A stretch of 64,000 nucleotides of DNA from Saxibacter everestensis (GTDB taxonomy: Bacteria > Actinomycetota > Actinomycetes > Actinomycetales > Brevibacteriaceae). The stretch covers positions 1,827,856-1,891,855 of the forward strand of contig NZ_CP090958.1 of the NCBI RefSeq assembly GCF_025787225.1, given 5' to 3'. Each line of letters begins with the position of its first letter. Positions within the stretch are counted from its first letter, which is position 1. A program made the translations under genes and the position numbers. The notes beneath the pieces were generated by a model. It had not been told where the DNA came from and made no database searches. It saw only the letters and a program-made list of their open reading frames with translations. Positions 1 through 64,000 of the stretch are shown here, one piece after another.

Positions 1-140
1 GGGTCGGACCGGAGAACCACGCCCGGATCCGCGCCGCCCTCGAAGCCCGCGGCGCAACTTTCGTCCACGACGGCGCACAGGGCCCCTACAGCTGGGTCAC
101 GATGCAGGACCCACAGGGCAATGAGTTCTGTCTGACCTGA
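1..140 (+). CDS. VOC (glyoxalase-like) family protein, 3' end only
   Basis: The reading frame is open from the window edge (codons start at base 3) to a TGA at 138-140 and encodes about 45 residues ending in DPQGNEFCLT. A DPxGNEFC ending is the C-terminal strand of the vicinal-oxygen-chelate fold shared by glyoxalase and bleomycin-resistance-like proteins; the Glu in it is usually a metal ligand. The specific substrate cannot be told from this tail. The 5' part lies outside the window. Confidence 0.75.
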   Translation, partial: VGPENHARIRAALEARGATFVHDGAQGPYSWVTMQDPQGNEFCLT

Positions 141-181
141 GCTGGCAGCGCGGCTTCGATCCTTTCTATGCTTACGAGATT

Positions 182-199
182 GTTTACATTCCTGTAAAC
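182..199. promoter_or_regulatory. Inverted repeat, probable operator of the toxin-antitoxin operon
   Basis: Perfect 7-bp arms GTTTACA and TGTAAAC are separated by TTCC, directly upstream of the antitoxin start at 207. A possible -10 box TATGCT lies at 167-172, which would place the palindrome at or just after the transcription start. Antitoxins of this class normally repress their own operon through such sites; autoregulation here is inferred. Confidence 0.6.
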
Positions 200-206
200 T
201 GAAGGC

Positions 207-449
207 ATGCTGCGAGTAAGTGATGACACACGCGAGCAGGTACAGCGCCTCGCCCGAGACGAGTTCGGGGGCGCGAGTGCCGATGAGACGATCCGACGCC
301 TGCTCGATGAACACTGGGAGGCCGCCGCGCTCGCGGCCGTCGAGCGGTACCGGATCGACAACCCGCAGGGCTGGGCCGACTATCTCGCCGCGGCCGAGAA
401 CCTGGCAGGGGCGGACGCGCCAATCACCGACGAGTGGTCGCCGAGTTGA
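207..449 (+). CDS. Antitoxin of a MazEF/PemIK-type module
   Basis: Small acidic protein of 80 residues. The N-terminus (LRVSDDTREQVQRLARDEFG, then an ADETIRRLLDEHW stretch) looks like the short DNA-binding and dimerisation segment of ribbon-helix-helix-type antitoxins; the Trp- and Asp-rich C-terminal half would bind and neutralise the toxin. The gene overlaps the downstream toxin by 16 bases, the usual translationally coupled antitoxin-first order. A perfect inverted repeat precedes it at 182-199. The antitoxin family is assigned mainly by context; the pairing is well supported. Confidence 0.75.
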   Translation: MLRVSDDTREQVQRLARDEFGGASADETIRRLLDEHWEAAALAAVERYRIDNPQGWADYLAAAENLAGADAPITDEWSPS

Positions 450-793
450 GCCGACCGCCCATTGAGCCTGGCTCCGTGTGGTTCTGCGACTTCGACCCGG
501 TCCGTGGTCGCGAGCAAGGCAAGGATCGACCCGCTCTGGTGGTCTCCTCAGCATTCCATTTGAACCTGACCCGCGGCGCGCTGGTGTCGGTGCTGCCGCT
601 GACGTCGGTAGAGCGGCCTGGTTGGCTGCATCGGATTCCGGTCGCCAATGCGAGTGGATGGGTGATTACCGAACAGGTTCGGACCATAGCTATGGAGCGC
701 TTTCGCAGGCCGGCGCCGGAGATCACACTGGCCAAGGACGAACTCGCCGAGGTGCGGCGAGTGCTCGCGAAGATGCTTCTCATCTCGTCCTGA
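434..793 (+). CDS. Type II toxin, MazF/PemK family endoribonuclease
   Basis: A 119-residue protein with the typical MazF/PemK opening (GSVWFCDFDPVRGREQGKDR followed by PALVVSS) and a second conserved strand LVSVLPLTSV. Family members are small beta-barrel ribonucleases that cleave mRNA at short motifs; the conserved Arg of the KDRPALVVS strand and the Thr/Ser of LPLTS are the catalytic positions. GTG is the most upstream start and lies inside the antitoxin gene (16-base overlap). Length is normal (110-120 aa). Cleavage specificity cannot be predicted. Confidence 0.88.
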   Translation: MVAELSRPPIEPGSVWFCDFDPVRGREQGKDRPALVVSSAFHLNLTRGALVSVLPLTSVERPGWLHRIPVANASGWVITEQVRTIAMERFRRPAPEITLAKDELAEVRRVLAKMLLISS

Positions 794-925
794 AGGACTC
801 AGCGTGGCAAGGCCCGCTGCTTGCGCCCGTCTGTGATGCTCGGCGTGCGACGTGCCGGATGCCGTCCTGGTCTCGCTTCCAGGCCCCGCATCAGGCTGGC
901 ATGTGAGGCCGAGAACCAGCGCTAC

Positions 926-1909
926 CTAGCGGAAGTCGTCGACTCCCCACTCCTTCGCGATGTCGTCGAGCGTCGCGTTCGCGCCCTGAATGCTGACCGA
1001 GGAAATCCAGACGTCTTCATCGACCTTGACTACCGCACCGGTCAGTGACTTCCATAGCGGGCTGGACTCGAACTCCTTGGCTTGGCTGGCTGCGGCCGGC
1101 AGTTCATTCGCCGTTTCATTGACAAAGATCTTCTGCGCGTCCGCCTGCTCTAACTGTTCCAACGATAGTGGCGTGAAGATCTCAGCTTCGGTATCCGGTT
1201 GGCCCTTGGGCCTGGGGATTCCGGTCGCCGCCATGATCTCTCCGATGAAGGAGTTACTTGAATACAGTCGCGCGGTATCTTCCCCTGCGAAGCGCACCAT
1301 CGAGTAGCTGGCGTCCGGATGCTCCGCGAGCACGGCCGAGCCAACCTTCTTCGCCCGCGCCTCGAATGCCGCTATCTCGTCCTTGGCGCGCTGCTCCTCG
1401 CCCATCGCCTTACCGAGCAGCAGGATGTTCTCTTTCCAGGTTGGGCCGGTTGTCTCGCTGAAAACCGTGGGCGCGATCTTGGTGAGCTCCTTGTAGTTCT
1501 TCTCGTCGCGCACCTTGGCCGAGACGATCAGATCGGGTTCCAGCGCAATGATCTTCTCGAGGCTTGGCTCGCCCAGCTGACCGAGATTCTCGGCGTCCTT
1601 GTTTTCCTCAGGCACGCTGCCGAGGTACACCGGAAACACATCGGCCTTCGGGTCGTAGACGGTGTATCCGAGCACTTCGCCGCCAAGCAGCAGCGTCGCA
1701 TCCTTGTAGCTGGAGTCGAGGGTAACGATGCGCTTCGGCTTGCTGTCGATCGTGGCCGTGCCCATGGCGTGTTCGATGGTGACCGGGAAGCCCTCGCCTC
1801 CGGTCTCCGCAGCAGGAGCGGAGTCCTTGGGGGTAGAGCAGCCTGACAGCACCAGGCTGAGTCCGCCGAGAGTGGCCACGGCCACTGAGAACACATGTCG
1901 TCTGCGCAC
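926..1909 (-). CDS. Iron-siderophore ABC transporter substrate-binding lipoprotein (FecB/FepB type)
   Basis: 327 residues with a lipoprotein signal peptide whose lipobox is LSGC (Cys24 becomes the lipidated N-terminus). The body is a periplasmic-binding-type fold of the TroA/FecB superfamily: PKRIVTLDSSYKDATLLLG near residue 60, then the EPDLIVSAKV strand. It would bind a ferric siderophore on the cell surface and hand it to an ABC permease. The start is GTG. An IdeR/DtxR-type iron box sits just upstream at 1938-1956. No permease or ATPase gene is adjacent, so it is an orphan binding protein in this window. Confidence 0.88.
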   Translation of the reverse strand: MRRRHVFSVAVATLGGLSLVLSGCSTPKDSAPAAETGGEGFPVTIEHAMGTATIDSKPKRIVTLDSSYKDATLLLGGEVLGYTVYDPKADVFPVYLGSVPEENKDAENLGQLGEPSLEKIIALEPDLIVSAKVRDEKNYKELTKIAPTVFSETTGPTWKENILLLGKAMGEEQRAKDEIAAFEARAKKVGSAVLAEHPDASYSMVRFAGEDTARLYSSNSFIGEIMAATGIPRPKGQPDTEAEIFTPLSLEQLEQADAQKIFVNETANELPAAASQAKEFESSPLWKSLTGAVVKVDEDVWISSVSIQGANATLDDIAKEWGVDDFR

Positions 1910-1937
1910 GGGAGGTCTTTCTGTAGGAAAATGAGAC

Positions 1938-1956
1938 TAATGGTAGCCTAACCTAA
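1938..1956 (-). promoter_or_regulatory. IdeR/DtxR-type iron box
   Basis: The 19-bp sequence (minus strand TTAGGTTAGGCTACCATTA) matches the IdeR/DtxR operator consensus TTAGGTTAGGCTAACCTAA at 16 of 19 positions by eye. It ends about 29 bp upstream of the GTG start of the siderophore-binding protein, where a repressor would block the promoter when iron is plentiful. Repression itself is inferred from the family. Confidence 0.8.
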
Positions 1957-2011
1957 TGGAGCGGCGGCGCGCACTCGGTGCACACCGCCGCTTCGTCCGC
2001 AGGTCGCGTCG

Positions 2012-3793
2012 TTATTCCCCGTCGTCCTCTTCGGGCGCGGCATCGACGCCGGCTTCCTTGCGCTGCAGCTCGGTGATCGGCGCAGGGGCCGCAGTCAGAG
2101 GGTCGTATCCGCCGCCCGACTTCGGGAAGGCGATGACCTCCCGGATCGAGTCCGCTCCGGCTAGCAGTGACACGACACGGTCCCAACCAAATGCGATGCC
2201 GCCATGCGGAGGTGCGCCGAATTTGAACGCCTCGAGCAGGAAGCCAAATTTCTCCTCGGCCTCGTCCGCCGCCAGCCCCATCACCTTGAAGACCCGTTCC
2301 TGAATATCGCGACTGTGAATACGGATCGATCCGCCGCCGATCTCGTTGCCGTTGCAGACAATGTCGTATGCGTAGGCCAGCGCCTCACCGGGATCGGTGT
2401 CGAAGGTGTCCAGGAACTCCGGTTTTGGCGAGGTGAAGGCGTGATGCACTGCCGTCCACTGTCCCTGGCCAACGGCTACGTCGCCAGCGGCGACCGCAGC
2501 TTCGGCCGGCTCGAACATCGGGGCGTCGACGACCCAGACGAACGACCAGGCCGACTCGTCGATCAGTCCGACCCGCCGGGCGATCTCATTGCGCGCGGCG
2601 CCAAGCAGCTGACGGGATGATGCCTCGTCACCGGCGGCGAAGAAGATCGCGTCGCCGACCTTGGCGCCAACGGCCTCCGCCAGGCCGGCTTTCTCCTCAT
2701 CGCTGAGATTCTTGGCCACCGGGCCGCCGAGGGAGCCATCTTCTGCCAGAAGGACATAGGCGAGTCCCCTGGCCCCGCGCTGCTTGGCCCAGTCCTGCCA
2801 GCCGTCCAGCTGCTTGCGCGGCAGCGATGCTCCGCCTGGATAGACAACCGCACCGACGTAGGGGGCCTGGAACACCCGGAAACTGGTGTTCGAGAAGTAT
2901 TTCGCCAGCTCTGACAGCTCGAGGTCGAACCGAAGATCCGGTTTGTCAGTCCCGTAGCGCTTCATGGCTTCGCGATAGGTGATCCGTTGGATCGGCTTGG
3001 TGATCTCATGCCCAACCAGACGCCAAAGCGACGCCAGGATCTCTTCGCCCAGCGCGATGATGTCGTCCTGTTCGACGAAGCTGGCCTCGATATCGAGCTG
3101 GGTGAACTCCGGCTGACGATCCGCGCGGAAGTCCTCGTCCCGGTAGCAACGGGCAATCTGGTAATAGCGCTCGAAACCGGCAACTTGCAGCAGCTGCTTG
3201 AACAACTGCGGTGATTGCGGCAGCGCATACCAGCTACCTGGCTTCAACCGGGCCGGCACCAGGAAGTCCCGTGCACCCTCGGGGGTCGACCGAGTCAGGG
3301 TCGGGGTTTCAATCTCGACGAACCGCTGTTCCTCGAGCACCTGGCGAGCCGCGCGGTTGACCTCGCTGCGCAACCTGATGGCTGCGGACGGACCCGCACG
3401 GCGGAGGTCAAGGTAGCGATGGCGCAGCCGGGCCTCCTCGCCGATACCGGCGGAGTCCTCTGCGGCGGCGGACACCTGGAAGGGTAGTGCCTCTGACGGG
3501 CTGAGTATTTCGAGCTGCTCGGCGATCACTTCGATATCGCCGGTTGGCAGGTTGGGGTTCGCGTTTCCGGCCGGACGGGCCTGGACCGGCCCGGTCACCT
3601 TGACAACACACTCGTTGCGCAGCTCATGCGCGGCCTCTTCGCGGACGACCACCTGAGAGATACCGGATGCGTCACGCACATCGATGAAAGCCACTCCGCC
3701 GTGATCCCGGCGACGGTCCACCCAGCCTGTCAATGTGACCGTTTGGCCTTCATGTTCGGCGCGCAGGGCGCCGGACTCATGGGTGCGCAACAA
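2012..3793 (-). CDS. aspS: Aspartate--tRNA ligase
   Basis: Class II synthetase charging tRNA-Asp. It has an N-terminal OB-fold anticodon-binding domain ([16 protein letters not shown]), class II motif 2 ([20 protein letters not shown]), a bacterial GAD insertion in the middle, and motif 3 ([14 protein letters not shown]), followed by the bacterial [13 protein letters not shown] tail. I place the start at a TTG at 3793: it lies 7 bases after AAGGAG and gives MLRTHESG, the usual N-terminus (593 aa). A longer frame to 3826 contains that Shine-Dalgarno sequence inside its coding part, so it is unlikely. Whether it also charges tRNA-Asn cannot be judged. Confidence 0.97.
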
Positions 3794-3888
3794 AGTAATA
3801 CTCCTTGAGTTTGGGGTCAGCGCCACAATTCTACGTGCTGTGCCGGATACCCGGATACGGCATCCGGTTCGTCAGCGAGTTTTGGGCC

Positions 3889-3908
3889 ATTGGTTAAGAT
3901 CAGCCAAT
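3889..3908. promoter_or_regulatory. Imperfect palindrome over the arsR-type promoter and start codon
   Basis: ATTGGTT, a 6-base spacer AAGATC and AGCCAAT form a palindrome with 6 of 7 arm positions paired. It contains the likely -10 box TAAGAT (3895-3900), which lies six bases before the ATG at 3907, so the transcript is probably leaderless. The placement fits autorepression by the metal-sensing regulator that follows. Confidence 0.6.
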
Positions 3909-4272
3909 GAGCACCGACCATCCCACCGAAGCACAGGTAGCAGCTGCGGCCGCCACTTTCCACATGCTGTCTTCCGCGACACGGCTTCGGATCGTTTGGC
4001 TTCTCGTGCACGCCGAGTACGACGTGTCAGGCCTGGCCGAGGCCGCCAGCGCAAGCCTGCAGACGGTCAGCCAACATCTGGCTAAGCTCCGCCTCGCCGG
4101 ACTGATCAGCTCCAGGCGGGACGGCCGACACCTGTACTACACGGTTGATGATCCACACGTTGTGACGCTGGTGGTGGAGATCTTCGACCATATCGCCGCG
4201 GACGGAAGCATCGCACCGGACCCGGCGCCTCGGACCCCGCGGCCGATCCGGGAATCCGCAGAGACGTCCTGA
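3907..4272 (+). CDS. ArsR/SmtB-family metal-responsive repressor
   Basis: 121 residues with a winged helix-turn-helix (recognition region SLQTVSQHLAKLRLAGLISS, about residues 50-69, then the wing RRDGRHLYYTV). The last helix carries Asp82, His84 and His95 with Asp99 close by; the D-x-H-(10)-H spacing matches the alpha-5 metal site of the SmtB/NmtR group, which senses Zn, Ni or Co. There is no Cys pair of the arsenic type. No target transporter is adjacent, so the regulon may be itself plus distant genes. It reads out of a leaderless-looking promoter with a palindrome. Confidence 0.85.
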   Translation: MSTDHPTEAQVAAAAATFHMLSSATRLRIVWLLVHAEYDVSGLAEAASASLQTVSQHLAKLRLAGLISSRRDGRHLYYTVDDPHVVTLVVEIFDHIAADGSIAPDPAPRTPRPIRESAETS

Positions 4273-4300
4273 CCCATTACCGGCTGCCGAAGTTTGCCGG

Positions 4301-4400
4301 CCGCGAGTCAACCGGCTACCGTGATCGCCGGGTCAACCGGCTGCCGTGATCGCCGGATCAACCGGCTGCCGTGATCAGCGGTCTAACCTGCGGCCGTGAT
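4301..4400. repeat. Four 25-bp tandem repeats spanning and following the hisS stop codon
   Basis: On the minus strand the unit begins ATCACGGC and recurs at exactly 25-base intervals (anchors at 4400, 4375, 4350 and 4325). The first copy contains the last codons and TAG of hisS; the three others repeat the same coda with TGA in place of TAG. Copies differ at a few bases, so the duplication is not brand new. It fills most of the 110-bp space between arsR and hisS. Confidence 0.9.
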
Positions 4401-5723
4401 CAGCGGCTTGAGATCTGCCTCGGGTGGAGTCCAACTACCCGGGTCGGCAGCCACCTGCTCGCCGCTGCGGATGTCCTTCACCTGGTGCGAATCGGCATCC
4501 TCGGCAAACCAGACGAACGGGATGCCGCGACGGTCGGCAAACCGGATCTGCTTGCCGAACTTCGCCGCCGACGGCGATACGTCGGTCGGGATTCCACGGG
4601 AACGCAGCGTCGAGGCAATTGCATCTGCCAGACCGCGCTGCCCTTCATCCGCAACAGCTACAAGCACCGCGGTCGGAACGGATCGGCTCACAGTCACAAG
4701 ATTGTGATTGACCAGCCGGGTCAGTAGCCGGGAGATGCCGAGCGACACGCCAACGCCCGGATAGGTTCGGTCGCCTTCGCTCGCCAGGCTGTCATATCGT
4801 CCGCCGGAACAGACCGAGCCGAGGTCCTCGTGCCCCTGCAGGAGGGTCTCGTAAACCGTTCCGGTGTAGTAGTCCAGGCCACGCGCGATCTTCAGCTGCG
4901 CCACAACGACCCCTGGCGCACGCTGCTGTGCTGTCGCGATCAGCGCCGTCAGCGCCTCAAGCCCTTCGTCCAGCATCGGATGCGAGACCCCGAGGGCACG
5001 CACCTCGTCGGCGAATGACACGTCGTCGCCCTCGATCTGGGCCAGAGCAAGGCAAAGCCGCTGCTGCTCGGCGTCCGCACCGGCCGTTTCGGCCAGCAGC
5101 CTGCCAACGGCGTCCGGGCCGATCTTGTCGATCTTGTCCAGGGCACGCAGCACCGGCTGAACATCGGACAGACCGATGCCGCGGCTGAACCCTTCGAGCA
5201 GCTTGCGGTTATTGACCTGAATCCTGATCGGCGGAACTCCGATCTCTGACAGCTTCCTGAACACTTCGGCCATAACCAGCGGAAGCTCCGCCTCGAAATG
5301 GGCGGGAAGTTCGCCATCGCCGACAACGTCGATATCGGCCTGATAGAACTCGCGGAATCTTCCCTCCTGCGGACGCTCGCCGCGCCATACCGGCTGGATC
5401 TGATACCGCTTGAACGGAAAGGCGAGCTTGCCGGCATTCTCGACAACGTACCTCGCGAACGGAACGGTCAGGTCGAAGTGCAGGCCGAGCGGGTTCTTCG
5501 CGTCCGCAGTCCCTTCGCCGTGCAGACGGCTGACCGCGTAGATCTCCTTGTCGATCTCGCCATCTTTGGCCAGTAACGAGATCGGCTCGACGGCCCGAGT
5601 GTTCACCGAGGCGAAGCCATGCAACTCGAAGGTGCGCTGCAGCGTCTCCACGATGTGGTTTTCCAGGATCCGTTCTGCCGGTAGCCATTCCGGGAATCCG
5701 GACAGCGGCTTGGGACGCGCCAC
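4383..5723 (-). CDS. hisS: Histidine--tRNA ligase
   Basis: Class II synthetase of 446 aa charging tRNA-His. Motif 2 is around residues 110-135 (PVWRGERPQEGRFREFYQAD), the histidine-specific loop ARGLDYYTG is at about 280-288, and a C-terminal anticodon-binding domain follows (TAVLVAVADEG, then SAAKFGKQIRFADRRGIPF). The GTG start is preceded by GAAGGAG at 8 bases. Its 3' end has been tandemly duplicated (4301-4400). Next to the MBL hydrolase and rel, as usual in Actinobacteria. Confidence 0.97.
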   Translation of the reverse strand: MARPKPLSGFPEWLPAERILENHIVETLQRTFELHGFASVNTRAVEPISLLAKDGEIDKEIYAVSRLHGEGTADAKNPLGLHFDLTVPFARYVVENAGKLAFPFKRYQIQPVWRGERPQEGRFREFYQADIDVVGDGELPAHFEAELPLVMAEVFRKLSEIGVPPIRIQVNNRKLLEGFSRGIGLSDVQPVLRALDKIDKIGPDAVGRLLAETAGADAEQQRLCLALAQIEGDDVSFADEVRALGVSHPMLDEGLEALTALIATAQQRAPGVVVAQLKIARGLDYYTGTVYETLLQGHEDLGSVCSGGRYDSLASEGDRTYPGVGVSLGISRLLTRLVNHNLVTVSRSVPTAVLVAVADEGQRGLADAIASTLRSRGIPTDVSPSAAKFGKQIRFADRRGIPFVWFAEDADSHQVKDIRSGEQVAADPGSWTPPEADLKPLITAAG

Positions 5724-5831
5724 GGCGTGTGCTCCTTCGTGAGGTTGGACGTGAGGTCAGGTGGTTCTCAGCCAGGAGCCGAGACAGACCTTACAAGGTT
5801 AGTCCCTGCTGCGACGCGATGCCGCAGCCGG

Positions 5832-6533
5832 CTAAAGGAACGGATTACCCTCCAGTTCGCGACCGATCGTCGTCGATGGGCCGTGTCCCGGATAGACCGG
5901 CGTGGCCTCCGGTAGCTTCCTGATCACCGAGTCGAGGGTCTGCTGCATGATCGCGGAATCACCGCCAGGCAGATCTGTTCGGCCGATGCTTGACGCGAAC
6001 AGCACATCTCCGGTGAACAGCGGCGGCCGCTGACCGGGCTCACTCAGCTCCCAGAGCGTCGAGCCTTCGGTATGTCCTGGTGCGCCGATGCCGCGTACCG
6101 CTAAGCCGTCGACGAGCACAGGGGCGCCCGGATGCCAGTCGTTAACCTGCGGCCGGCGCCAGTCGGCAGCTAGTGCTCCCATCATCGCCGCAAATTCAGG
6201 ACCCAGCGTCTGGATCGGGTCATCCAGTCGATAGGAGTCCGCTGAGCCCAGATACACCGGTATCTGCCATCTCTCCAAAATTGCCGGCAGTCCCAGGACA
6301 TGGTCGGGATGTCCGTGGGTCAGCAGTACCGCGACCGGACGCAGATCCGCCCGGGCGCAGACTTCTGCGATGCCCTCGGCCGCGTCGAGACCAGCATCGA
6401 CGAGGACGCAGGGCTGCGGCACTTCGGAGGCTGCATTCGACCGTCCATTGGCGCCAGCGTCGGCGGCCGCATCCGCGGAAACGACATAGCAATTGACAGC
6501 CAGGAAATCCGAAACCACTGTTTCAACGTTCAT
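5832..6533 (-). CDS. MBL-fold metallo-hydrolase, glyoxalase II-like
   Basis: About 233 residues with the complete metallo-beta-lactamase set: THGHPDH at about 72-78 (HxHxDH dinuclear zinc site), GAPGHTEGS, TGDVLFASSIGRTDLPGG and YPGHGPSTTIG. The family hydrolyses thioesters such as S-lactoylglutathione or related phosphodiester/persulfide substrates; actinobacteria lack glutathione, so the real substrate is unknown. I prefer ATG at 6533 (AAGG nine bases upstream) over the GTG two codons earlier. It sits beside hisS, a conserved actinobacterial pairing. Confidence 0.85.
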   Translation of the reverse strand: MNVETVVSDFLAVNCYVVSADAAADAGANGRSNAASEVPQPCVLVDAGLDAAEGIAEVCARADLRPVAVLLTHGHPDHVLGLPAILERWQIPVYLGSADSYRLDDPIQTLGPEFAAMMGALAADWRRPQVNDWHPGAPVLVDGLAVRGIGAPGHTEGSTLWELSEPGQRPPLFTGDVLFASSIGRTDLPGGDSAIMQQTLDSVIRKLPEATPVYPGHGPSTTIGRELEGNPFL

Positions 6534-6687
6534 GTTCACGAACCTTAGTCACAATTCAATGCCACTGCTGTCCCGCCAGGTGAATTAGGCATACGCCCGG
6601 CAAGGCGTTCCGCTAGGGTTGACTTCGGCAAAGGGGCAGCTGTCACGTTGTCTTTGTCTCAACCCACTAGACAACGAGGAGCACGGC

Positions 6688-6942
6688 GTGTCACGGATCA
6701 GACGTGACCGGAACACCGCGAGGTCCCAGTACCGGGCACTCTGCGCGAGGCCACAGTTCCGGCAGCAAGAGCCCGGATGCAGCCCGGGCTACGACATCGG
6801 CGTGACACGTTCGTATTACCCGGTGCTTGGAAAAGCGCCCTCGGCTCTCGATACAGTAAAACGGGATATCGAAGCCCGCTCCGCTCCGGGATCAGAACAA
6901 CCCTCGACTCCAGCAAATATCAACACAGTGACGGTGAAGTAA
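6688..6942 (+). CDS. Possible small coupled gene or decayed gene remnant upstream of the DUF349 protein
   Basis: The 400 bp between the MBL gene and the DUF349 gene hold no recognisable gene except this 84-codon frame. It begins with GTG six bases after GAGGAG and its TAA overlaps the next ATG as TAATG, a classic coupling arrangement. The product starts SRIRRDRNTARSQYRAL and is Arg-rich with no domain I recognise. In many actinobacteria a peptidyl-prolyl isomerase gene with a basic N-terminus lies here, so this could be what remains after a deletion. Codon use is mediocre; it may be only a leader. Confidence 0.3.
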   Translation: MSRIRRDRNTARSQYRALCARPQFRQQEPGCSPGYDIGVTRSYYPVLGKAPSALDTVKRDIEARSAPGSEQPSTPANINTVTVK

Positions 6943-8330
6943 TGGCTGACAACACTCCTCCCCAGAACGCCGCCAAGCCGGTGCCGAAACCGATGCCGCG
7001 CCCGACTCCCGGCCCAGTCCCCTCGCCGGCCGCAATTCGACCCGGCACACCCAAAGCTCCGGCGATCGGCGGCGAAGATCTGGGCAAGGCCAGGGAATTC
7101 GGCCGGGTTGCCGATGACAACACGGTCTTCGTCCGCACCGCCGGTGGTGAGCGGGTCGTCGGTCAGTATCCGAACGCCAGCGCGGAAGAGGCATTGAACT
7201 ACTTTGCCCGCAAGTACGCCGACCTCGCCGCACAGGTCGTTTTGCTCGAACAGCGCCTCGCGGCCGGTGCGCCCGCGCACGACCTGCGGTCGACAGTCAA
7301 GCAACTGGCCGAAACCCTGCCTGAGGCCGCCGCCGTGGGCGATCTCGATTCACTGCTTGGCCGGGTTGAAGCGGCCAAGGCGCGGATCGACGAGCTGGAA
7401 GCCAGTCAGAACGCCGCCGCTCAGGACGCGAAGGCCGCGGCACTCGCCGAACGCACCGCACTGGTCGAACGGGCCGAAGAACTGGCCGCGGCCGACCCGG
7501 CAAAGGTGCAGTGGAAGACTTCGAGTGCCCAGATGGCGGCGCTCTTCGATGAATGGAAAGCGCTGCAGGCAAGTGGGCCTCGGCTCGCCCGCAGCGCCGA
7601 CGCCGAGCTCTGGGGGCGTTTCCGTAAAGCCCGCTCAGCATTCGACAAGCATCGTCGGGAATTCTTCGTCTCTCTGGATCAGCGCAACGCCGAAGCCAAG
7701 AAGGTCAAGCAGCGGTTGGTCGAAGCGGCGGAAGCGCTGCAGAATTCCACCGACTGGGCGGAGACCACGCACGAATACCGGCGGCTGATGGACGAGTGGA
7801 AAGCTTCACCACGCGCCGGCCGGAAGGACGACGATGCACTCTGGGCGAAGTTCCGTGGCGCACAGGACGTCTTCTTCGCCGCCCGCGAGGAACAAAACGC
7901 TCAACTGGATGCCGAGTACGAGAAGAACCTCGAAGTCAAGGAGGCTCTGCTTGAACGCGCCGAGGCACTGGTTCCGGTGAAGCAGCTCGGACAGGCCAAG
8001 GCCGAACTACGCGCCATCCAAGACGAATGGGAGGAGGCCGGTAAGGTGCCTCGCTCCCAGATGCACAAGGTTGAATCCCGGCTTCGTGCCGTTGAGAACG
8101 CCCTGTCGGCCGCCGAGGATCGCGAATGGAACCGGAGTAACCCCGAAGCGAAAGCGCGTGCCGAAGGTGCGCTCAGCCAACTCGACGATTCGATCGCCGA
8201 GCTTGAGGCGAATCTTGCCAAGGCTCAGGACAAGGGCGACGCCAAGGCCGTAGCCGCTGCCGAAGAAGCGCTGACCGCGCGCAAGGCCTGGCGTGAACAG
8301 GTGGTTAAGGCTGCCGCCGACTTCTCCTAG
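6942..8330 (+). CDS. DUF349 domain-containing coiled-coil protein
   Basis: 462 residues. The N-terminus is Pro-rich and disordered (PKPMPRPTPGPVPSP), followed by a globular segment with REFGRVADDNTVFVRTAGGE and then long charged helices. Three DUF349 repeats are visible as W-x2-S/T...LWxKFR patterns, for example LFDEWKALQASG, LWGRFRKARSAFDKH, LMDEWKASPRAG and LWAKFRGAQDVFF. The function of the family is unknown; bacterial members are cytoplasmic and helical. ATG at 6942 is chosen because the conserved part begins soon after. It stands alone on the plus strand between hisS and rel. Confidence 0.85.
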   Translation: MADNTPPQNAAKPVPKPMPRPTPGPVPSPAAIRPGTPKAPAIGGEDLGKAREFGRVADDNTVFVRTAGGERVVGQYPNASAEEALNYFARKYADLAAQVVLLEQRLAAGAPAHDLRSTVKQLAETLPEAAAVGDLDSLLGRVEAAKARIDELEASQNAAAQDAKAAALAERTALVERAEELAAADPAKVQWKTSSAQMAALFDEWKALQASGPRLARSADAELWGRFRKARSAFDKHRREFFVSLDQRNAEAKKVKQRLVEAAEALQNSTDWAETTHEYRRLMDEWKASPRAGRKDDDALWAKFRGAQDVFFAAREEQNAQLDAEYEKNLEVKEALLERAEALVPVKQLGQAKAELRAIQDEWEEAGKVPRSQMHKVESRLRAVENALSAAEDREWNRSNPEAKARAEGALSQLDDSIAELEANLAKAQDKGDAKAVAAAEEALTARKAWREQVVKAAADFS

Positions 8331-8407
8331 GCTGGTTTGTGGATGGCCAGGGTTATCCACAGATCAGGCTCGTGGCGTAGCTCGGTAGCTGCCGCAGCGG
8401 TAACAGT

Positions 8408-8443
8408 AGTGCCATGACTGACAGTGCCATGACTGACAGTGCC
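8408..8443 (+). repeat. 15-bp tandem duplication over a start codon
   Basis: The unit AGTGCCATGACTGAC is repeated directly and partly a third time, so the gene at 8414 has two consecutive in-frame ATG starts giving [10 protein letters not shown]. Either ATG could be used. Confidence 0.85.
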
Positions 8444-9118
8444 GGACTCGAGCGGTCCGGGAACTACTGCTCGGAGATCGATGTCCAGGCGATGCGGCTT
8501 GACCGGGTCATCGCCTGGCTCAGCGACGAATGGTTCACCGTCGTCTCGACTCCCTTGTCACCTGAGCTGCGCATGCGGGCGCTGTGTCCTGACGGCATTC
8601 AGGCGCATCTGGTTGTCGGCGATCAATCGGCGCTTTGGGTCTGGTCCGGCACCGGAAAACACGACGGTCCGGTTCAGTTGCTGACACCGGCGGGCCGTCG
8701 GCATCGTACGTACGTCCCGGGCGTGCACGTCCGGGAGGCAAGGCTCCGGCCGGGTGACGTCACGGTGGTGGCGGGCCAGGCGATCACCGCTCCGGCACGC
8801 ACCCTGTTCGATAGCTGTCGCGGAAAATCAGCGGCGGCGATCGACGCACTGCTGGCGCGGTCGGAGGGCTGCATTTCGCTGGCCGAGCTGGAACGATACC
8901 TTCGCGACCGCCGACGAGTACCGGGACGCAATGCCGTCATCGCGAGCCTGACCAGACTGCGTTCACACCGTCGATCCGAGGGTGCTGGGTCAGCCGCCGG
9001 TGATCCGATAGACGTCGAAGACTCCGTCGATCCGCCGCACCGAGGCGAGAACGTGGTCCAGGTGGCTCGCGTCGCCCATCTCGAAGACGAACCGGGAAAT
9101 GGCCACCCGGTTACGTGA
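8414..9118 (+). CDS. Conserved hypothetical protein resembling AbiEi-type antitoxin/regulator fragments
   Basis: Up to 234 residues. The middle ([20 protein letters not shown], then [13 protein letters not shown]) resembles the AbiEi C-terminal region found in many actinobacterial hypothetical proteins, where a xHVR..L...DV..VxGxxxTxPARTxxD pattern recurs. The N-terminal winged helix typical of full AbiEi is not evident. The last 129 bases run antisense through the end of rel and encode low-complexity sequence, so the original stop may have been lost by mutation or frameshift. The start lies in a tandem repeat with two ATGs. Confidence 0.55.
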
Positions 9119-11332
9119 CGTCGCAACCGACGCGGAGAGTATGTTCACGTGACTGTCGGACAGCACGCGCGTGACATCGGAGAGCAGACGCGCCCGATCG
9201 AGCGCCTCGACCTGGATCTGGACCAGGAAGACGCCGGAGGAGGCGCCCGCCCATTCCACCTCGACCAGGCGCTCGGGCTGGGCCTGTAGCTCCGCGGCAT
9301 TTGTGCAATCGGCCCGGTGAACCGAAACACCGGAACCCCTGGTCACGAAGCCCAGGATCTCATCGCCCGGAACTGGTGTGCAGCAGCGGGCGAGCTTAAC
9401 CAGGACGTCGTCCATCCCGCGCACCAGCACACCACTCTCGGTGCTGCGGCTGCGCGGCGGTCTCGATGGCAGCGCGGCCTCTTCGAGGTCCTCCCTGGTG
9501 GCTTCCTCTCCCCCGAGGCTTTGCACCAGCAGCTCGACTACATGCTGTGCGGACACGTGCCCGTTTCCGACGGCGGCGTAGAGCCCGGAAACGTCCTGAT
9601 AGCGCATCTCCGTCGCCAGAGTGAGCAGCGTTTCGTGCGACATCAGTCGCTGCAGCGGAAGATTGTGCTTTCGCATCGCCTTGGCGATAGCGTCGCGGCC
9701 GTTCTCGATTGCCTCGTCCCGGCGCTCCTTCGAGAACCACTGCCGGATCTTATTCCGCGCCCGCGGACTCTTCACGAACGTCAGCCAGTCGCGACTGGGC
9801 CCGGCGTTCTCATCTTTGGAGGTGAAGACCTCAACCACGTCGCCGTTGCTGAGTGTGTTCTCCAGGGAGACCAGTCTGCCGTTGACCCGGGCACCCATTG
9901 TGTGGTGGCCGACCTCGGTATGCACGGCGTACGCGAAGTCTACCGGCGTCGATCCGGCCGGGAGCGAGATCACTTCCCCTTTCGGGGTGAAGACGTAGAC
10001 CTCGCGTGCGTTCATCTCGAATCGAAGGCTGTCGAGGAATTCGCCCGGATCCTGGGTTTCCTTCTGCCAATCGAGCAGCTGGCGCAGCCAGCCCATATCG
10101 TTCACCGAGCCCGTGTCATGCACGGTCATGCCCGGATCTTCCTTGCCGTCGCGATTGCTGAGGTCCTTGTACTTCCAGTGCGCCGCTACGCCGAATTCTG
10201 CCCGGCGGTGCATCTGGTGGGTACGGATCTGGATCTCGACCGGCTTGCCGCCGGGGCCGATCACCGTTGTGTGCAGCGACTGGTACATATTGAACTTCGG
10301 CATCGCAATGTAGTCCTTGAACCGGTTCGGCACCGGATTCCACCTTGCGTGCACGGCGCCGAGCACCGCGTAACACTCCCGCACGGTGTCGACCAGGACC
10401 CGGACGCCGACCAGGTCGTAGATGTCGGCGAACTCGTGTCCGCGAACGATCATCTTCTGGTAGATCGAATAGTAGTGCTTCGGCCGGCCGGTGATCGTCG
10501 CCTTGATCTTCGCCGACAGCAGATCCTGGTTGACCTGGTCTCGGACTGAGGTCAGAAACTGCTCGCGTTCGGGTGTGCGCTCCGCGACCAGACGAACTAT
10601 CTCGTCGTAGACCTTCGGGTACAACGTGGCGAACGACAGGTCTTCAAGTTCCCATTTGATCGTGTTCATGCCCAGCCGGTGTGCCAGCGGGGCAAAGATC
10701 TCCAGGGTCTCCTTGGCCTTCCGGGCAGAGGACGCCGGGGAAACGTAACGCCAGGTGCGGGCGTTGTGCAGCCGGTCGGCGAGCTTGATCACCAGGACGC
10801 GAATGTCCTTGGCCATTGCGACGACCATCTTGCGCACTGTCTCAGCCTGGGCCGCGTCGCCATAGTTCAGCTTGTCCAGTTTGGTCACGCCGTCGACCAG
10901 CATCGCGATCTCGTCGCCGAACTCGGCGCGCAATTGGTCCAGCGTGTAGCTGGTGTCCTCTACCGTGTCATGCAGCAGGGCGGCCGCGAGCGTGTCCGGC
11001 GTCATGCCGAGTTCGGCGAGAATTGTCGCCACCGCGATCGGGTGCGTTATGTATGGATCGCCGCTCTTACGCCGTTGACCACGGTGCGCGGCGGCGGCGA
11101 CCTCGTAGGCCCTGCGAACCACACCGACATCAGCCTTGGGGTGGTTCATCCTGATCGCGCGGATCAGGGGTTCGATCATAGGCGACTGCCCGGCCGAACC
11201 CCGCCCAGCGAGTCGGGCCAGCCTGGCAAGGGCCCGGTCGCGCCTGCCCGGCGAATAGCTCGAAGACTTCGGCCCGGGCGCATCCTGGTCGGCTGAGTTG
11301 TTTGTGGTTCGTGCTCCGGTGTCAGCCATCAT
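8990..11332 (-). CDS. rel: Bifunctional (p)ppGpp synthetase/hydrolase
   Basis: 780 aa, the usual size of the single long Rel of Actinobacteria. Order: HD hydrolase domain with LLHDTVEDT, synthetase domain with [13 protein letters not shown] and EIQIRT, TGS domain ([19 protein letters not shown]), a Cys-rich RIS segment ([19 protein letters not shown]) and a C-terminal ACT domain. It makes the alarmone when ribosomes stall for lack of charged tRNA and degrades it otherwise. The initiator is one of two adjacent ATGs after GGGAGG. Downstream of secDF, upstream of hisS as in most relatives. Confidence 0.97.
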
Positions 11333-11349
11333 GCACCTCCCAGGATCTG

Positions 11350-12411
11350 TTAAGCCCTTGCCTCGGCCTTCTTCGAAGACTTGTTAGACCTAACCTTAGC
11401 CTGCGTCGTGGTGTTCCCCGTACCCTTATCCCGGGCATCGGCCTGGGTCTTCTCGACCTTGCGTTCCTGCGCTTTGACGGCAGGCTCGGTGCTGCGGAGA
11501 AGCGAGTACAACGGCGATGCGACGAACAGCGTCGAGAGCGCCGCGATGATGGTGCCGACGAACAGCGACAAGGCGATATCGGTCAGCGTGCCGGCACCAA
11601 GGACGAAGACCCCGATGAACAGAATTGCCGCAACCGGGAGGACGCTGACAACTGACGTGTTGATCGAACGCACAGTTGTCTGGTTGACACCGAGATTGAC
11701 CATGTCACTGAACTTCTGCCGGGTGTTGCGCTGGAAGTCCTGGGTGTTCTCACGGATCTTGTCGAACACCACCACGGTGTCATAGAGCGCGAAGCTCAGC
11801 ACCGTAAGGAATCCGATCACAGCGACAGGAGTCACCTCGAAGCCGGTCGCGGAGTAAATACCCATCGTCACGATCATCACCTGCAGCAGGCCGACCATCG
11901 CGGCGACCGACATCTTCCAGGTGCGGAAGTACAGGGCCATGCCGATAGCGGCCAGGGCCACGAAGATGACCAGCGCGCGGGCCATCTTCTCGGTGACGTC
12001 CTGGCCCCAGGCCGGTCCGACGAACGATGACGTCACGTCGCCGTTCTCCACCTGGTAGGCCGCGACAAGCGCTTCCCGGGCCTGCTGCATCTGGTCGTCG
12101 GTCAGCTGTTCGGTCTGGATTCGCACCGCAGTGTCCGAGGTGGGTGTCAGCCGTGGCTCGGCCTCTGGAAGCACCTCGCGGATCGCGTTCTGGCCAAGCT
12201 CTGCCGAAGTGTCCTTGACGTCGGCGATCTGGAACTCGGAGCCACCACGGAACTCGATACCGAGATTGAACCCGCCGCGAAACACCGGCACCAGGACCGA
12301 CAGGATTACGAACGCGAGGCTGATGGTCAGCCAGAGCTTCCGACGGCCGACGAACGGGATCGACCGCTTACCGCTGTGAAGGTCGTTGCCCCAGTTGGAA
12401 AAGCTGGCCAT
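11350..12411 (-). CDS. secF: Protein translocase subunit SecF
   Basis: 353 residues, six membrane segments of the RND-like SecF fold: N-terminal TM ([19 protein letters not shown]), the periplasmic start [16 protein letters not shown], then the five-TM block ([37 protein letters not shown] and others). With SecD and YajC it uses proton motive force to help release secreted proteins. The start codon follows the secD stop directly (TAAATG) and its Shine-Dalgarno AAGGAG is inside secD. The C-terminal 40 residues are charged and disordered. Confidence 0.96.
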
Positions 12412-14379
12412 TTAGGACTCCTTCGAGCTGGAGGCGCTCACCTTGTCGGCATCGGTTGCAGACGAATCGGCCGTGCCGGCTTCTGCCGCGGCGCGACGCT
12501 CTGCGATCGTCATCCGGCGTTCGGCCTCGGCCGCCGCACCGGTGTTCTTCTTCTTTGCTTTGGATTTCGCCTCGTCGAAGTCGAAGCCCATCGCACCGCG
12601 GTACTGGGCCTTCTTGACTCCCAGCCGTCGCGGGTCCAGCCCGGACCAGGGATGTCCTTGGCCAAAGAATTTCGTCTTCGCCAGCAGCTGCAGCATCGGG
12701 TGGGTGAACAGCAGCACGACCAGCACGTCGATCAGCACGGTCAGGCCGAGCGTGAAAGCGAAACCACGGACGCTGCCGACCGCGAGCACGTACAGCACGA
12801 TGGCGGCGAGCAGGTTGACGCTCTTTGAGGCGTAAATCGTGCGTGAGGCACGGTTCCAGCCGATCTCAACTGCCGACACCAGACCGCGTCCGCCACGAAG
12901 TTCGTCGCGAACCCGCTCGAAGTAGACAATGAACGAGTCAGCGGTCATACCGATGGCGACGATCACACCGGCGACACCGGCAAGCGACAGCCGATAGCCG
13001 TACCGCCAGCCGACCAGGCAGAGCAGCAGATAGGTCAGCACGCCGGCGACCGCCAGGCTGGCGACCGTCACGAGGCCGAGCGTCCGGTACTGGAACAGCG
13101 AGTACACCACGACGAGCAGCAGGCCGATCACTCCGGCCAACAGGCCCTTCGCCAGATAGTCGGAACCCAGGGTTGCCGAAATCTGTTGCTCGGTCTGCAC
13201 CTTGAAGGAGATTGGCAGCGCGCCGTTCTTCAGCTGGTTGGCGAGAGTCTGCGCCGATTCAGTGGTGAAACTACCGCTGATCTCGGCCTTGCCGTCGCTG
13301 ATGATCACCTCGGAGCTCGGTGCCGAGATCACGTTGCCATCCATCACGATGCCGAACTGGTTCAGCGGAGGCTGCTGACCGGTCAGCCTGGTGGTGATTT
13401 CACGGAACTGATCGGTGCCTTCCCGATCGAACTCCAGGTTGACCACCGGTTCGCTGGTCTGCTGACCGGAGGACGTCGACTTGTATCCCTGGCTCGCATC
13501 CTTGATGTGCTGGCCTTCGATCTCCACCGGCCCCAGGATGTACTTGGCCGAGCCGTCCTGCGAGCAGGCGACGAGCGCGGTGTCCGCGGCGTCGAGCGAA
13601 CCGCCGGTGCGGTTCTCTTCCTTCGTGCAGTCAAGCGCGTAGTACTTAGCGGCGATGGAATCGGTGATCCAGGCCATGTCCGAGCCGTTACTCGGCTTCG
13701 TCTTTGGCGTGTCCTCCGGCACGGGAACGTTGATCCCGCCGTCTTCCGGTGCGGGCTCGCTTGGCTTGGGCTCGTCTTTGGAGTCCGAGGTTGCGTTGCC
13801 ACCGGCATCCGGTGTGGCGTTGCCACCGGCATCCGGCGTCGCGTTGCCACCGCCCGACGGGGCGTCGGACTTCTCGTCCTGCTTCGGTTCCTGCGTCTTG
13901 CCCTTATTCAGTTCGTCGATCTGCTTTTGAACGTCTTCGGGAATTTTTTCCGACTCGGCGGGCTCGGTGGCCCCTGCCGGTCCCGGCGCGCCCTGGACAA
14001 GTACCGGCCGGAAGCGAAGCTGGGCCGAAGACCGAATCAGCTGCCGGGTCTGTTCGTCCGGATTCCCGGGAATGTTGACCACGATGTTGCGGCCACCCTG
14101 CGTCGTGACCTCCGACTCCGAGACCCCGGTCGAGTCCACGCGCTGGCGAATAATCGCCACCGCCTGGTCGAGCTGCTCCTTGGTGATCTCCTGGCCGCCG
14201 GAAAGCTGCGGCGCCAGCACGATCGAGGTGCCGCCCTCCAGATCGAGGGCAAGCTTAGGCGACGCACTCGCTTTTCCCCAGATCACGCCACCGGTCAGAA
14301 CGGCAGCCAGCACCAGGGTGATGACCGCGAGCCCGATAAAGCTCCGGCCCGGGCGTGTGCCGGAAGTTGATGATGCCAA
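12412..14379 (-). CDS. secD: Protein translocase subunit SecD
   Basis: 655 residues. An N-terminal TM segment is followed by the conserved GLDLEGG-type motif (LALDLEGGTSIVLAP), a large extracellular P1 domain, and five C-terminal TMs (GLLAGVIGLLLVVVYSLFQY onward, with GMTADSFIVYFERVRDE). Start TTG, with GAAGAG eight bases upstream. An in-frame insertion of low-complexity sequence in the P1 domain carries a 24-bp tandem repeat. The C-terminus has a charged cytoplasmic tail (ERRMTIAERRAAAEAG). Operon: yajC-secD-secF. Confidence 0.97.
   Translation of the reverse strand: MASSTSGTRPGRSFIGLAVITLVLAAVLTGGVIWGKASASPKLALDLEGGTSIVLAPQLSGGQEITKEQLDQAVAIIRQRVDSTGVSESEVTTQGGRNIVVNIPGNPDEQTRQLIRSSAQLRFRPVLVQGAPGPAGATEPAESEKIPEDVQKQIDELNKGKTQEPKQDEKSDAPSGGGNATPDAGGNATPDAGGNATSDSKDEPKPSEPAPEDGGINVPVPEDTPKTKPSNGSDMAWITDSIAAKYYALDCTKEENRTGGSLDAADTALVACSQDGSAKYILGPVEIEGQHIKDASQGYKSTSSGQQTSEPVVNLEFDREGTDQFREITTRLTGQQPPLNQFGIVMDGNVISAPSSEVIISDGKAEISGSFTTESAQTLANQLKNGALPISFKVQTEQQISATLGSDYLAKGLLAGVIGLLLVVVYSLFQYRTLGLVTVASLAVAGVLTYLLLCLVGWRYGYRLSLAGVAGVIVAIGMTADSFIVYFERVRDELRGGRGLVSAVEIGWNRASRTIYASKSVNLLAAIVLYVLAVGSVRGFAFTLGLTVLIDVLVVLLFTHPMLQLLAKTKFFGQGHPWSGLDPRRLGVKKAQYRGAMGFDFDEAKSKAKKKNTGAAAEAERRMTIAERRAAAEAGTADSSATDADKVSASSSKES
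13793..13860 (-). repeat. 24-bp in-frame tandem repeats inside secD
   Basis: Almost three copies of a 24-base unit encode GNATPDAG repeats in the external domain of SecD, within a longer Pro/Glu/Gly-rich linker. Because the unit is a multiple of three, copy number can change without a frameshift. Confidence 0.9.
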
Positions 14380-14461
14380 CGAACAATCTCTTCTCGTTCA
14401 GTAGGCAGCAGCACTGCCCGCTCGTCGCCTGGTCTGGTCCGGCCCTGCGGCCGGCAGGACG

Positions 14462-15025
14462 CTACTTCTTGTCGTTTGAGTCCGAGTCAGCGTCGCGAGC
14501 CGAATCGGCGTTGCGAGGCGACTCGACGGTACCGTCCACCGGACGGTTCGTCTTGGCAGCGTCATCGCTTTCAACGACGTCGCCTTCGACAACCAGGTCG
14601 TCACGGACGTCGACATCGTCCTGAACAGCGTTATCCCTGGCGTCGACACCATTAGTCGTGTCCGCACGCTTGCCGAACTCCGGTTCGGTTTCGCTCAGGC
14701 CCGAAGCGTCGTTCGGAACCTGGACATCGATTTCGTCCACTGCCGCGTCGTCATGTGTCGAGTGGACCGAGGCAGCCTCGGTGATCTTGCCGATCGCCTG
14801 CTTGTGAATGCGAAGGGTGGTGCTTGGACCGGATTCGAGTAAGACTTCGTTTGTCTCTTCATTCACCGAAATGACGGTGCCGAAAACGCCGAACGTGGTC
14901 ATGACTTCGGCGCCCGGACCTAGCTTGGTGGCCATTTCCTGCTGCTGCGCCTTCTGCTTGCGGCGGGAGTTGTACATCATGAAGATGAGCAGACCGCCCA
15001 GAACGACGACAAGTAGAATTTCCAC
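14462..15025 (-). CDS. yajC: Preprotein translocase subunit YajC
   Basis: 187 residues: one N-terminal membrane helix (MEILLVVVLGGLLIFMMY), then the YajC signature RRKQKAQQQEMATKLGPGAE and TTFGVFGTVISVNEETNEVLLESG. It is the small partner of SecDF. Start GTG. The C-terminal half is an acidic disordered extension (Asp/Glu-rich, about 90 residues) often seen in actinobacterial YajC and without known role. It is followed by secD after an 82-bp gap. Confidence 0.93.
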   Translation of the reverse strand: MEILLVVVLGGLLIFMMYNSRRKQKAQQQEMATKLGPGAEVMTTFGVFGTVISVNEETNEVLLESGPSTTLRIHKQAIGKITEAASVHSTHDDAAVDEIDVQVPNDASGLSETEPEFGKRADTTNGVDARDNAVQDDVDVRDDLVVEGDVVESDDAAKTNRPVDGTVESPRNADSARDADSDSNDKK

Positions 15026-15210
15026 GGTGGGACTTCACAGCCTTTCGATGTGCGGCGTTCTCTACGCCGCGAATGTCTGATTTAACGTCGGTTCGCACAC
15101 AACGTCACCGACCGAGTCTAAGTGAGCCCGGCCTCAGATGCATACTTTCACGGCGAACTGGTACTTCGCTGAGAGTGAAGTCAAGGAATAACCGCGGGAC
15201 GGACAGCCGA

Positions 15211-16287
15211 TCACAGTGGCAGCGGGTTGTCCCCGCGCTCCGGATTCAGCCCGAGGTGCTTCCAGGCGGCCGCCGTCGCGATCCGGCCGCGCGGAGTGCG
15301 GGAAATGAAGCCCTCGCGGACCAGAAACGGCTCCGCCACAGTCTCCACGGTTTCCGGCTCTTCGCCGACGGAGACCGCCAGGGTGTTCAAACCTACCGGT
15401 CCCCCGCCGAAACGGGTGCACAGAATCTCCAGAACTCCGCGGTCCAGGCGGTCCAGGCCACGCATATCCACCTCGTACACAGCGAGGGCGGCCTTGGCTG
15501 CTTTCTGGTCGACGATGCCCTCGCCGCGCACCTGGGCCCAGTCACGAACCCGTCGCAGCAGGCGATTGGCGATACGGGGTGTTCCGCGGGATCGGGTGGC
15601 AATTTCTTCGGTGCCTCGAGCCGTGGCCTCGATACCCAACAGTTTCGCGGAGCGATGCAGCACATGAACCAGGTCATCCGAACTGTAGAAGTCAAGATGT
15701 CCGGTGAAGCCGAACCTGTCGCGCAACGGCGCCGGCAGCAGGCCGGAGCGCGTGGTGGCTCCAACCAGGGTGAATGCCGGGATCTCCAACGGAATCGCGG
15801 TAGCTCCCGGCCCTTTTCCGACGACCACATCGACCCTGAAGTCTTCCATCGCGACGTACAGCATCTCCTCGGCTGCGCGGGCCATCCGGTGGATTTCGTC
15901 GACGAAAAGCACCTCGCCCTCTTCGAGCGAGGAGAGAATTGCGGCCAGGTCGCCCGCATGCTGCACGGCCGGACCCGAGGTCAAACGCAACGGCGAACCC
16001 AGTTCGCTTGCAATGATCATTGCAAGCGTCGTCTTGCCCAGCCCGGGCGGACCCGATAACAGGACGTGGTCCGGGACCCGGCCACGGCCTTGCGCCGCCT
16101 CGAGCACGAGAGACAGCTGGTCGCAGACGCTCGCCTGGCCGACGAACTCCCCCAGGCCCTTCGGACGGAGCGCAGCTTCGGCTGCCCGCTCCACGGAATC
16201 CGCGTTGACCGAGGTGAGCCGTTGCGATTCGGCACCGGTCAACTCGGAGCCCCCGAGGCTGACTTCGAATGATCCGTCAGTTTCCAT
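15211..16287 (-). CDS. ruvB: Holliday junction branch migration helicase RuvB
   Basis: 358-aa AAA+ ATPase. Walker [10 protein letters not shown], Walker [10 protein letters not shown], sensor region [16 protein letters not shown] and the winged-helix C-terminal domain ([18 protein letters not shown], then [10 protein letters not shown]). Two hexamers pump DNA through the RuvA tetramer on the junction. ATG overlaps the ruvA stop by one base as part of ATGA. A 185-bp gap separates it from yajC; nothing recognisable lies there. Confidence 0.98.
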
Positions 16288-16883
16288 CAGCGGCGGCCAA
16301 GTTCCTTGAGCGCTTCCTTGAGCAGCACGGCGACGGACTCCTCGCCGGCACCGTCCACGACCGTCTTGGTGGCCTCTGCCGCCTGTTTCTGATTCCAGCC
16401 GAGGCCGATCAGCGCATCGATTATCTGCTCCTCCTTGGCGCTCGGCATCGCCGTCTGAACTCCGGGCAGACCGATGCCACGCGGAATACCAAGTTTGTCC
16501 CCGAGTTCGAGCACAATTCGCTGCGCACCCTTCTTGCCGACGCCGGGTACCTTCATCAGTTCAGTGAGGTTGCCGTCGATCACCGCTCTGCGCAGCCCGT
16601 CCGGGGCGTGCACGGCGAGCATCGCCAGGGCGAGCCGGGGCCCGACGCCAGATATCGTCTGCAACGTCTCGAACACGTCCCGAGCATCGTCGTCGGAAAA
16701 GCCGTAAAGGGTAAGTGAGTCCTCACGGACCACAAGGGAGGTCGACAGTGTCGCCTCGCTGCCCAGCCGCAGCTCGGCCAGGGTTCCCGGCGCGGCGTAA
16801 ACCAGCATTCCGATGCCGTTCACCGAAATCACCGCGGCGTCCAGCCGCAGGCTTGCTACTACTCCGGTCACAGAAGCAATCAC
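16287..16883 (-). CDS. ruvA: Holliday junction DNA helicase subunit RuvA
   Basis: 198 residues, the full-length size. Domain I OB-fold ([21 protein letters not shown]), domain II with paired helix-hairpin-helix motifs ([16 protein letters not shown] and [19 protein letters not shown]) and the C-terminal three-helix domain III ([17 protein letters not shown]) that contacts RuvB. It recognises the four-way junction. Start GTG. It lies between ruvC (156 bp upstream) and ruvB (overlapping). Confidence 0.97.
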
Positions 16884-16999
16884 GCGCGCAATCCCATCCC
16901 TACTTAGATCCGTCAGCGCTGTCGGCAGGCTTTCCGAACGAACACTTGTACTAATACCCTAGCGCGGGACTCCGACATTTCCGGTACCGACCCGCGGCC

Positions 17000-17037
17000 G
17001 GCACCGATGGCGTGGCGGCACCGATGCGCGGTGTGGC
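17000..17037. repeat. Imperfect tandem repeat just after the ruvC stop codon
   Basis: Two adjacent copies of GGCACCGATG(CGC)GTGGC-type sequence (17000-17016 and 17017-17037) follow the ruvC stop at 17040 with no gap of note. They occupy part of the 156-bp ruvC-ruvA spacer; the rest holds nothing I recognise. Confidence 0.7.
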
Positions 17038-17039
17038 GG

Positions 17040-17639
17040 CTATTTGCGCGTCTGTTTCAGCGCCTGCGCCCACTGCTGCTGTGCGCGGGTCAGCCCGGAG
17101 CCTTCCCGTCGGAGCCCGAGCCGGTCGGGCAGATCCTTCGCCGCTCCAGGCGTCGACGATCCGACCGCCGCGCCCCGCCACAAGTGGCAGATCGCCAGGG
17201 CGAGCGCGTCCGCAGCGTCGGCCGGCTTCGGTGGGGCGTCCAGCTTGAGAATCCGGGTGACCATCGCGGTTACCTGCGCCTTGTCGGCGCGCCCCGAACC
17301 GGTGATCGCCGCCTTCATCTCGCTCGGCGTGTGCATACCAACCGGGATACCGCGTCGTGCGGCCAGGCCGATGGCGAGGCCGGACGCCTGTGCCGTGCCC
17401 ATGATGGTGGAGACATCGTGCCGAGCGAAGACGCGCTCTACTGCGACGACATCCGGACGATAGTCGTCAAGCCACTGGTCGAACTGCTCGGCCAGTTCAC
17501 CGAGCCGAACGTCCACGGACGAATTCTTGTCCGTGCGGAGCACACCGACCGCAACCATGGTTGCGCGCCGGCTTGGCAGTGAGTCGATCACGCCGAGTCC
17601 GCATCGGGTCAGGCCGGGATCGACGCCGAGTACCCGCAT
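17040..17639 (-). CDS. ruvC: Crossover junction endodeoxyribonuclease RuvC
   Basis: 199 residues. RNase H-like resolvase fold with the acidic catalytic residues visible: Asp in [13 protein letters not shown] (residue 7), Glu in VVAVERVF (about 68), and the Asp pair in [14 protein letters not shown] (about 141-144). It cuts Holliday junctions symmetrically with RuvAB. ATG start, nine bases after the yebC stop. Tandem repeats follow its stop codon. Confidence 0.97.
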
Positions 17640-17648
17640 CGCCGCCGG

Positions 17649-18407
17649 CTACTCGTCGTCTTCCAGTGCGGCGAGGACCTCGTCGGAGATGTCGGCGTTG
17701 GTGTAGACGTTCTGCACGTCATCGCTGTCCTCGAGCGCGTCGATCAGCCGAAAGACCTTGGCGGCGCCATCGGCGTCCAGCGGCACCTCGACGGATGGCA
17801 CGAACGATGCCTCGGCCGAGTCGTAGTCGATGCCGGCATCCTGCAACGCCGTGCGCACGGCGACCAGGTCGGTGGCCTCGCTGAGCACTTCGAACTGGGC
17901 GCCGTCGTCATTGACTTCCTCTGCTCCGGCCTCCAACGTGGCCTCCAGGACCTCGTCCTCGGAGGTGCCGTCCTTCGGCACCACGACGACTCCCTTGCGG
18001 CTGAAGTTGTATGCCACCGATCCCGGATCGGCCATGTTGCCGCCGTTGCGAGTGACAGCTAGGCGAACGTCGGAGGCCGCGCGGTTGCGGTTGTCGGTAA
18101 GGCACTCGATCAACAGCGCCACTCCTTGCGGGCCGTAGCCTTCGTACATGATGGTCTGATAGTCGGCGCCACCGCCATCCTCGCCGGACCCGCGCTTGAC
18201 CGCACGGTCAATATTGTCGTTCGGGACAGACGACTTCTTGGCCTTCTGAATCGCGTCGTACAGCGTCGGGTTGCCGCTAATATCGCCGCCGCCGACCCGG
18301 GCCGCCACCTCGACGTTCTTGATCAGTTTGGCGAAAAGCTTGGCGCGTTTGGCATCGATGGCCGCCTTCTTATGCTTGGTTGTTGCCCATTTTGAGTGGC
18401 CCGACAT
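17649..18407 (-). CDS. yebC: YebC/PmpR family protein (translation or transcription factor)
   Basis: 252 residues starting [20 protein letters not shown], the invariant family N-terminus; conserved [12 protein letters not shown] and [15 protein letters not shown] follow. Family members bind DNA in some species, and related work points to a role in relieving ribosome stalling at polyproline; which applies here is unknown. A longer frame exists upstream, but ATG at 18407 gives the conserved start and GAGGAG lies about 11 bases before it. In an operon with ruvC. Confidence 0.96.
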
Positions 18408-18430
18408 TGTCCGCCCGTCTCCTCTAGCTT

Positions 18431-19588
18431 CTAGTTGATGTGCCTGGTATTCCCGTCCCAGCCGCCGGCGAGCAGCGGTTCGAGAATCGCGCAGAGTTCG
18501 GAGGGATAGATAGTTTCCTCCGATGCGGCGATTGCCGGAAGCGACCACCAGCGAAATTCTCCGAGCGTCCGGCGTTCGATATCCGTCCAGCCTTCAGCAC
18601 TGAAATCATAGTCGCCGTCAACCCGTGCAAGAAAAAACTCCTCGCGCTGGCGCACTGTCTTGCTGATGAACCTGAACTCCGCGCTGCGCCGGCATACCGG
18701 CCCCACGAGCTCGGCCGGGTCCAGTCGCAATCCGGTTTCCTCGGCGACTTCACGCGCCGCACCCTCGGCGGGCGTTTCGTGCGGTTCCAGCCCGCCACCC
18801 ACGGTGAACCACCAGTGGTGTGCCGAATCGTCAGTGTCATAGCCGTGAATCAACAGCACCTCGTCGTGCTGGTTCACCAGCAAAACCCGCGCAGCCTCCC
18901 GCGCCGGCACGCCGTCCGGGTCCGGGGTCCATTCGTGCAGCGGGTCGGCATCGGCATCGGGTGCAATCTCCGGTTGCTCCGTCGCAACGAGAAGCTGACG
19001 ACGCACCGCCACGATCCGCTGACAGATGGTGACCAGACACAGGACGGCCAACACGCCGAGAACAACTGTAAGCACCATCCGCGGCAGCCCGAGTCCAACC
19101 AGGCCAGTCACCACGAGGGTCAGCAGCAGCCGGTCTGCCCGTTCGGCGATTCCACCGGCGGCCTGGACGCCGAGTCCTTCCGCCCGAGCTCGCACATAGG
19201 AGACGATGCTTCCCATCACGAGGCACGCCATCGACAGCATCGCGGTGAGGTGATGATCGCCGTCCAGGAAGTACCACGCCGCCAGACCGGTGAACACCGC
19301 TGAGTCGCCGAACCGGTCGAGGCTGGAGTCCAGAAACGCTCCCCAGGTCGACTTTCGTCCCTGCAGCCGGGCCATGATTCCGTCCAACATGTCTCCGAAC
19401 ACGAAGACAGTGATGACAACGGTGCCCCAGAAGAGCTGGCCAAGTGGATAGAACACCAGGGCGCCAAGACATACCCCGACCGTGCCGATCACAGTGACGG
19501 CATCGGGCCCCAGCCCGATACGCAGCAGGAACCTGGCCACAGGCGTCAGCAGGCGGGTGAACAGTGCGCGGGCAAATTTGTTCAGCAT
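18431..19588 (-). CDS. Fusion of phosphatidylinositol-phosphate synthase (CDP-alcohol phosphatidyltransferase) with a NUDIX hydrolase
   Basis: About 385 residues. The N-terminal 210 are a six-TM CDP-alcohol phosphotransferase with the full D-x2-DG-x2-AR-x8-G-x3-D-x3-D signature ([10 protein letters not shown], then [10 protein letters not shown]); sequence and position match actinobacterial PgsA1, which makes phosphatidylinositol phosphate from CDP-diacylglycerol. After a linker (about 215-245) comes a NUDIX domain: [19 protein letters not shown] and a complete Nudix box starting [13 protein letters not shown] and ending [17 protein letters not shown] at 19588 is the normal PgsA1 start; the frame stays open to 19666. 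No frameshift or stop separates the two parts. Confidence 0.88.
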
Positions 19589-19681
19589 CTCAAACGTCAG
19601 CCTAATCAGCCTGGCTGGCTTCGCGGCCCACCGACCCGCCGAATACGGCCCTGGCCACCGAGCCATGTAAAAATGGTAGCC

Positions 19682-20149
19682 ATGGCCGAAACTCGCTTCC
19701 TGTCCCGCTCTGGGCTTGTCTGGCGGCTGATCAGCTTCGGACTCTTGTTCGCTTTGACTGTGCTGGGTACCGCTGTCCTACATGACCCCTGGTGGCCGAT
19801 CGGGCCCCAGAAACAATATGCCACCGGCGCTAACCTTAACGGCATGATCCGGTCAGCCTATGCTGTCGCCACCCTGGACGACGGCCGTCAGGTCCGGGTT
19901 CCCTTCGGTGTCAACGGCATCGGCATCGGGCGAGCGGAGATCGAAGGGCAGCTGCAGCGCTTCATCGACGATCCATCGCTGCTGCAGGCGCTTGCCGTGG
20001 CGCATGCCCGCAAGATGCCGGATGAGCCGGACTACGTCCAGGTCACCCTGATGCAGAAGCACACTCCGCTGATCAACGGCGTCGAGCAGGCGCCTCAGGA
20101 TGTCACCTTGGCAGAGTGGACAGTCATCGATCCGGAGAATCTGGGATGA
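19682..20149 (+). CDS. Single-pass membrane protein of unknown function, partner of the HTTM protein
   Basis: 155 residues: an N-terminal TM anchor (LVWRLISFGLLFALTVLGTAVL) with the body outside the membrane. The soluble part (VATLDDGRQVRVPFGVNGIGI, then a helical FIDDPSLLQALAVAHARK segment and YVQVTLMQKHTPL) belongs to no family I can name; similar small proteins often precede HTTM genes. TAAAAAT at 19668-19674 could be a -10 box for a leaderless transcript from ATG 19682; an in-frame ATG at 19673 is also possible. Its stop overlaps the next gene as ATGA. Confidence 0.65.
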   Translation: MAETRFLSRSGLVWRLISFGLLFALTVLGTAVLHDPWWPIGPQKQYATGANLNGMIRSAYAVATLDDGRQVRVPFGVNGIGIGRAEIEGQLQRFIDDPSLLQALAVAHARKMPDEPDYVQVTLMQKHTPLINGVEQAPQDVTLAEWTVIDPENLG

Positions 20150-21042
20150 CTGCACAGGACAGAGTCGCGGCCACCGGCACACAACCCGATACCCGCTCCG
20201 CGTTCCGGCGATGGGCCGCTCCCCTGGTCCCGCTGGAACGGATTGCGATCTTTCGCACCTTCATTTACCTGTTCCTGATTGCGAACACGTTTTTCATCCT
20301 GAACGATCCACCCGCCCTTGCCAATGTCCCGGCCGATCTGTATCAGCCGATCATTCTGCGCCAGGTGCTTCACCTGCCGGCGCCGAATGTGCCTTATGTG
20401 ACGGTGCTGCACATCGTGCTCGTGGTCAGTGCGCTGATCGCCGCCAGCGGCAGGCTGCCCCGGATCGCCGGAACGGTCGCGCTGCTCGCATTCGTGGACT
20501 GGGCGACCATCGGGTACAGCTTCACCAAGGTCGACCACGACCAGTACGCCTTCTTCGTCACACTGCTGGTGCTCCCGCTGGCCGGCCAGGCCAAGTGGGG
20601 CGACCGGACATTGAGCGAGGCCGCCGGCTTCACGCTGCGCGCCGTCCATGTCGGCGTCGTGCTGTGCTACTTCCTCTCCGCCTGGGCAAAAATGCGCTAC
20701 GGCGGCTGGGGCTGGGCCAACAAGGTCGTGATCGGCTGGGCATTTGCCCGCCGCGGCACCGACTTCGCCCAGTGGCTGCTGACATTTCCATGGTTCCCGC
20801 GATTCGGCCAATGGCTGATGCTGATCGCGGAATTCGGTTCACCGATCCTGTTGTTCCTGCGCAAGCGGTGGCTGGCCGTCGCGGTGCTGTTCTTCTGCGG
20901 ATTCCACCTGTTCACCTTCCTCACCCTGGAAATCCATTTCCTGCCGCTGGTCATCTGCCTGCTGTCGTTCGCCCCGCTGGAAAAGGTGTTCGGCATCGAT
21001 TCGCGGCTCGGACAGGCGATCACTTCCCGGCGGCCCACCTAG
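20146..21042 (+). CDS. HTTM domain protein (vitamin K-dependent gamma-carboxylase-like membrane protein)
   Basis: 298 residues with about eight predicted membrane segments (for example IFRTFIYLFLIANTFFIL, WLAVAVLFFCGFHLFTFLTL and FLPLVICLLSFAPL). The pattern of LERIAIFR near the start and WAKMRYGGWGWAN followed by GSPILLF matches the HTTM family, related to the transmembrane part of gamma-glutamyl carboxylases but without the lumenal enzyme domain. Its biochemical role in bacteria is not established. ATG 20146 overlaps the stop of the preceding membrane protein, so the two are surely co-translated. Confidence 0.8.
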   Translation: MTAQDRVAATGTQPDTRSAFRRWAAPLVPLERIAIFRTFIYLFLIANTFFILNDPPALANVPADLYQPIILRQVLHLPAPNVPYVTVLHIVLVVSALIAASGRLPRIAGTVALLAFVDWATIGYSFTKVDHDQYAFFVTLLVLPLAGQAKWGDRTLSEAAGFTLRAVHVGVVLCYFLSAWAKMRYGGWGWANKVVIGWAFARRGTDFAQWLLTFPWFPRFGQWLMLIAEFGSPILLFLRKRWLAVAVLFFCGFHLFTFLTLEIHFLPLVICLLSFAPLEKVFGIDSRLGQAITSRRPT

Positions 21043-21098
21043 CCGGAACCAAGGCGGGCCCCGCACCCGCACGGGCGCAGACCGCGAGCTTCAGGCGA

Positions 21099-21124
21099 GA
21101 CCGCGCGCGAATACGCGCGCGGTC
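21099..21124. terminator. Strong hairpin between convergent genes
   Basis: An 11-bp perfect stem (GACCGCGCGCG paired with CGCGCGCGGTC) with an AATA loop lies in the 140-bp space between the HTTM gene and the oppositely oriented peptidase. There is no long T tract on either side, but such stems commonly end transcription from both directions in high-GC bacteria. Confidence 0.7.
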
Positions 21125-21182
21125 CTGCCTGACGTCCGCGTCCTGCCGCCAGGGTTGACACAGAGTTCGCGGTCTTGCCCGG

Positions 21183-23165
21183 CTAGCCGACCGGCAGGTG
21201 CTTGTTCCACCAGCGCAGGATGTGCTCGAAGCGGGCAACTCGGTGTTGCGGTTGACCGGAGCGGGAGAGTTCGTGAGTTTCTCCCGGGAAGATCAACAGT
21301 TCGGTGTCGATACCGCGCAGTTTGAGCGCCATATAGTATCGCTGGCCCTGTTCCAGAGGGCAGCGGAAGTCGCGCTCCGAGTGAATAACGAAGGTCGGGG
21401 TGCGGACCTGGTCGATCATGTCGTAGGACGACTGCGACCGCATCTGTTCCGGATCGGCGCCGACGTACTCCTGACCGAAGAACGTGCCGATGTCCGATGT
21501 GCCAATAAAGGACTCCGGATCGATGTATCCCCGCTCGACTATCGCACCGGCAAAACGGTGATCGTGGGCAACGATCCACGAGGTCAGGTAGCCGCCGTAC
21601 GAACCGCCTTGCACTCCGAGCCGGCCTGAATCCAGCGCCGGAAACTCCTTGAGCGCCGCGTCCAGAAACGACAGCACGTCGTCCATCGCCAGATTGCCGA
21701 AATTGCCTTTCACCGCAAGCCCATGCTCGCGGCCGTAACCCGCCGAACCTCGTGGATTCGGCAACAGGACGGCGTAACCGGCCCGGGCGTAAACCTGGGC
21801 CTCGTCGAACAATGCCCAGCTGTGCTGCGAGAACGGGCCGCCGTGCACTGTAAGCAGCACCGGATGCGGCCCTTCGCCTTCGGGCAGCACGACCCAGCCG
21901 TGCACCGGGTAGCCGTCGGACGCCTTCGCCTCGAACTCTTCCGGGATGCGCAACGGCACGTTCTTCCGCAGCGACGCGGAGAAGTCGGTGACTGCTGTCA
22001 GTTCCCCGTCGACGACGGTGCCAATCTCCCCCGCTGAACTCTCGTTGCTGAACGACGCGACGATGATTCCGCTCTCTTCATCCACGTCGAGGCCGCCGAG
22101 CACCGTTCCGGGCTCCGAGAGATACGTCAGGCCTGCTGAGCCGAAACTGGCGAGCCGGACCGACCCGCGCTCGGTCAGCCCGACCAGGACCGTGCCGTCC
22201 CGCAATTCCGCAATTCCCGTGCCTGGGTCCAGGTCGCTCGCCTCGGTGTCGGTCAGCCGCTCGGGCACCGTCCCCGCATTCAGGTCCAGCCGGTACAGTC
22301 CGGTCAGTTGAGCGACGAAGTCTGAGCCACTTTCGCCCAGGTCCTGCGCCAGCAGGAAGAGGCTGGTGCCATCGGTAGCGGGTTCGAAGGCGGAGATGCC
22401 GAGCGTGGTGTTTGTCAGCAGGGACGGCTTCTCCCGCGATTCGAAAGTGCTTACGTCGGAGTGTGCGCCGACGGTGTACACATCCGAGAAGCGGTCCTCA
22501 TCCCGCCCGTCGTGGGCAGCCGCGAGGAATGCGATCCGCTGCCCATCGGCGAGGAAGCGCGGAGACGAGGCGTCGTAATCACCGGCGGTCAGCTGACGCG
22601 ACTCCGGCAACTGAGCCGGAGCAGTAGGCAGACTGTCGTCTCGCAACGGGACATCGACCACGAAGACCTGCTGGCGCTGGTCGATCACATATCCGGCATC
22701 GTTCGACAGATAGCTACGCGTGGTCACGTGCCGAGGCGGCTCCGCACCGGGCGAGACGTCCGGATCTGTTCCGTATCGGCCTTCTTCGGGCACCCGGGCC
22801 GTGTAGGCGATTGAGCCGGAGTCCGGCGCGAAGGTGGGCTCGCCGGCTCCGAGCGGGGCATCAGTCAGCCGTAGTGGTTCACCGCCGTGCACCGGCATCG
22901 CGTACAACTGAGGCTTGCCGCCCTTGTCAGCCCGCAGGAATGCCAATGTCGAGCCGTCCGGGGAAACCACCGGGTTGGCATCGCGGTAGCCGCGAGTCAG
23001 TTGGCGAACCGTCCCCGCTCCATCGAGATCGAGACTGAACAGCTGACCGACATAGGCATTGTCCGGCGAGTGCGCCCGGGAGGCTGCATAGACCGCGGTT
23101 TTACCCCCGGGCAGCACCGCGGGCGCGGAAACTGTGACCAGCTGGTCGATGTCGTTCGGTCGCAT
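21183..23165 (-). CDS. S9-family prolyl oligopeptidase / acylaminoacyl-peptidase-like serine peptidase
   Basis: 660 residues. The N-terminal two thirds form a seven-blade propeller with WD40-like TolB-type repeats (SPDGSTLAFLRADKGGKPQL, FAPDSGSIAYTAR, FLADGQRIAFLAA). The C-terminal alpha/beta-hydrolase domain has the nucleophile elbow GGSYGGYLTSW, the acid in HSERDFRCPLEQG and the His in FPGETHELSRSG, so all three catalytic residues are present. No signal peptide, hence cytoplasmic. ATG is preceded by AAAGGAG. It and the HTTM pair are inserted between pgsA1 and the HIT gene compared with M. tuberculosis. Confidence 0.92.
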   Translation of the reverse strand: MRPNDIDQLVTVSAPAVLPGGKTAVYAASRAHSPDNAYVGQLFSLDLDGAGTVRQLTRGYRDANPVVSPDGSTLAFLRADKGGKPQLYAMPVHGGEPLRLTDAPLGAGEPTFAPDSGSIAYTARVPEEGRYGTDPDVSPGAEPPRHVTTRSYLSNDAGYVIDQRQQVFVVDVPLRDDSLPTAPAQLPESRQLTAGDYDASSPRFLADGQRIAFLAAAHDGRDEDRFSDVYTVGAHSDVSTFESREKPSLLTNTTLGISAFEPATDGTSLFLLAQDLGESGSDFVAQLTGLYRLDLNAGTVPERLTDTEASDLDPGTGIAELRDGTVLVGLTERGSVRLASFGSAGLTYLSEPGTVLGGLDVDEESGIIVASFSNESSAGEIGTVVDGELTAVTDFSASLRKNVPLRIPEEFEAKASDGYPVHGWVVLPEGEGPHPVLLTVHGGPFSQHSWALFDEAQVYARAGYAVLLPNPRGSAGYGREHGLAVKGNFGNLAMDDVLSFLDAALKEFPALDSGRLGVQGGSYGGYLTSWIVAHDHRFAGAIVERGYIDPESFIGTSDIGTFFGQEYVGADPEQMRSQSSYDMIDQVRTPTFVIHSERDFRCPLEQGQRYYMALKLRGIDTELLIFPGETHELSRSGQPQHRVARFEHILRWWNKHLPVG

Positions 23166-23211
23166 TCGATCTCCTTTGATTCGTGGTGAACGTGACGTCT
23201 TCGGGTTGCGC

Positions 23212-23787
23212 TCAGTCGAGCGAAGCCCAGGCGGCGGCTAATGCGGATCGCACCTCGCCGTGCACCTGCGGCAGTGCCTTGGTCTGCGCGATAATCGGCA
23301 AGAAGTTGGCGTCGCCGCTCCAGCGCGGCACTATGTGCTGGTGCAGATGGGCCGCGATGCCCGCGCCGGCCGCCTCGCCCTGGTTGAGGCCGATATTGAA
23401 GCCCTGCGGGCTGGACACCGCACGGATGACGCTCATCGCCTGCGAGGTGAGTTCTGAGATCTCGTCCCGCTCGGCGATGGTGATCTCGGTGTAGTCCGCA
23501 ACGTGACGATATGGACACACCAGGACGTGCCCGGGGTTGTATGGGTAGAGATTCAAGACGACGTAAGCACTATCGCCTCGCTTGACGATCAGTCCCTCGG
23601 GATCGCTCCTGGCCGGGGCGGCACAGAACGGACATGCCTTTTCGGTGTTGTCGCTCGGCTTGTCCGCACCGCCGATATATGCCATCCGGTGCGGGGTCCA
23701 TAGCCGCTGGAATCCGTCCGGAACGCGGGCGAAGTCTTCGGCGCTCTCCGCACCATCCAGCTGTCCCTCCGGCGTGGCCTCCGGCAT
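23212..23787 (-). CDS. HIT family protein, Ap4A phosphorylase/hydrolase-like
   Basis: 191 residues. Histidine-triad motif HLHQHIVPRW near residue 155 and a CPFC pair around residue 55, as in the actinobacterial group that includes M. tuberculosis Rv2613c, characterised as a diadenosine tetraphosphate phosphorylase. LYPYNPGHVLVCPYRHVADY is the conserved nucleotide-binding strand. The ATG lies two bases after the thrS stop, so the two genes form one transcript; the same neighbour relation exists in mycobacteria. Confidence 0.9.
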   Translation of the reverse strand: MPEATPEGQLDGAESAEDFARVPDGFQRLWTPHRMAYIGGADKPSDNTEKACPFCAAPARSDPEGLIVKRGDSAYVVLNLYPYNPGHVLVCPYRHVADYTEITIAERDEISELTSQAMSVIRAVSSPQGFNIGLNQGEAAGAGIAAHLHQHIVPRWSGDANFLPIIAQTKALPQVHGEVRSALAAAWASLD

Positions 23788-23789
23788 GC

Positions 23790-25790
23790 TTAAACCTGCG
23801 CCCTGGTGCGGACTGCTTCCACGATCCGCTCAACTGCTTCATCGACCGGCACGGCATTGTCCTGTGAACCGTCGCGGAACCGGAACGACACCGCGCCGGC
23901 TTCCTGGTCGTCGCCGCCGACGATAAGCAGGTACGGGATCTTCCGTTTGGTGTGGGTTCGGATCTTCTTCTGCATCCGGTCGTCCGAGTCATCGATCTCC
24001 ACCCGGATGCCGCGGTTACGCAGTTTCGCCGCGACCTCATGCAGGTAGGGAGCGAAGTCCGCCGCAACCGGGATGCCGACCACCTGGACCGGCGCGAGCC
24101 AGACCGGGAAGGCGCCCGCGTAGTGCTCGGTCAGCACGCCGAAGAAACGTTCGATTGAGCCGAACAGCGCCCGGTGGATCATGATGGGCTGCTTGCGACT
24201 GCCGTCGGCCGCCGTGTATTCCAGGTCGAAGCGAGCCGGGGTGTTGAAGTCAAGCTGGATCGTCGACATCTGCCAGGTACGGCCGATCGCGTCCTTTGCC
24301 TGCACCGAGATCTTCGGGCCGTAAAACGCCGCGCCGCCCGGATCAGGCACCAGTTCGAGGCCCGACCCGCGGGCGGCTTCTTCCAGTGCCGCAGTAGCGG
24401 AAGCCCAGATATCGTCCGAGCCGACATATTTGTCCTCGTTGCGGGTCGACAGCTCAAGGTAGAAATCGTCGAGGCCGAAATCACGCAGCAGGTCGAGCAC
24501 GAAGCCGAGCAGCGACTTCAGCTCATCCTGGACCTGGTCCTCGGTTACGTAGATGTGCGCGTCATCCTGGGTCATGCCCCGCACGCGGGTGAGACCATGG
24601 ATAACTCCCGATTTCTCGTAACGGTAGACCGAACCGAACTCGAAGAGACGCATCGGCAGCTCGCGGTACGAACGTCCGCGAGCATCGAAGACCAGGCAGT
24701 GCATCGGGCAGTTCATCGGCTTCAGGTAGTAGTCCTGGCCGGGCTTGCGCACGTTCCCCTCGGCGTCGCGTTCCTCGTCGATGTGCATGGGTGGGAACAT
24801 TCCGTCGGCGTACCAGTCGAGGTGACCCGAGACCTCGTACAGGTGGCCCTTCGTGATGTGCGGGGTGTAGGCGAACTGATAGCCGGCGGCGATATGGCGC
24901 TCACGCGAATAGTTCTCCATCTCCTGGCGGATGATCGCGCCGTTGGGATGGAAGACCGGCAGGCCGGATCCCAGCTCATCCGGGAAGGAGAACAAGTCGA
25001 GTTCCGCCCCAAGCTTGCGGTGGTCGCGACGTTCGGCCTCCGCCAGTCGATCCTGGTAGGCCTTCAGCTCCTCCTTGCTCGGCCAGGCGGTCCCGTACAC
25101 CCGCTGCAACTGCTCATTGGCCTGGTCGCCGCGCCAGTATGCCGCTGACGAACGGGTGACCGCGAAACCATTGCCGATCAGCTTGGTCGATGGCAGGTGC
25201 GGTCCGCGGCAGAGGTCCTTCCAGACCGTCTCGCCGGACCGATCCACATTGTCGTAAATCGTGAGTTCTCCGCCGCCGACCTCAACCGACGATCCGTCAT
25301 CCGCACTTGCGCTGCCCTTGTCGGCGATCAGTTCGAGCTTGAACGGCTCCGCGGCGAGTTCCGCGCGGGCCTCCTCATCGGAAACGACCCGGCGGACGAA
25401 ACGCTGACCGCGCTTGACGATCTCCTGGGCCTTCTTTTCGATCTTCTTCAGGTCTTCGGGAGTCAGCGGTTCCGGCACCTGAAAGTCGTAGTAGAAACCA
25501 TCCTTGATCGGCGGGCCGATTCCGAGGTTGGTGTCCGGGATAACCGCCTGGGTGGCTTGCGCAATCACGTGCGCGGCGGAGTGCCTGAGGATGTTCAGGC
25601 CGTCGTCGGAACCTATCTCCACACCTTCCACGACATCGCCATCCTCGATCACGCGATCGAGATCGACCAGTTCGCCCGAGATCCGCAGCGCTATAACGTC
25701 CCGCCGGCCGGAAAACAGCGCAGTCCCCGTGGTGCCCGCTTCACCTACGGATGATTCTCCGTCGAGGGTGAACTTGATATCAGCGGGCAC
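23790..25790 (-). CDS. thrS: Threonine--tRNA ligase
   Basis: 666 residues: N-terminal TGS domain ([19 protein letters not shown]), the editing domain with the HxxxH zinc motif ([13 protein letters not shown]), catalytic core with [10 protein letters not shown] and motif 2 ([20 protein letters not shown]), and a C-terminal anticodon-binding domain ([20 protein letters not shown]). The start is GTG at 25790, five bases after AAGGAG; longer frames upstream have no family similarity. It heads the thrS-HIT pair. Confidence 0.97.
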
Positions 25791-25863
25791 AGGTACTCCT
25801 TGTTTCGTATGATCATTTACTGCTCGTTGGCCGAACGAGTATCGCGAAGACCATCGTATCGGT

Positions 25864-26451
25864 TCAGATTTTCTGCACCGTGTCGCCCAGCCGGGCCGTG
25901 CCTGGCACCGCAACCCGGCCGTAAATCCCGGCACAATGGCGCGGTGTCGACGTCAGCTCAATCTCGACCTCGGCGCCAAGCCGAAGCCGGTCGCCGATAT
26001 CCCACGGCACGGCAACGGAGTCCCCCGAGGCGGGCGGCCACTCGACCACGACATTCGCCCGTGGTTCCTGGTTTCCGCTACTCACCAGATGCACCGGAGC
26101 GACCTTGGTAAGGCTCGTCGTCTGTTCCTCCGGCTCGACCCCGACGATTCGCGCGGCGGTGCCCAGCAGCTTACTCAGAACAGGGTCGATAACGGCCACT
26201 TCTCGCTCCGCCTGGGCTCTGCACAGTCCTTGCCCCCCAGGCAGCTCGAAGCCGACTTCGACCGGAGTGATTTCGGCGATCGCCGGATACTGTTTGGCCT
26301 TCAGCGGATTGCCCTCCGGATCGACCACGGAGTAGCTTCGGTCGCCCACCGGGCCATATGCCGCGAACGCCACGGCCGCAGGTTCGACTCCGCGGGCGGA
26401 CTTCAACGGGAAAATCCTCAGGGCGGCGATCTTTCCAGCCATAGCGCTCAT
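25864..26451 (-). CDS. MOSC domain-containing protein
   Basis: 195 residues. The N-terminus is the MOSC beta-barrel domain ([32 protein letters not shown]) and the C-terminus carries the MOSC core with a conserved Cys in [14 protein letters not shown] proteins are related to the sulfur-carrying part of molybdenum cofactor sulfurases and to mARC enzymes. Whether it serves the molybdenum enzyme at 55-58 kb is only a possibility. A single gene, convergent with nothing; followed by thrS on the same strand after 73 bp. Confidence 0.85.
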
Positions 26452-26503
26452 GTTTCCAGCTTAGCCAGCCAACCCGGGCGCGCGCCGGTGATTTAACCCT
26501 GGT

Positions 26504-27064
26504 TCACCAGAGCTTCCACCACGGCCGCGCGGTCACTGCCGCTCGTTCAAGCTCGCGCTCTGCCGGCAGGTCACCGGCCGCGGTGATGCTTTCGCCGAGC
26601 TCGGCTGCGAGCTCCGTTATCCGGGGCACCCTGTCCACCGAAGCCACTGCGACCGGGTAACCGTCCCAATCGGCGCCTAAGAAGACGATGGCCAGGCCGT
26701 GTTCGTTCAGTGCTTCCTCAGCGACGGGTAGCAGCTTCAGGAAGTGGGCTCCGGAATCCGAAAGCAGCGACAGATCGACCGGACGTTCCCGGACGCTGAC
26801 CAGCTGCGAAAGGCTCCACTCCAGATCGTCGGCACCGGCCCGACGGTCCAATTCCGTCATCAGGCGGTTGGCCTCCAACCAGTCGAGGAAAGCCAGCCAC
26901 GGCGAGACCTCGGACGCCGAATCAATGCCGCGATCGGCAAGCCGATCCTCGTTGTCGGCCAGGTAACTGGCCGGCGACTCCAGTGCGGCGAGCACCGCTC
27001 GAAAGAGAGACGGATCATCGCTGAAATCCGCGCAAAGTTCCTGCCAGATCGGATAAGTCGACAT
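26504..27064 (-). CDS. Hypothetical protein, DUF6630-like
   Basis: 186 residues, acidic, soluble. The pattern VLAALESPASYLADNEDRLADRG, VSPWLAFLDWLE and HGLAIVFLGADWDGYPVAV resembles actinobacterial proteins assigned to DUF6630, as far as I can recall; no enzymatic motif is visible. It ends in a Trp-rich tail (RPWWKLW). It lies between the tRNA cluster and the MOSC gene, all on the minus strand. Confidence 0.55.
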   Translation of the reverse strand: MSTYPIWQELCADFSDDPSLFRAVLAALESPASYLADNEDRLADRGIDSASEVSPWLAFLDWLEANRLMTELDRRAGADDLEWSLSQLVSVRERPVDLSLLSDSGAHFLKLLPVAEEALNEHGLAIVFLGADWDGYPVAVASVDRVPRITELAAELGESITAAGDLPAERELERAAVTARPWWKLW

Positions 27065-27133
27065 CGCCGCGCTTCTTTTAGTGTGGACTGGGCCCAGCTA
27101 CGAATCTACCGCGAGAATAGCGTCTGCCGAAAC

Positions 27134-27162
27134 AAAAAAACCCCCGGAATTACCGGGGGGTT
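27134..27162 (-). terminator. Rho-independent terminator of the tRNA cluster
   Basis: Read on the minus strand, a CCCCCGG stem with AATTA-type loop and CCGGGGG partner is followed by seven T residues. It lies 16 bases after the end of tRNA-Val(GAC), closing the Gly-Cys-Val transcript. Confidence 0.9.
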
Positions 27163-27177
27163 AAGTTAAAGTTCCTG

Positions 27178-27249
27178 TGCGCGATACTGGGATCGAACCA
27201 GTGACCTCTTCCGTGTCAGGGAAGCGCGCTACCGCTGCGCCAATCGCGC
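27178..27249 (-). tRNA. tRNA-Val (GAC)
   Basis: 72 nt without an encoded CCA. The acceptor GCGCGAT pairs with ATCGCGC, the anticodon stem CTTCC/GGAAG closes a loop CTGACAC (anticodon GAC), and the T arm is ACTGG-TTCGATC-CCAGT. Discriminator base A. It is last in the three-gene minus-strand tRNA cluster and close in sequence to the tRNA-Val(CAC) 1 kb away. Confidence 0.97.
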
Positions 27250-27287
27250 CTTCGTGTTCCAGACTTAAGAACATCAAGGCCGTACCG

Positions 27288-27358
27288 AGGTGGAGACGGG
27301 ATTCGAACCCGTGTAGACGGCTTTGCAGGCCGCTGCCTCGCCTCTCGGCCACTCCACC
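27288..27358 (-). tRNA. tRNA-Cys (GCA)
   Basis: 71 nt. Acceptor GGTGGAG/CTCCACC, anticodon stem CGGCC/GGCCG-type pairing around the loop CTGCAAA (anticodon GCA), T arm with GGGTTCGAATCCC, and discriminator U, the identity base for cysteine. CCA is not encoded. Middle gene of the cluster. Confidence 0.96.
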
Positions 27359-27388
27359 GCGAGGCGACTCACAATAAGTGTGCCTCCG

Positions 27389-27461
27389 AGCGGACGACGG
27401 GATTCGAACCCGCGACCCCAACCTTGGCAAGGTTGTGCTCTACCAACTGAGCCACGTCCGC
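27389..27461 (-). tRNA. tRNA-Gly (GCC)
   Basis: 73 nt. Acceptor GCGGACG/CGTCCGC, anticodon stem CAACC/GGTTG with loop TTGCCAA (anticodon GCC), T arm CGGGTTCGAATCCCG, discriminator U. CCA is not encoded. First gene of the Gly-Cys-Val transcript. Confidence 0.97.
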
Positions 27462-27652
27462 ATGCTTTACGACTTTCACCACTTAACCGCCTGTCGTGCC
27501 GGTGTTCTGCGCTGTCGTCGTTGCGAGATAGAACTTTACCCACATCTTTCACCGGATGCCAAATCGCCGGTGTTGCTGCGGGCAACCTTGGGGTTTGCTC
27601 ACGATTTCTGCCATATCGCCGATTCGGCGCTGGCCAGTCTTCTAGTGCCTCT

Positions 27653-27658
27653 TATGAT
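27653..27658 (+). promoter_or_regulatory. Probable -10 box for the leader peptide and PGPGW gene
   Basis: TATGAT, one base from the TATAAT consensus, about 45 bp upstream of the leader peptide start. No convincing -35 box is seen. Confidence 0.45.
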
Positions 27659-27698
27659 GAGAGTGCCGTGAAATTCGACGGCGCAGAAGGAGGAATTG

Positions 27699-27737
27699 AT
27701 GACGACGCGTCCGCGCCTCGGAATGCGTAACCGGTGA
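27699..27737 (+). CDS. 12-residue leader peptide or minigene
   Basis: ATG at 27699 follows a near-perfect ribosome-binding site (GAAGGAGG, 27687-27694, spacing 4-6). It encodes MTTRPRLGMRNR and stops at a TGA that overlaps the next gene's GTG start as GTGA. The downstream gene has no good Shine-Dalgarno of its own, so its translation probably depends on this minigene. Three arginine codons of twelve are notable. Too short for a domain; a plain coupling leader is the simplest reading. Confidence 0.55.
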   Translation: MTTRPRLGMRNR

Positions 27738-28225
27738 CAACCCACGTGGCGAAAACCGAGGGCGCGCAGCAGGTACGCCGGCACCGGCACGCCCCGGTCT
27801 GGATGCGAAAGCTGCGGCTCGGATTTCATCGTTGGCGGTTCGTCATCCGTTCGAACCCGCATAGCCGGTTCTGGTACCGGTTCATTCTCGGCGCCCTGGC
27901 AACCCTCATCGTCATCATCGGCCTGCTGCTCGTGCCACTCCCCGGCCCCGGTTGGCTGATCGTCTTCATTGGCATCACCATCCTGTCCACCGAGTTCGGT
28001 TGGGCCAAGCGAATTCTGCATCGCGGCAGGGCACTGGTCACCAAGTGGTCACACTGGTTGATGCGCCGGCATATGGCCGTCCGGCTCGCCCTGTCGTTAT
28101 CCACATTCCTGTTCGTCTGCGCCATTGTCTACGGCGTCCTGCGGCTAACGGGCCTACCGGATTGGGTGCCGGCCGACCTGGTACCCACCTGGTTAGGGCT
28201 CGAGCTGAGCGGGCGTGTAAAGTAA
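27734..28225 (+). CDS. PGPGW (TIGR02611-type) membrane protein
   Basis: 163 residues. A basic cytoplasmic N-terminus is followed by two adjacent hydrophobic stretches (FILGALATLIVIIGLLLVPL, then WLIVFIGITILSTEFGW) carrying the family motif PLPGPGW, and a third TM (LALSLSTFLFVCAIVYGVL). Members are small actinobacterial membrane proteins of unknown function. The start is GTG, overlapping the stop of a 12-codon leader by four bases. The gene lies between divergent tRNA genes and ends 12 bp before tRNA-Val(CAC). Confidence 0.82.
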   Translation: MTTHVAKTEGAQQVRRHRHAPVWMRKLRLGFHRWRFVIRSNPHSRFWYRFILGALATLIVIIGLLLVPLPGPGWLIVFIGITILSTEFGWAKRILHRGRALVTKWSHWLMRRHMAVRLALSLSTFLFVCAIVYGVLRLTGLPDWVPADLVPTWLGLELSGRVK

Positions 28226-28237
28226 TTTTCGTTGCTT

Positions 28238-28309
28238 GGGCGATTGGCGTAGTGGTAGCGCGCTTCCTTCACACGGAAGAGGTCACTGGTTCGATCCCAG
28301 TATCGCCCA
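28238..28309 (+). tRNA. tRNA-Val (CAC)
   Basis: 72 nt. Acceptor GGGCGAT/ATCGCCC, anticodon stem CTTCC/GGAAG with loop TTCACAC (anticodon CAC), T arm ACTGG-TTCGATC-CCAGT, discriminator A, no encoded CCA. Most of its length is identical to tRNA-Val(GAC) at 27178. Its 3' half is overlapped on the opposite strand by an integrase-tail-like reading frame, which suggests use as an attachment site. Confidence 0.97.
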
Positions 28310-28310
28310 C

Positions 28311-28354
28311 AAGCCCCTGACCTGCACGTTTAGCAGGTTTGGGGCTTTTTTGTT
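28311..28354 (+). terminator. Terminator of tRNA-Val(CAC)
   Basis: AAGCCCC (28311-28317) pairs with GGGGCTT (28341-28347), enclosing a second small hairpin CCTGC/GCAGG, and is followed by a run of T residues. It starts two bases after the tRNA. Confidence 0.88.
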
Positions 28355-28360
28355 TCTGTC

Positions 28361-28384
28361 TTAGTGCAGTTTTTAGTGCAGTTG
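28361..28384. repeat. Two 12-bp direct repeats containing TAGTGCA
   Basis: TTAGTGCAGTTT is followed immediately by TTAGTGCAGTTG. The heptamer TAGTGCA recurs as the arms of the palindrome in front of the regulator gene at 28646. The remaining bases from 28385 to 28614 hold no gene or motif I can support. Confidence 0.75.
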
Positions 28385-28614
28385 AGACTGTTTCTCGACG
28401 ACCTTCTCTCCGCAGACACTTTGATCGTGAACGCCTTCATCCGCAGACACCTCCAGCGGCGCGATCCGTTTCCATCCAACTCGCGACCCCTCTCGGCGCA
28501 CTCGACCGCCGAAAACTCCCCCAGTCTCACCCTCACAGCTCACCCGCCCGCGCTACGGCAGGCAACACCGCGATCCCTTGGGGGCTAACCGCCAAGGCGT
28601 GCACAGATGTCAAC

Positions 28615-28645
28615 TAGTGCATTAAAAGTGCACTATGCTGCATTT
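28615..28645 (+). promoter_or_regulatory. Operator and leaderless promoter of the XRE/cupin operon
   Basis: Arms TAGTGCA (28615-28621) and TGCACTA (28629-28635) form a perfect 7-bp inverted repeat around TTAAAAG. The second arm runs into the -10 box TATGCT (28634-28639), which lies six bases before the ATG at 28646, so transcription and translation start nearly together. A bound XRE dimer would block RNA polymerase; the repressor is most likely the first gene product. Confidence 0.65.
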
Positions 28646-29251
28646 ATGACTGTGGATACAGAGTCGCTTGCGCGAGCGATCGGTGCGCGTGTGAAGCAAG
28701 AACGACAATCCAGGCGATGGACGCTCGATCAGCTCGCCGCCGCGGCTGGCGTGAGCCGTCGGATGGTAGTCAACGTCGAGCAGGGGTCGGTCAACCCGAG
28801 TGTCGGCACGCTGCTGCGACTGAGCGATGCGCTCGGCGTCGGTTTGCCGGCTCTGGTGGAGCCACCCGCTCCGAAACCGGTCAGGGTAACCCGTCGTGGT
28901 GAGGGCGCCACACTGTGGACTGGTGAGTCCGGCGGGCGCGGGGTACTTGTCGCAGGTACGACTTCGCCTGATGTTGTCGAGCTGTGGGACTGGACCCTGG
29001 AACCGGGTGAGAGCCACGCCAGCGAACCCCATTCGGAAGGCACCAGGGAATTGTTGCAAGTTCTCGATGGCGGCATCGTCGTCGAAGTCGCCGGACAGTC
29101 GTACTCGCTCGATACCGGTGACGCGCTCACGTTCCCAGGTGATGTCGCGCATGCCTACATCAACCCGGATGATCAGCCTGCCCGGTTCTCGCTCACGGTC
29201 TTCGAGCCCGGAGTGGGAACGGCACACCGAACGGAGCCCCCGAATGCCTGA
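28646..29251 (+). CDS. XRE-family regulator with C-terminal cupin sensor domain
   Basis: 201 residues. HTH_3 domain at about 10-65 (IGARVKQERQSRRWTLDQLA, AAGVSRRMVVNVEQG, NPSVGTLLRLSDALG). A single cupin barrel follows (WDWTLEPGESHASEPHSEGT, then GDALTFPGDVAHAYINPDD). This architecture is the classic small-molecule-sensing repressor whose cupin binds the ligand or metal. It is the first gene of a five-gene operon, overlaps the next gene by eight bases and is preceded by its probable operator. Ligand unknown; a compound handled by the operon's aldolase and exporter would be logical. Confidence 0.88.
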   Translation: MTVDTESLARAIGARVKQERQSRRWTLDQLAAAAGVSRRMVVNVEQGSVNPSVGTLLRLSDALGVGLPALVEPPAPKPVRVTRRGEGATLWTGESGGRGVLVAGTTSPDVVELWDWTLEPGESHASEPHSEGTRELLQVLDGGIVVEVAGQSYSLDTGDALTFPGDVAHAYINPDDQPARFSLTVFEPGVGTAHRTEPPNA

Positions 29252-29966
29252 AAAGCCGAGCAGTGCTGAACAGTTCCTCGTCGACGCTCAGGTCGATGAG
29301 GCTGTATTTCAGTTGTGCCCGACCTATCGGACCATGCTGATCGTGGCGGAGGGGCTCACGCCTGCGCCGAGCAACGAGGTCAGTGACGAATTGGTCGACG
29401 CCGCCGAGGCCCACGCCAAGAAATTGCTTGCCGAGAGGCCCGTAGAGGAAATCGCGCATGTTGCCGCGTGGAGGGATGCCTACCGCGCCTTCGGGGCGAA
29501 ACCGCAGCGCACCCGGAACAGCCTCGAGTCCCTGCTGCGTCGCGCGGAGACCGGGCTGCCGCGGGTGAACGCGCTCACCGACATCTATAACGCCATTTCG
29601 GTGCTGCACCAGGTGCCGTTGGGTGGCGAAGACCTCGCCTACTACCAGGGCCCTGCCCGGCTGGTACGGGCGGCAGGCAATGAGGACTTCGATGTTGTGG
29701 CGAACGGCGTGGAGATGCTTGAACACCCGGATGCCGGCGAGGTGGTGTGGCGGGACGACCTCGGCGTAACGTGCCGCCGGTGGAACTGGCGGCAGGGTCG
29801 CCGCACCGGTCTGTCGGACGCCACTGAGTCAGCATTCTTCATCTTCGACGCACTCGATCCGATGACCGACGACGCGGTGCACACAGCGGCCGGCGAACTT
29901 GCCGATGCGTTCAGGCAGCTCGGTCCTCACGTGAGAGTGACAGGACGGATGGTCGCCGCATCATGA
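29244..29966 (+). CDS. B3/4 domain protein (PheRS beta-subunit editing-domain-like)
   Basis: 240 residues, almost wholly a stand-alone B3/B4 domain. Typical signatures: WRDAYRAFGAKPQRTRNSLE, LPRVNALTDIYNAISVLHQV and the closing DDLGVTCRRWNWRQGRRTGL. In phenylalanyl-tRNA synthetase this domain hydrolyses mischarged tRNA; free-standing versions are thought to act in trans or bind amino-acid-like ligands, but few have been studied. It is translationally coupled to the regulator before it (8-base overlap) and the exporter after it (ATGA). A frame extending further upstream belongs to the regulator's DNA. Confidence 0.88.
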   Translation: MPEKPSSAEQFLVDAQVDEAVFQLCPTYRTMLIVAEGLTPAPSNEVSDELVDAAEAHAKKLLAERPVEEIAHVAAWRDAYRAFGAKPQRTRNSLESLLRRAETGLPRVNALTDIYNAISVLHQVPLGGEDLAYYQGPARLVRAAGNEDFDVVANGVEMLEHPDAGEVVWRDDLGVTCRRWNWRQGRRTGLSDATESAFFIFDALDPMTDDAVHTAAGELADAFRQLGPHVRVTGRMVAAS

Positions 29967-30856
29967 ACCTGGAGGGTACAAAGACTCCGCTGCCCCCGTG
30001 GGCCATGGCCGTGACGGCGATGCTCATGATTCAGTTGAGTTCGGCGCTGTCGGTTGGGCTTATCGAGGAGGTAGGAGCGGCAGGCACAGCATGGCTGCGA
30101 CTGTGCATGGGTGCGCTGATCTTCCTGCTCCTCGCCCGGCCGCCAATTCGGTTCATCCGCCGCCGCGACCTACCGGCGCTGCTCGGTCTCGGCGCAGCGA
30201 CCGGCCTCATGTCCGTAGCGTTTCTTGCGGCGATCGATCGTATTCCCTTGGGTACCGCCGTGGCGATCGAGTTCCTTGGCCCGTTAACGGTCGCAGCGAT
30301 CCGCAGCCACAGCCGGCGCATGCTCGCCTGGCCAGGGCTCGCATTGGCCGGCGTGATCCTGCTGACCGAACCGTGGCACGGCGAGGTCGATCTTGCTGGT
30401 ATCGGATTCGCCGTACTTGCGGGCACCGGGTGGGGCGTCTACATTCTGCTCACCCAGCGGGTCGGCGACCGCTTTTCCGGTATCAGCGCGCTCTCGCTGA
30501 CGATTCCAATAGCGGCAGCAATGGCCGCATTCGTCGGGGTGCCGCAGGTCGTCGGGCATCTCGACTGGCGCGTGCTCCTCATCGCGGCCGGGCTCGCACT
30601 ACTCGCACCCGTGCTCCCGTTCGGTCTGGAGATGCTGGCCCTGCGCCGGATGACCCATACCGCGTTCGGCACACTGATGGCTCTCGAACCGGCCTTCGGT
30701 GTTGTGCTCGGACTCATCGTGCTGCATCAGATCCCCTCGCTCGTTCAAGTCGCCGGGATTATGCTCGTTGTCCTCGCCGGGGCTGGCGCGCAACGTGGCG
30801 GCACCCGGACCGGCGAAAACGGTAACCCAACTCTCGTTCTGAAGGAGCAACCATGA
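29963..30856 (+). CDS. EamA/DMT-superfamily exporter (RhtA-like)
   Basis: 297 residues with ten predicted TM segments in two EamA repeats (LLGLGAATGLMSVAFLAAID and IPLGTAVAIEFLGPLTVAAI in the first; FAVLAGTGWGVYILLTQRVG and ALEPAFGVVLGLIVLHQIP in the second). The AVAIEFLGPL and ALEPAFGVVLGL strings are like those of RhtA, the threonine/homoserine exporter. It likely pumps out an amino acid or analogue. ATG overlaps the B3/4 stop (ATGA); its own stop overlaps the next gene likewise. Confidence 0.9.
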   Translation: MNLEGTKTPLPPWAMAVTAMLMIQLSSALSVGLIEEVGAAGTAWLRLCMGALIFLLLARPPIRFIRRRDLPALLGLGAATGLMSVAFLAAIDRIPLGTAVAIEFLGPLTVAAIRSHSRRMLAWPGLALAGVILLTEPWHGEVDLAGIGFAVLAGTGWGVYILLTQRVGDRFSGISALSLTIPIAAAMAAFVGVPQVVGHLDWRVLLIAAGLALLAPVLPFGLEMLALRRMTHTAFGTLMALEPAFGVVLGLIVLHQIPSLVQVAGIMLVVLAGAGAQRGGTRTGENGNPTLVLKEQP

Positions 30857-31215
30857 AGTCAGCGATGAAGTACAGCTCGACGTTCATCTTCGAGGTCAAG
30901 GACCTCGATGACGAATTCCACCGCATCGACAGTGAAATTGCGGAACGCGCCCGCCAAATCCCCGGGTTTCTCGGCGAGGAGGCCTGGCATAACGAGGAGA
31001 CCGGCTTGCATGCCGAGGTCTACTACTGGTCGAGCATGGACGCACTGAAGCAGCTCGTCGGCATGGACACCCACGGCATCGCAAAGCGCCGTCATGGGGA
31101 GTGGCTCGGCGAGTACCGGGTTGTGATCTCCGAAGTGCGATCCGTGTACGGAAACCGGGCCCTCGGCCTTGAGCACATCCCGACAAACCTTGAACACACC
31201 ACGACAAAGGAGTAA
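30853..31215 (+). CDS. Small ABM-like (dimeric ferredoxin-fold) protein
   Basis: 120 residues. FIFEVKDLDDEFHRIDSEIA, GFLGEEAWHNEETGLHAEVY and YWSSMDALKQLVG fit the antibiotic biosynthesis monooxygenase (ABM) fold, a dimeric alpha/beta barrel used by cofactor-free monooxygenases, heme-degrading enzymes and isomerases. The conserved Trp and His typical of the latter are only partly present, so activity is open. It overlaps the exporter by four bases and precedes the aldolase by five. Confidence 0.7.
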   Translation: MKSAMKYSSTFIFEVKDLDDEFHRIDSEIAERARQIPGFLGEEAWHNEETGLHAEVYYWSSMDALKQLVGMDTHGIAKRRHGEWLGEYRVVISEVRSVYGNRALGLEHIPTNLEHTTTKE

Positions 31216-31220
31216 CCCGT

Positions 31221-32117
31221 ATGTTCACCGGACTCAGTGCCTTCCCGCTCACCCCGTTCACGGCCGATGCCATCGATGAGCGGGCATTCACCGGTCTGAT
31301 CGAGCGGCTCGCGGGTTCGGGTGCGGACTCGATCACCGCGCTCGGGTCCACCGGCTGCTACTCCTACCTCACCACCGAGGAGCGAGCCCGCGTTGCTCGC
31401 CTCACCGTACGGCACGCCGGGAGAACGCCCGTGTTCATCGGCGTCGGCGCGCTGCGCACCTCGCAGGTGCTCGCAAACGTCCGCAGCGCCGAGGTTGCCG
31501 GAGCCCAAGGGGTGCTGCTCGCCCCGATGACGTATCAGCCGCTCACAGCGGACGACGTGTTCGAGCTGTTCCGCACCGTGACCGAGCAGACGTCGCTGCC
31601 GGTGATCGTTTACGACAACCCTCGGACTACGCACTTCACGTTCACGACCGAACTGCACGGTCGGATCGCGGCGCTGCCGAGGATCGCATCGATCAAGATT
31701 CCTGGCGTGCCCAGCGACCCAGAACAGGCCCGCGGGCGAGTCCAGGAGATCCGCGGGGTGATTCCGGAGCACGTCACTGTTGGAGTGTCGGGTGACGCGC
31801 TCGCGGCAGCTGGACTCAACGCTGGATGCGATGCGTGGTACTCGGTTATCGGCGGAACGCTCCCGGAGCCAGCGCTCAGGATCACCAGAGCGGCCCAGGA
31901 AGGGCGTAGGGCCGACGCGGTCGCGGAGTCAGAGCATCTCGCCCCACTGTGGGCACTGTTCAGCGAATTTGGCGGAAGCCTCCGCGTTGTCGCGGCAATC
32001 GCTGAGCATCTCGACCTGGCCCCGCACCGATCCCTGCCGCTGCCGATCCAGGGATTGAACGACGAGCAACGACGCCGCGTCGCAGAGGTAATCCGGGAAC
32101 TCGGCTTAGACGGCTAG
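31221..32117 (+). CDS. Dihydrodipicolinate synthase / N-acetylneuraminate lyase family aldolase
   Basis: 298 residues, a (beta/alpha)8 class I aldolase. The Schiff-base Lys159 is in ASIKIPG and the catalytic Tyr131 in VIVYDNP; Tyr105 (APMTYQPLT) is the third position. The carboxylate-binding loop is GSTGCYSYL instead of the GTTGE of true DapA, so the normal Glu is replaced by Cys. That change, and the operon setting, argue against lysine biosynthesis; a specialised 2-oxo acid aldolase is more likely. Last gene of the XRE operon. Confidence 0.9.
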   Translation: MFTGLSAFPLTPFTADAIDERAFTGLIERLAGSGADSITALGSTGCYSYLTTEERARVARLTVRHAGRTPVFIGVGALRTSQVLANVRSAEVAGAQGVLLAPMTYQPLTADDVFELFRTVTEQTSLPVIVYDNPRTTHFTFTTELHGRIAALPRIASIKIPGVPSDPEQARGRVQEIRGVIPEHVTVGVSGDALAAAGLNAGCDAWYSVIGGTLPEPALRITRAAQEGRRADAVAESEHLAPLWALFSEFGGSLRVVAAIAEHLDLAPHRSLPLPIQGLNDEQRRRVAEVIRELGLDG

Positions 32118-32127
32118 CAGCGTCACC

Positions 32128-32167
32128 GACGCAAGGAACGCCGGCATGACGCAAGGAATGCCAGCGC
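32128..32167. repeat. 20-bp tandem repeat after the DapA-like gene
   Basis: GACGCAAGGAACGCCGGCAT is followed directly by a copy with three or four differences (32148-32167). It lies between the stops of the convergent DapA-like and yihY genes and marks the right edge of the accessory operon. Confidence 0.8.
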
Positions 32168-32199
32168 GCCGCACCGGCGCACCGAAGCGCCAACCGGCT

Positions 32200-33087
32200 T
32201 CATTCCGGCTTCCGGGGCCACTCGACGCTGACCGCCACGTTGAATGCGGCGCCGACCAGGACCGCGAGAGCGATGATGTAGAGCCACAGCATAACGACGA
32301 TCGGCGCGGCGAGCGGCCCGTAGATCGAGGTCCCACCGATCGAGTAGGACAGAATCAGTCGCATCAGCAGGCTCGCCAGCAGCCAGATGGCAAGTGCGAG
32401 GAACGCACCGGGAAGGTCACGCCACCAGGAGCGCCGCAACGGCGTCGCCACGTGGTAGAGCACGGCGAGCATGACAACCGACAGCACCGTAACCACGGGC
32501 CAGTACAGGGCGACCAGGAACTCCAGCGGCAGTGGCAGCCAGGAAGCAATCAGATCGGGGCCAAGGGCAACCAGTGGCACCGCGATCGCGCCGACGAGCA
32601 TCGCGGCGATATAGAGCGTGAATGACAGCGCCCGCTGCTTCAGCGCGCTCCGGTGACCCCCGTAGCCGTACATGATCGACACGGTGTCGAGGTAGGTATT
32701 CACCGCCCGCGATCCGGACCACAGCGAGATCAGAAACCCGAGGGACAGCACGCCGTATCCCGGGCCGACGATGGCGTCCCGAAATGTCGGCAGCACAACC
32801 GTGTTCACAACCTCGTCGGTCAGGAAGGGCTGGGTCAGGTCGATGATGTTCTGTTCGAGATCGAACTGCCCGGCAGCGCCTATGCTCCGGGTGATCCAGG
32901 CAACAACGGCGGCAAGCCCTAGAACCAGTGGCGGCAACGAGAGCAGGGTGAAGAACCCCGCCTCCGCGGCGAGATTGGACACCCGGTACTTGAAGACGTA
33001 CCGCACCGTGGTCAGCAGAAGCCTTCCCACCGCGGTCCGGGTGAACGCCGACCACAGCGACGCGAGAGCGTCGCGCACTGTGCTCAT
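32200..33087 (-). CDS. YihY/BrkB family inner-membrane protein
   Basis: 295 residues with six TM segments (for example AAEAGFFTLLSLPPLVLGLAAV, GVLSLGFLISLWSGSRAV, AMLVGAIAVPLVALG, TVLSVVMLAVLYHVATPL). The AEAGFFTLLSLPPL and LISLWSGSRAVNTY motifs are diagnostic of the family once annotated as ribonuclease BN; function is unknown and the RNase label was a mistake for E. coli. ATG is followed by ZapE and era on the same strand. Confidence 0.9.
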   Translation of the reverse strand: MSTVRDALASLWSAFTRTAVGRLLLTTVRYVFKYRVSNLAAEAGFFTLLSLPPLVLGLAAVVAWITRSIGAAGQFDLEQNIIDLTQPFLTDEVVNTVVLPTFRDAIVGPGYGVLSLGFLISLWSGSRAVNTYLDTVSIMYGYGGHRSALKQRALSFTLYIAAMLVGAIAVPLVALGPDLIASWLPLPLEFLVALYWPVVTVLSVVMLAVLYHVATPLRRSWWRDLPGAFLALAIWLLASLLMRLILSYSIGGTSIYGPLAAPIVVMLWLYIIALAVLVGAAFNVAVSVEWPRKPE

Positions 33088-33105
33088 GGTCGTGACGCCG
33101 AAGCC

Positions 33106-34182
33106 TTAACCGCCATTCTCGTTTCCCTCTCGGGCAAGGGCGGTCATCCTCGAGATGGCCCGCAGGTACTTCTTTTTATACCCCCCACCGAGCATTTCTT
33201 CGGTGACCACCTTGTCCAGGGCGATTCCGGATGCGGCAATCGGCACCTCGCGATCGTAAAGCCGATCAACCAGGACGACGAGCCGAAGCGCCACGCTTTC
33301 GTCCTGGATCGTTTCGACGTCCGTCCAGTACACCGCGCGCACATCGGCGAGCAGCGCCCGGTAACGACTGGGGTGCACCTGTGCAAGGTGCTCCAGCAGG
33401 GATGGGAAACTGTCCAGCGCAACGCCTGGCGAGACATCGGCGTCCCGTTGCGCGGCCTCGACGACGGCGGCGCTGCTTTCCGGCTCCGGCGGCTTCGGCA
33501 GACCACGATGCCGGTAGTCCTCGCCGTCGACCTTCAGAACCTTGAACTGCGATGACAACACCTGGATCTCACGCAGGAAGTCCTGCGCGGCGAACCGGCC
33601 CTGGCCAAGAGCGTCGGGCAGTGTGTTGGACGTCGCCGCGATCTTCACACCGGCGTCGGCGAGCTCGCGCATCAGCCGGGACATCAGCACAGTGTCACCC
33701 GGATCGTCGAGCTCGAACTCGTCGACGCAGACCAGCTTCATTTCCTTCAGAGCGGCTAGCGCCGGATGGAAACCGAGCGCACCGACCAGGTTGGTGTACT
33801 CGACGAACGTGCCGAAGGCGGCGGGCTTGTCGAAGGAGTGCCAGAGTGAGGCCAGCAAGTGTGTCTTGCCGACGCCATATCCCCCATCGAGATAGACCCC
33901 TGCAGGCGCGTCCGACTTGCCCGCACCGAACAGCTTGCCGAACAGGCTGGTCGGCGCAGTCGAGTCTTTGGAAAAGCCGCGCAGCGCCTCGACGGCAGCG
34001 CTCTGGCTTGGCTGATTCGGATCGGGACGATAACTATCGAATGACACGTCCTCGAAGTGTGGCGGCGGAACAAGTGCGGAGATCATCTGGCTCGGATCGA
34101 CCTGCGGACGGCGATCGACGAGGTGTACGAGGGCGCTTGATTCGGTTCCTATCACGAGTACGAACTTTACGTCGTTAGGCAC
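33106..34182 (-). CDS. zapE: Cell division protein ZapE (AFG1-like ATPase)
   Basis: 358 residues. Walker A YLDGGYGVGKTHLLASLWH, Walker B LVCVDEFEL, and the family-specific NTLPDALGQGRFAAQDFLREI. ZapE in E. coli binds FtsZ under stress; actinobacterial members are inferred to do the same. The start is a GTG with no clear ribosome-binding site, and the first 25 residues are not conserved in my memory of the family, so the true start may be near DRRPQVDPSQMISAL. Confidence 0.85.
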   Translation of the reverse strand: MPNDVKFVLVIGTESSALVHLVDRRPQVDPSQMISALVPPPHFEDVSFDSYRPDPNQPSQSAAVEALRGFSKDSTAPTSLFGKLFGAGKSDAPAGVYLDGGYGVGKTHLLASLWHSFDKPAAFGTFVEYTNLVGALGFHPALAALKEMKLVCVDEFELDDPGDTVLMSRLMRELADAGVKIAATSNTLPDALGQGRFAAQDFLREIQVLSSQFKVLKVDGEDYRHRGLPKPPEPESSAAVVEAAQRDADVSPGVALDSFPSLLEHLAQVHPSRYRALLADVRAVYWTDVETIQDESVALRLVVLVDRLYDREVPIAASGIALDKVVTEEMLGGGYKKKYLRAISRMTALAREGNENGG

Positions 34183-34199
34183 CCGCAGCGCTAAACGGG

Positions 34200-35123
34200 C
34201 TAGAACCCGAGGCGGCCAAGCTCCTTGGGATCGCGTTGCCAGTCCTTTGCGATCTTCACGTGCAGGTCGAGATAGACCCGCGTGCCGAGCAGTGCCTCGA
34301 TGCCGGCACGCGCCCTGGTGCCGATATCCTTCAGCCGCGATCCGCCACGGCCAATGATAATTGCCTTCTGGCTGGAACGTTCGACGAACAGGTTGACCCG
34401 GACGTCGAGCAGCGGCGAACCCTCCGGGCGCCCTTCACGTGGCACCATCTCCTCGACCACGGCCGCCAGGGAATGCGGCAGTTCGTCCCTGACCCCTTCC
34501 AGCGCGGCTTCCCGCACCAGCTCGGCGACCATGATCCGTTCCGGCTCGTCCGTCAGTTCACCCTCCGGATACAACGGCGGGGACTTCGGCAGGTGCGAGG
34601 TGAGCACGTCGGCCACCGTATCGACCTGGAAGTCGGTGGTCGAGGACACCGGAACGACGTCAGCCCACTCCATCAGCTTCGATACGCTCAACAACGCCTC
34701 ACCCAGCGCGTCCTTTGAGACCCGGTCCGATTTCGTCACGATGGCGACCTTGGGGGTTCTCGGCACGGCCTCGAGCTGCGCCGCGATATAGCGGTCACCT
34801 GGGCCGATTTTTTCGTCCGCCGGCAGGCACATCCCGATCACGTCCACCTCGGCGAGGGTCGCGGCGACGAGCTCATTGAGTCGTTGCCCGAGCAGGGTGC
34901 GCGGCCGGTGCAGCCCCGGGGTGTCTACCAGGATCAGCTGGGAGTCCTCCCGGTGCACTATCCCGCGGATCGTGTGCCGGGTGGTCTGCGGTTTCGATGA
35001 GGTTATTGCGACCTTGGAGCCGACTAGGGCGTTGGTCAGGGTCGACTTTCCTGCGTTCGGCCGACCGACAAGGCAGGCAAAGCCCGCACGGTAGTTGTCA
35101 GAGTGTTCCGTGAAGCCGGTCAT
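34200..35123 (-). CDS. era: GTPase Era
   Basis: 307 residues. G1 GRPNAGKSTLTNALVG, G3 DTPGLHRP, G4 TKSD, then the KH domain (IIIGRGGSRLKDIGTRARAG, DLHVKIAKDWQRD). Era binds 16S rRNA near its 3' end and aids 30S assembly. Its ATG overlaps the stop of the CBS protein (TAATG), so the cluster phoH-ybeY-CBS-era is probably one transcript. Confidence 0.97.
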   Translation of the reverse strand: MTGFTEHSDNYRAGFACLVGRPNAGKSTLTNALVGSKVAITSSKPQTTRHTIRGIVHREDSQLILVDTPGLHRPRTLLGQRLNELVAATLAEVDVIGMCLPADEKIGPGDRYIAAQLEAVPRTPKVAIVTKSDRVSKDALGEALLSVSKLMEWADVVPVSSTTDFQVDTVADVLTSHLPKSPPLYPEGELTDEPERIMVAELVREAALEGVRDELPHSLAAVVEEMVPREGRPEGSPLLDVRVNLFVERSSQKAIIIGRGGSRLKDIGTRARAGIEALLGTRVYLDLHVKIAKDWQRDPKELGRLGF

Positions 35124-36445
35124 TACTTCTCCGTTGCGTCGTTGTGCATCGAGTCATCCCTGCTGAGTTTCCCGCCAGCGGTTTCATCGAGGGATACGAG
35201 TAGGTGAGTTATCTGATGCCGACGGCCGACGCCGGGCTCGGCCTCGATCCTCAGACCATGGATAGTAGCGGTCGATCCGGCGATTGGCACCTTGCCGAGT
35301 GCTTTCTGCAGCAATCCGCCGATCGAGGTTACGTCCTCGTCGGTGATGGTGAGGTCGAACAGCTCGCCGACGTCCTCGACCGTCTGCCGGGAACTCACCC
35401 GGCGGACGCCACCACCCACGTCCTCGACGTCGTCGTCATTCTTGTCGTACTCGTCGTCGATCTCGCCAACGATTTCCTCGACGATGTCCTCGATCGTGAC
35501 AAGACCGGCCGTGCCGCCGTATTCGTCAACGACCACGGCGACGTGCCGCGCATCCTGCTGCATCTCACGCATCAGGCTGTCGATCGGCTTGGTCTCGGGC
35601 ACGAACATGGCCGGCCGGGCGATCGCCTCCACCGTCATGGCATGAGCGACCGAGGGATCGCCGTGCACGCGCCGCGCGACGTCCTTCAGATAGACGATGC
35701 CGAGCACGTCGTCATCGGTATCGCCGACGACTGGCGCCCGGGAAAAGCCCGACCGAAGAAACAGCGTCATCGCCTTATGCAGCACGGTGTCCCGGTCGAT
35801 CGTGACCAGATCGGTCCGGGGCACCATCACCGACCGGGTCAGAGTGTCGCCGAGGTTGAAAACGGACTGAATCATCTCGCGTTCTTCGTCCTCGATCACG
35901 TCGGACTCCCCTGCCCGATCCACCAGGTCCCGAAGCTGATCCTCGGTGACGAACGGGCCTTCCCGATACACCCGCGCCGGCGTGACCACGTTTCCGAACC
36001 AGACCAGCAGTTTGGCCAATGGACCGAGTACCCGGCGAAGGCCGTGGATGAGCCAGCCGGTGCCCAGGGCGATATTGGCCGCCTGACGGCGTCCCACGGT
36101 GCGGGGGCTGACACCGACCAGGATGAAGGTGAACACGGCTAGCACCAGCACAGCGACCAGCAACAGCTGCCACCACGAGTCGAAATAGCGCGCCAGCACG
36201 AGAGTCACGCACACCGCGGCGCCCGATTCGGAGATGGTTCGGACGAACGTTGCGACATTGATGTGCGTCGGCAGATCGGAGATGATCCGGTCCAGACGAC
36301 GTGCGCCGCGCTTTCCGTCGGCCACCATTGCGGCGACTTGCCCGCGCGGCAGTGCGATCAGGGCGGCCTCGGCGGCCGCAATCAGGCCAGCAATTGCAAG
36401 GAGTACGACCGCGACGAATAGAAGGCCGATTACCGGAACGTCTAT
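35123..36445 (-). CDS. CBS-pair membrane protein, HlyC/CorC (CNNM) family, start codon unclear
   Basis: Two or three TM segments in a CNNM domain, a CBS pair (VMVPRTDLVTIDRDTVLHKA, VVDEYGGTAGLVTIEDIVEE) and a CorC/HlyC transporter-associated C-terminal domain; probably linked to magnesium export or homeostasis. The first ATG in frame (36328) would remove the first membrane helix, yet the frame upstream clearly encodes it (VPVIGLLFVAVVLLAIAG, then AEAALIALPRGQ). No ATG, GTG or TTG exists between the upstream stop and 36328. I extend to an ATA at 36445 that overlaps the ybeY stop as ATAG. Confidence 0.82.
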   Translation of the reverse strand: MDVPVIGLLFVAVVLLAIAGLIAAAEAALIALPRGQVAAMVADGKRGARRLDRIISDLPTHINVATFVRTISESGAAVCVTLVLARYFDSWWQLLLVAVLVLAVFTFILVGVSPRTVGRRQAANIALGTGWLIHGLRRVLGPLAKLLVWFGNVVTPARVYREGPFVTEDQLRDLVDRAGESDVIEDEEREMIQSVFNLGDTLTRSVMVPRTDLVTIDRDTVLHKAMTLFLRSGFSRAPVVGDTDDDVLGIVYLKDVARRVHGDPSVAHAMTVEAIARPAMFVPETKPIDSLMREMQQDARHVAVVVDEYGGTAGLVTIEDIVEEIVGEIDDEYDKNDDDVEDVGGGVRRVSSRQTVEDVGELFDLTITDEDVTSIGGLLQKALGKVPIAGSTATIHGLRIEAEPGVGRRHQITHLLVSLDETAGGKLSRDDSMHNDATEK

Positions 36446-36906
36446 GAGTCTCGACCCCGATTTGCCAGGAACGTCAGCAGAAGCTGTCGTTGCAGCGCGA
36501 ACATCTCCCGCTCCTCATCTGGTTCGGCGTGATCGTAGCCCAGCAGGTGCAGGATGCCGTGCGTTGTGAGCAGCAGGATCTCCTCCATGGCGGAATGGCC
36601 GGCAGCCATCGCCTGCTTCTCGGCCACTTCGGGGCACAGCACGATGTCGCCGAGCAGACCCGCGGGCGTAATGCTGTCCTCGGTGCCCGGCCGCAGTTCG
36701 TCCATCGGGAACGACAGCACATCGGTGGGGCCCGGTTCGTCCATCCAGTCGATGTGCAGCTTTTCCATCTCCGCGGACCCGACCATGATGATCGAAAGTT
36801 CGACCTGCGGATGCACATGCATCTGGTCAAGCACGTAACGCGCCAGCTCGGAGACCTCGCGCTCCTCGCAGGGTCGGCCCGATTCGTTGTTTACCTCAAT
36901 ACTCAC
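36442..36906 (-). CDS. ybeY: rRNA maturation RNase YbeY
   Basis: 154 residues with the metal-binding motif HGILHLLGYDH near the C-terminus and the conserved GPTDVLSFPMDE. YbeY takes part in 16S rRNA 3'-end maturation and ribosome quality control. Start GTG, three bases after the phoH stop region; between phoH and the CBS protein as in nearly all Actinobacteria. Confidence 0.95.
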   Translation of the reverse strand: MSIEVNNESGRPCEEREVSELARYVLDQMHVHPQVELSIIMVGSAEMEKLHIDWMDEPGPTDVLSFPMDELRPGTEDSITPAGLLGDIVLCPEVAEKQAMAAGHSAMEEILLLTTHGILHLLGYDHAEPDEEREMFALQRQLLLTFLANRGRDS

Positions 36907-36909
36907 GTC

Positions 36910-37899
36910 TTAACCCTCTGACCCATCCCAGCGACCGTACGCCCGCACAATGTCCGACACGAGACGGTGCCGGACAACATCGGCGCTGTCAAGTTCGGCG
37001 AAGAACACGTCATCGATATCCAGCAGGATGTCCCGGACGACCCGGAGTCCGCTCGGCGCGCGACCAGGCAGATCGATCTGAGTGACGTCGCCGGTAATCA
37101 CCATCTTCGAGCCGAAGCCGAGCCGGGTCAGGAACATCTTCATCTGTTCCGGCGTCGTGTTCTGTGCCTCGTCCAGGATGATGAACGCGTCGTTGAGAGT
37201 GCGTCCGCGCATGTAAGCGAGCGGCGCGACTTCCAGGGTTCCAGCCTCGAGCAGCCTTGGGATGCTGTCCGGATCGAGCATGTCATGCAGCGCGTCGTAG
37301 AGCGGACGAAGGTACGGGTCGATCTTGTCGTTCAGCGTGCCGGGCAGGAAGCCGAGCCGCTCCCCGGCCTCCACCGCCGGCCGGGTCAGGATGATCCTGC
37401 TGACCTCCTTGCGCTGCAGGGCCTGGACCGCCATCGCCATCGCCAGATAGGTCTTACCGGTGCCCGCGGGGCCAATGCCGAACACGATCGTGTTCGCGGC
37501 GATTGCGTCGGCGTAATCGCGCTGTCCGACTGTCTTTGGCCGGATCGAGCGTCCGCGGGAGGACAGGATGTTCATGCTGAGAACATCGCTCGGACTCGCG
37601 GGCTGCGGTGCGCTGAGCATTGCGGCTGCGCGCTGCACGAGTTCGGCGCTGAGCTCCTGGCCGGCCTCGACAATCCCGCGCATTTCGCCAAGCAGGTGCT
37701 GAACTGTCTCTATCTGATTCTGCGGACCAGTGAGGGTGATCTCATTACCTCGCGCGAAAACCTGGACGCTCGAGTATGTCGTTTCGATGACTTTCAGGAA
37801 CTCATCGTTTGGACCGAGCAGCGCCACCATCGAGGTGTCATTCGGAATCTCGAGTCGAACCGTGATCTGGGCCGGAGTTGAGGCATACGACGATGTCAT
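36910..37899 (-). CDS. PhoH family ATPase/RNA-associated protein
   Basis: 329 residues. N-terminal KH-like region, then the PhoH ATPase core: FGIGPAGTGKTYLAMAMAVQ (Walker A), LTRPAVEAGERLGFLPG, FIILDEAQNTTPEQMKMFLT (Walker B) and MVITGDVTQIDLP. Proteins of this type are predicted RNA helicases or ATPases of the superfamily I kind and are operonic with ybeY. ATG 37899 is chosen because upstream codons look non-coding; AAGGAG lies about 27 bases further up without a proper start near it, so the initiation site is uncertain. Confidence 0.93.
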   Translation of the reverse strand: MTSSYASTPAQITVRLEIPNDTSMVALLGPNDEFLKVIETTYSSVQVFARGNEITLTGPQNQIETVQHLLGEMRGIVEAGQELSAELVQRAAAMLSAPQPASPSDVLSMNILSSRGRSIRPKTVGQRDYADAIAANTIVFGIGPAGTGKTYLAMAMAVQALQRKEVSRIILTRPAVEAGERLGFLPGTLNDKIDPYLRPLYDALHDMLDPDSIPRLLEAGTLEVAPLAYMRGRTLNDAFIILDEAQNTTPEQMKMFLTRLGFGSKMVITGDVTQIDLPGRAPSGLRVVRDILLDIDDVFFAELDSADVVRHRLVSDIVRAYGRWDGSEG

Positions 37900-38226
37900 G
37901 TGAACCGTGGATCGTGGCGATCCCGGAGTCTCCTTATGGTTGAGAGCGACGAAATGATTGAGGATGAAACTACTCAGCTGAATCAGAACCATTCTAGACG
38001 TTGTCTGCCGCATCGCTCCATCGGATTGTCTACCGGGATTGCGCACCGCGAAGTAGATGACGCTTCAACAACCTTGCGGGCGAATGGCGATTTGATTAAG
38101 ACAAGGTCACAGTGGCCCATCCAGGACGACGCGGGCAGCTGCGTTATGCCACACTCGAATGCGTTGTGTCCGGACATCTCCCGCCGGGCCGAATGCCCAC
38201 CGATCGAGAGCGAGAGTTCTTCACCC
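37900..38226. other. 327-bp divergent intergenic region between phoH and the GerMN lipoprotein
   Basis: No gene is supported here. The plus frame is open through it but shows poor codon use and no similarity to the lipoprotein family. It must contain two divergent promoters; I cannot assign boxes with confidence. Confidence 0.5.
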
Positions 38227-39150
38227 GTGAACTCCACAGCACAGTCCCAGCCGGGACGCCTCCACTGGGGCGCGATCCTGCTGGCTGCCCTCGTGCTGTG
38301 TTCGGTGGTTCTCACCGCCTGTACCGGACCACTCGACGTCGGCCCGGACGTCGCTGAGGACGCGGCACCGCAATCTTCGTCGATGCCGTCGAGGCACACA
38401 GTCCCGGTGTACTACATCGGCGCCGAAGCCAATGACGAACTGCTGTACCGGGAGTTCCGCTCCGCATCGTCAAGCGCCGACCCGATCGCCGACGCGGTCT
38501 CCGCCATGACGCGGTTACGGCCGAGGGATTCGACGTACAAGAACTTCTGGACACCGGCGAGTTCGGTGACCACCAGCCTGCAGAATCAGAGCATCACCGT
38601 GGACATCTCGTCCGATGCATTCGATACGAAGCTCAAGCTGACCGACCGCCAGGCCCAGCAATCGATCCAGCAACTGATCTATACCGCAACGGCCGCCGCA
38701 TCCCAGTTCCAGCTCGCCGACGGCATCACGTCGGTCGCGGTACTGGTGGACGGAATGCCGAGCTACCGTGCCTGGGACTCAATCGAACTGGGTCGTCCGG
38801 AGGGACGCTCTACTGCGGCCCGCTCACCGATCTGGCTGATCGACCCTGCGGAAGGCGGCCGGTTCTCCTCGCCGAAGGTCACAATCGCCGGCAGTGCCTG
38901 CTCGGACAACGGCAGGATCGGCTGGGAGGTGAGGTCCGGCAACGGCGATGTGATCGAAGCCGGCACCCTCCCGGTGTCGACCGACGTGAACAATCCCGCA
39001 AGTTTCGAATTCACCGTCGACCTGAAACCCGGTGCTTACACAGTCGCGGTATACGGCGTGCCCAAGGGCGAGGACCTATCCAGCTCAGCCAGCCGACGCG
39101 AATACATCGACCGGAAGTCGTTGACCGTAACCGGCGATGCCCTGCGCTGA
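38227..39150 (+). CDS. GerMN/Gmad2 domain lipoprotein
   Basis: 307 residues. A signal peptide with lipobox LTAC (WGAILLAALVLCSVVLTACT) is followed by a GerMN domain (VPVYYIGAEANDELLYREFR, then VTTSLQNQSITVDISSDAFD and QLIYTATAAASQFQLADG) and an immunoglobulin-like Gmad2 domain (SPKVTIAGSACSDNGRIGWE, PGAYTVAVYG). These domains were named from spore-germination proteins, but non-sporulating actinobacteria have them in envelope lipoproteins such as LpqB. I take GTG 38227 as the start since it gives a normal signal peptide; the frame extends farther upstream. Ligand unknown. Confidence 0.82.
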   Translation: MNSTAQSQPGRLHWGAILLAALVLCSVVLTACTGPLDVGPDVAEDAAPQSSSMPSRHTVPVYYIGAEANDELLYREFRSASSSADPIADAVSAMTRLRPRDSTYKNFWTPASSVTTSLQNQSITVDISSDAFDTKLKLTDRQAQQSIQQLIYTATAAASQFQLADGITSVAVLVDGMPSYRAWDSIELGRPEGRSTAARSPIWLIDPAEGGRFSSPKVTIAGSACSDNGRIGWEVRSGNGDVIEAGTLPVSTDVNNPASFEFTVDLKPGAYTVAVYGVPKGEDLSSSASRREYIDRKSLTVTGDALR

Positions 39151-39270
39151 TCTGCTGCAGCTAGGTCCAGCGGCCGAGCGCTGACCTGCTGCAGCTAGAT
39201 CCCAGCGGCCGAGCGCGCCGCTAGATCCCAGCGACCCGCTGCAACTAGTCCCAGCGGCCGATCGCGGCCA
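39144..39270. repeat. Degenerate ~34-bp tandem repeats between convergent stop codons
   Basis: Read on the plus strand, units beginning GCGCTGA and ending CAGCGGCCGA recur at about 39144, 39178 and (shortened) 39213, and the last copy is the coding end of rsmE. Each unit carries a minus-strand TAG in the same place as the rsmE stop. The whole 94-bp space between the lipoprotein and rsmE is made of these copies. Confidence 0.85.
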
Positions 39271-40006
39271 GCAGAACCGACAGCGCGACCGGGCCGGCCG
39301 TCGATGATCGGAGCACATGGGGGCCGAGCTTCGCTGTGGTGGCACCCGCCGCGGTGAACAGTTCAAGCTCCTCGTCGCCGAAGCCACCTTCGGGTCCGAC
39401 GATCAATAGAGTCTGGCCGGACTGCCTGGCTTTCAGCTCTCGGCCAAAGGTGGCGAACGGCAAGGTCGCGTCTTCATGCAGCACGACTGCGCCGACATCC
39501 GGCTGATCGGCGATCAATGCGGCAAGCTGTTTCGGAGTGTGCAGCGCCAGCACCTTCGGCAGCCAGAGCCGGCGCGACTGCTGAGCGGCGGCCCGAACGG
39601 TTGACTTCCACTTCGCTTGGGACTTCGCTGCGCGTTTCGCCGGCCAGCTCACGATACTGCGCTGAGCGGCCAGCGGGATGATCGCATCAGCACCGATTTC
39701 GGTAGCCGACTCGATGGCCTGCAGGTCGCGGTCTGCCTTCGCCAGCGACTGCACCAGAACGAACTGCTGGTCCGCCGGGGTCTCGCGGACCACCGCATCG
39801 ACACTCAGCGACATCCGGTCAGGATCGGCGCGCAGGACTGAGCACGAAGCACCGAGGCCGGCGCCATCGGAAAGGATGATGGACTCGCCGGGTGCGATCC
39901 GTCGCACGCGCACGGCATGGTGCGCTACCTCGCCGCCTACTCCAATGCTGTCGCCCCTCTCGACGCCGGACGGCAGCTCATCGGAGTAGAACAGCGGCGC
40001 GGTCAC
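39245..40006 (-). CDS. rsmE: 16S rRNA (uracil-1498-N3)-methyltransferase RsmE
   Basis: 253 residues. N-terminal PUA-like domain ([20 protein letters not shown]) and a SPOUT knot domain with [20 protein letters not shown] and [17 protein letters not shown], ending in [16 protein letters not shown]. It methylates U1498 in the decoding centre of 16S rRNA. GTG start overlaps the dnaJ stop (GTGA). Its 3' end is tandemly duplicated. Confidence 0.95.
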
Positions 40007-41142
40007 CTGCCGGCAAACCGATCGCGCAGTTTCGAGAACATCTTGTTGCCGGACGAGGACAGTTTTGCTTCCGGAGCCGTTTCACCGCGAAGCGCGGCCA
40101 GTTGCCGCAGCAAGTCGGCTTGCTCCTCGCTCAGGCTGGTAGGCGTCACAACGTGCAGCTCCACCTTCAGGTCGCCGCGGCCGCCTGCCCGCAACCTGCC
40201 GACGCCGAGGTCGCGCAGGGTGATGACGTCCCCGTTCTGGCTCCCCGGCTGCAGGTCGAGCTTCTGCTCGCCGTCCAGGGTCTCCAGCGGCAGGTTCACG
40301 CCAAGCGCGGCAGCCGTCACAGGAACTTCGAGCGTGCAGTGCAGATCGTCGCCCTTCCGGGTGAATGTCTCGTGCCGCTGCACGTCGATCTCAACGTAGA
40401 TGTCGCCAGGAGGGCCTCCGGCCGGGCCGACCTCGCCCTGGCCGCCCAGCTGAATCCGGGTTCCGGTGTCGACGCCTGCCGGTACCTTGATGGTCAGCGT
40501 GCGGCGCTGCCGAACGCGTCCTTCGCCCTGGCAATCGACACACGGGCTTGGGATGGTGGTTCCGAAGCCGCGGCAGACATTACAGGGAGCGGTAGTCATG
40601 ACCTGCCCGAGCAGGGTGCGCGCTACCCGCTGCACATGCCCTGAGCCGTGGCAGATCTCACAGGTTTTCGGGCTGGTTCCTGGCTGAGTGCAGGCACCCT
40701 TGCAGGTGGTACACAGCACGGCAGTGTCGATCTCGATTCGCTCGGTGCTGCCGAACACCGCGGTTTTCAGCTCGATGCCGAGCCGGAGTAGCGCATCCTG
40801 ACCGCGCTGGGTCCGGGAAGCTGGCCCCTGCGAGGCTCCGCCGCCCTGGCCGCCGAAGAACGAGTCGAAGATGTCGCCGAAGCCGAAGGACTGGCCGCCG
40901 AAGCCGCCTGCGCCGAAACCGTTTCCGTTTTCGCCGCCGCCCATATCGTAGTTTCGACGCTTCGCCGGATCGGCCAGCACGTCGTAGGCATGCGCGACCT
41001 TCTTGAACTCGTCTTCCTGCCCGGGACTCACGTCCGGGTGCAGCTTGCGGGCGAGCTTGCGGTAGGCCTTCTTGATGTCTTCCGGACTCGCGTCGCGGTC
41101 AACACCGAGGGTTTGATAGTGATCACTCACTGAGGCGGTCAC
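40003..41142 (-). CDS. dnaJ: Chaperone DnaJ (HrcA-linked DnaJ2 type)
   Basis: 379 residues. J domain with HPD ([15 protein letters not shown]), a Gly/Phe-rich linker, four CxxCxGxx zinc repeats ([32 protein letters not shown]) and a C-terminal substrate-binding region. It stimulates DnaK ATPase. It follows hrcA after 88 bp and is translationally coupled to rsmE, the standard actinobacterial hrcA-dnaJ2-rsmE order, so it is likely under HrcA control. Confidence 0.96.
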
Positions 41143-41230
41143 GTCCTAAATCGTCAATAGTGTTCAAGTGTTCTGTTCGTCTACTTGGCGTCAAACCGGT
41201 ACAACGTTCATGATGCGCGCATCGTGCCGG

Positions 41231-42247
41231 CTAGTCGGTCAGTATTCGGGAGACGTAGCGTGCGACTGCGCGTACCGCCGCCATCGTCGTTGGGTAATCC
41301 ATTCGGGTCGGCCCAAGTATTCCCAACGTGGCCAACGAGTCTCCCCTGGAACCGTAACCGGTGGCAACGACGGAGGCACCGGTCAACGATTGGTGCACGT
41401 TCTCATGGCCGATGCTCACAGCCACCTCGCGGGCGTCTTCAGCCATAGACGATAACAACTTCAGCAGGACAACTTGTTCCTCGATGGCTTCAAGCAATGG
41501 ACCAATGGAGTCGCCGAAGTCCAATCCGGAGCGGGCCAGATTTGCGGTGCCCGCCATCACGATCCGATTCTCCCGGTTCGCCTCGGCCAGCGTGTGCAGT
41601 GCATCGATGACTCCGGAAAACTGGGCACGATCCTCGGGTCGCAACTGGTCGAGCACGGTCGACGCAACCGGCGACACCCGGTTCATCCGGACACCACCCA
41701 GCGCCGCATTGAGGCGAGCCCTGAGTTCCGCCAGCTGCGGCTCGTCGGCGCCACCGGTGTCGACCACTCGCTGCTCAACCCGTCCGGTGTCGGTGATCAG
41801 CACGACCAGCGTTCGCGACATCGCCAGGTTGACGAGTTCGACATGCCGCACCGAGGACCGGCTGAACTGCGGATACTGGACGACGGCGACCTGGTGGGTG
41901 AGCTGCGCAAGCAATCTCACAGTCCGCTCAAGAGTCTCATCGAGGTCGAACCGGGTGTCCAGTAAGCCGCTGATCGCCCGGCGTTCGGCCGCGGACAGCG
42001 GTTTCACACTTGCCAGCTTGTCCACGAAGAGCCGGTACCCTTTGTCGGTGGGCACTCGGCCGGCCGAGGTATGCGGTTGGGCTATATACCCTTCGTCCTC
42101 GAGCGCCGCCATGTCGTTGCGAATCGTCGCGGAAGAGACACCGAGTTCGTGTCGCTCGCCCAACGTCTTCGAGCCGACCGGCTCACGGGTGGCGACGTAG
42201 TCTTCGACGATTGCCCGAAGAACTTCCAATTTGCGTTCGTCGGCCAT
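41231..42247 (-). CDS. hrcA: Heat-inducible transcription repressor HrcA
   Basis: 338 residues. N-terminal winged helix ([40 protein letters not shown]) with [17 protein letters not shown] following, then a GAF-like domain. It binds CIRCE operators and is released when GroE is titrated by unfolded protein. Two adjacent ATGs follow AAAGGGG; the second has the better spacing and gives [16 protein letters not shown] element lies 43 bp upstream, so it represses itself and probably dnaJ. Confidence 0.96.
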
Positions 42248-42289
42248 CATCCACCCCTTTCCCCCGGATATCAGAACCGGGAAAGCCAT

Positions 42290-42316
42290 TTGGCACTCAT
42301 CACGCTAGAGTGCCAA
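42290..42316. promoter_or_regulatory. CIRCE operator
   Basis: TTGGCACTC, nine bases, GAGTGCCAA: a perfect 9-N9-9 inverted repeat. It differs from the consensus TTAGCACTC-N9-GAGTGCTAA only by one symmetrical base change in each arm. It sits in the divergent region between hrcA and the DUF3097 gene. Confidence 0.95.
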
Positions 42317-42410
42317 TCTTACCGCGTTCCATCCCCTGGTGCCGAAATCGGACCGGCCGCCATGGCGATTCGCACAGTGCACGCAGGAGACGAAGGGTTA
42401 CCGTACTCAA

Positions 42411-43271
42411 GTGTCTTTCGATCGTTACGGGCCGGACATCCTGGCCTCCTCATCACCGTCATCGCACCGCCGCAGACAATCCGAGAAGGTGGAAGCAGCT
42501 CCCGGCCTAGTGGTCGAGGACTTCGAAACCGGCTGGGTCGGCGCCATCACCCGGGTCGAGAAAAGCGGCGGGGAACATATCGTCGAACTCGAAGACCGGC
42601 GCGGAAAACTGCGCAGCTTCGTGCTCGGGCCAGGGTTCCTGATCGACGGCAAGCCCGTGGAACTCGTCCAGCATCGCCCGGCGGCTGCGAAAACCACGGC
42701 CGTCACTGCCTCCGGGTCGCGGGCTGTCTCCGGTGCCCGGGCCAGAGTGGCCAGGGGTTCCCGGATCTGGGTGGAGGGAAAGCACGATGCCGAGCTGGTC
42801 GAGAAGATCTGGGGCGAGGACCTCCGAATTGAGGGAGTCGTCGTTGAGCCACTCGGCGGACTCGACCTGTTGCCAGAATGGCTGGCCGAATTCGAACCCG
42901 GACGCGGCCGGAAAGTCGGCGTGCTCGCCGACCATCTGATCGAAGGAACCAAGGAGACCCGACTGGTCTCCGACGTGCTGGCAACTAGCAGTTTCCGGGA
43001 GCACGTCATGGTGCTTGGGCATCCGTACGTCGACATCTGGCAGGCAGTCAGACCTGAACGGCTCGGTATCGACGCCTGGCCCACTATCCCGAAGGGCACG
43101 GACTGGAAGACCGGTATCCTCGCCCATCTGGGCTGGCCGCATGGCGGTCCGGCGGATGTTCGAATGGGCTGGCAGCGGATTCTTCGCCAGGTCGGCAGCT
43201 ACGCGGATGTCGAGGCGACCTTGTCCGGACGCGTCGAGGAACTCATCGATTTCGTCACCGCGAGCGACTGA
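42411..43271 (+). CDS. DUF3097 family protein
   Basis: 286 residues. APGLVVEDFETGWVGAITRV, GRKLRSFVLGPGFLID-like strand and the core RIWVEGKHDAELVEKIWGED, VGVLADHLIEGTKETRLVSD and VLGHPYVDIWQAVRPERLG are characteristic of the family. The EGKHDAELVEKIW and ADHLxxGTKE motifs recall TOPRIM-like folds, but no activity is known. GTG 42411 is taken as the start since conserved residues (VSFDRYGPDIL) begin there. Divergent from hrcA, so the CIRCE may touch its promoter. Confidence 0.83.
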   Translation: MSFDRYGPDILASSSPSSHRRRQSEKVEAAPGLVVEDFETGWVGAITRVEKSGGEHIVELEDRRGKLRSFVLGPGFLIDGKPVELVQHRPAAAKTTAVTASGSRAVSGARARVARGSRIWVEGKHDAELVEKIWGEDLRIEGVVVEPLGGLDLLPEWLAEFEPGRGRKVGVLADHLIEGTKETRLVSDVLATSSFREHVMVLGHPYVDIWQAVRPERLGIDAWPTIPKGTDWKTGILAHLGWPHGGPADVRMGWQRILRQVGSYADVEATLSGRVEELIDFVTASD

Positions 43272-43381
43272 GTCCTACGGTACGACGCCGCATTCCGCAG
43301 TCGTCGCGGTATCGTGGCAGTACACACGATGAGCGGATTGAGCGCGATCATCGGTCCACTACTGAACGAGAGGTACTCCAG

Positions 43382-44011
43382 GTGTCTGAACCAGGCAACA
43401 CCCAGGATCCCAATAATCCTTACGCAAGCGGCGGCCCGGCAGACCAAGGCGGGGACGCAGCCGGCCAGGGCGCTCCACAAGACGCGCCGCCGCAGCAGGA
43501 CCAACCGCATCCAGAGCCGCCGCAGCAGGGTCAGCCACAGTACGGCCAGCCACAGCCTGGCCCCGCGCACAACGCGCCGCAGTATGGGCCCCCGCAGCCC
43601 GGGCCCCCGCAGTTCGGTCAGCAGCAGCCCGGCCAACCGCCGTACGGTCAGCAGCCCGGCTACGGCGCCCCGATGGCCGGACCACCGGTCAGCCCCTCGG
43701 ACGAGCGACTCTGGGCAACCCTTACCCACGTCGGCGGGATCTTCTTCGGCTTCATCCCGGCACTGGTCATTTACCTCGTGTACAAGGATCGGTCCAGGTT
43801 CATCACCGAGAACGCGAAGAATGCGCTGAATTTCCAGCTCACCTGGCTTATCGCCTACGTCGTTTCGTACCTGCTGATGTTTGTGATCATCGGTTTCGTA
43901 CTGCTGCCGGCGGTCGTGATCGTGGTGATCGTGTTCTCCATTCTCGCGGCGGTCGCCTCCAACCGGGGCGAGGTCTACCGCTATCCGATGTCGATTCGAA
44001 TGGTCCAGTAG
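43382..44011 (+). CDS. DUF4870 membrane protein with Pro/Gln-rich N-terminus
   Basis: 209 residues. The first 95 are a Gln/Pro/Gly-rich disordered tail with repeats of the QPGPPQ kind; the rest is DUF4870 with two or three TM helices (ATLTHVGGIFFGFIPALVIY, TWLIAYVVSYLLMFVIIGF) and the family string ENAKNALNFQLTW. Function unknown; members are small actinobacterial and firmicute membrane proteins. GTG start. It ends before a strong terminator. Confidence 0.87.
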   Translation: MSEPGNTQDPNNPYASGGPADQGGDAAGQGAPQDAPPQQDQPHPEPPQQGQPQYGQPQPGPAHNAPQYGPPQPGPPQFGQQQPGQPPYGQQPGYGAPMAGPPVSPSDERLWATLTHVGGIFFGFIPALVIYLVYKDRSRFITENAKNALNFQLTWLIAYVVSYLLMFVIIGFVLLPAVVIVVIVFSILAAVASNRGEVYRYPMSIRMVQ

Positions 44012-44028
44012 TAAAGCGGCAATCGTGG

Positions 44029-44063
44029 TGGCCGGTCAGCGTTGTTCGCTGGCCGGCCATTTT
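44029..44063. terminator. Hairpin terminator between DUF4870 and hemW
   Basis: A 13-bp stem (TGGCCGGTCAGCG with CGCTGGCCGGCCA, one G-T pair) with loop TTGTT is followed by TTTT on the plus strand. It separates the convergent DUF4870 and hemW genes. Confidence 0.88.
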
Positions 44064-44077
44064 CGTACCCGTCCGCT

Positions 44078-45304
44078 TCAGTCCACCACCGCGCGCACAA
44101 CGGCATCGGCCATCAGGCGCCCACGATCGGTCAGCACAAGTCTGCCCTGGAGCGCCAGCCGAGGCTCGACCAGGCCGTCGGCGATCAGCCCGGCCACCTG
44201 TGGCCGGCGATTCGCCGAGAGCAGACTCAGGTCGATCCCGTCTCGGATCCGGCTTTCCAGCAGGATCCGTTCCATCCGCCTGGTGTCATCATCGAGCAGT
44301 TCCCGGGCCGCCGCGGGACTCTGTCTCGCGGCCAGCCGGGCGGCGTAAGGACGCGGGTGCTTGACGTTCCACCACCGGACTCCGCCGACGTGGCTGTGCG
44401 CGCCGGGGCCGGCGCCCCACCAGTCAGCTCCGGTCCAGTAGGCGAGATTGTGCCGGCAGACGTCGGCGTCCGTGCGTGACCAGTTACTCACCTCGTACCA
44501 GCGGAACCCGGCATCAGCCAGCCGGGCGTCCGCGATCTCGTACTTCGTCGCCTGATCATCCTCGTCGGGCATCGGAATCAGTCCGCGCCGGATGTCGCGG
44601 TGCATCTTGGTGCCTTCCTCAACGATGAGTGAGTACGCCGATACGTGATCCGGCTGGCACTCCAGGGCGGCGTCGAGGCTGCGCTTCCAATCGTCGTTCG
44701 ACTCCCCCGGCGTGCCATAGATCAGGTCAAGGCTGACCTTGAGGCCGGCATCCCGCGCCCAGCGCACAACATCTGGAATCCTGCGTGGGTCGTGAGTCCG
44801 GTCAAGCGTCGCCAGGACCTCCGGAACGGCTGACTGCATGCCGATCGAGATCCGGTTGAAGCCGGCGCCGGCAAGCGTCTGCAGACTCTCGGGCGTCACC
44901 GAGTCCGGATTGGCTTCTGTTGTTACCTCGGCTTCCGGCGCAAGTCCCCAGAGCTCGCCGGCTCGGCGCAGAATTGTGGCCAGGTCGTCGGCCGGCAGCA
45001 GGGTCGGCGTGCCCCCGCCGAAGAATACTGTGTGCAGCGGGCGAGCCGGGAGGCCGGCCGAGGCGAGCACGCCGGCACCGAACTCAAGTTCACTGATCGC
45101 CGTGCCTGCGTATTCCCGCTGGCTCGCGCCACCACCGAGCTCCGCTGCTGTGTAGGTGTTGAAATCGCAGTAGCCGCAACGCACCGAGCAAAATGGCACA
45201 TGGACGTAGAGGCTCAATGGCCGACCGTCCGCGCCGTCGAGTACCGATGCTGGCAAATTTCCGTCCTGGGGAGCCGCGTCCCCCTCCGGCAGCACACTTG
45301 GCAC
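44078..45304 (-). CDS. hemW: Radical SAM heme chaperone HemW (coproporphyrinogen III oxidase-like)
   Basis: 408 residues. The radical SAM 4Fe-4S motif is PFCSVRCGYCDF (CxxxCxxC), followed by FFGGGTPTLLP, EANPDSVTPE and SIGMQSAV. The HemN-specific fourth Cys is absent from the cluster (CGYCDFNTY), so this is HemW-like: it binds and transfers heme to respiratory enzymes and is not an oxygen-independent coprogen oxidase. Start GTG. In the usual place between lepA and hrcA. Confidence 0.92.
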   Translation of the reverse strand: MPSVLPEGDAAPQDGNLPASVLDGADGRPLSLYVHVPFCSVRCGYCDFNTYTAAELGGGASQREYAGTAISELEFGAGVLASAGLPARPLHTVFFGGGTPTLLPADDLATILRRAGELWGLAPEAEVTTEANPDSVTPESLQTLAGAGFNRISIGMQSAVPEVLATLDRTHDPRRIPDVVRWARDAGLKVSLDLIYGTPGESNDDWKRSLDAALECQPDHVSAYSLIVEEGTKMHRDIRRGLIPMPDEDDQATKYEIADARLADAGFRWYEVSNWSRTDADVCRHNLAYWTGADWWGAGPGAHSHVGGVRWWNVKHPRPYAARLAARQSPAAARELLDDDTRRMERILLESRIRDGIDLSLLSANRRPQVAGLIADGLVEPRLALQGRLVLTDRGRLMADAVVRAVVD

Positions 45305-45428
45305 TTGGGTTTAAGTCCGTTCTCAAGCTGGGTAGTTCGGTAAGAGGCACGTTTCGCCTCTTGTCGGAGCCTACAACGATCGAAAGTCTCTGGTCTTGTC
45401 GCACGACACGATGCAAAGATGAGTCACT

Positions 45429-47036
45429 ATGACATCCTCAAACGATCCCCAGCTGCGCCGCCTTGTCTACGGGGTGATCTGGCCCGGATTTATCGGCACC
45501 ACGGTGCCGGCTTGGCTAAGCGACGCGCTGGCCGACGGACTGGCAGGCGTGCTGTACTTCAGCCACAACATCGACTCCGAGCGGCAGCTGGCTGACCTGT
45601 CCCGGGCCGTCCACCAGGCCGGACCGCAGGCGTTGATCGGGATCGACGAAGAGGGCGGCACCGTCACCCGGCTCGATGCCGGACAGGGCTCTTTCACCCC
45701 GGGCAATGCCGCCTTGGGCCGGATCGATGATGTCGACGCCACAAGGGCGGTGGCGGCGGGCCTGGCACTCCGGCTGCGGGAAGCAGGAATCGACATCAAT
45801 CTGGCGCCGGTCGCCGACGTCAACGTCAATCCAGCGAATCCGGTGATCGGCTTACGTTCCTTCGGGGCGTCCACTGAGCTGGTCGCCCGGCACACAGTTG
45901 CCGCAAGCGAGGGCTTCCAGTCGGCGGGAATCGCCGCATGCGCCAAACATTTCCCGGGCCACGGAGACGTCGCCGTCGACTCACATCTCGACCTCCCGGT
46001 CACAGATATCCGACCCGATGCGTTAGCGGCCGTGCACCTTCCGCCGTTCCGCGCTGCGGTCGGGGCCAGCATACAGGCGGTTTTGACCGCACACATCAGG
46101 ATTCCCGCGTTCGGGGAACTGCCGGCGACCCTGAATCCGGACATTCTCCGGCTGTTGCGCGACGATGGCTTTACGGGAGTGATCATCAGCGATGCGCTGG
46201 ATATGGCCGCCATCCGTCACCGTTGGGGCGCCGGCCCAGGAGCCGTGCTTGCGCTGCAGGCAGGGGTGGATCTGCTGTGCGTCGGCAATCCGACGAACCT
46301 GGGGCCGAAGGGCGGCAGCACAAGCGACGAAGCAGATTTCCACGAGGTGGCGGACGCGCTGTTCGGCGCGCTCGATGACGGCAGCCTCGATCGCGGAACC
46401 CTGGAGCGTGCCACCGCCAGATTGGAGCGGCTGCGCAACTGGCTGGGTGAGGCGCGCGCGATGTCGCAGCTGGACAGGCGACCGGTGAATGACGGCGAGC
46501 TGCTCCGGTTCAGCGACCGCGCCCTGCGCTGTACCGGCCAGGTCGGGCTCACCGCCGACCGAGCCGTCGTCATCGATTCCCGGCTTGAACGCAGTATCGT
46601 CAGCGATCCAGGTCAAGACGTGTTCATCGCCGCCCTGGCACAGCGGATTCAGCTCGAAGGCACCGGCTATACCGGGCACGCGGATACGATCGTGATCACC
46701 GACGCCGCGCGGCCGACCCCGGAGCAACGCAGCATGCTGGCCGACGTGCTCGTCGATCATCCGACCGCAGTACTGGTCGCGGCCGGCCCTGAAAGTGGCG
46801 GCCCGGAGGGTGGCAACACGGAGAGCGCCGGCCCGGAGAGCGGCGGAGAGAGCGGCGGCCCAGATGGCGGGGACGGGAGTCTCTTCACCGAGATTGGCTT
46901 CAGCCGGATCATCGAGTGTTTCGGCGCGTCCCGCTCGACCGGTGAGGCGGTCGCCCAGCGACTGGTGCCACTGCACGCCGCGGAACCGGAACTCAGCGGC
47001 GCGGATTCTTCCAGTCAGCCACGGCATCGTAAGTAG
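45429..47036 (+). CDS. Glycoside hydrolase family 3 beta-N-acetylhexosaminidase-like (NagZ type)
   Basis: 535 residues. The GH3 N-terminal barrel carries IGIDEEGGTVTRL, KHFPGHGDVAVDSHLDLPV (with the His-Asp acid/base loop of NagZ) and the nucleophile strand VIISDALDMAAI. It would split GlcNAc from anhydro- or MurNAc-peptides. No signal peptide, so cytoplasmic unless exported oddly. The C-terminal part is a shortened GH3-C-like domain interrupted by a Gly/Glu/Ser-rich insertion (GPESGGPEGG repeats near residue 455). It is 44 bases convergent-overlapped with the MurR-type regulator, near murQ. Confidence 0.87.
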   Translation: MTSSNDPQLRRLVYGVIWPGFIGTTVPAWLSDALADGLAGVLYFSHNIDSERQLADLSRAVHQAGPQALIGIDEEGGTVTRLDAGQGSFTPGNAALGRIDDVDATRAVAAGLALRLREAGIDINLAPVADVNVNPANPVIGLRSFGASTELVARHTVAASEGFQSAGIAACAKHFPGHGDVAVDSHLDLPVTDIRPDALAAVHLPPFRAAVGASIQAVLTAHIRIPAFGELPATLNPDILRLLRDDGFTGVIISDALDMAAIRHRWGAGPGAVLALQAGVDLLCVGNPTNLGPKGGSTSDEADFHEVADALFGALDDGSLDRGTLERATARLERLRNWLGEARAMSQLDRRPVNDGELLRFSDRALRCTGQVGLTADRAVVIDSRLERSIVSDPGQDVFIAALAQRIQLEGTGYTGHADTIVITDAARPTPEQRSMLADVLVDHPTAVLVAAGPESGGPEGGNTESAGPESGGESGGPDGGDGSLFTEIGFSRIIECFGASRSTGEAVAQRLVPLHAAEPELSGADSSSQPRHRK

Positions 47037-47868
47037 CGTCCAGCGCCTCAACAGCCTGGGCATGATTTCCTTGAGCAACGGCGACGAAGAGGATATCGAC
47101 CAGGGTCAGTTGGGCGATCCGGCTCGCCATCGCGCCGGAACGAAGTTCGGTCTCCCTGACCGCAGTGAACAGGGCGATGTCAGCCGCCGCGCCGAGGGAC
47201 GAACCACTTCCGTTCGTTATGGCGATCGTCGTTGCCCCGTTGCGGCCGGCCGAGCGCGCGAAGTGCAGCGTCTCCTCGGTACGCCCGCTGTGCGAGAAAC
47301 CGATCGCGACGTCCCCTTCACCGAGCAGCGCGGCCGACACCATGGCGTCATGAGCGTCGGCAAATGTCAGCGCGGTCCTGCCGATCCGCAACAACTTCTG
47401 GGCCAGGTCGCCGGCCCCGATCCGGCTTGCACCGACCCCGAACAAAAGCACCTTCGGCGCAGCCGAGATGGCGGCGACCGCGGCCTGCAGTGAGTTCATG
47501 TCGATCCCGGCCGCGGTCTCCTCGATTCCCTTAGTCTCGGCGAAAGCGATCTTGCGCACGATCTCGCTCAGACCGTCGCTTGGCAGCAGGTCCGCTCCTC
47601 GCGCGTCCGGCGGCGCCATCTGGGCTGCTTCGCGGCCAAGCTCGGTAGCGAGCGCTATCCGCAGCTGCACGTAGCCGGTCATGCCTATGCTGCGACAGAA
47701 CCGGACTACAGAGGTCTCTGATGTGTCGCAGAGCTGGGCCAGCTCGGTGATGGTCTTCTGCAGGACGAGCTCAGGATCCTTCACGATCGCCTGCGCCACC
47801 CGCCTGGCCGACGCGGGCAGCTCGGGCAAACGGGACTGAATCGTCGACTGAACGCTCATCTGCCCCAC
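46993..47868 (-). CDS. MurR/RpiR-family transcriptional regulator
   Basis: 291 residues. N-terminal HTH_6 (LPELPASARRVAQAIVKDPE, TITELAQLCDTSETSVVRFC) and a C-terminal SIS sugar-phosphate isomerase-like domain (KVLLFGVGASRIGAGDLAQK, DVAIGFSHSGRTEETLH). MurR types sense N-acetylmuramic acid 6-phosphate. It is divergent from murQ, with a palindrome at 47898-47916 between them. GTG 47868 or ATG 47859 could start it. Its 3' end overlaps the GH3 gene. Confidence 0.9.
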   Translation of the reverse strand: MGQMSVQSTIQSRLPELPASARRVAQAIVKDPELVLQKTITELAQLCDTSETSVVRFCRSIGMTGYVQLRIALATELGREAAQMAPPDARGADLLPSDGLSEIVRKIAFAETKGIEETAAGIDMNSLQAAVAAISAAPKVLLFGVGASRIGAGDLAQKLLRIGRTALTFADAHDAMVSAALLGEGDVAIGFSHSGRTEETLHFARSAGRNGATTIAITNGSGSSLGAAADIALFTAVRETELRSGAMASRIAQLTLVDILFVAVAQGNHAQAVEALDATYDAVADWKNPRR

Positions 47869-47897
47869 CGGCCTCTAAGAATTTAAACTAACGTCAG

Positions 47898-47916
47898 AAC
47901 CAACTGTAATCTGGTT
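47898..47916. promoter_or_regulatory. Inverted repeat in the murR-murQ divergent region
   Basis: AACCA, nine bases, TGGTT. It is upstream of a likely -10 box TACCCT (47929-47934) for murQ, whose ATG at 47943 follows eight bases later, so the murQ transcript may be leaderless. Probable binding site of the adjacent MurR-type protein. Confidence 0.5.
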
Positions 47917-47942
47917 AATAATTTTCGGTACCCTGTCTTACT

Positions 47943-48923
47943 ATGAAAGTCAGTAACTACGGCCGATCCGAAAGGCAGTCCGAGATGGCCTCTGAAACCG
48001 ACGGTCCACTCCCTGACCTGCTGGGCGAGCTCGACAGTCTAAGCACGGAGAGTTACAACGAGACGTACCGCCAGATGGACACACTGCGCACAGCCGAGCT
48101 GGTTGCCGCAATGAACGCGGAGGATGCCGGTGTTGCCGCCGCGGTGGGCGAGACACGGGAAGCCATAGTTTCAGCGGTGGATGGGATCTCCGCCCGGCTA
48201 GCCGACGGCGGGCGGCTGATCTATCTGGGCGCCGGGACTCCGGGCCGTCTCGGCGTGCTCGACGCGGCCGAATGCCCGCCGACATTCGGCACCGATCCCG
48301 GGATGGTCCTGGGCATTATCGCTGGCGGCCCGGGCGCCCTGGTGCAGGCCGTCGAGGGCGCGGAAGACTCCGAGTCCTTCGGCGCTCGGGATCTTGAGCA
48401 CATACACCTGACGGCGAGAGACGCCGTAGTGGGCATCTCCGCGTCCGGACGCACACCTTACGTCCGAGGCGGGCTTGAGTTCGCCCGGCGCGAGGGCGCC
48501 CTCACCGTTGCCGTGGCCTGCAACGCTGACTCCGCAATCGGCCGGATCGCCGACGTGGCGATCGAGGTGGTTGTCGGCGCGGAGTTCATCAACGGTTCCA
48601 CCAGGCTGAAGAGCGGGACGGCACAGAAGATGGTCTGTAATATGCTGTCCACCCTCAGCATGGTCAGGCTGGGCAAAACGTACGGAAACCTGATGGTCGA
48701 CCTGCAGGCGAGTAACGCGAAGCTGCTGGCTCGCTCCCAGCGTCTGGTGATGCTGGCTTCCGGCTGCTCCGAGTCGGTCGCCGCGTCAGCACTGCATGCG
48801 GCCGACGGCGAGGTGAAACTCGCCATCCTGATGCTGGTTGCCGAGGTTGATGCCACTGCCGCCCGTGCCGCTCTTGAGGCGAACAAGGGCTTCCTGCGGC
48901 AGGCGATCGCATCGTTCCACTAG
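47943..48923 (+). CDS. murQ: N-acetylmuramic acid 6-phosphate etherase
   Basis: 326 residues with a SIS fold: LIYLGAGTPGRLGVLDAAEC, PPTFGTDP, the active-site VEGAEDSE, GISASGRTPYVRGGLEFARR and KSGTAQKMVCNMLSTLSMVR. MurQ cleaves the lactyl ether of MurNAc-6-P to GlcNAc-6-P and D-lactate in cell-wall recycling. ATG 47943 is used; a second ATG 14 codons on (MASETDG) is a fair alternative. It faces the MurR regulator. No MurP/MurK-type transporter or kinase is adjacent. Confidence 0.95.
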   Translation: MKVSNYGRSERQSEMASETDGPLPDLLGELDSLSTESYNETYRQMDTLRTAELVAAMNAEDAGVAAAVGETREAIVSAVDGISARLADGGRLIYLGAGTPGRLGVLDAAECPPTFGTDPGMVLGIIAGGPGALVQAVEGAEDSESFGARDLEHIHLTARDAVVGISASGRTPYVRGGLEFARREGALTVAVACNADSAIGRIADVAIEVVVGAEFINGSTRLKSGTAQKMVCNMLSTLSMVRLGKTYGNLMVDLQASNAKLLARSQRLVMLASGCSESVAASALHAADGEVKLAILMLVAEVDATAARAALEANKGFLRQAIASFH

Positions 48924-48932
48924 GCTGAAAGC

Positions 48933-49505
48933 ATGTCTCCGCCTGACCAGGGAAACGCAGTTCGCATCGTCTTCACCAAATGGGACGAATCCCTGCACTG
49001 GCACTTCGAAGGGACCGTGCTCGGCGAGGACGAATACGGCGTCTGGATCGGCATGCCCGCCGGAACGCTGGCTCGCCGAGGCATTCGACGCACACTCCCG
49101 TTCCGCCGGGCAGTGTTGTTCCTGGCACCCCGAGACAAGTGGTGGACAGCAACCTTCAATCTGGATCTCGGCGCATCCGGGAGCCTGGATGACGCGGTGA
49201 TCTGGGAGCTGTACTGCGATATCGGCACCGTGCCGCAATGGCGTGCCGGCCCGGGTGGCGATGAAGTAACCATGGTCGATCTGGACCTCGACATCATCGC
49301 GCGCTCGGATGGCAAACTATTCATCGATGATGAGGACGAGTTCATCGATCATCAGGAGCTGTACGGCTATCCGGACGACGTCATAGCCGCGGCCAGGACA
49401 TCCGCCGATGACCTGCTGTCCGCGGTCAGCAAAAACGCCGAGCCGTTCCGGTCCCACTACGTCCGATGGGCGAAACGACTCGGCGTCGAAGTGCAAACGA
49501 GCTAG
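48933..49505 (+). CDS. DUF402 domain protein
   Basis: 190 residues. RIVFTKWDESLHWHFEGTVL, YCDIGTVPQW, VTMVDLDLDIIA and FIDDEDEFIDHQ define DUF402, a small beta-barrel family including the nucleoside tri/diphosphate phosphatase Ntdp of S. aureus. The acidic metal ligands (DLDLD and DDEDEF) are intact, so phosphatase activity is plausible. It follows murQ by 9 bp and ends one base before the convergent lepA stop. Confidence 0.86.
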   Translation: MSPPDQGNAVRIVFTKWDESLHWHFEGTVLGEDEYGVWIGMPAGTLARRGIRRTLPFRRAVLFLAPRDKWWTATFNLDLGASGSLDDAVIWELYCDIGTVPQWRAGPGGDEVTMVDLDLDIIARSDGKLFIDDEDEFIDHQELYGYPDDVIAAARTSADDLLSAVSKNAEPFRSHYVRWAKRLGVEVQTS

Positions 49506-49506
49506 G

Positions 49507-51372
49507 TTACTTCTTTTCCTTCTTGGTGTCCGCGTCCGAGGAGAGAGCGGCGATGAATGCCTCCTGAGGCACCTCGACCCGGCCGACCATCTTCATCCGC
49601 TTCTTGCCCTCCTTCTGCTTTTCCAGCAGCTTGCGCTTCCGGCTGATGTCGCCGCCGTAGCACTTGGAGAGAACGTCCTTGCGGATTGCCCGGATGGTCT
49701 CGCGGGCGATGATCCTGGCGCCGATGGCAGCCTGGATCGGCACCTCGAACTGTTGCCGCGGAATCAGCTCACGCAGTTTCCCGGCCATCATGACCCCGTA
49801 GGAGTATGCCTTGTCGCGATGCACAATCGCCGAGAAGGCGTCGACCTGCTCACCCTGTAGCAGGATATCGACCTTGACCAGGTCGGCAGCTTGTTCACCA
49901 TCCACGTCGTAGTCAAGTGACGCGTAGCCCCGGGTCTTGGATTTGAGGATGTCGAAGAAGTCGAAGACGATCTCTGCCATCGGAATCATGTACCGGAGCT
50001 CGACCCGATCCTCGGAGAGGTAGTCCATCGCGAGCATGGTGCCGCGGCGTTGCTGACACAACTCCATCACCGGACCGACGAATTCGCTCGGCGTCAGCAC
50101 CGTGGTGCGGACCATGGGTTCGCGGACCTCGGCAATCTTGCCCACCGGGTACTCGCTGGGGTTCGTGACTTCGACCTCTTTGCCGTCGTCCAGGGTGACT
50201 TCGTAGATCACGCTGGGGGCGGTGGCAATCAGGTCAAGGTCGAATTCCCGCTCGAGTCGCTCACGGATGATTTCGAGGTGCAGCAGGCCAAGGAATCCAC
50301 AGCGATAGCCGAAGCCAAGCGCCGCCGAATTCTCCGGCTCGTAGACCAAGGCGGCGTCGTTCAGCTTGAGCTTGTCCAACGCGTCGCGCAGGATCGGATA
50401 GTCCGAGCCGTCGATCGGGAAGATTCCGGAGAACACCATCGGTTTCGCTTCCCGGTATCCTTCGAGCGCGACTTCGGCGGGCTTGGCAGCGTTGGTGACG
50501 GTGTCGCCGACCTTGGACTGCCGCACGTCCTTCACTCCGGTGATCAGGTAACCGACCTCGCCGACGCCAAGGCCCTTCGACGGTTCGGGTTCGGGTGAGC
50601 TCACACCGATCTCGAGCAGTTCGTGGGTGGCGCGGGTCGACATCATCACGATCTTCTCGCGCGGGGAGAGCTGACCGTCAACCACTCGAACATAGGTGAC
50701 GACGCCCCGGTAGGTGTCGTACACGGAGTCGAAGATCATTGCCCGTGCCGGTGCGTTCGGATCGCCCACCGGCGCGGGCACCTCGGCGACAATCTTGTCC
50801 AGGACATCCTCGACGCCCTGTCCGGTCTTTCCCGAGACCCGCAGGCAGTCTGAAGGTTCGCAACCGATCAGGTTGGCGAGTTCCTCGGCGTACTTCTCCG
50901 GCTGGGCGGCGGGCAGGTCGATCTTGTTCAGCACCGGGATGATGGTCATATCGTTTTCAAGCGCGAGGTAGAGGTTCGCCAGCGTCTGCGCCTCTATCCC
51001 CTGCGCGGCATCGACCAGCAGCAGCGTGCCCTCACATGCGGCCAGCGAACGGGACACCTCGTAGGTGAAGTCGACGTGGCCAGGGGTATCGATCATGTTC
51101 AGCGCATAGCCGGCCCCGCCGACTTCCCATGGCATCCGAACCGCCTGGGACTTGATCGTGATGCCGCGTTCGCGCTCGATATCCATCCGGTCCAGGTACT
51201 GCGCGCGCATGGCCCGCTGTTCCACAACGCCGGTTATTTGGAGCATGCGGTCGGCAAGGGTCGACTTCCCGTGATCGATATGCGCGATGATGCAGAAATT
51301 GCGGATCAGTTCGGCCGGAGTTGCGCTAGCCACGATTGACGACGCCGAACGGGCACTCACCTTCGGTGACAT
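49507..51372 (-). CDS. lepA: Elongation factor 4 (LepA)
   Basis: 621 residues. GTPase motifs [15 protein letters not shown] (G1), [12 protein letters not shown] (G3) and NKIDLP (G4); domains II, III and V of EF-G type, then the LepA-specific C-terminal domain ([40 protein letters not shown]). LepA acts on ribosomes in initiation or back-translocation. The start is ATG 51372 (SARSASSIV follows); a longer frame has no family match. Convergent with DUF402. Confidence 0.97.
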
Positions 51373-51433
51373 TAGGGTATTACCTTCTAAGTTGTTGGGA
51401 ATATCTATCATCACATGCTTTATCGTGTGTCTT

Positions 51434-52240
51434 GTGCCAGCCATTCTCGTCGGCGATCGCCTGGACCTGCAGGTCATGTCATTCAACCTGCGCTACGCGA
51501 ACGCTTTCGACGCCCAGTCATGGAAGAAGCGACGGCCAGTCGCTGCAAAATTGATCGAGCAGGAATCCCCAGCCGTGATCGGCACCCAGGAAGGCCTCGT
51601 CGACCAGCTCGAACAACTCATCGAAGACACCCCGGAACGCTTTTGCTGGGTCGGCGAGGGGCGCGAGGGCGGCGACAACGGTGAGTTCACCGCCGTGATC
51701 TACGACAACACCCGGGTCGATCCGCAAAGCGTCGACGTGTTCTGGCTGTCTGAGACTCCGGATCGCGCCGGATCAAAAAGCTGGGGCAGCCGGCACCCAC
51801 GGATGACGACCCTGGTGAAGTTCGTCGACCTGCTGACCGGCGTGCCATTCACGTTTATCAACACCCACCTCGACTACCGGTCCGAGAAGGCTCGGGTTCA
51901 TTCGGTTGAGATGCTGTTGGAGAAGGTTCGCGAGGCGAACGAGCCAACGATTGTCACCGGAGACTTCAACGTCGACGACGAGTCGCCCATCCACGCCCAG
52001 CTGACCGCGCACGGCAGCCCGCTACAGGACGCCTGGCTGAATGCCGCGGAACACATCGGTCCGGCCTACGGAACCTTTCACGCTTACCGCGGCCTGGTCG
52101 AGAATGGAAAACGGATCGACTGGATTCTGACCACGGATCACTATGTGCCGACCCAGGCGGCGGTGAATCCCTTTGGTGAGGGCGGCCAGTTTCCATCCGA
52201 CCACCTTCCCGTCCAGGTATTGCTGAGGCTCCGCGGCTAG
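51434..52240 (+). CDS. Endonuclease/exonuclease/phosphatase family protein
   Basis: About 268 residues of the EEP fold: [73 protein letters not shown] and the closing [10 protein letters not shown]. All catalytic residues (Asn, Glu, Asp-x-Asn, His-x-Asp/SDH) are visible. No secretion signal is convincing. Function could be DNA, phosphodiester or sphingomyelin-like hydrolysis. GTG 51434 (or 51425) is used because upstream codons run back through the lepA promoter. Confidence 0.85.
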
Positions 52241-52251
52241 AATCTTCAGAT

Positions 52252-52923
52252 ATGGGACTTAGGGAATTCGCTGGCCGACTGGTGCGTCGCGCCGCCGAAA
52301 AGGGCGCACAGAAGGCATCGCGGCTGCTGATCGATCAGGTCAACAAGGCGTCCGACGCTCGCGGCGGGCCGCGAATCCCAGTTCCGGAGAACCTTCGGCC
52401 GCCGAAACAGCGGAAGCCGACCGGCGACGTCATTCCCGGCGAAGTTGTCACAGACGATGTTCGCGCTGACCGGACCGCGCGAAGCGCGCCCGCCAGGCCT
52501 CGCTCGGGATATCCCGGTGACTTCGTCGGTGACCTCGATCCGGCCTATTCTGCCAACCCGGATGGCGCTCCGGACCCGGGAGAAATTGTTTGGGGCTGGG
52601 CGCCGTTCGAAGACGACCCTAGTCAGGGCAAGGACCGGCCGATGTTGTTGGTCGGACGCGACGGCGAGTTCCTGTTGGCGCTGATGCTGAGCAGCAGAGA
52701 CCACGTCGATGCCGGTGGGCCGGGACTGCGCAGCGTCAACGGGCGATACTGGCTGGATATCGGATCCGGACCCTGGGATCCCAAGGGGCGCCCCTCGGAG
52801 GTTCGGCTGGATCGGGTCATCCGGCTTCGGGAAACCGGGATTCGCCGGGAGGGGGCTGCCATGCCTCGGAAGACTTTCGACCAGGTGGTGCAGGGTATGC
52901 GCGAGGCGCGCTTGGCGCGATAG
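52252..52923 (+). CDS. PemK/MazF-like domain protein with long N-terminal extension
   Basis: 223 residues. Residues about 103-220 match the PemK/MazF barrel (PGEIVWGWAPFEDDPSQGKD, RPMLLVGRDGEFLLALMLSS, VRLDRVIRLRETGI). The first 100 residues are a basic/proline-rich extension unlike a normal toxin, and no antitoxin gene is adjacent. The family occurs near rpsT in many Micrococcales, suggesting a domesticated core role. Ten bases after the EEP gene, in an operon-like row. Confidence 0.75.
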   Translation: MGLREFAGRLVRRAAEKGAQKASRLLIDQVNKASDARGGPRIPVPENLRPPKQRKPTGDVIPGEVVTDDVRADRTARSAPARPRSGYPGDFVGDLDPAYSANPDGAPDPGEIVWGWAPFEDDPSQGKDRPMLLVGRDGEFLLALMLSSRDHVDAGGPGLRSVNGRYWLDIGSGPWDPKGRPSEVRLDRVIRLRETGIRREGAAMPRKTFDQVVQGMREARLAR

Positions 52924-53090
52924 CGCCCAACACTGGTAACGTTAGTTCTTGCGTGTCCGCTTGGGGTGTGTCTCACCCGTGGTCGGGCGGATGCGCTCCC
53001 GTGTTTTTGGTGTGTCGATCCCCAATCGGTGCTTGCTAGCGCGGGAAGCCCTCACGACCGTATTCGCTTTAACACGAAAGAGTGCACAAG

Positions 53091-53351
53091 TTGGCAAACA
53101 TTAAGTCCCAGATCAAGCGTATTGCTACCAACGAGAAGGCTCGCCTGCGCAACCAGGCCGTCCGCTCCGAGGTTAAGTCGGCAATCCGCGCGTTCCGCGA
53201 GGCTGCTAAGGCAGGCGACAAGGATGCTGCCGTCAAGGCACAGTCTGCCGCAGCTCGCACCTTGGACAAGGCTGTCAGCAAAGGCGTGCTGCACAAGAAC
53301 AATGCTGCGAACCGCAAGTCGGCTCTCGCACAGCAGGCAGCATCGCTCTAG
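53091..53351 (+). CDS. rpsT: Ribosomal protein S20
   Basis: 86 residues, [20 protein letters not shown] at the N-terminus and rich in Ala/Lys, the normal S20 pattern. The start is TTG at 53091 (AAAGAG eight bases before), as known for rpsT elsewhere; a GTG nine bases earlier has no Shine-Dalgarno. S20 binds 16S rRNA helix 9/44. A leader of about 150 bp between the PemK-like gene and rpsT probably carries the promoter (TAACGT near 52937). Ends in a clear terminator. Confidence 0.97.
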
Positions 53352-53368
53352 GAGAACAGTTAAGCTCT

Positions 53369-53404
53369 AACGACGGCGTCACTTCGGTGGCGCCGTTGTT
53401 TTTT
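53369..53404 (+). terminator. Rho-independent terminator of rpsT
   Basis: Stem AACGACGGCG...CGCCGTTGTT with a TTCG tetraloop region, followed by TTTTTT. It lies 17 bases after the rpsT stop. Confidence 0.93.
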
Positions 53405-53433
53405 CTTCCATGCCGATGTAGAGAGGCCCCGAT

Positions 53434-53868
53434 ATGGCGCGACGCCCGCTAACCCCGCACTGGAGCGTAGAGCTCGGCGAAGAGTTCGAGTCTCGCGTGC
53501 TCGATGGTGACCTGCAGCTCGTCTCGGCAGGGCCGCCGGTGCGCACCGTGTGGGCCTCCGTCTACGCTCCCCCGCTGGAGATGCCGTTAACGGAGATTCT
53601 CAGCGAGGCTCGCGACTATCCGGAGCAGCTCGGCGGCGGCGTCGAAGTGATCGAGAGTGCCAGCGAGGACGAGCTGCGGCTCGCGCACTGGTACGGCGAG
53701 GAAATCGACGGCCGGTTGCAGCACTCGCTGTTCACCTACACGGCTCGTCGGGGCGAGCTCGTCTCACTGACGTTCATCTCGGACTCGGCGGATGACAAGC
53801 AGTGGGCGCTGGACACCTGGGCAACGCTCGAGTTCCAGCGCGATCCGCACCCGGAATCATTTGCCTGA
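53434..53868 (+). CDS. Conserved hypothetical protein
   Basis: 144 residues, acidic (DEEEE-rich), no signal peptide, no TM. HWYGEEIDGRLQHSLFTYTA, TFISDSADDKQWALDTWATL suggests an alpha/beta fold like DcrB or the DUF1795 group, but the match is weak. It lies between rpsT and holA, convergent with holA, and has no Shine-Dalgarno of note apart from GAGAGG ten bases upstream. Confidence 0.6.
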   Translation: MARRPLTPHWSVELGEEFESRVLDGDLQLVSAGPPVRTVWASVYAPPLEMPLTEILSEARDYPEQLGGGVEVIESASEDELRLAHWYGEEIDGRLQHSLFTYTARRGELVSLTFISDSADDKQWALDTWATLEFQRDPHPESFA

Positions 53869-53886
53869 GAAGGTCGTAACCGGCGC

Positions 53887-54906
53887 TCAGTTCCTGCGCT
53901 TCGCCGCGGAGGCGACGACGCCGATCATCTTCTCGACCGCATAGATCGGGTCACGTCCACCGCCTTTCACCGCCTCATCTGCATCGGCAACTGCCATGAT
54001 CGCCTCCGCGAGGGCGTCCGGGCTCCAGCGGGACAGGTCACGCCGGGCACGGTCCACCTGCCAGGGCGCCATCCCCACTTCCTTGGCCACCGTTGCAGGG
54101 TTTCCGCGACCGACTGCGGACACCTTTGCCATCCCCCGCAGTTTCATCGCCACGGCGGCAACGAGTGGCACCGGGTCCGACCCGGTGGCAATAGCGTGCC
54201 GCAGCAGGTTCAGGGCCTGGCCGGTCTGACCTGCGGCCGCGGCATCGGCCACCTTGAAACCGGTGACTTCAACCCGGCCGCCGTAGTACAACTCGACGTG
54301 CTCCAGGTCGATGGTGCCCTCGGTATCGCTGATCAGCTGTTGGCAGCCCGATGCTAGCTCACGCAGATCCGCACCAACTGCATCGATGAGCGCGCGCAGA
54401 GCGGCGGGAGTGATCCTTCGTTTCGCCCGCCGGAATTCGCCGGTGGCAAAGTCATTGCGTTCGGAATCCTTCTTGATCGGCGTGGCTTCGATAACGGGAG
54501 CGCCAGAGGCCTTAATCGCGTCGAGCAGACGTTTTCCGCGGACTCCGCCGCTGTGCCGGAACAGGAAAATCACATCGGACTGGATGTCGCCAAGGTAGTC
54601 GATAGCGTCTTTGAGAAATGCGTCATTCGTGGCTTCCACGCCGGATGCAATCAATAGCTTGCGCTCACCGAACAGTGACGGCGACGTCAGGGTGGCGAGC
54701 TGACCCGCGTCATAGCTTGCTGCGTCAATCTCCGTGACCTCAAGTGCGGGATCGGCTTCATGCGCCTTCTGCACGAGCAACCCGGCCGCGCGGTCGACGA
54801 TAACCTCTTCGGCACCGGTGATCAGTACGACAGGTGCCGGCTCCGCTTCATGCCAGGAAACCAGGTTCGTCTTGTTCTTGGCCGTTGGTCGTTCTCGAGT
54901 TGCCAC
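53887..54906 (-). CDS. holA: DNA polymerase III subunit delta
   Basis: 339 residues. AAA+-like fold without an ATP site: VVLITGAEEVIVDRAAGLLV, FGERKLLIASGVEATNDAFL, IFLFRHSGGVRGKRLLDAIK and PWQVDRARRDLSRW. Delta is the wrench of the clamp loader that opens the beta ring. GTG start. Between comEC/EA and rpsT, the usual actinobacterial site, though the molybdenum operon intervenes. Confidence 0.94.
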   Translation of the reverse strand: MATRERPTAKNKTNLVSWHEAEPAPVVLITGAEEVIVDRAAGLLVQKAHEADPALEVTEIDAASYDAGQLATLTSPSLFGERKLLIASGVEATNDAFLKDAIDYLGDIQSDVIFLFRHSGGVRGKRLLDAIKASGAPVIEATPIKKDSERNDFATGEFRRAKRRITPAALRALIDAVGADLRELASGCQQLISDTEGTIDLEHVELYYGGRVEVTGFKVADAAAAGQTGQALNLLRHAIATGSDPVPLVAAVAMKLRGMAKVSAVGRGNPATVAKEVGMAPWQVDRARRDLSRWSPDALAEAIMAVADADEAVKGGGRDPIYAVEKMIGVVASAAKRRN

Positions 54907-54915
54907 CTCACCACG

Positions 54916-56991
54916 CTATCGCAGGAATTTGTCGGCGGTCAGCGGCAGGTCCCGCACCCGGATTCCGGTCGCGTGGTAGGCGGCGTTGGCAATTGCAGCT
55001 GCCACCCCGGTGATGCCGATTTCGCCGATGCCGCGGGCTCCGAGGGGACCGGCGTACTCATCGTGCTCGTCCAGCCATACCGCGTCCACGTCGAGGACGT
55101 CCGCGTTCGACGGCACGTGATATCCGGCCAGGTCATGGTTGACGAAATGACCGAACCGCTGATCGAGCACGCTTTCTTCGTGCAGCGCCATCCCTAGTCC
55201 CATTGTCATGCCGCCGATCAGCTGCGACCGGGCGGTGCGAACGTTGATGATTCGCCCGGCGGAGAACACGCCAAGCAAGCGACGGGCACGTATCTCACCG
55301 GTGTCGGCGTTCACGGCAACTTCGGCGAATTGGGCGCCGAATGAATGCCGCTCGTACTCGTCATCGGCGGGATTCATTGGCATCTCCGCCTCAACCTCAT
55401 CGCCGGGCTGCGGGCTGTCCCCATATTTCTCTTGCAGCGCGTCGGCGGCAGCGATGATTGCCGAGCCCCAGCTGACTGTTCCGGTGGATCCTCCGGCGAC
55501 CGATGCCGTCGGTAACGATGTGTCGCCGATTTCAACCGACACCTCGGCCAGGGAACAGCCGAGCGCGTCGGCGGCGATCTGGCTCAGCACTGTCCAGGCG
55601 CCGGTTCCGAGATCCGCAGACCCGATCCGCACCTGGTAGGTGCCCTCAGCTGTCACCGTGATCCGGGCTATTGAGCCTGGGGTTCGGAGCGCAGGATAGG
55701 TGGCAGCCGCCATGCCGGTACCGATCAGCCAGTCACCTTCGCGCCGGGACCGAGGCCGAGGGTCGCGCTGATCCCACCCGAAGCGTCGCGCTCCTTCCCG
55801 GAAGCAGTTCACCAGGTGACGATTGACGAATGGTTTGCCCGACACGGGCCCCTCGTCCGGCTCGTTACGCACCCGGAGTTCGACCGGGTCGAGACCGCAT
55901 GCCTCGGCCAGTTCATCCATGGCGACCTCGGGACCGAACATTCCCGGGCATTCGCCCGGAGCGCGCATCCAAGACGGAACAGCGACATCCAGGTCGGCGA
56001 GCCGCTCGGTAGCCCTGCGGTTCGGCGCCTTGTACATAATCGCCGTCGGTTTGGTGGTTCCCTCCGGGAATTCCTTGATCCGCGAGGTCAGTTCGATTGA
56101 ATCGTGGGTTATCACGCCGAGCCGACCCGACGAATCGGCACCAAGTCGAACCCGCTGAATCGTCGGCGTCCGGTAGCCGGCCAGGGCGAACATCTGTTGG
56201 CGGGTCAACGCGAACTTGACCGGCCGTCCAAATGAGAACTTAGCTGCGAGGGCGGCAAGTACCACGTGAGCATGTGGCAAGCCTTTTGAGCCGAAGCCGC
56301 CGCCGACGTGGGGGCAGATTACCCTGACCCGCTCCGGATCAATGCCGAAGACAGTAGCGAGCTGTTTCCTTACACCGTGAACGCTTTGGGTGGAGTCGTA
56401 CAGAGTGAGGTCCTCGCCCTGCCATACCGCGATGGTCGCGTGCGGCTCCATCGGATTATTGTGCTCGGCAGGCGTGGTGTATGTCTGGTCAATGGATACG
56501 TCGGCCGCGGCGAGGGCCGCAGCGACATCCCCTTCGCTCGTGTCAGCGTCGTAGTCATTGCCGGGTGGGTGCAGGTCACCCCGGTCCGGACGCAGGTCGG
56601 CGTCGTGCTGCCACGGTTCGTACTCGGTTTTGACCGCGCCGGCGGCCTGACGAGCGATCTCCGGCGACTCAGCGAGAACGGCAGCGATGAACTGCCCACG
56701 AAACCCGATATCGCCGGATTGCAGCACCGCCAGTTCGGCATCCTCGGTACTAGCCAGCTCCGGCGCATCGAGGTGAGTCAGCACGGCGTGCACTCCGGCA
56801 ATCGCCTCGGCATCCGCGGTATCGATGGAAATAATCCGGCCCCGAGCAATCGTGGCCTGCGCGGGAAAGAGGTATAGCGGACTCTCTACCTCGTGCTCGT
56901 AGGCGTATGTCGCGGCACCAGTGACCTTTGCCCGGCCATCGATCCGCTCAAGGCTCCTGCCAATTTCCCGGGCAGGCAAGGCGTCATTCAT
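54916..56991 (-). CDS. Molybdopterin-binding large subunit of an aldehyde/xanthine oxidoreductase (PaoC/YagR type)
   Basis: 691 residues. Molybdenum-enzyme signatures VGGGFGSKG, MEPHATIAVWQGEDLTLYDS, MRAPGECPGMFGPEVAMDEL, and the terminal GARGIGEIGITGV with the catalytic Glu. It oxidises an aldehyde or N-heterocycle with electrons passing to the FeS and FAD subunits. The length (~690-730) and GIGEIGITG ending are of the PaoC group. ATG overlaps the FAD subunit stop (ATGA). Substrate unknown. Confidence 0.93.
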   Translation of the reverse strand: MNDALPAREIGRSLERIDGRAKVTGAATYAYEHEVESPLYLFPAQATIARGRIISIDTADAEAIAGVHAVLTHLDAPELASTEDAELAVLQSGDIGFRGQFIAAVLAESPEIARQAAGAVKTEYEPWQHDADLRPDRGDLHPPGNDYDADTSEGDVAAALAAADVSIDQTYTTPAEHNNPMEPHATIAVWQGEDLTLYDSTQSVHGVRKQLATVFGIDPERVRVICPHVGGGFGSKGLPHAHVVLAALAAKFSFGRPVKFALTRQQMFALAGYRTPTIQRVRLGADSSGRLGVITHDSIELTSRIKEFPEGTTKPTAIMYKAPNRRATERLADLDVAVPSWMRAPGECPGMFGPEVAMDELAEACGLDPVELRVRNEPDEGPVSGKPFVNRHLVNCFREGARRFGWDQRDPRPRSRREGDWLIGTGMAAATYPALRTPGSIARITVTAEGTYQVRIGSADLGTGAWTVLSQIAADALGCSLAEVSVEIGDTSLPTASVAGGSTGTVSWGSAIIAAADALQEKYGDSPQPGDEVEAEMPMNPADDEYERHSFGAQFAEVAVNADTGEIRARRLLGVFSAGRIINVRTARSQLIGGMTMGLGMALHEESVLDQRFGHFVNHDLAGYHVPSNADVLDVDAVWLDEHDEYAGPLGARGIGEIGITGVAAAIANAAYHATGIRVRDLPLTADKFLR

Positions 56992-57992
56992 CGTCCGCTC
57001 CCCTCAGTGAGCGCGCGCAGCACGGACACCATGGCATTCCGCACCATCGGCAACTTGAACTCATTGCCTTCCAGCGGCTCGGCCAGCCGAAGCTCGGTGT
57101 CGGCTGCCGCACGAAATTCTTCCTCGGTCGCGGGTCTGCCACGAAGCGTTTCCTCTGCCTGACGGGCCCGCCAGGGCTTATGCGAGACGCCGCCGAGGGC
57201 AATCCGAATGTTCTGAACTACCGGAGCCTCCGCACTGTCTTCAAGCTCGACGACTACGGCGACGGAAACCAAGGCGAAGGCATATGAGGCACGATCGCGA
57301 ACTTTCCGATACGCCGATCTGGCCGATGCCCCGGCGCTCGGTAGGTCTATGGCAGTTATCAGTTCACCATGATCGAGATTTGTGTCTCGCTGCGGAGAGT
57401 CGCCTGGGAGACGGTGAAACTCCGCGATCGGAATTCCACGCTCTCCGGCAGCGCCCTGCACGATGACGGTCGCGTCGAGCGCAGCCATGGCCACGGCCAT
57501 GTCGGATGGATGGACGGCGACGCAGTCCCTCGATGCACCGAAAATCGCGTTGTCGCGCGAGTAACCGCCGAGCGCGGAGCAGCCTGACCCGGGGTCGCGC
57601 TTATTGCACGGGGTGCTGACATCCTGAAAATAGACGCAGCGGGTTCGCTGCAGCAAATTACCGCCGGTCGTCGCCATGTTTCGTAGCTGACCGGAAGCGC
57701 CGGCGAGCAGGGCTTCGGACAGCATGGGATAGTTTCGACGGATCAGAGGGTGCGCTGCCAGGTCGCTGTTGCGCACGGTCGCACCGATTCGCACGCTACC
57801 GTCGGGGCGTTGCTCGACCCGGTCCAGCGGCAGGCCGCTCACGTCGACCAGCAACTCCGGTTCGACGATGCCGAGTTTTAGGTGGTCGACCAGATTTGTG
57901 CCGCCCGCCAGAAACCGGGCCTTCGGGTTGCCGACGACCGCCCGCACCGCGGAGAGGGCGTCCGGCGCCCGCTGGTAGTCGAACGGAATCAT
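56988..57992 (-). CDS. FAD-binding (medium) subunit with extra [4Fe-4S] site, PaoB/YagS type
   Basis: 334 residues. FAD-binding motifs FLAGGTNLVDHLKLG and TTGGNLLQRTRC, then Cys residues in CVYFQDVSTPCNKRDPGSGC and CVAVHPSDMAVAM: the four-Cys insertion typical of PaoB, which binds an additional 4Fe-4S cluster absent in ordinary xanthine dehydrogenases. C-terminal CO dehydrogenase flavoprotein domain. Overlaps both neighbours by four bases. Confidence 0.92.
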   Translation of the reverse strand: MIPFDYQRAPDALSAVRAVVGNPKARFLAGGTNLVDHLKLGIVEPELLVDVSGLPLDRVEQRPDGSVRIGATVRNSDLAAHPLIRRNYPMLSEALLAGASGQLRNMATTGGNLLQRTRCVYFQDVSTPCNKRDPGSGCSALGGYSRDNAIFGASRDCVAVHPSDMAVAMAALDATVIVQGAAGERGIPIAEFHRLPGDSPQRDTNLDHGELITAIDLPSAGASARSAYRKVRDRASYAFALVSVAVVVELEDSAEAPVVQNIRIALGGVSHKPWRARQAEETLRGRPATEEEFRAAADTELRLAEPLEGNEFKLPMVRNAMVSVLRALTEGSGR

Positions 57993-58549
57993 GAGGCATA
58001 CCCTTCGGTTGCTTGGGTGCTAGGAGTATCCGATTCATCGACGACCTGCCGGATGGCGGCGACGATGTTCACGTACGCGCCGCATCTACAGAGGTTGCCG
58101 CTCATCCGTTCCCTGATCTCGTCATCATCGAGGGAGGCAGGACTGCCGACCCCGCCCGCGACGTCGCTGGTCGCATGGCTCGGGTGCCCCGAGGACGCCT
58201 CGTCCAGCATGCCGATCACCGAACAGATCTGTCCCGGTGTGCAGTAGCCGCATTGAAAGGCGTCCTGATCGAGGAATGCCTGTTGCACGGGATGCAGCTG
58301 CTCGTCCTCGACTAGCCCTTGAGCGGTGGTGATTTCCGCGCCATCGTTGGCAACCGCCAACGAGAGGCAGCTGAGGACCCGGCGGCCGTCGATCAGGAGG
58401 GTACACGCGCCGCATTGACCGTGATCACAGCCCTTCTTGGGCGAGGTGATACCGAGTTGCTCCCGCAGGGCGTCCAAAACGGTCGTCCTGGTATCAACCG
58501 TTAACGTCCGCTGTTCCTTGTCCACGTTCAGGGTGATCCGGGCGTTCAT
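57989..58549 (-). CDS. [2Fe-2S] small subunit, PaoA/YagT type
   Basis: 186 residues. N-terminal plant-ferredoxin cluster GCDHGQCGACTLLIDG...CLSLAV, C-terminal helical cluster FQCGYCTPGQICS and GNLCRCGAYVNIV. ATG 58549 (MNARITLNV) follows AGGAGG at 11 bases; ATG 58576 is also possible. No Tat signal is seen, unlike E. coli PaoA, so the complex is probably cytoplasmic. First gene of the operon. Confidence 0.93.
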   Translation of the reverse strand: MNARITLNVDKEQRTLTVDTRTTVLDALREQLGITSPKKGCDHGQCGACTLLIDGRRVLSCLSLAVANDGAEITTAQGLVEDEQLHPVQQAFLDQDAFQCGYCTPGQICSVIGMLDEASSGHPSHATSDVAGGVGSPASLDDDEIRERMSGNLCRCGAYVNIVAAIRQVVDESDTPSTQATEGYAS

Positions 58550-58781
58550 CGAGTCGCGCGCCTCCTCAAGAGCCATATACCGCAACCTATCGCAGCGCAC
58601 TGACACGCAACAAGGACCGCTGAGCACACTTCGAGGCCGGATCGGCTGACTCCGCTCGATCGGTGCCAGCGTTGGTGCCACCGACCGAAACCGGGCCGGC
58701 CGGTGGCGCCTCCGTCCGCGACCGGGGCCGGCCGATGCATTCGAAGAAGCGGCGAAGCGCGGCAAATTCACGAATCGCGAA

Positions 58782-59054
58782 TCAGCGAATCATGAAGCCG
58801 GTCTCGCCTTGTGGCTCCTCCTCCACGACACTGACCTGGTCGATCCGGGCCAGCCTCGGGCCGTGCCGCATCCATTCGACGGTTGCCTCAACTAGGTCCG
58901 AATCGCCCTCCAGTACCGCCATAACGCTTCCGTCCGGCTGATTGCCAACCCAGCCACTCACTCCGAGCCTCTGAGCAGTCTTCTTGCAGTAGTACCGGAA
59001 GCTGACGCCCTGCACGCTTCCGGTCACGGTAACCAGGCGCCGAACCACATTCAT
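58782..59054 (-). CDS. acyP: Acylphosphatase
   Basis: 90 residues, the normal size. Signature GSVQGVSFRYYCKKTAQRLG with the phosphate-binding Arg, and GWVGNQPDGSV with the catalytic Asn. It hydrolyses carboxyl-phosphates such as acetyl phosphate or 1,3-bisphosphoglycerate. Standalone gene about 200 bp from the Mo operon. Confidence 0.95.
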   Translation of the reverse strand: MNVVRRLVTVTGSVQGVSFRYYCKKTAQRLGVSGWVGNQPDGSVMAVLEGDSDLVEATVEWMRHGPRLARIDQVSVVEEEPQGETGFMIR

Positions 59055-59114
59055 GGCGCCAAGATAACCCCGGCACGATCGCTTGGCCAGCCCTGACTGG
59101 CTTAACCAGCCCTG

Positions 59115-59143
59115 GCGGGCTCAGTCCCTGCGGGCTCAGTCCT
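59115..59143. repeat. 15-bp tandem repeat upstream of acyP
   Basis: GCGGGCTCAGTCCCT is followed by GCGGGCTCAGTCCT, after a related pair of CCAGCCCTG units at about 59090 and 59107. The repeats lie in the divergent region between acyP and the YjbR gene. Confidence 0.75.
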
Positions 59144-59172
59144 GCGACAGCACCTCGGCCTAGGATTCAGGA

Positions 59173-59565
59173 ATGGCCAATTGGGATGACGTCCGGCGGA
59201 TTGCCCTCAGCCTGCCGGAGACCACCGAGCGCCCGTCTTATGATGGCGTACCTTCATGGCGGGTCAGGGACAAGCTCTTTGTCTGGGAGCGACCGCTGAA
59301 GAAGTCCGACCTCGAAGCGCTCGGCAGTTCGGCGCCCGACGGCCCGATTATCGGCGCACGGGTGCCGGACTCCGGAGCAAAGGAAGCGCTACTCGCCGAC
59401 AACGCGGGTGTCTACTTCACCACGCCACACTTCGATGGATATCCGGCAATTCTGGTGCGGCTCGAACGAATCGACGTCTCCGAGCTGCAGGAACTGCTGG
59501 TCGAAGCCTGGCTCGCCCGGGCGCCGAAGCGACTCGCCACGGAGTACCTTGGCACGGTCGACTAG
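59173..59565 (+). CDS. MmcQ/YjbR family DNA-binding-like protein
   Basis: 130 residues. IALSLPETTERPSYDGVPSW, RVRDKLFVWERPLKK and VDVSELQELLVEAWLARAPK fit the MmcQ/YjbR fold (double-wing, CyaY-like). Role unknown; the ALSLPEtxE and LVxxAWxxxApkrL motifs are the family hallmarks. Convergent with comEC. Confidence 0.85.
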   Translation: MANWDDVRRIALSLPETTERPSYDGVPSWRVRDKLFVWERPLKKSDLEALGSSAPDGPIIGARVPDSGAKEALLADNAGVYFTTPHFDGYPAILVRLERIDVSELQELLVEAWLARAPKRLATEYLGTVD

Positions 59566-59596
59566 ACCGAGGACAGGGCAGTAAGTACCCGCACTG

Positions 59597-61969
59597 TTAA
59601 CAGCTTCGCTCCGTCGCGACCTGGATGTCCGCCGGATCGAAACTCAACGCGATACTGCCACAGAGGTCGGTGCGAACTGTGCTCGCCCGCGCCCGGCTCA
59701 GCAGCTGCAAGGTGGCAGGGGCAGGATGCCCGTAGTCGTTACCCGCCCCGACGGACACCACACCGAGTCGCGGCCGCAGTTCGGCGAAGAAACGGGCATC
59801 CTGGTTCTTCGAACCATGATGCGGCACGAACAAAACCTCGGCATCAAGATCGTAGCGTCGGCGCAGCGTTGCCTGGCTTTCCGGCTCGATATCGCCCGGA
59901 ATCAGCACTGTGTGTCCCGCTACCGTGAGCAGAACGACGATGCTCGCCGCGTTCGAACCATTTGCGGCAACCTGCGGAAGGTCATTGCCGGCCGGCGGCC
60001 AGAGCACCTGGTAGGAGGCATTTCCAACTTTCCCGGACATCACACCCGAGGCGACCGTGATCGGCACCTTCTGATCGACGAGCAGCCGCCGCACCCGCCC
60101 GGCGGTTGCCGGCGGGTCCCTGACCGGATTCAGCAATGCCCCGTCCACCTTTCGCCCGGCGATCGCGCCCTCCAGCCCACCGACATGATCCAGATCGAAA
60201 TGGCTCAGGATCAGGAATACACGTTCGACGCCCAGCGTGGTCAGGCAACGGTCGACCGGCTCCGGCTCGAGGCCGACGTCGATAACAATCGCCGACCCGG
60301 CCCCTCCCCTGATCACGGTGCCGCTGCCCTGACCCACGTCGCACGCCACCACGTCCCAGTCGCTCGGCAACCAGCGATTCCCCGGGCGCCAGAGGGGCAC
60401 TGTGATAGCCGCCCCCAGCAAACCAGCCAGCACGACAAATGCCACGATCCGAGGATGCTTCAGCCGGGTCGCCACTATCACCAGTCCCACGGACAGGGCA
60501 GTCAACCCGGCCAGAAGAATCAGCCCTCCGATACCGGACGGCCAGGGAATCTGTGCAAACGGCAGGCCTGAAAAGAACCGGGCGACGCTGGCGATCCATT
60601 GCGCACCGATACCGGCCCACCAGGCCAGAAACTCTCCCGCTGGGGGCCAAAGCTGTGCCGCAGGAATGGTCAGGACGCCGAGGATTGTGGTCGAAGCGAC
60701 TGCCGGCGCCGCCAGCACGTTGGCCGGCACCGCATAACTGCTGACGGCCGGTTGCAGCAAAATGATGACCGGAGAGCAGAACAGCTGGGCTGCAGTCGGC
60801 ACCGCGAGAGCGAAAGCCAGCCAGTCCGGCAACCACCGCGCCAACAACCGGGCAAACGGTTTTGCGCAGAGCAGCAAGCCGACGCAGGCAAGCACGGACA
60901 ATGCGAACCCGTAATTTCGGGAAAAGTATGGATCTGCGGTCAACAGCAGCAGCATGGCGAGACACAAAGCCGGCAGGCCGCGTCCCGAACGTCCGGTTCC
61001 CAGGCCAAGCAGGCACACCATCGCCATCACTGAAGCCCGGAGGACGGTCGGGTCCGGGGCGACGAGCGCGACGAATCCTACAACCGACCCGGCGGCGAGC
61101 AGCATTCTGCGGCCACGACGGAGCCCTACCGCCGCGCCGACGAGCAGCACGGCTCCCGAGAAGATCGCCAGATTGCTTCCCGATACAGCTGTAAGGTGCG
61201 TCATTCCGGTGCGCTTCATCGCCTCTTCAAGTCCGGCATCGAGCCCTGCGGTGTCCCCGACGACCAGGCCGGGCAGCAGCCCGCGCGCATCTGCCGGCAA
61301 CACCGTTGCCGAGGAACGCAACCCAGACCGCAGCCGTTCCGTCGTCCGGTGATAGCCGTCCGGCTCGGTGATCACCACCGGCGGGCCATCCGGGAATGCC
61401 AATGCAACAGCGGCGCCTCCAGGATCCAGCACTGAGAACTTCACCCGGGCACGAAGCGTCTGCCCACTACGCACGGATTTCCAGCTCGAACCGGCCAGCA
61501 CCGTGACAGGAGTTCGCAGATCGCTCATCGCCGGCCGCCCGTCAATTGCGGTGAGCCGCACAGTCACGACGGTACGATCCCGCCCACTGAAACGATCCGG
61601 CGTCGGCGCGGTCTCCGGCGGGCGGGCCACCTCCATCTGGACCGCGTAGCTCCGCTGCAGCGCCAGCTGTTTGGTCAGGTCCGGAGGCGCACGAATCCGG
61701 TTGTGAACCGCGGACGACGCAATGACCAACGAGCCGGTCAGCAGCACGACGCAGACCGCCGGGACGGTTCTGCCCCACCACGGCAGCGCGCCGCGGCGCA
61801 GCAGGCTCCCGCACAGCAGAAGTAGGCCGGCTGCAGCACAACTGGCGGCAACCAGAACGGCGGCCGGAAAGCCGGCACCTACTGCCCAGGCCGCTGCTGC
61901 CCAACAGGCCACTGCGCTCGGTGCCAACCGTAGATCGGCGCGCCAGGAAGCCTTCGCGAGATCACTCAT
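59597..61969 (-). CDS. comEC: DNA uptake channel ComEC/Rec2
   Basis: 790 residues. N-terminal TM segments and an OB-like DUF4131 region, the Competence domain (GMTHLTAVSGSNLAIFSGAV is diagnostic) with about nine TMs, and a C-terminal MBL domain (WDVVACDVGQGSGTVIRGG, LSHFDLDHVGGLEGAIAGRK, LFVPHHGSKNQDARFFAELR). The MBL part may degrade one strand. ATG overlaps the comEA stop. Transport of single-stranded DNA into the cell is the known role. Confidence 0.95.
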   Translation of the reverse strand: MSDLAKASWRADLRLAPSAVACWAAAAWAVGAGFPAAVLVAASCAAAGLLLLCGSLLRRGALPWWGRTVPAVCVVLLTGSLVIASSAVHNRIRAPPDLTKQLALQRSYAVQMEVARPPETAPTPDRFSGRDRTVVTVRLTAIDGRPAMSDLRTPVTVLAGSSWKSVRSGQTLRARVKFSVLDPGGAAVALAFPDGPPVVITEPDGYHRTTERLRSGLRSSATVLPADARGLLPGLVVGDTAGLDAGLEEAMKRTGMTHLTAVSGSNLAIFSGAVLLVGAAVGLRRGRRMLLAAGSVVGFVALVAPDPTVLRASVMAMVCLLGLGTGRSGRGLPALCLAMLLLLTADPYFSRNYGFALSVLACVGLLLCAKPFARLLARWLPDWLAFALAVPTAAQLFCSPVIILLQPAVSSYAVPANVLAAPAVASTTILGVLTIPAAQLWPPAGEFLAWWAGIGAQWIASVARFFSGLPFAQIPWPSGIGGLILLAGLTALSVGLVIVATRLKHPRIVAFVVLAGLLGAAITVPLWRPGNRWLPSDWDVVACDVGQGSGTVIRGGAGSAIVIDVGLEPEPVDRCLTTLGVERVFLILSHFDLDHVGGLEGAIAGRKVDGALLNPVRDPPATAGRVRRLLVDQKVPITVASGVMSGKVGNASYQVLWPPAGNDLPQVAANGSNAASIVVLLTVAGHTVLIPGDIEPESQATLRRRYDLDAEVLFVPHHGSKNQDARFFAELRPRLGVVSVGAGNDYGHPAPATLQLLSRARASTVRTDLCGSIALSFDPADIQVATERSC

Positions 61970-62904
61970 ACCGTGACCAGATCCTTGAGTTCGGCGAAGG
62001 TTTTCGGCCCGATCCCTGGCACGTCCATCAAATCTTCGATCGCCGTGAATCCGCCATTTGCCTCCCGCCAGGAGATGATCTTCTCTGCCGTCACCGGCCC
62101 GACCCCGGGAAGTTCGTCGAGTTCAGTAGCAGATGCGGTATTCAAATTGACCAGCGAACTCTGGGACCCCGAATCCCGGTGCCCCGGATTCCCCGGCGCT
62201 GCACCGTCGGATGGCGGGGCCTGACCTGGTCCGGAAGCCGGAGCGGACGGCGGCCCCGGAGCGGCTTCACCGACCTTTGGCACGTATAGTTGCTCTCCGT
62301 CGACCAACTGGCGCGCGAGATTTATGCGGCTCAGGTCGGCCCCCGCGGCAGCACCACCGGCCAGCTCAATGGCGTCATCCACCCTGGAACCGGCCTGAAC
62401 TGTGACAAGCCCGGGCTTCCTCACCGCGCCGACAACGTGAATCTTGAACTCTGACTGGCCTGACGGCTTGCCGGCCTGGCCTGACGGCTCACCGGCCTGG
62501 CTGCCGTCCGGACGCTCCGGGTCCTGCGGCGCCTCGTTCCCCGTCGCCGCACTTGGCCGTGGCGCGACGGTTCGAACTTCACGGTCCGGCGCTTCGGTCA
62601 CCGCCCTTACCGCGAGGTACGTGCCGGCCAGCAGCGCGATCAACGCCACGATAACTGTCGCGCCGAGCCGAATGGACCACCGACCGGTTCCCCCACCGAG
62701 GACAGCCGGAATCCGCCGGGCAATGCGTCCGCTCAGGGTGTCGGTTACTTCGGGGGCATCATGGTCGTATTGCCTGGGAGTCCAGCCACGGCTCGGCTCC
62801 GACGCCTCGACATCGCGCGCCGAAGCGAGCAGGTCGGCCATCCGGTCGGCCGGGGAGCGTGCGGAGGGCGGCTGCCCAGCTGACTGTCGACGTAGACCTG
62901 CCAT
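61966..62904 (-). CDS. comEA: Competence DNA receptor ComEA
   Basis: 312 residues. A basic cytoplasmic N-terminus of about 90 residues and one TM (LGATVIVALIALLAGTYLAV), an external Pro/Gly-rich linker with repeats of the SGQAGKP kind, an SLBB domain (KIHVVGAVRKPGLVTVQAGS) and the C-terminal helix-hairpin-helix pair (LNTASATELDELPGVGPVTA, LMDVPGIGPKTFAELK). It binds duplex DNA for ComEC. The 5' gap of 210 bp to the permease gene has nothing clear. Confidence 0.94.
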   Translation of the reverse strand: MAGLRRQSAGQPPSARSPADRMADLLASARDVEASEPSRGWTPRQYDHDAPEVTDTLSGRIARRIPAVLGGGTGRWSIRLGATVIVALIALLAGTYLAVRAVTEAPDREVRTVAPRPSAATGNEAPQDPERPDGSQAGEPSGQAGKPSGQSEFKIHVVGAVRKPGLVTVQAGSRVDDAIELAGGAAAGADLSRINLARQLVDGEQLYVPKVGEAAPGPPSAPASGPGQAPPSDGAAPGNPGHRDSGSQSSLVNLNTASATELDELPGVGPVTAEKIISWREANGGFTAIEDLMDVPGIGPKTFAELKDLVTV

Positions 62905-63114
62905 GGCATGACGGTAGTCAGCTGGGGTCGCACCTGGCCCGTGGAAGCGACTTCTGTGCAGGAGCCCGCTTCCCGCAACCTTTGTGACGACAAGTGCGGC
63001 TCATCAGTTGCGCGCCTCGTAGTACTCGACCTCCTCACCGAGGACGCGTTCCCGCCATGATTCCGGAAGCACCGACACCAGCGCAAAGCCCGCAGCCCCT
63101 TCAGCGTGCCGGGA

Positions 63115-63966
63115 TCAGGATCCGGTCATCGCCTTCACAATGTCTGTCGAACTCTCCCCGACCTTGCGTAGCACGTAGGCGACTACTCCCAACGCGACAA
63201 GGGTCAGGATGAACATCAGCGTCGAGACCGCGGCGATCTCCGGCCGCAACGCGACCCTGAGCGAGCTGAATATGTAAACCGGCCATGGCGTGAATCCGGG
63301 CTGCTGCACGAAGCTTGAAACGATCGTATTGTCCAGGCTGAGGGTGAAGGACATCAACGCACCTGCCAGGATGCCTGGTCCGGCCATCGGCAGGGTGATA
63401 TCCCGGAACCTGCGCCAGGGCGTCGCGTACAGGTCGGCGGCGGCCTCCTCCAACGACTGATCGAGGCCCGCCATCCGCGCCCGGATTATGAAGGTGACCA
63501 CCGCCATTGAAACCACCGAGTGCGCAATGACCAGCCGGACCATGCCGTTGTTCAGCGGCGATACGCCGGCGTCGACACCGAGCGTCACAAACCAGGGCAG
63601 CAAGGCGATCGCATCGACGATCTCCGGGGTAACCAGGGTGAAGGAGAGCAGCAGCGTCAGTCCAAGCGCCCACTTCGCCCTGATCTTCGCCCGAGCCAGC
63701 GCGATTCCGCCAAGGGTTCCAATTATGGTCGAGACGATCGCCGATCCGGCTGCGGCTTGCAGTGAAGTCGAAATGGCTCCGCGAATCACCTTGTTCGACA
63801 AGCCGTTGACGTACGCATCGAATCCGAAGCTGTCCCAGGCGGCAAGCAGCCGGCCATTATTGAACGAGTACACCACGATCACCAGGATCGGCAGGAACAG
63901 GAACGCGAAGACCAGCACACCCCATACAGTCAGGGCTGTGTTCGGCAGATCCCTTTTCCCGGACAC
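63115..63966 (-). CDS. ABC transporter permease, spermidine/putrescine PotC type
   Basis: 283 residues from GTG 63966, but the frame stays open to the window edge, so the true start may lie outside. Six TMs (TVWGVLVFAFLFLPILVIVV first) and the EAA loop EEAAADLYATPWRRF. PotC-type permeases import polyamines or related cations with a PotA ATPase and PotD binding protein, which would lie upstream outside the window. The stop at 63115 is 210 bp from comEA. Confidence 0.9.
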   Translation of the reverse strand: MSGKRDLPNTALTVWGVLVFAFLFLPILVIVVYSFNNGRLLAAWDSFGFDAYVNGLSNKVIRGAISTSLQAAAGSAIVSTIIGTLGGIALARAKIRAKWALGLTLLLSFTLVTPEIVDAIALLPWFVTLGVDAGVSPLNNGMVRLVIAHSVVSMAVVTFIIRARMAGLDQSLEEAAADLYATPWRRFRDITLPMAGPGILAGALMSFTLSLDNTIVSSFVQQPGFTPWPVYIFSSLRVALRPEIAAVSTLMFILTLVALGVVAYVLRKVGESSTDIVKAMTGS

Positions 63967-64000
63967 CGGGCCGGCTGGCGCCTCGCCCGCCGAAGCATCT

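Follow-up and report, generated by a model that had tools for sequence, protein, structure and literature searches.

Bacterial minisatellites and VNTR loci are short tandem duplications that arise by slipped-strand or template-switch events. Two further systems bring repeats to the ends of genes: the MIRU elements of mycobacteria, a single dispersed family whose tandem units lie around gene junctions and contain stop codons, and the REP/BIME elements of enterobacteria, which are found at gene 3' ends and are abundant in convergent gaps. For Beggiatoaceae, intergenic TAACTGA direct repeats are described in an excerpt of a published report (PMC4679880). Tandem duplications that span stop codons are not described for bacteria in the titles and abstract openings of the open-licence literature that we found. 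Here, we examine a convergent gene pair in a window of 64,000 nucleotides from Saxibacter everestensis (genome G000, which shares its family with G001-G024), together with the wider occurrence of such arrays in the same genome. The genomes searched numbered 39, with no second genome of genus g1 among them.

RESULTS

Anatomy of the array between the lipoprotein gene and rsmE

A gene for a GerMN-type lipoprotein (38227-39150, forward strand; Pfam Germane PF10646 and Gmad2 PF10648; start as chosen by the gene finder; TGA stop at 39148-39150) converges on rsmE, of the 16S rRNA methyltransferase family (39245-40006, reverse strand; Pfam PF04452, Methyltrans_RNA, and PF20260, PUA_4). The order of the neighbors of rsmE is kept in relatives, and the genes next after it are presumably dnaJ and hrcA. 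The initial annotation had described the space between the two genes as composed of degenerate repeats of about 34 bp with copies of the rsmE stop region and a resemblance to the lipoprotein stop region, and this description is borne out: the 94-bp convergent gap (39151-39244) and both gene ends together form four degenerate copies of one unit of about 34 bp. Divided by hand and aligned with MAFFT, these are unit 1 (39144-39177, 34 bp), in which the real lipoprotein stop is joined by an rsmE-tail copy; unit 2 (39178-39212, 35 bp), in which both gene ends are copied; unit 3 (39213-39236, shortened to 24 bp), which holds an rsmE-tail copy, CTAGATCCCAGCGACC; and unit 4 (39233-39266, about 34 bp with approximate boundaries), which contains the real rsmE stop at 39245-39247 and overlaps unit 3 by 4 bases.

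This division is further supported by short shared motifs. CTAG, which contains the complement of the rsmE TAG stop, occurs at 39161, 39195, 39221, and 39245 and is followed each time by the rsmE-tail core CAGCG(G/A)CC, while the lipoprotein end GCGCTGA is real at 39144-39150, copied at 39178-39184, absent from copy 3, and altered in copy 4. The picture of even repeats filling the gap holds only in part, as the repeats are present but successive CTAGs are spaced unevenly by 34, 26, and 24 bp, because copy 3 lost bases, and the sequence from 39245 onward is rsmE coding DNA. The core array found by TRF (39144-39216) has a period of 34 and 2.1 copies with 92% matches and a score of 125, and its degenerate continuations (period 26, 71-73% matches) reach 39266; a repeat search likewise paired 39149-39181 with 39233-39265 (82%) and 39139-39168 with 39173-39202 (87%). 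In 2000 mononucleotide shuffles of 39114-39296, the best TRF score was 52 against the real 125, and the same shuffles yielded 20 arrays in total with a period of at least 12 and a score of at least 30. The rsmE-gap array therefore consists of adjacent head-to-tail copies above chance, as defines a short tandem duplication or minisatellite, and it matches the genome once, so its unit is locus-specific.

The convergent order of lipoprotein gene and rsmE is common to G002, G029 (L012), G038 (L024), and Tersicoccus (L032), and no array with a TRF score of at least 30 was found in three of these four orthologous gaps (G002, G038, and Tersicoccus). The fourth, in G029 of another family, holds a weak array that spans the rsmE stop (L012:2206-2267; 17 bp x 3.8, 69%, score 50); G029 also has three matches to the Y-family polymerase profile (IMS). 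Among the Brevibacterium loci listed, no lipoprotein match (E of at most 1e-5) lies beside rsmE, and a phoH-like gene comes after it. At other rsmE 3' ends, with three shorter loci left out, a stop-spanning array with a score of at least 40 was found in 0 of 27 (26 Brevibacterium and one Serinicoccus). The RsmE proteins compared end in LGRW in G029 and G038, LGRWPAA in Tersicoccus, and GAWDRA in G002, and by this comparison the GRWD end of the present RsmE is plausibly native, with the other tail copies derived from it. The simplest ancestor, we infer, would have been a single unit with about ten bases separating the two stops.

Recurrence of stop-spanning arrays across the genome

Independent occurrence at a second locus had also been claimed. 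An array of 25 bp x 3.8 (4307-4401) does span the stop of a hisS-like gene (4383-5723, reverse strand), beside a small convergent ArsR-type HTH gene (3907-4272, forward strand), and it is probably the locus that the initial annotation left unnamed. A perfect repeat of 15 bp x 2.4 (8408-8443) also lies in the gap downstream of a gene ending at 8330.

To follow this recurrence beyond the window, arrays were called by TRF in a G000 sample comprising the window and 80 further stretches (1.66 Mb, 41% of the genome, 1517 called genes) and in 400 kb from each of G002, G011, and G018 (1029 genes together). Genes were called by our own unvalidated codon-usage script with approximate starts, the annotation covering no RNA genes, and arrays with a period below 12 and overlapping weaker TRF rows were not counted. 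The sample was split into a discovery half (774 genes), which includes the window that first showed the pattern, and a replication half (743 genes), which excludes it.

At a TRF score of at least 80, 31 of 1517 stops in G000 lay in arrays compared with 4 of 1029 in the relatives (one each in G002 and G011, two in G018; Fisher P = 2e-4), with 19/774 in the discovery half and 12/743 in the replication half, the latter alone differing from the relatives at P = 0.009. At a score of at least 50, the counts were 41/1517 and 11/1029 (P = 0.004), the discovery half contributing 25/774 and the replication half 16/743, the latter alone not differing significantly from the relatives (P = 0.077); by genome, the relatives had 3/336 (G002), 2/339 (G011), and 6/354 (G018), the last being close below the replication half. 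Shuffled sequence gave few arrays. In isolated 210-bp stretches around stops, 35 of 1423 stops were covered, a number that fell to 1 of 1423 when each stretch was dinucleotide-shuffled once, and mononucleotide-shuffled gaps (154 kb) gave a single array in total. The initial annotation had argued for a recurring process rather than chance and had proposed a scan of stop codons against shuffles and relatives. Run on 41% of the genome, that scan yielded an excess over both, the three relatives together having fewer covered stops, and not the lack of excess that would have spoken against the proposal.

The excess extends into coding DNA, which held 64 arrays with a score of at least 80 in G000 (0.045-0.046 per kb) versus 16 in the relatives (0.006-0.024 per kb). 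Strong arrays per 400 kb numbered 4 in G011, the fewest, 10 in G002, and 15 in G018. TRF match percentages range from the 60s to 100, and the duplication events therefore look to be of many ages. Among 131 gap or stop arrays, only four pairs were similar, each inside one 20-kb stretch, and no unit was shared more widely. Six perfect 35-bp copies outside called genes (L091:11275-11483 in G000) form a candidate variable-number locus.

Distribution of arrays relative to stop codons

Counting gaps of 10 to 800 bp, array coverage of gap bases in G000 was 11.6% for convergent gaps, 3.2% for codirectional gaps, and 1.9% for divergent ones, compared with 4.65%, 0.94%, and 0.23% in the three relatives pooled, a coverage about 2.5 to 8 times theirs. 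Within convergent gaps, coverage rose from 8.9% within 20 bp of the stop to 13-16.5% at 20-80 bp, with 16-16.5% in the 40-80 bp part, and fell to 9.9% at 120-200 bp, and some arrays sit in gaps without touching any stop. Start codons lay inside arrays in 5 of 1517 genes, against 41 for stops. We then compared these positions with a placement model in which arrays were dropped randomly into gaps and allowed to overhang a gene only over its stop and by at most one unit; it started from the 108 arrays that had 30% or more of their length inside counted gaps and placed the 93 of them that lay in convergent or codirectional ones. The model predicted 22.6 +/- 2.9 covered convergent stops where 23 were observed, and 10.6 +/- 2.3 codirectional stops where 15 were observed, the latter being at the upper 97.5% point of a model that reserves no promoter space; reserving such space would favor the stop side. 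The arrays are thus most likely not aimed at stops, and the stop codon most likely just happens to lie within them, since random placement predicts the convergent count and since gap coverage is higher away from stops. On the same grounds, the reading of these events as a special stop-codon duplication is not supported, for neutral placement accounts for the convergent stops and coverage does not peak at the stop.

For the analyses of position and codon identity, the 41 covered stops were reduced to 40 by dropping one array that was more than 90% coding and to 39 by dropping one stop without a called neighbor. The first repeat copy contains the stop in 37 of 40 cases, and the position of the stop within it leans toward a short coding overhang (KS P = 0.007 unscaled, P = 0.065 when scaled to the possible positions). 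TAG is over-represented among covered stops (21/39 versus 459/1424 over all genes, P = 0.008), less clearly when the comparison is restricted to gaps of at least 20 bp (21/39 versus 346/909, P = 0.064); by gap type, the shares are 15/23 versus 144/343 for convergent stops (P = 0.048) and 6/16 versus 202/566 for codirectional stops (P = 1.0).

Period, microhomology, and repair genes

Of the 131 gap or stop arrays, 123 had a period of 12-54 bp. Periods divisible by 3 were found in 131 of 141 coding arrays compared with 53 of 131 gap and stop arrays, and such frame-preserving periods in coding DNA are as expected if selection removes frame changes. In 22 exact two-copy-like duplications outside genes, microhomology averaged 2.7 bp, against 0.73 bp in 400 simulated duplications passing the identical detector (P = 6e-5), and reached at least 5 bp in 7 of the 22 versus 3 of the 400; six of the 22 had none. 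Eight of the 22 have at least 2.5 copies, which could inflate microhomology, and the 14 with at most 2.4 copies still averaged 2.2 bp, with at least 5 bp in 3/14 versus 3/400. These values point to slippage, template switching, or microhomology-assisted joining, which the data do not separate, as the source of part of the duplications.

Missing repair genes were considered as a cause and rejected, as none of the profiles searched sets G000 apart: Ku is present in G000 and 26 of 38 relatives, LigD_N in G000 and 12 of 22 relatives, and NucS in all 39 genomes searched, while a search of G000 and 22 relatives for MutS_V gave two matches in G002 and none in the other genomes. As background, MutS/MutL is absent from almost all Actinomycetota according to an excerpt of PMC5290159, and the NucS system is reported in an excerpt of PMC8228993 not to correct indels. 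Among the families searched, the only repair or polymerase difference seen for G000 was a third IMS match, a DinB-type paralog at G000:C1:1455368-1455802. Separately, the Ku match of G011 is split over two short stretches (G011:C1:1425795-1426076), possibly a broken ku, a few kb from its LigD_N match; this one genome also has the fewest strong arrays.

DISCUSSION

Considering the array and its recurrence, the distribution of arrays, the microhomology excess, and the absence of a common unit, we regard it as probable that a generic and untargeted process of short tandem duplication, commoner or better retained in G000, left copies wherever proteins and promoters were unharmed. At the rsmE locus, a stretch of about 34 bp that took in a short original gap together with the final bases of the two convergent genes would have been duplicated repeatedly, after which the copies would have drifted and one lost bases. 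Genome-wide, the duplications would originate in slipped-strand or template-switch replication or in microhomology-assisted repair, and would persist where they are harmless. When the stop is inside the duplicated stretch, translation still terminates in the first copy and the protein stays the same, and convergent gaps would accumulate the most arrays because they offer two permissive ends and no promoter. The patterns of period, placement, and gap type fit such an untargeted process filtered by selection, and the excess of G000 over its relatives may come from duplications that arise more often, are selected against less strongly, or are retained for longer.

A process aimed at gene ends, in which stop-spanning duplications would result, for example, from termination, from colliding transcription, or from a nick close to TAG, finds some support in stops being covered far more than starts (41 versus 5 of 1517), in the TAG excess, and in the marginal codirectional excess of covered stops. 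Nevertheless, we hold it to be very unlikely, given that convergent-gap coverage is greater at 20-80 bp than adjoining the stop, that random placement yields the observed count, and that coding DNA is also richer in strong arrays than in the relatives, which takes the excess beyond gene ends. Selection for a bidirectional transcription terminator, with the unit as a quasi-palindrome whose copies strengthen termination between convergent genes, appears quite unlikely as well. The rsmE-lipoprotein gap does fold well on both strands (z of -3.9 and -3.3), and arrays are richest in convergent gaps, but fold stability rises merely from repeating a partly palindromic unit, and a scan requiring a T run found no terminator-like site on either strand of 38900-39500. 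Moreover, when single units were compared with array-free gap DNA, no significant excess of self-complementarity was seen for convergent gaps (P = 0.32 and 0.125) or for codirectional ones (P = 0.43 and 0.28), P was 0.076 and 0.02 for the 15 arrays in divergent gaps, where no terminators are expected, and the orthologous convergent gaps of G002, G038, and Tersicoccus are array-free. A structured RNA was likewise rejected, as Rfam gave nothing above the gathering score; the single sub-threshold match (39307-39364, 23.6 bits versus a gathering score of 56.8) falls inside rsmE and outside the array.

A mutator state specific to this genome, such as an extra DinB-type polymerase, is in our judgment a rather improbable driver of the G000 excess. 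It would be consistent with the three Y-family (IMS) matches in G000, the 15 family relatives searched having two each, and with mycobacterial DinB2, which an excerpt of PMC10159617 reports to cause frameshifts in homopolymer runs. Yet the slippage in that excerpt concerns mononucleotide runs and not units of about 34 bp, the correlation is a single one in one genome, and weaker selection or longer retention would equally raise the array count, so the extra DinB-type gene is a lead only. Somewhat broader, and still unlikely, is a lineage with a heritable tendency to tandem duplications of about 12-50 bp genome-wide, for example via such a polymerase; if it were so, the growth of gene ends and convergent gaps by duplication would far outpace that in the rest of the family, and the copies of stop regions would be readable as a clock of the duplication process.

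The locus illustrates that a spacer can consist entirely of copies of the neighboring gene ends, and the placement results offer a quantitative neutral account in which duplications that hold a stop do not alter the protein and hence build up at gene ends and in convergent gaps. With arrays several-fold denser than in its relatives, G000 may serve as a natural case for asking what differences in repair or in polymerases govern how often short tandem duplications arise in Actinomycetota.

Comparison with known repeat systems

A dispersed family of the REP/BIME or MIRU kind was rejected, as the rsmE unit is single in the genome and only four pairs among 131 arrays were similar. The arrays resemble REP/BIME in lying at 3' ends, in being rich in convergent gaps, and in the palindromic unit at the rsmE locus, but they lack a common dispersed sequence, and palindromes are not significantly enriched among them in convergent or codirectional gaps. 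Like MIRU, they form tandem units at gene junctions that contain stops, whereas their units are unrelated between loci. With the Beggiatoaceae repeats, as far as the excerpt of that report describes them, they share an abundance of intergenic direct repeats in one lineage and differ in having locus-specific units rather than a fixed heptamer. Closest are the minisatellites and VNTR loci, which likewise consist of short, locus-specific, head-to-tail units, mostly in gaps, with microhomology and decaying identity. The arrays of G000 are set apart from these by being denser than in three relatives and known here from one genome of the genus. Overall, the pattern is ordinary in kind and unusual in density.
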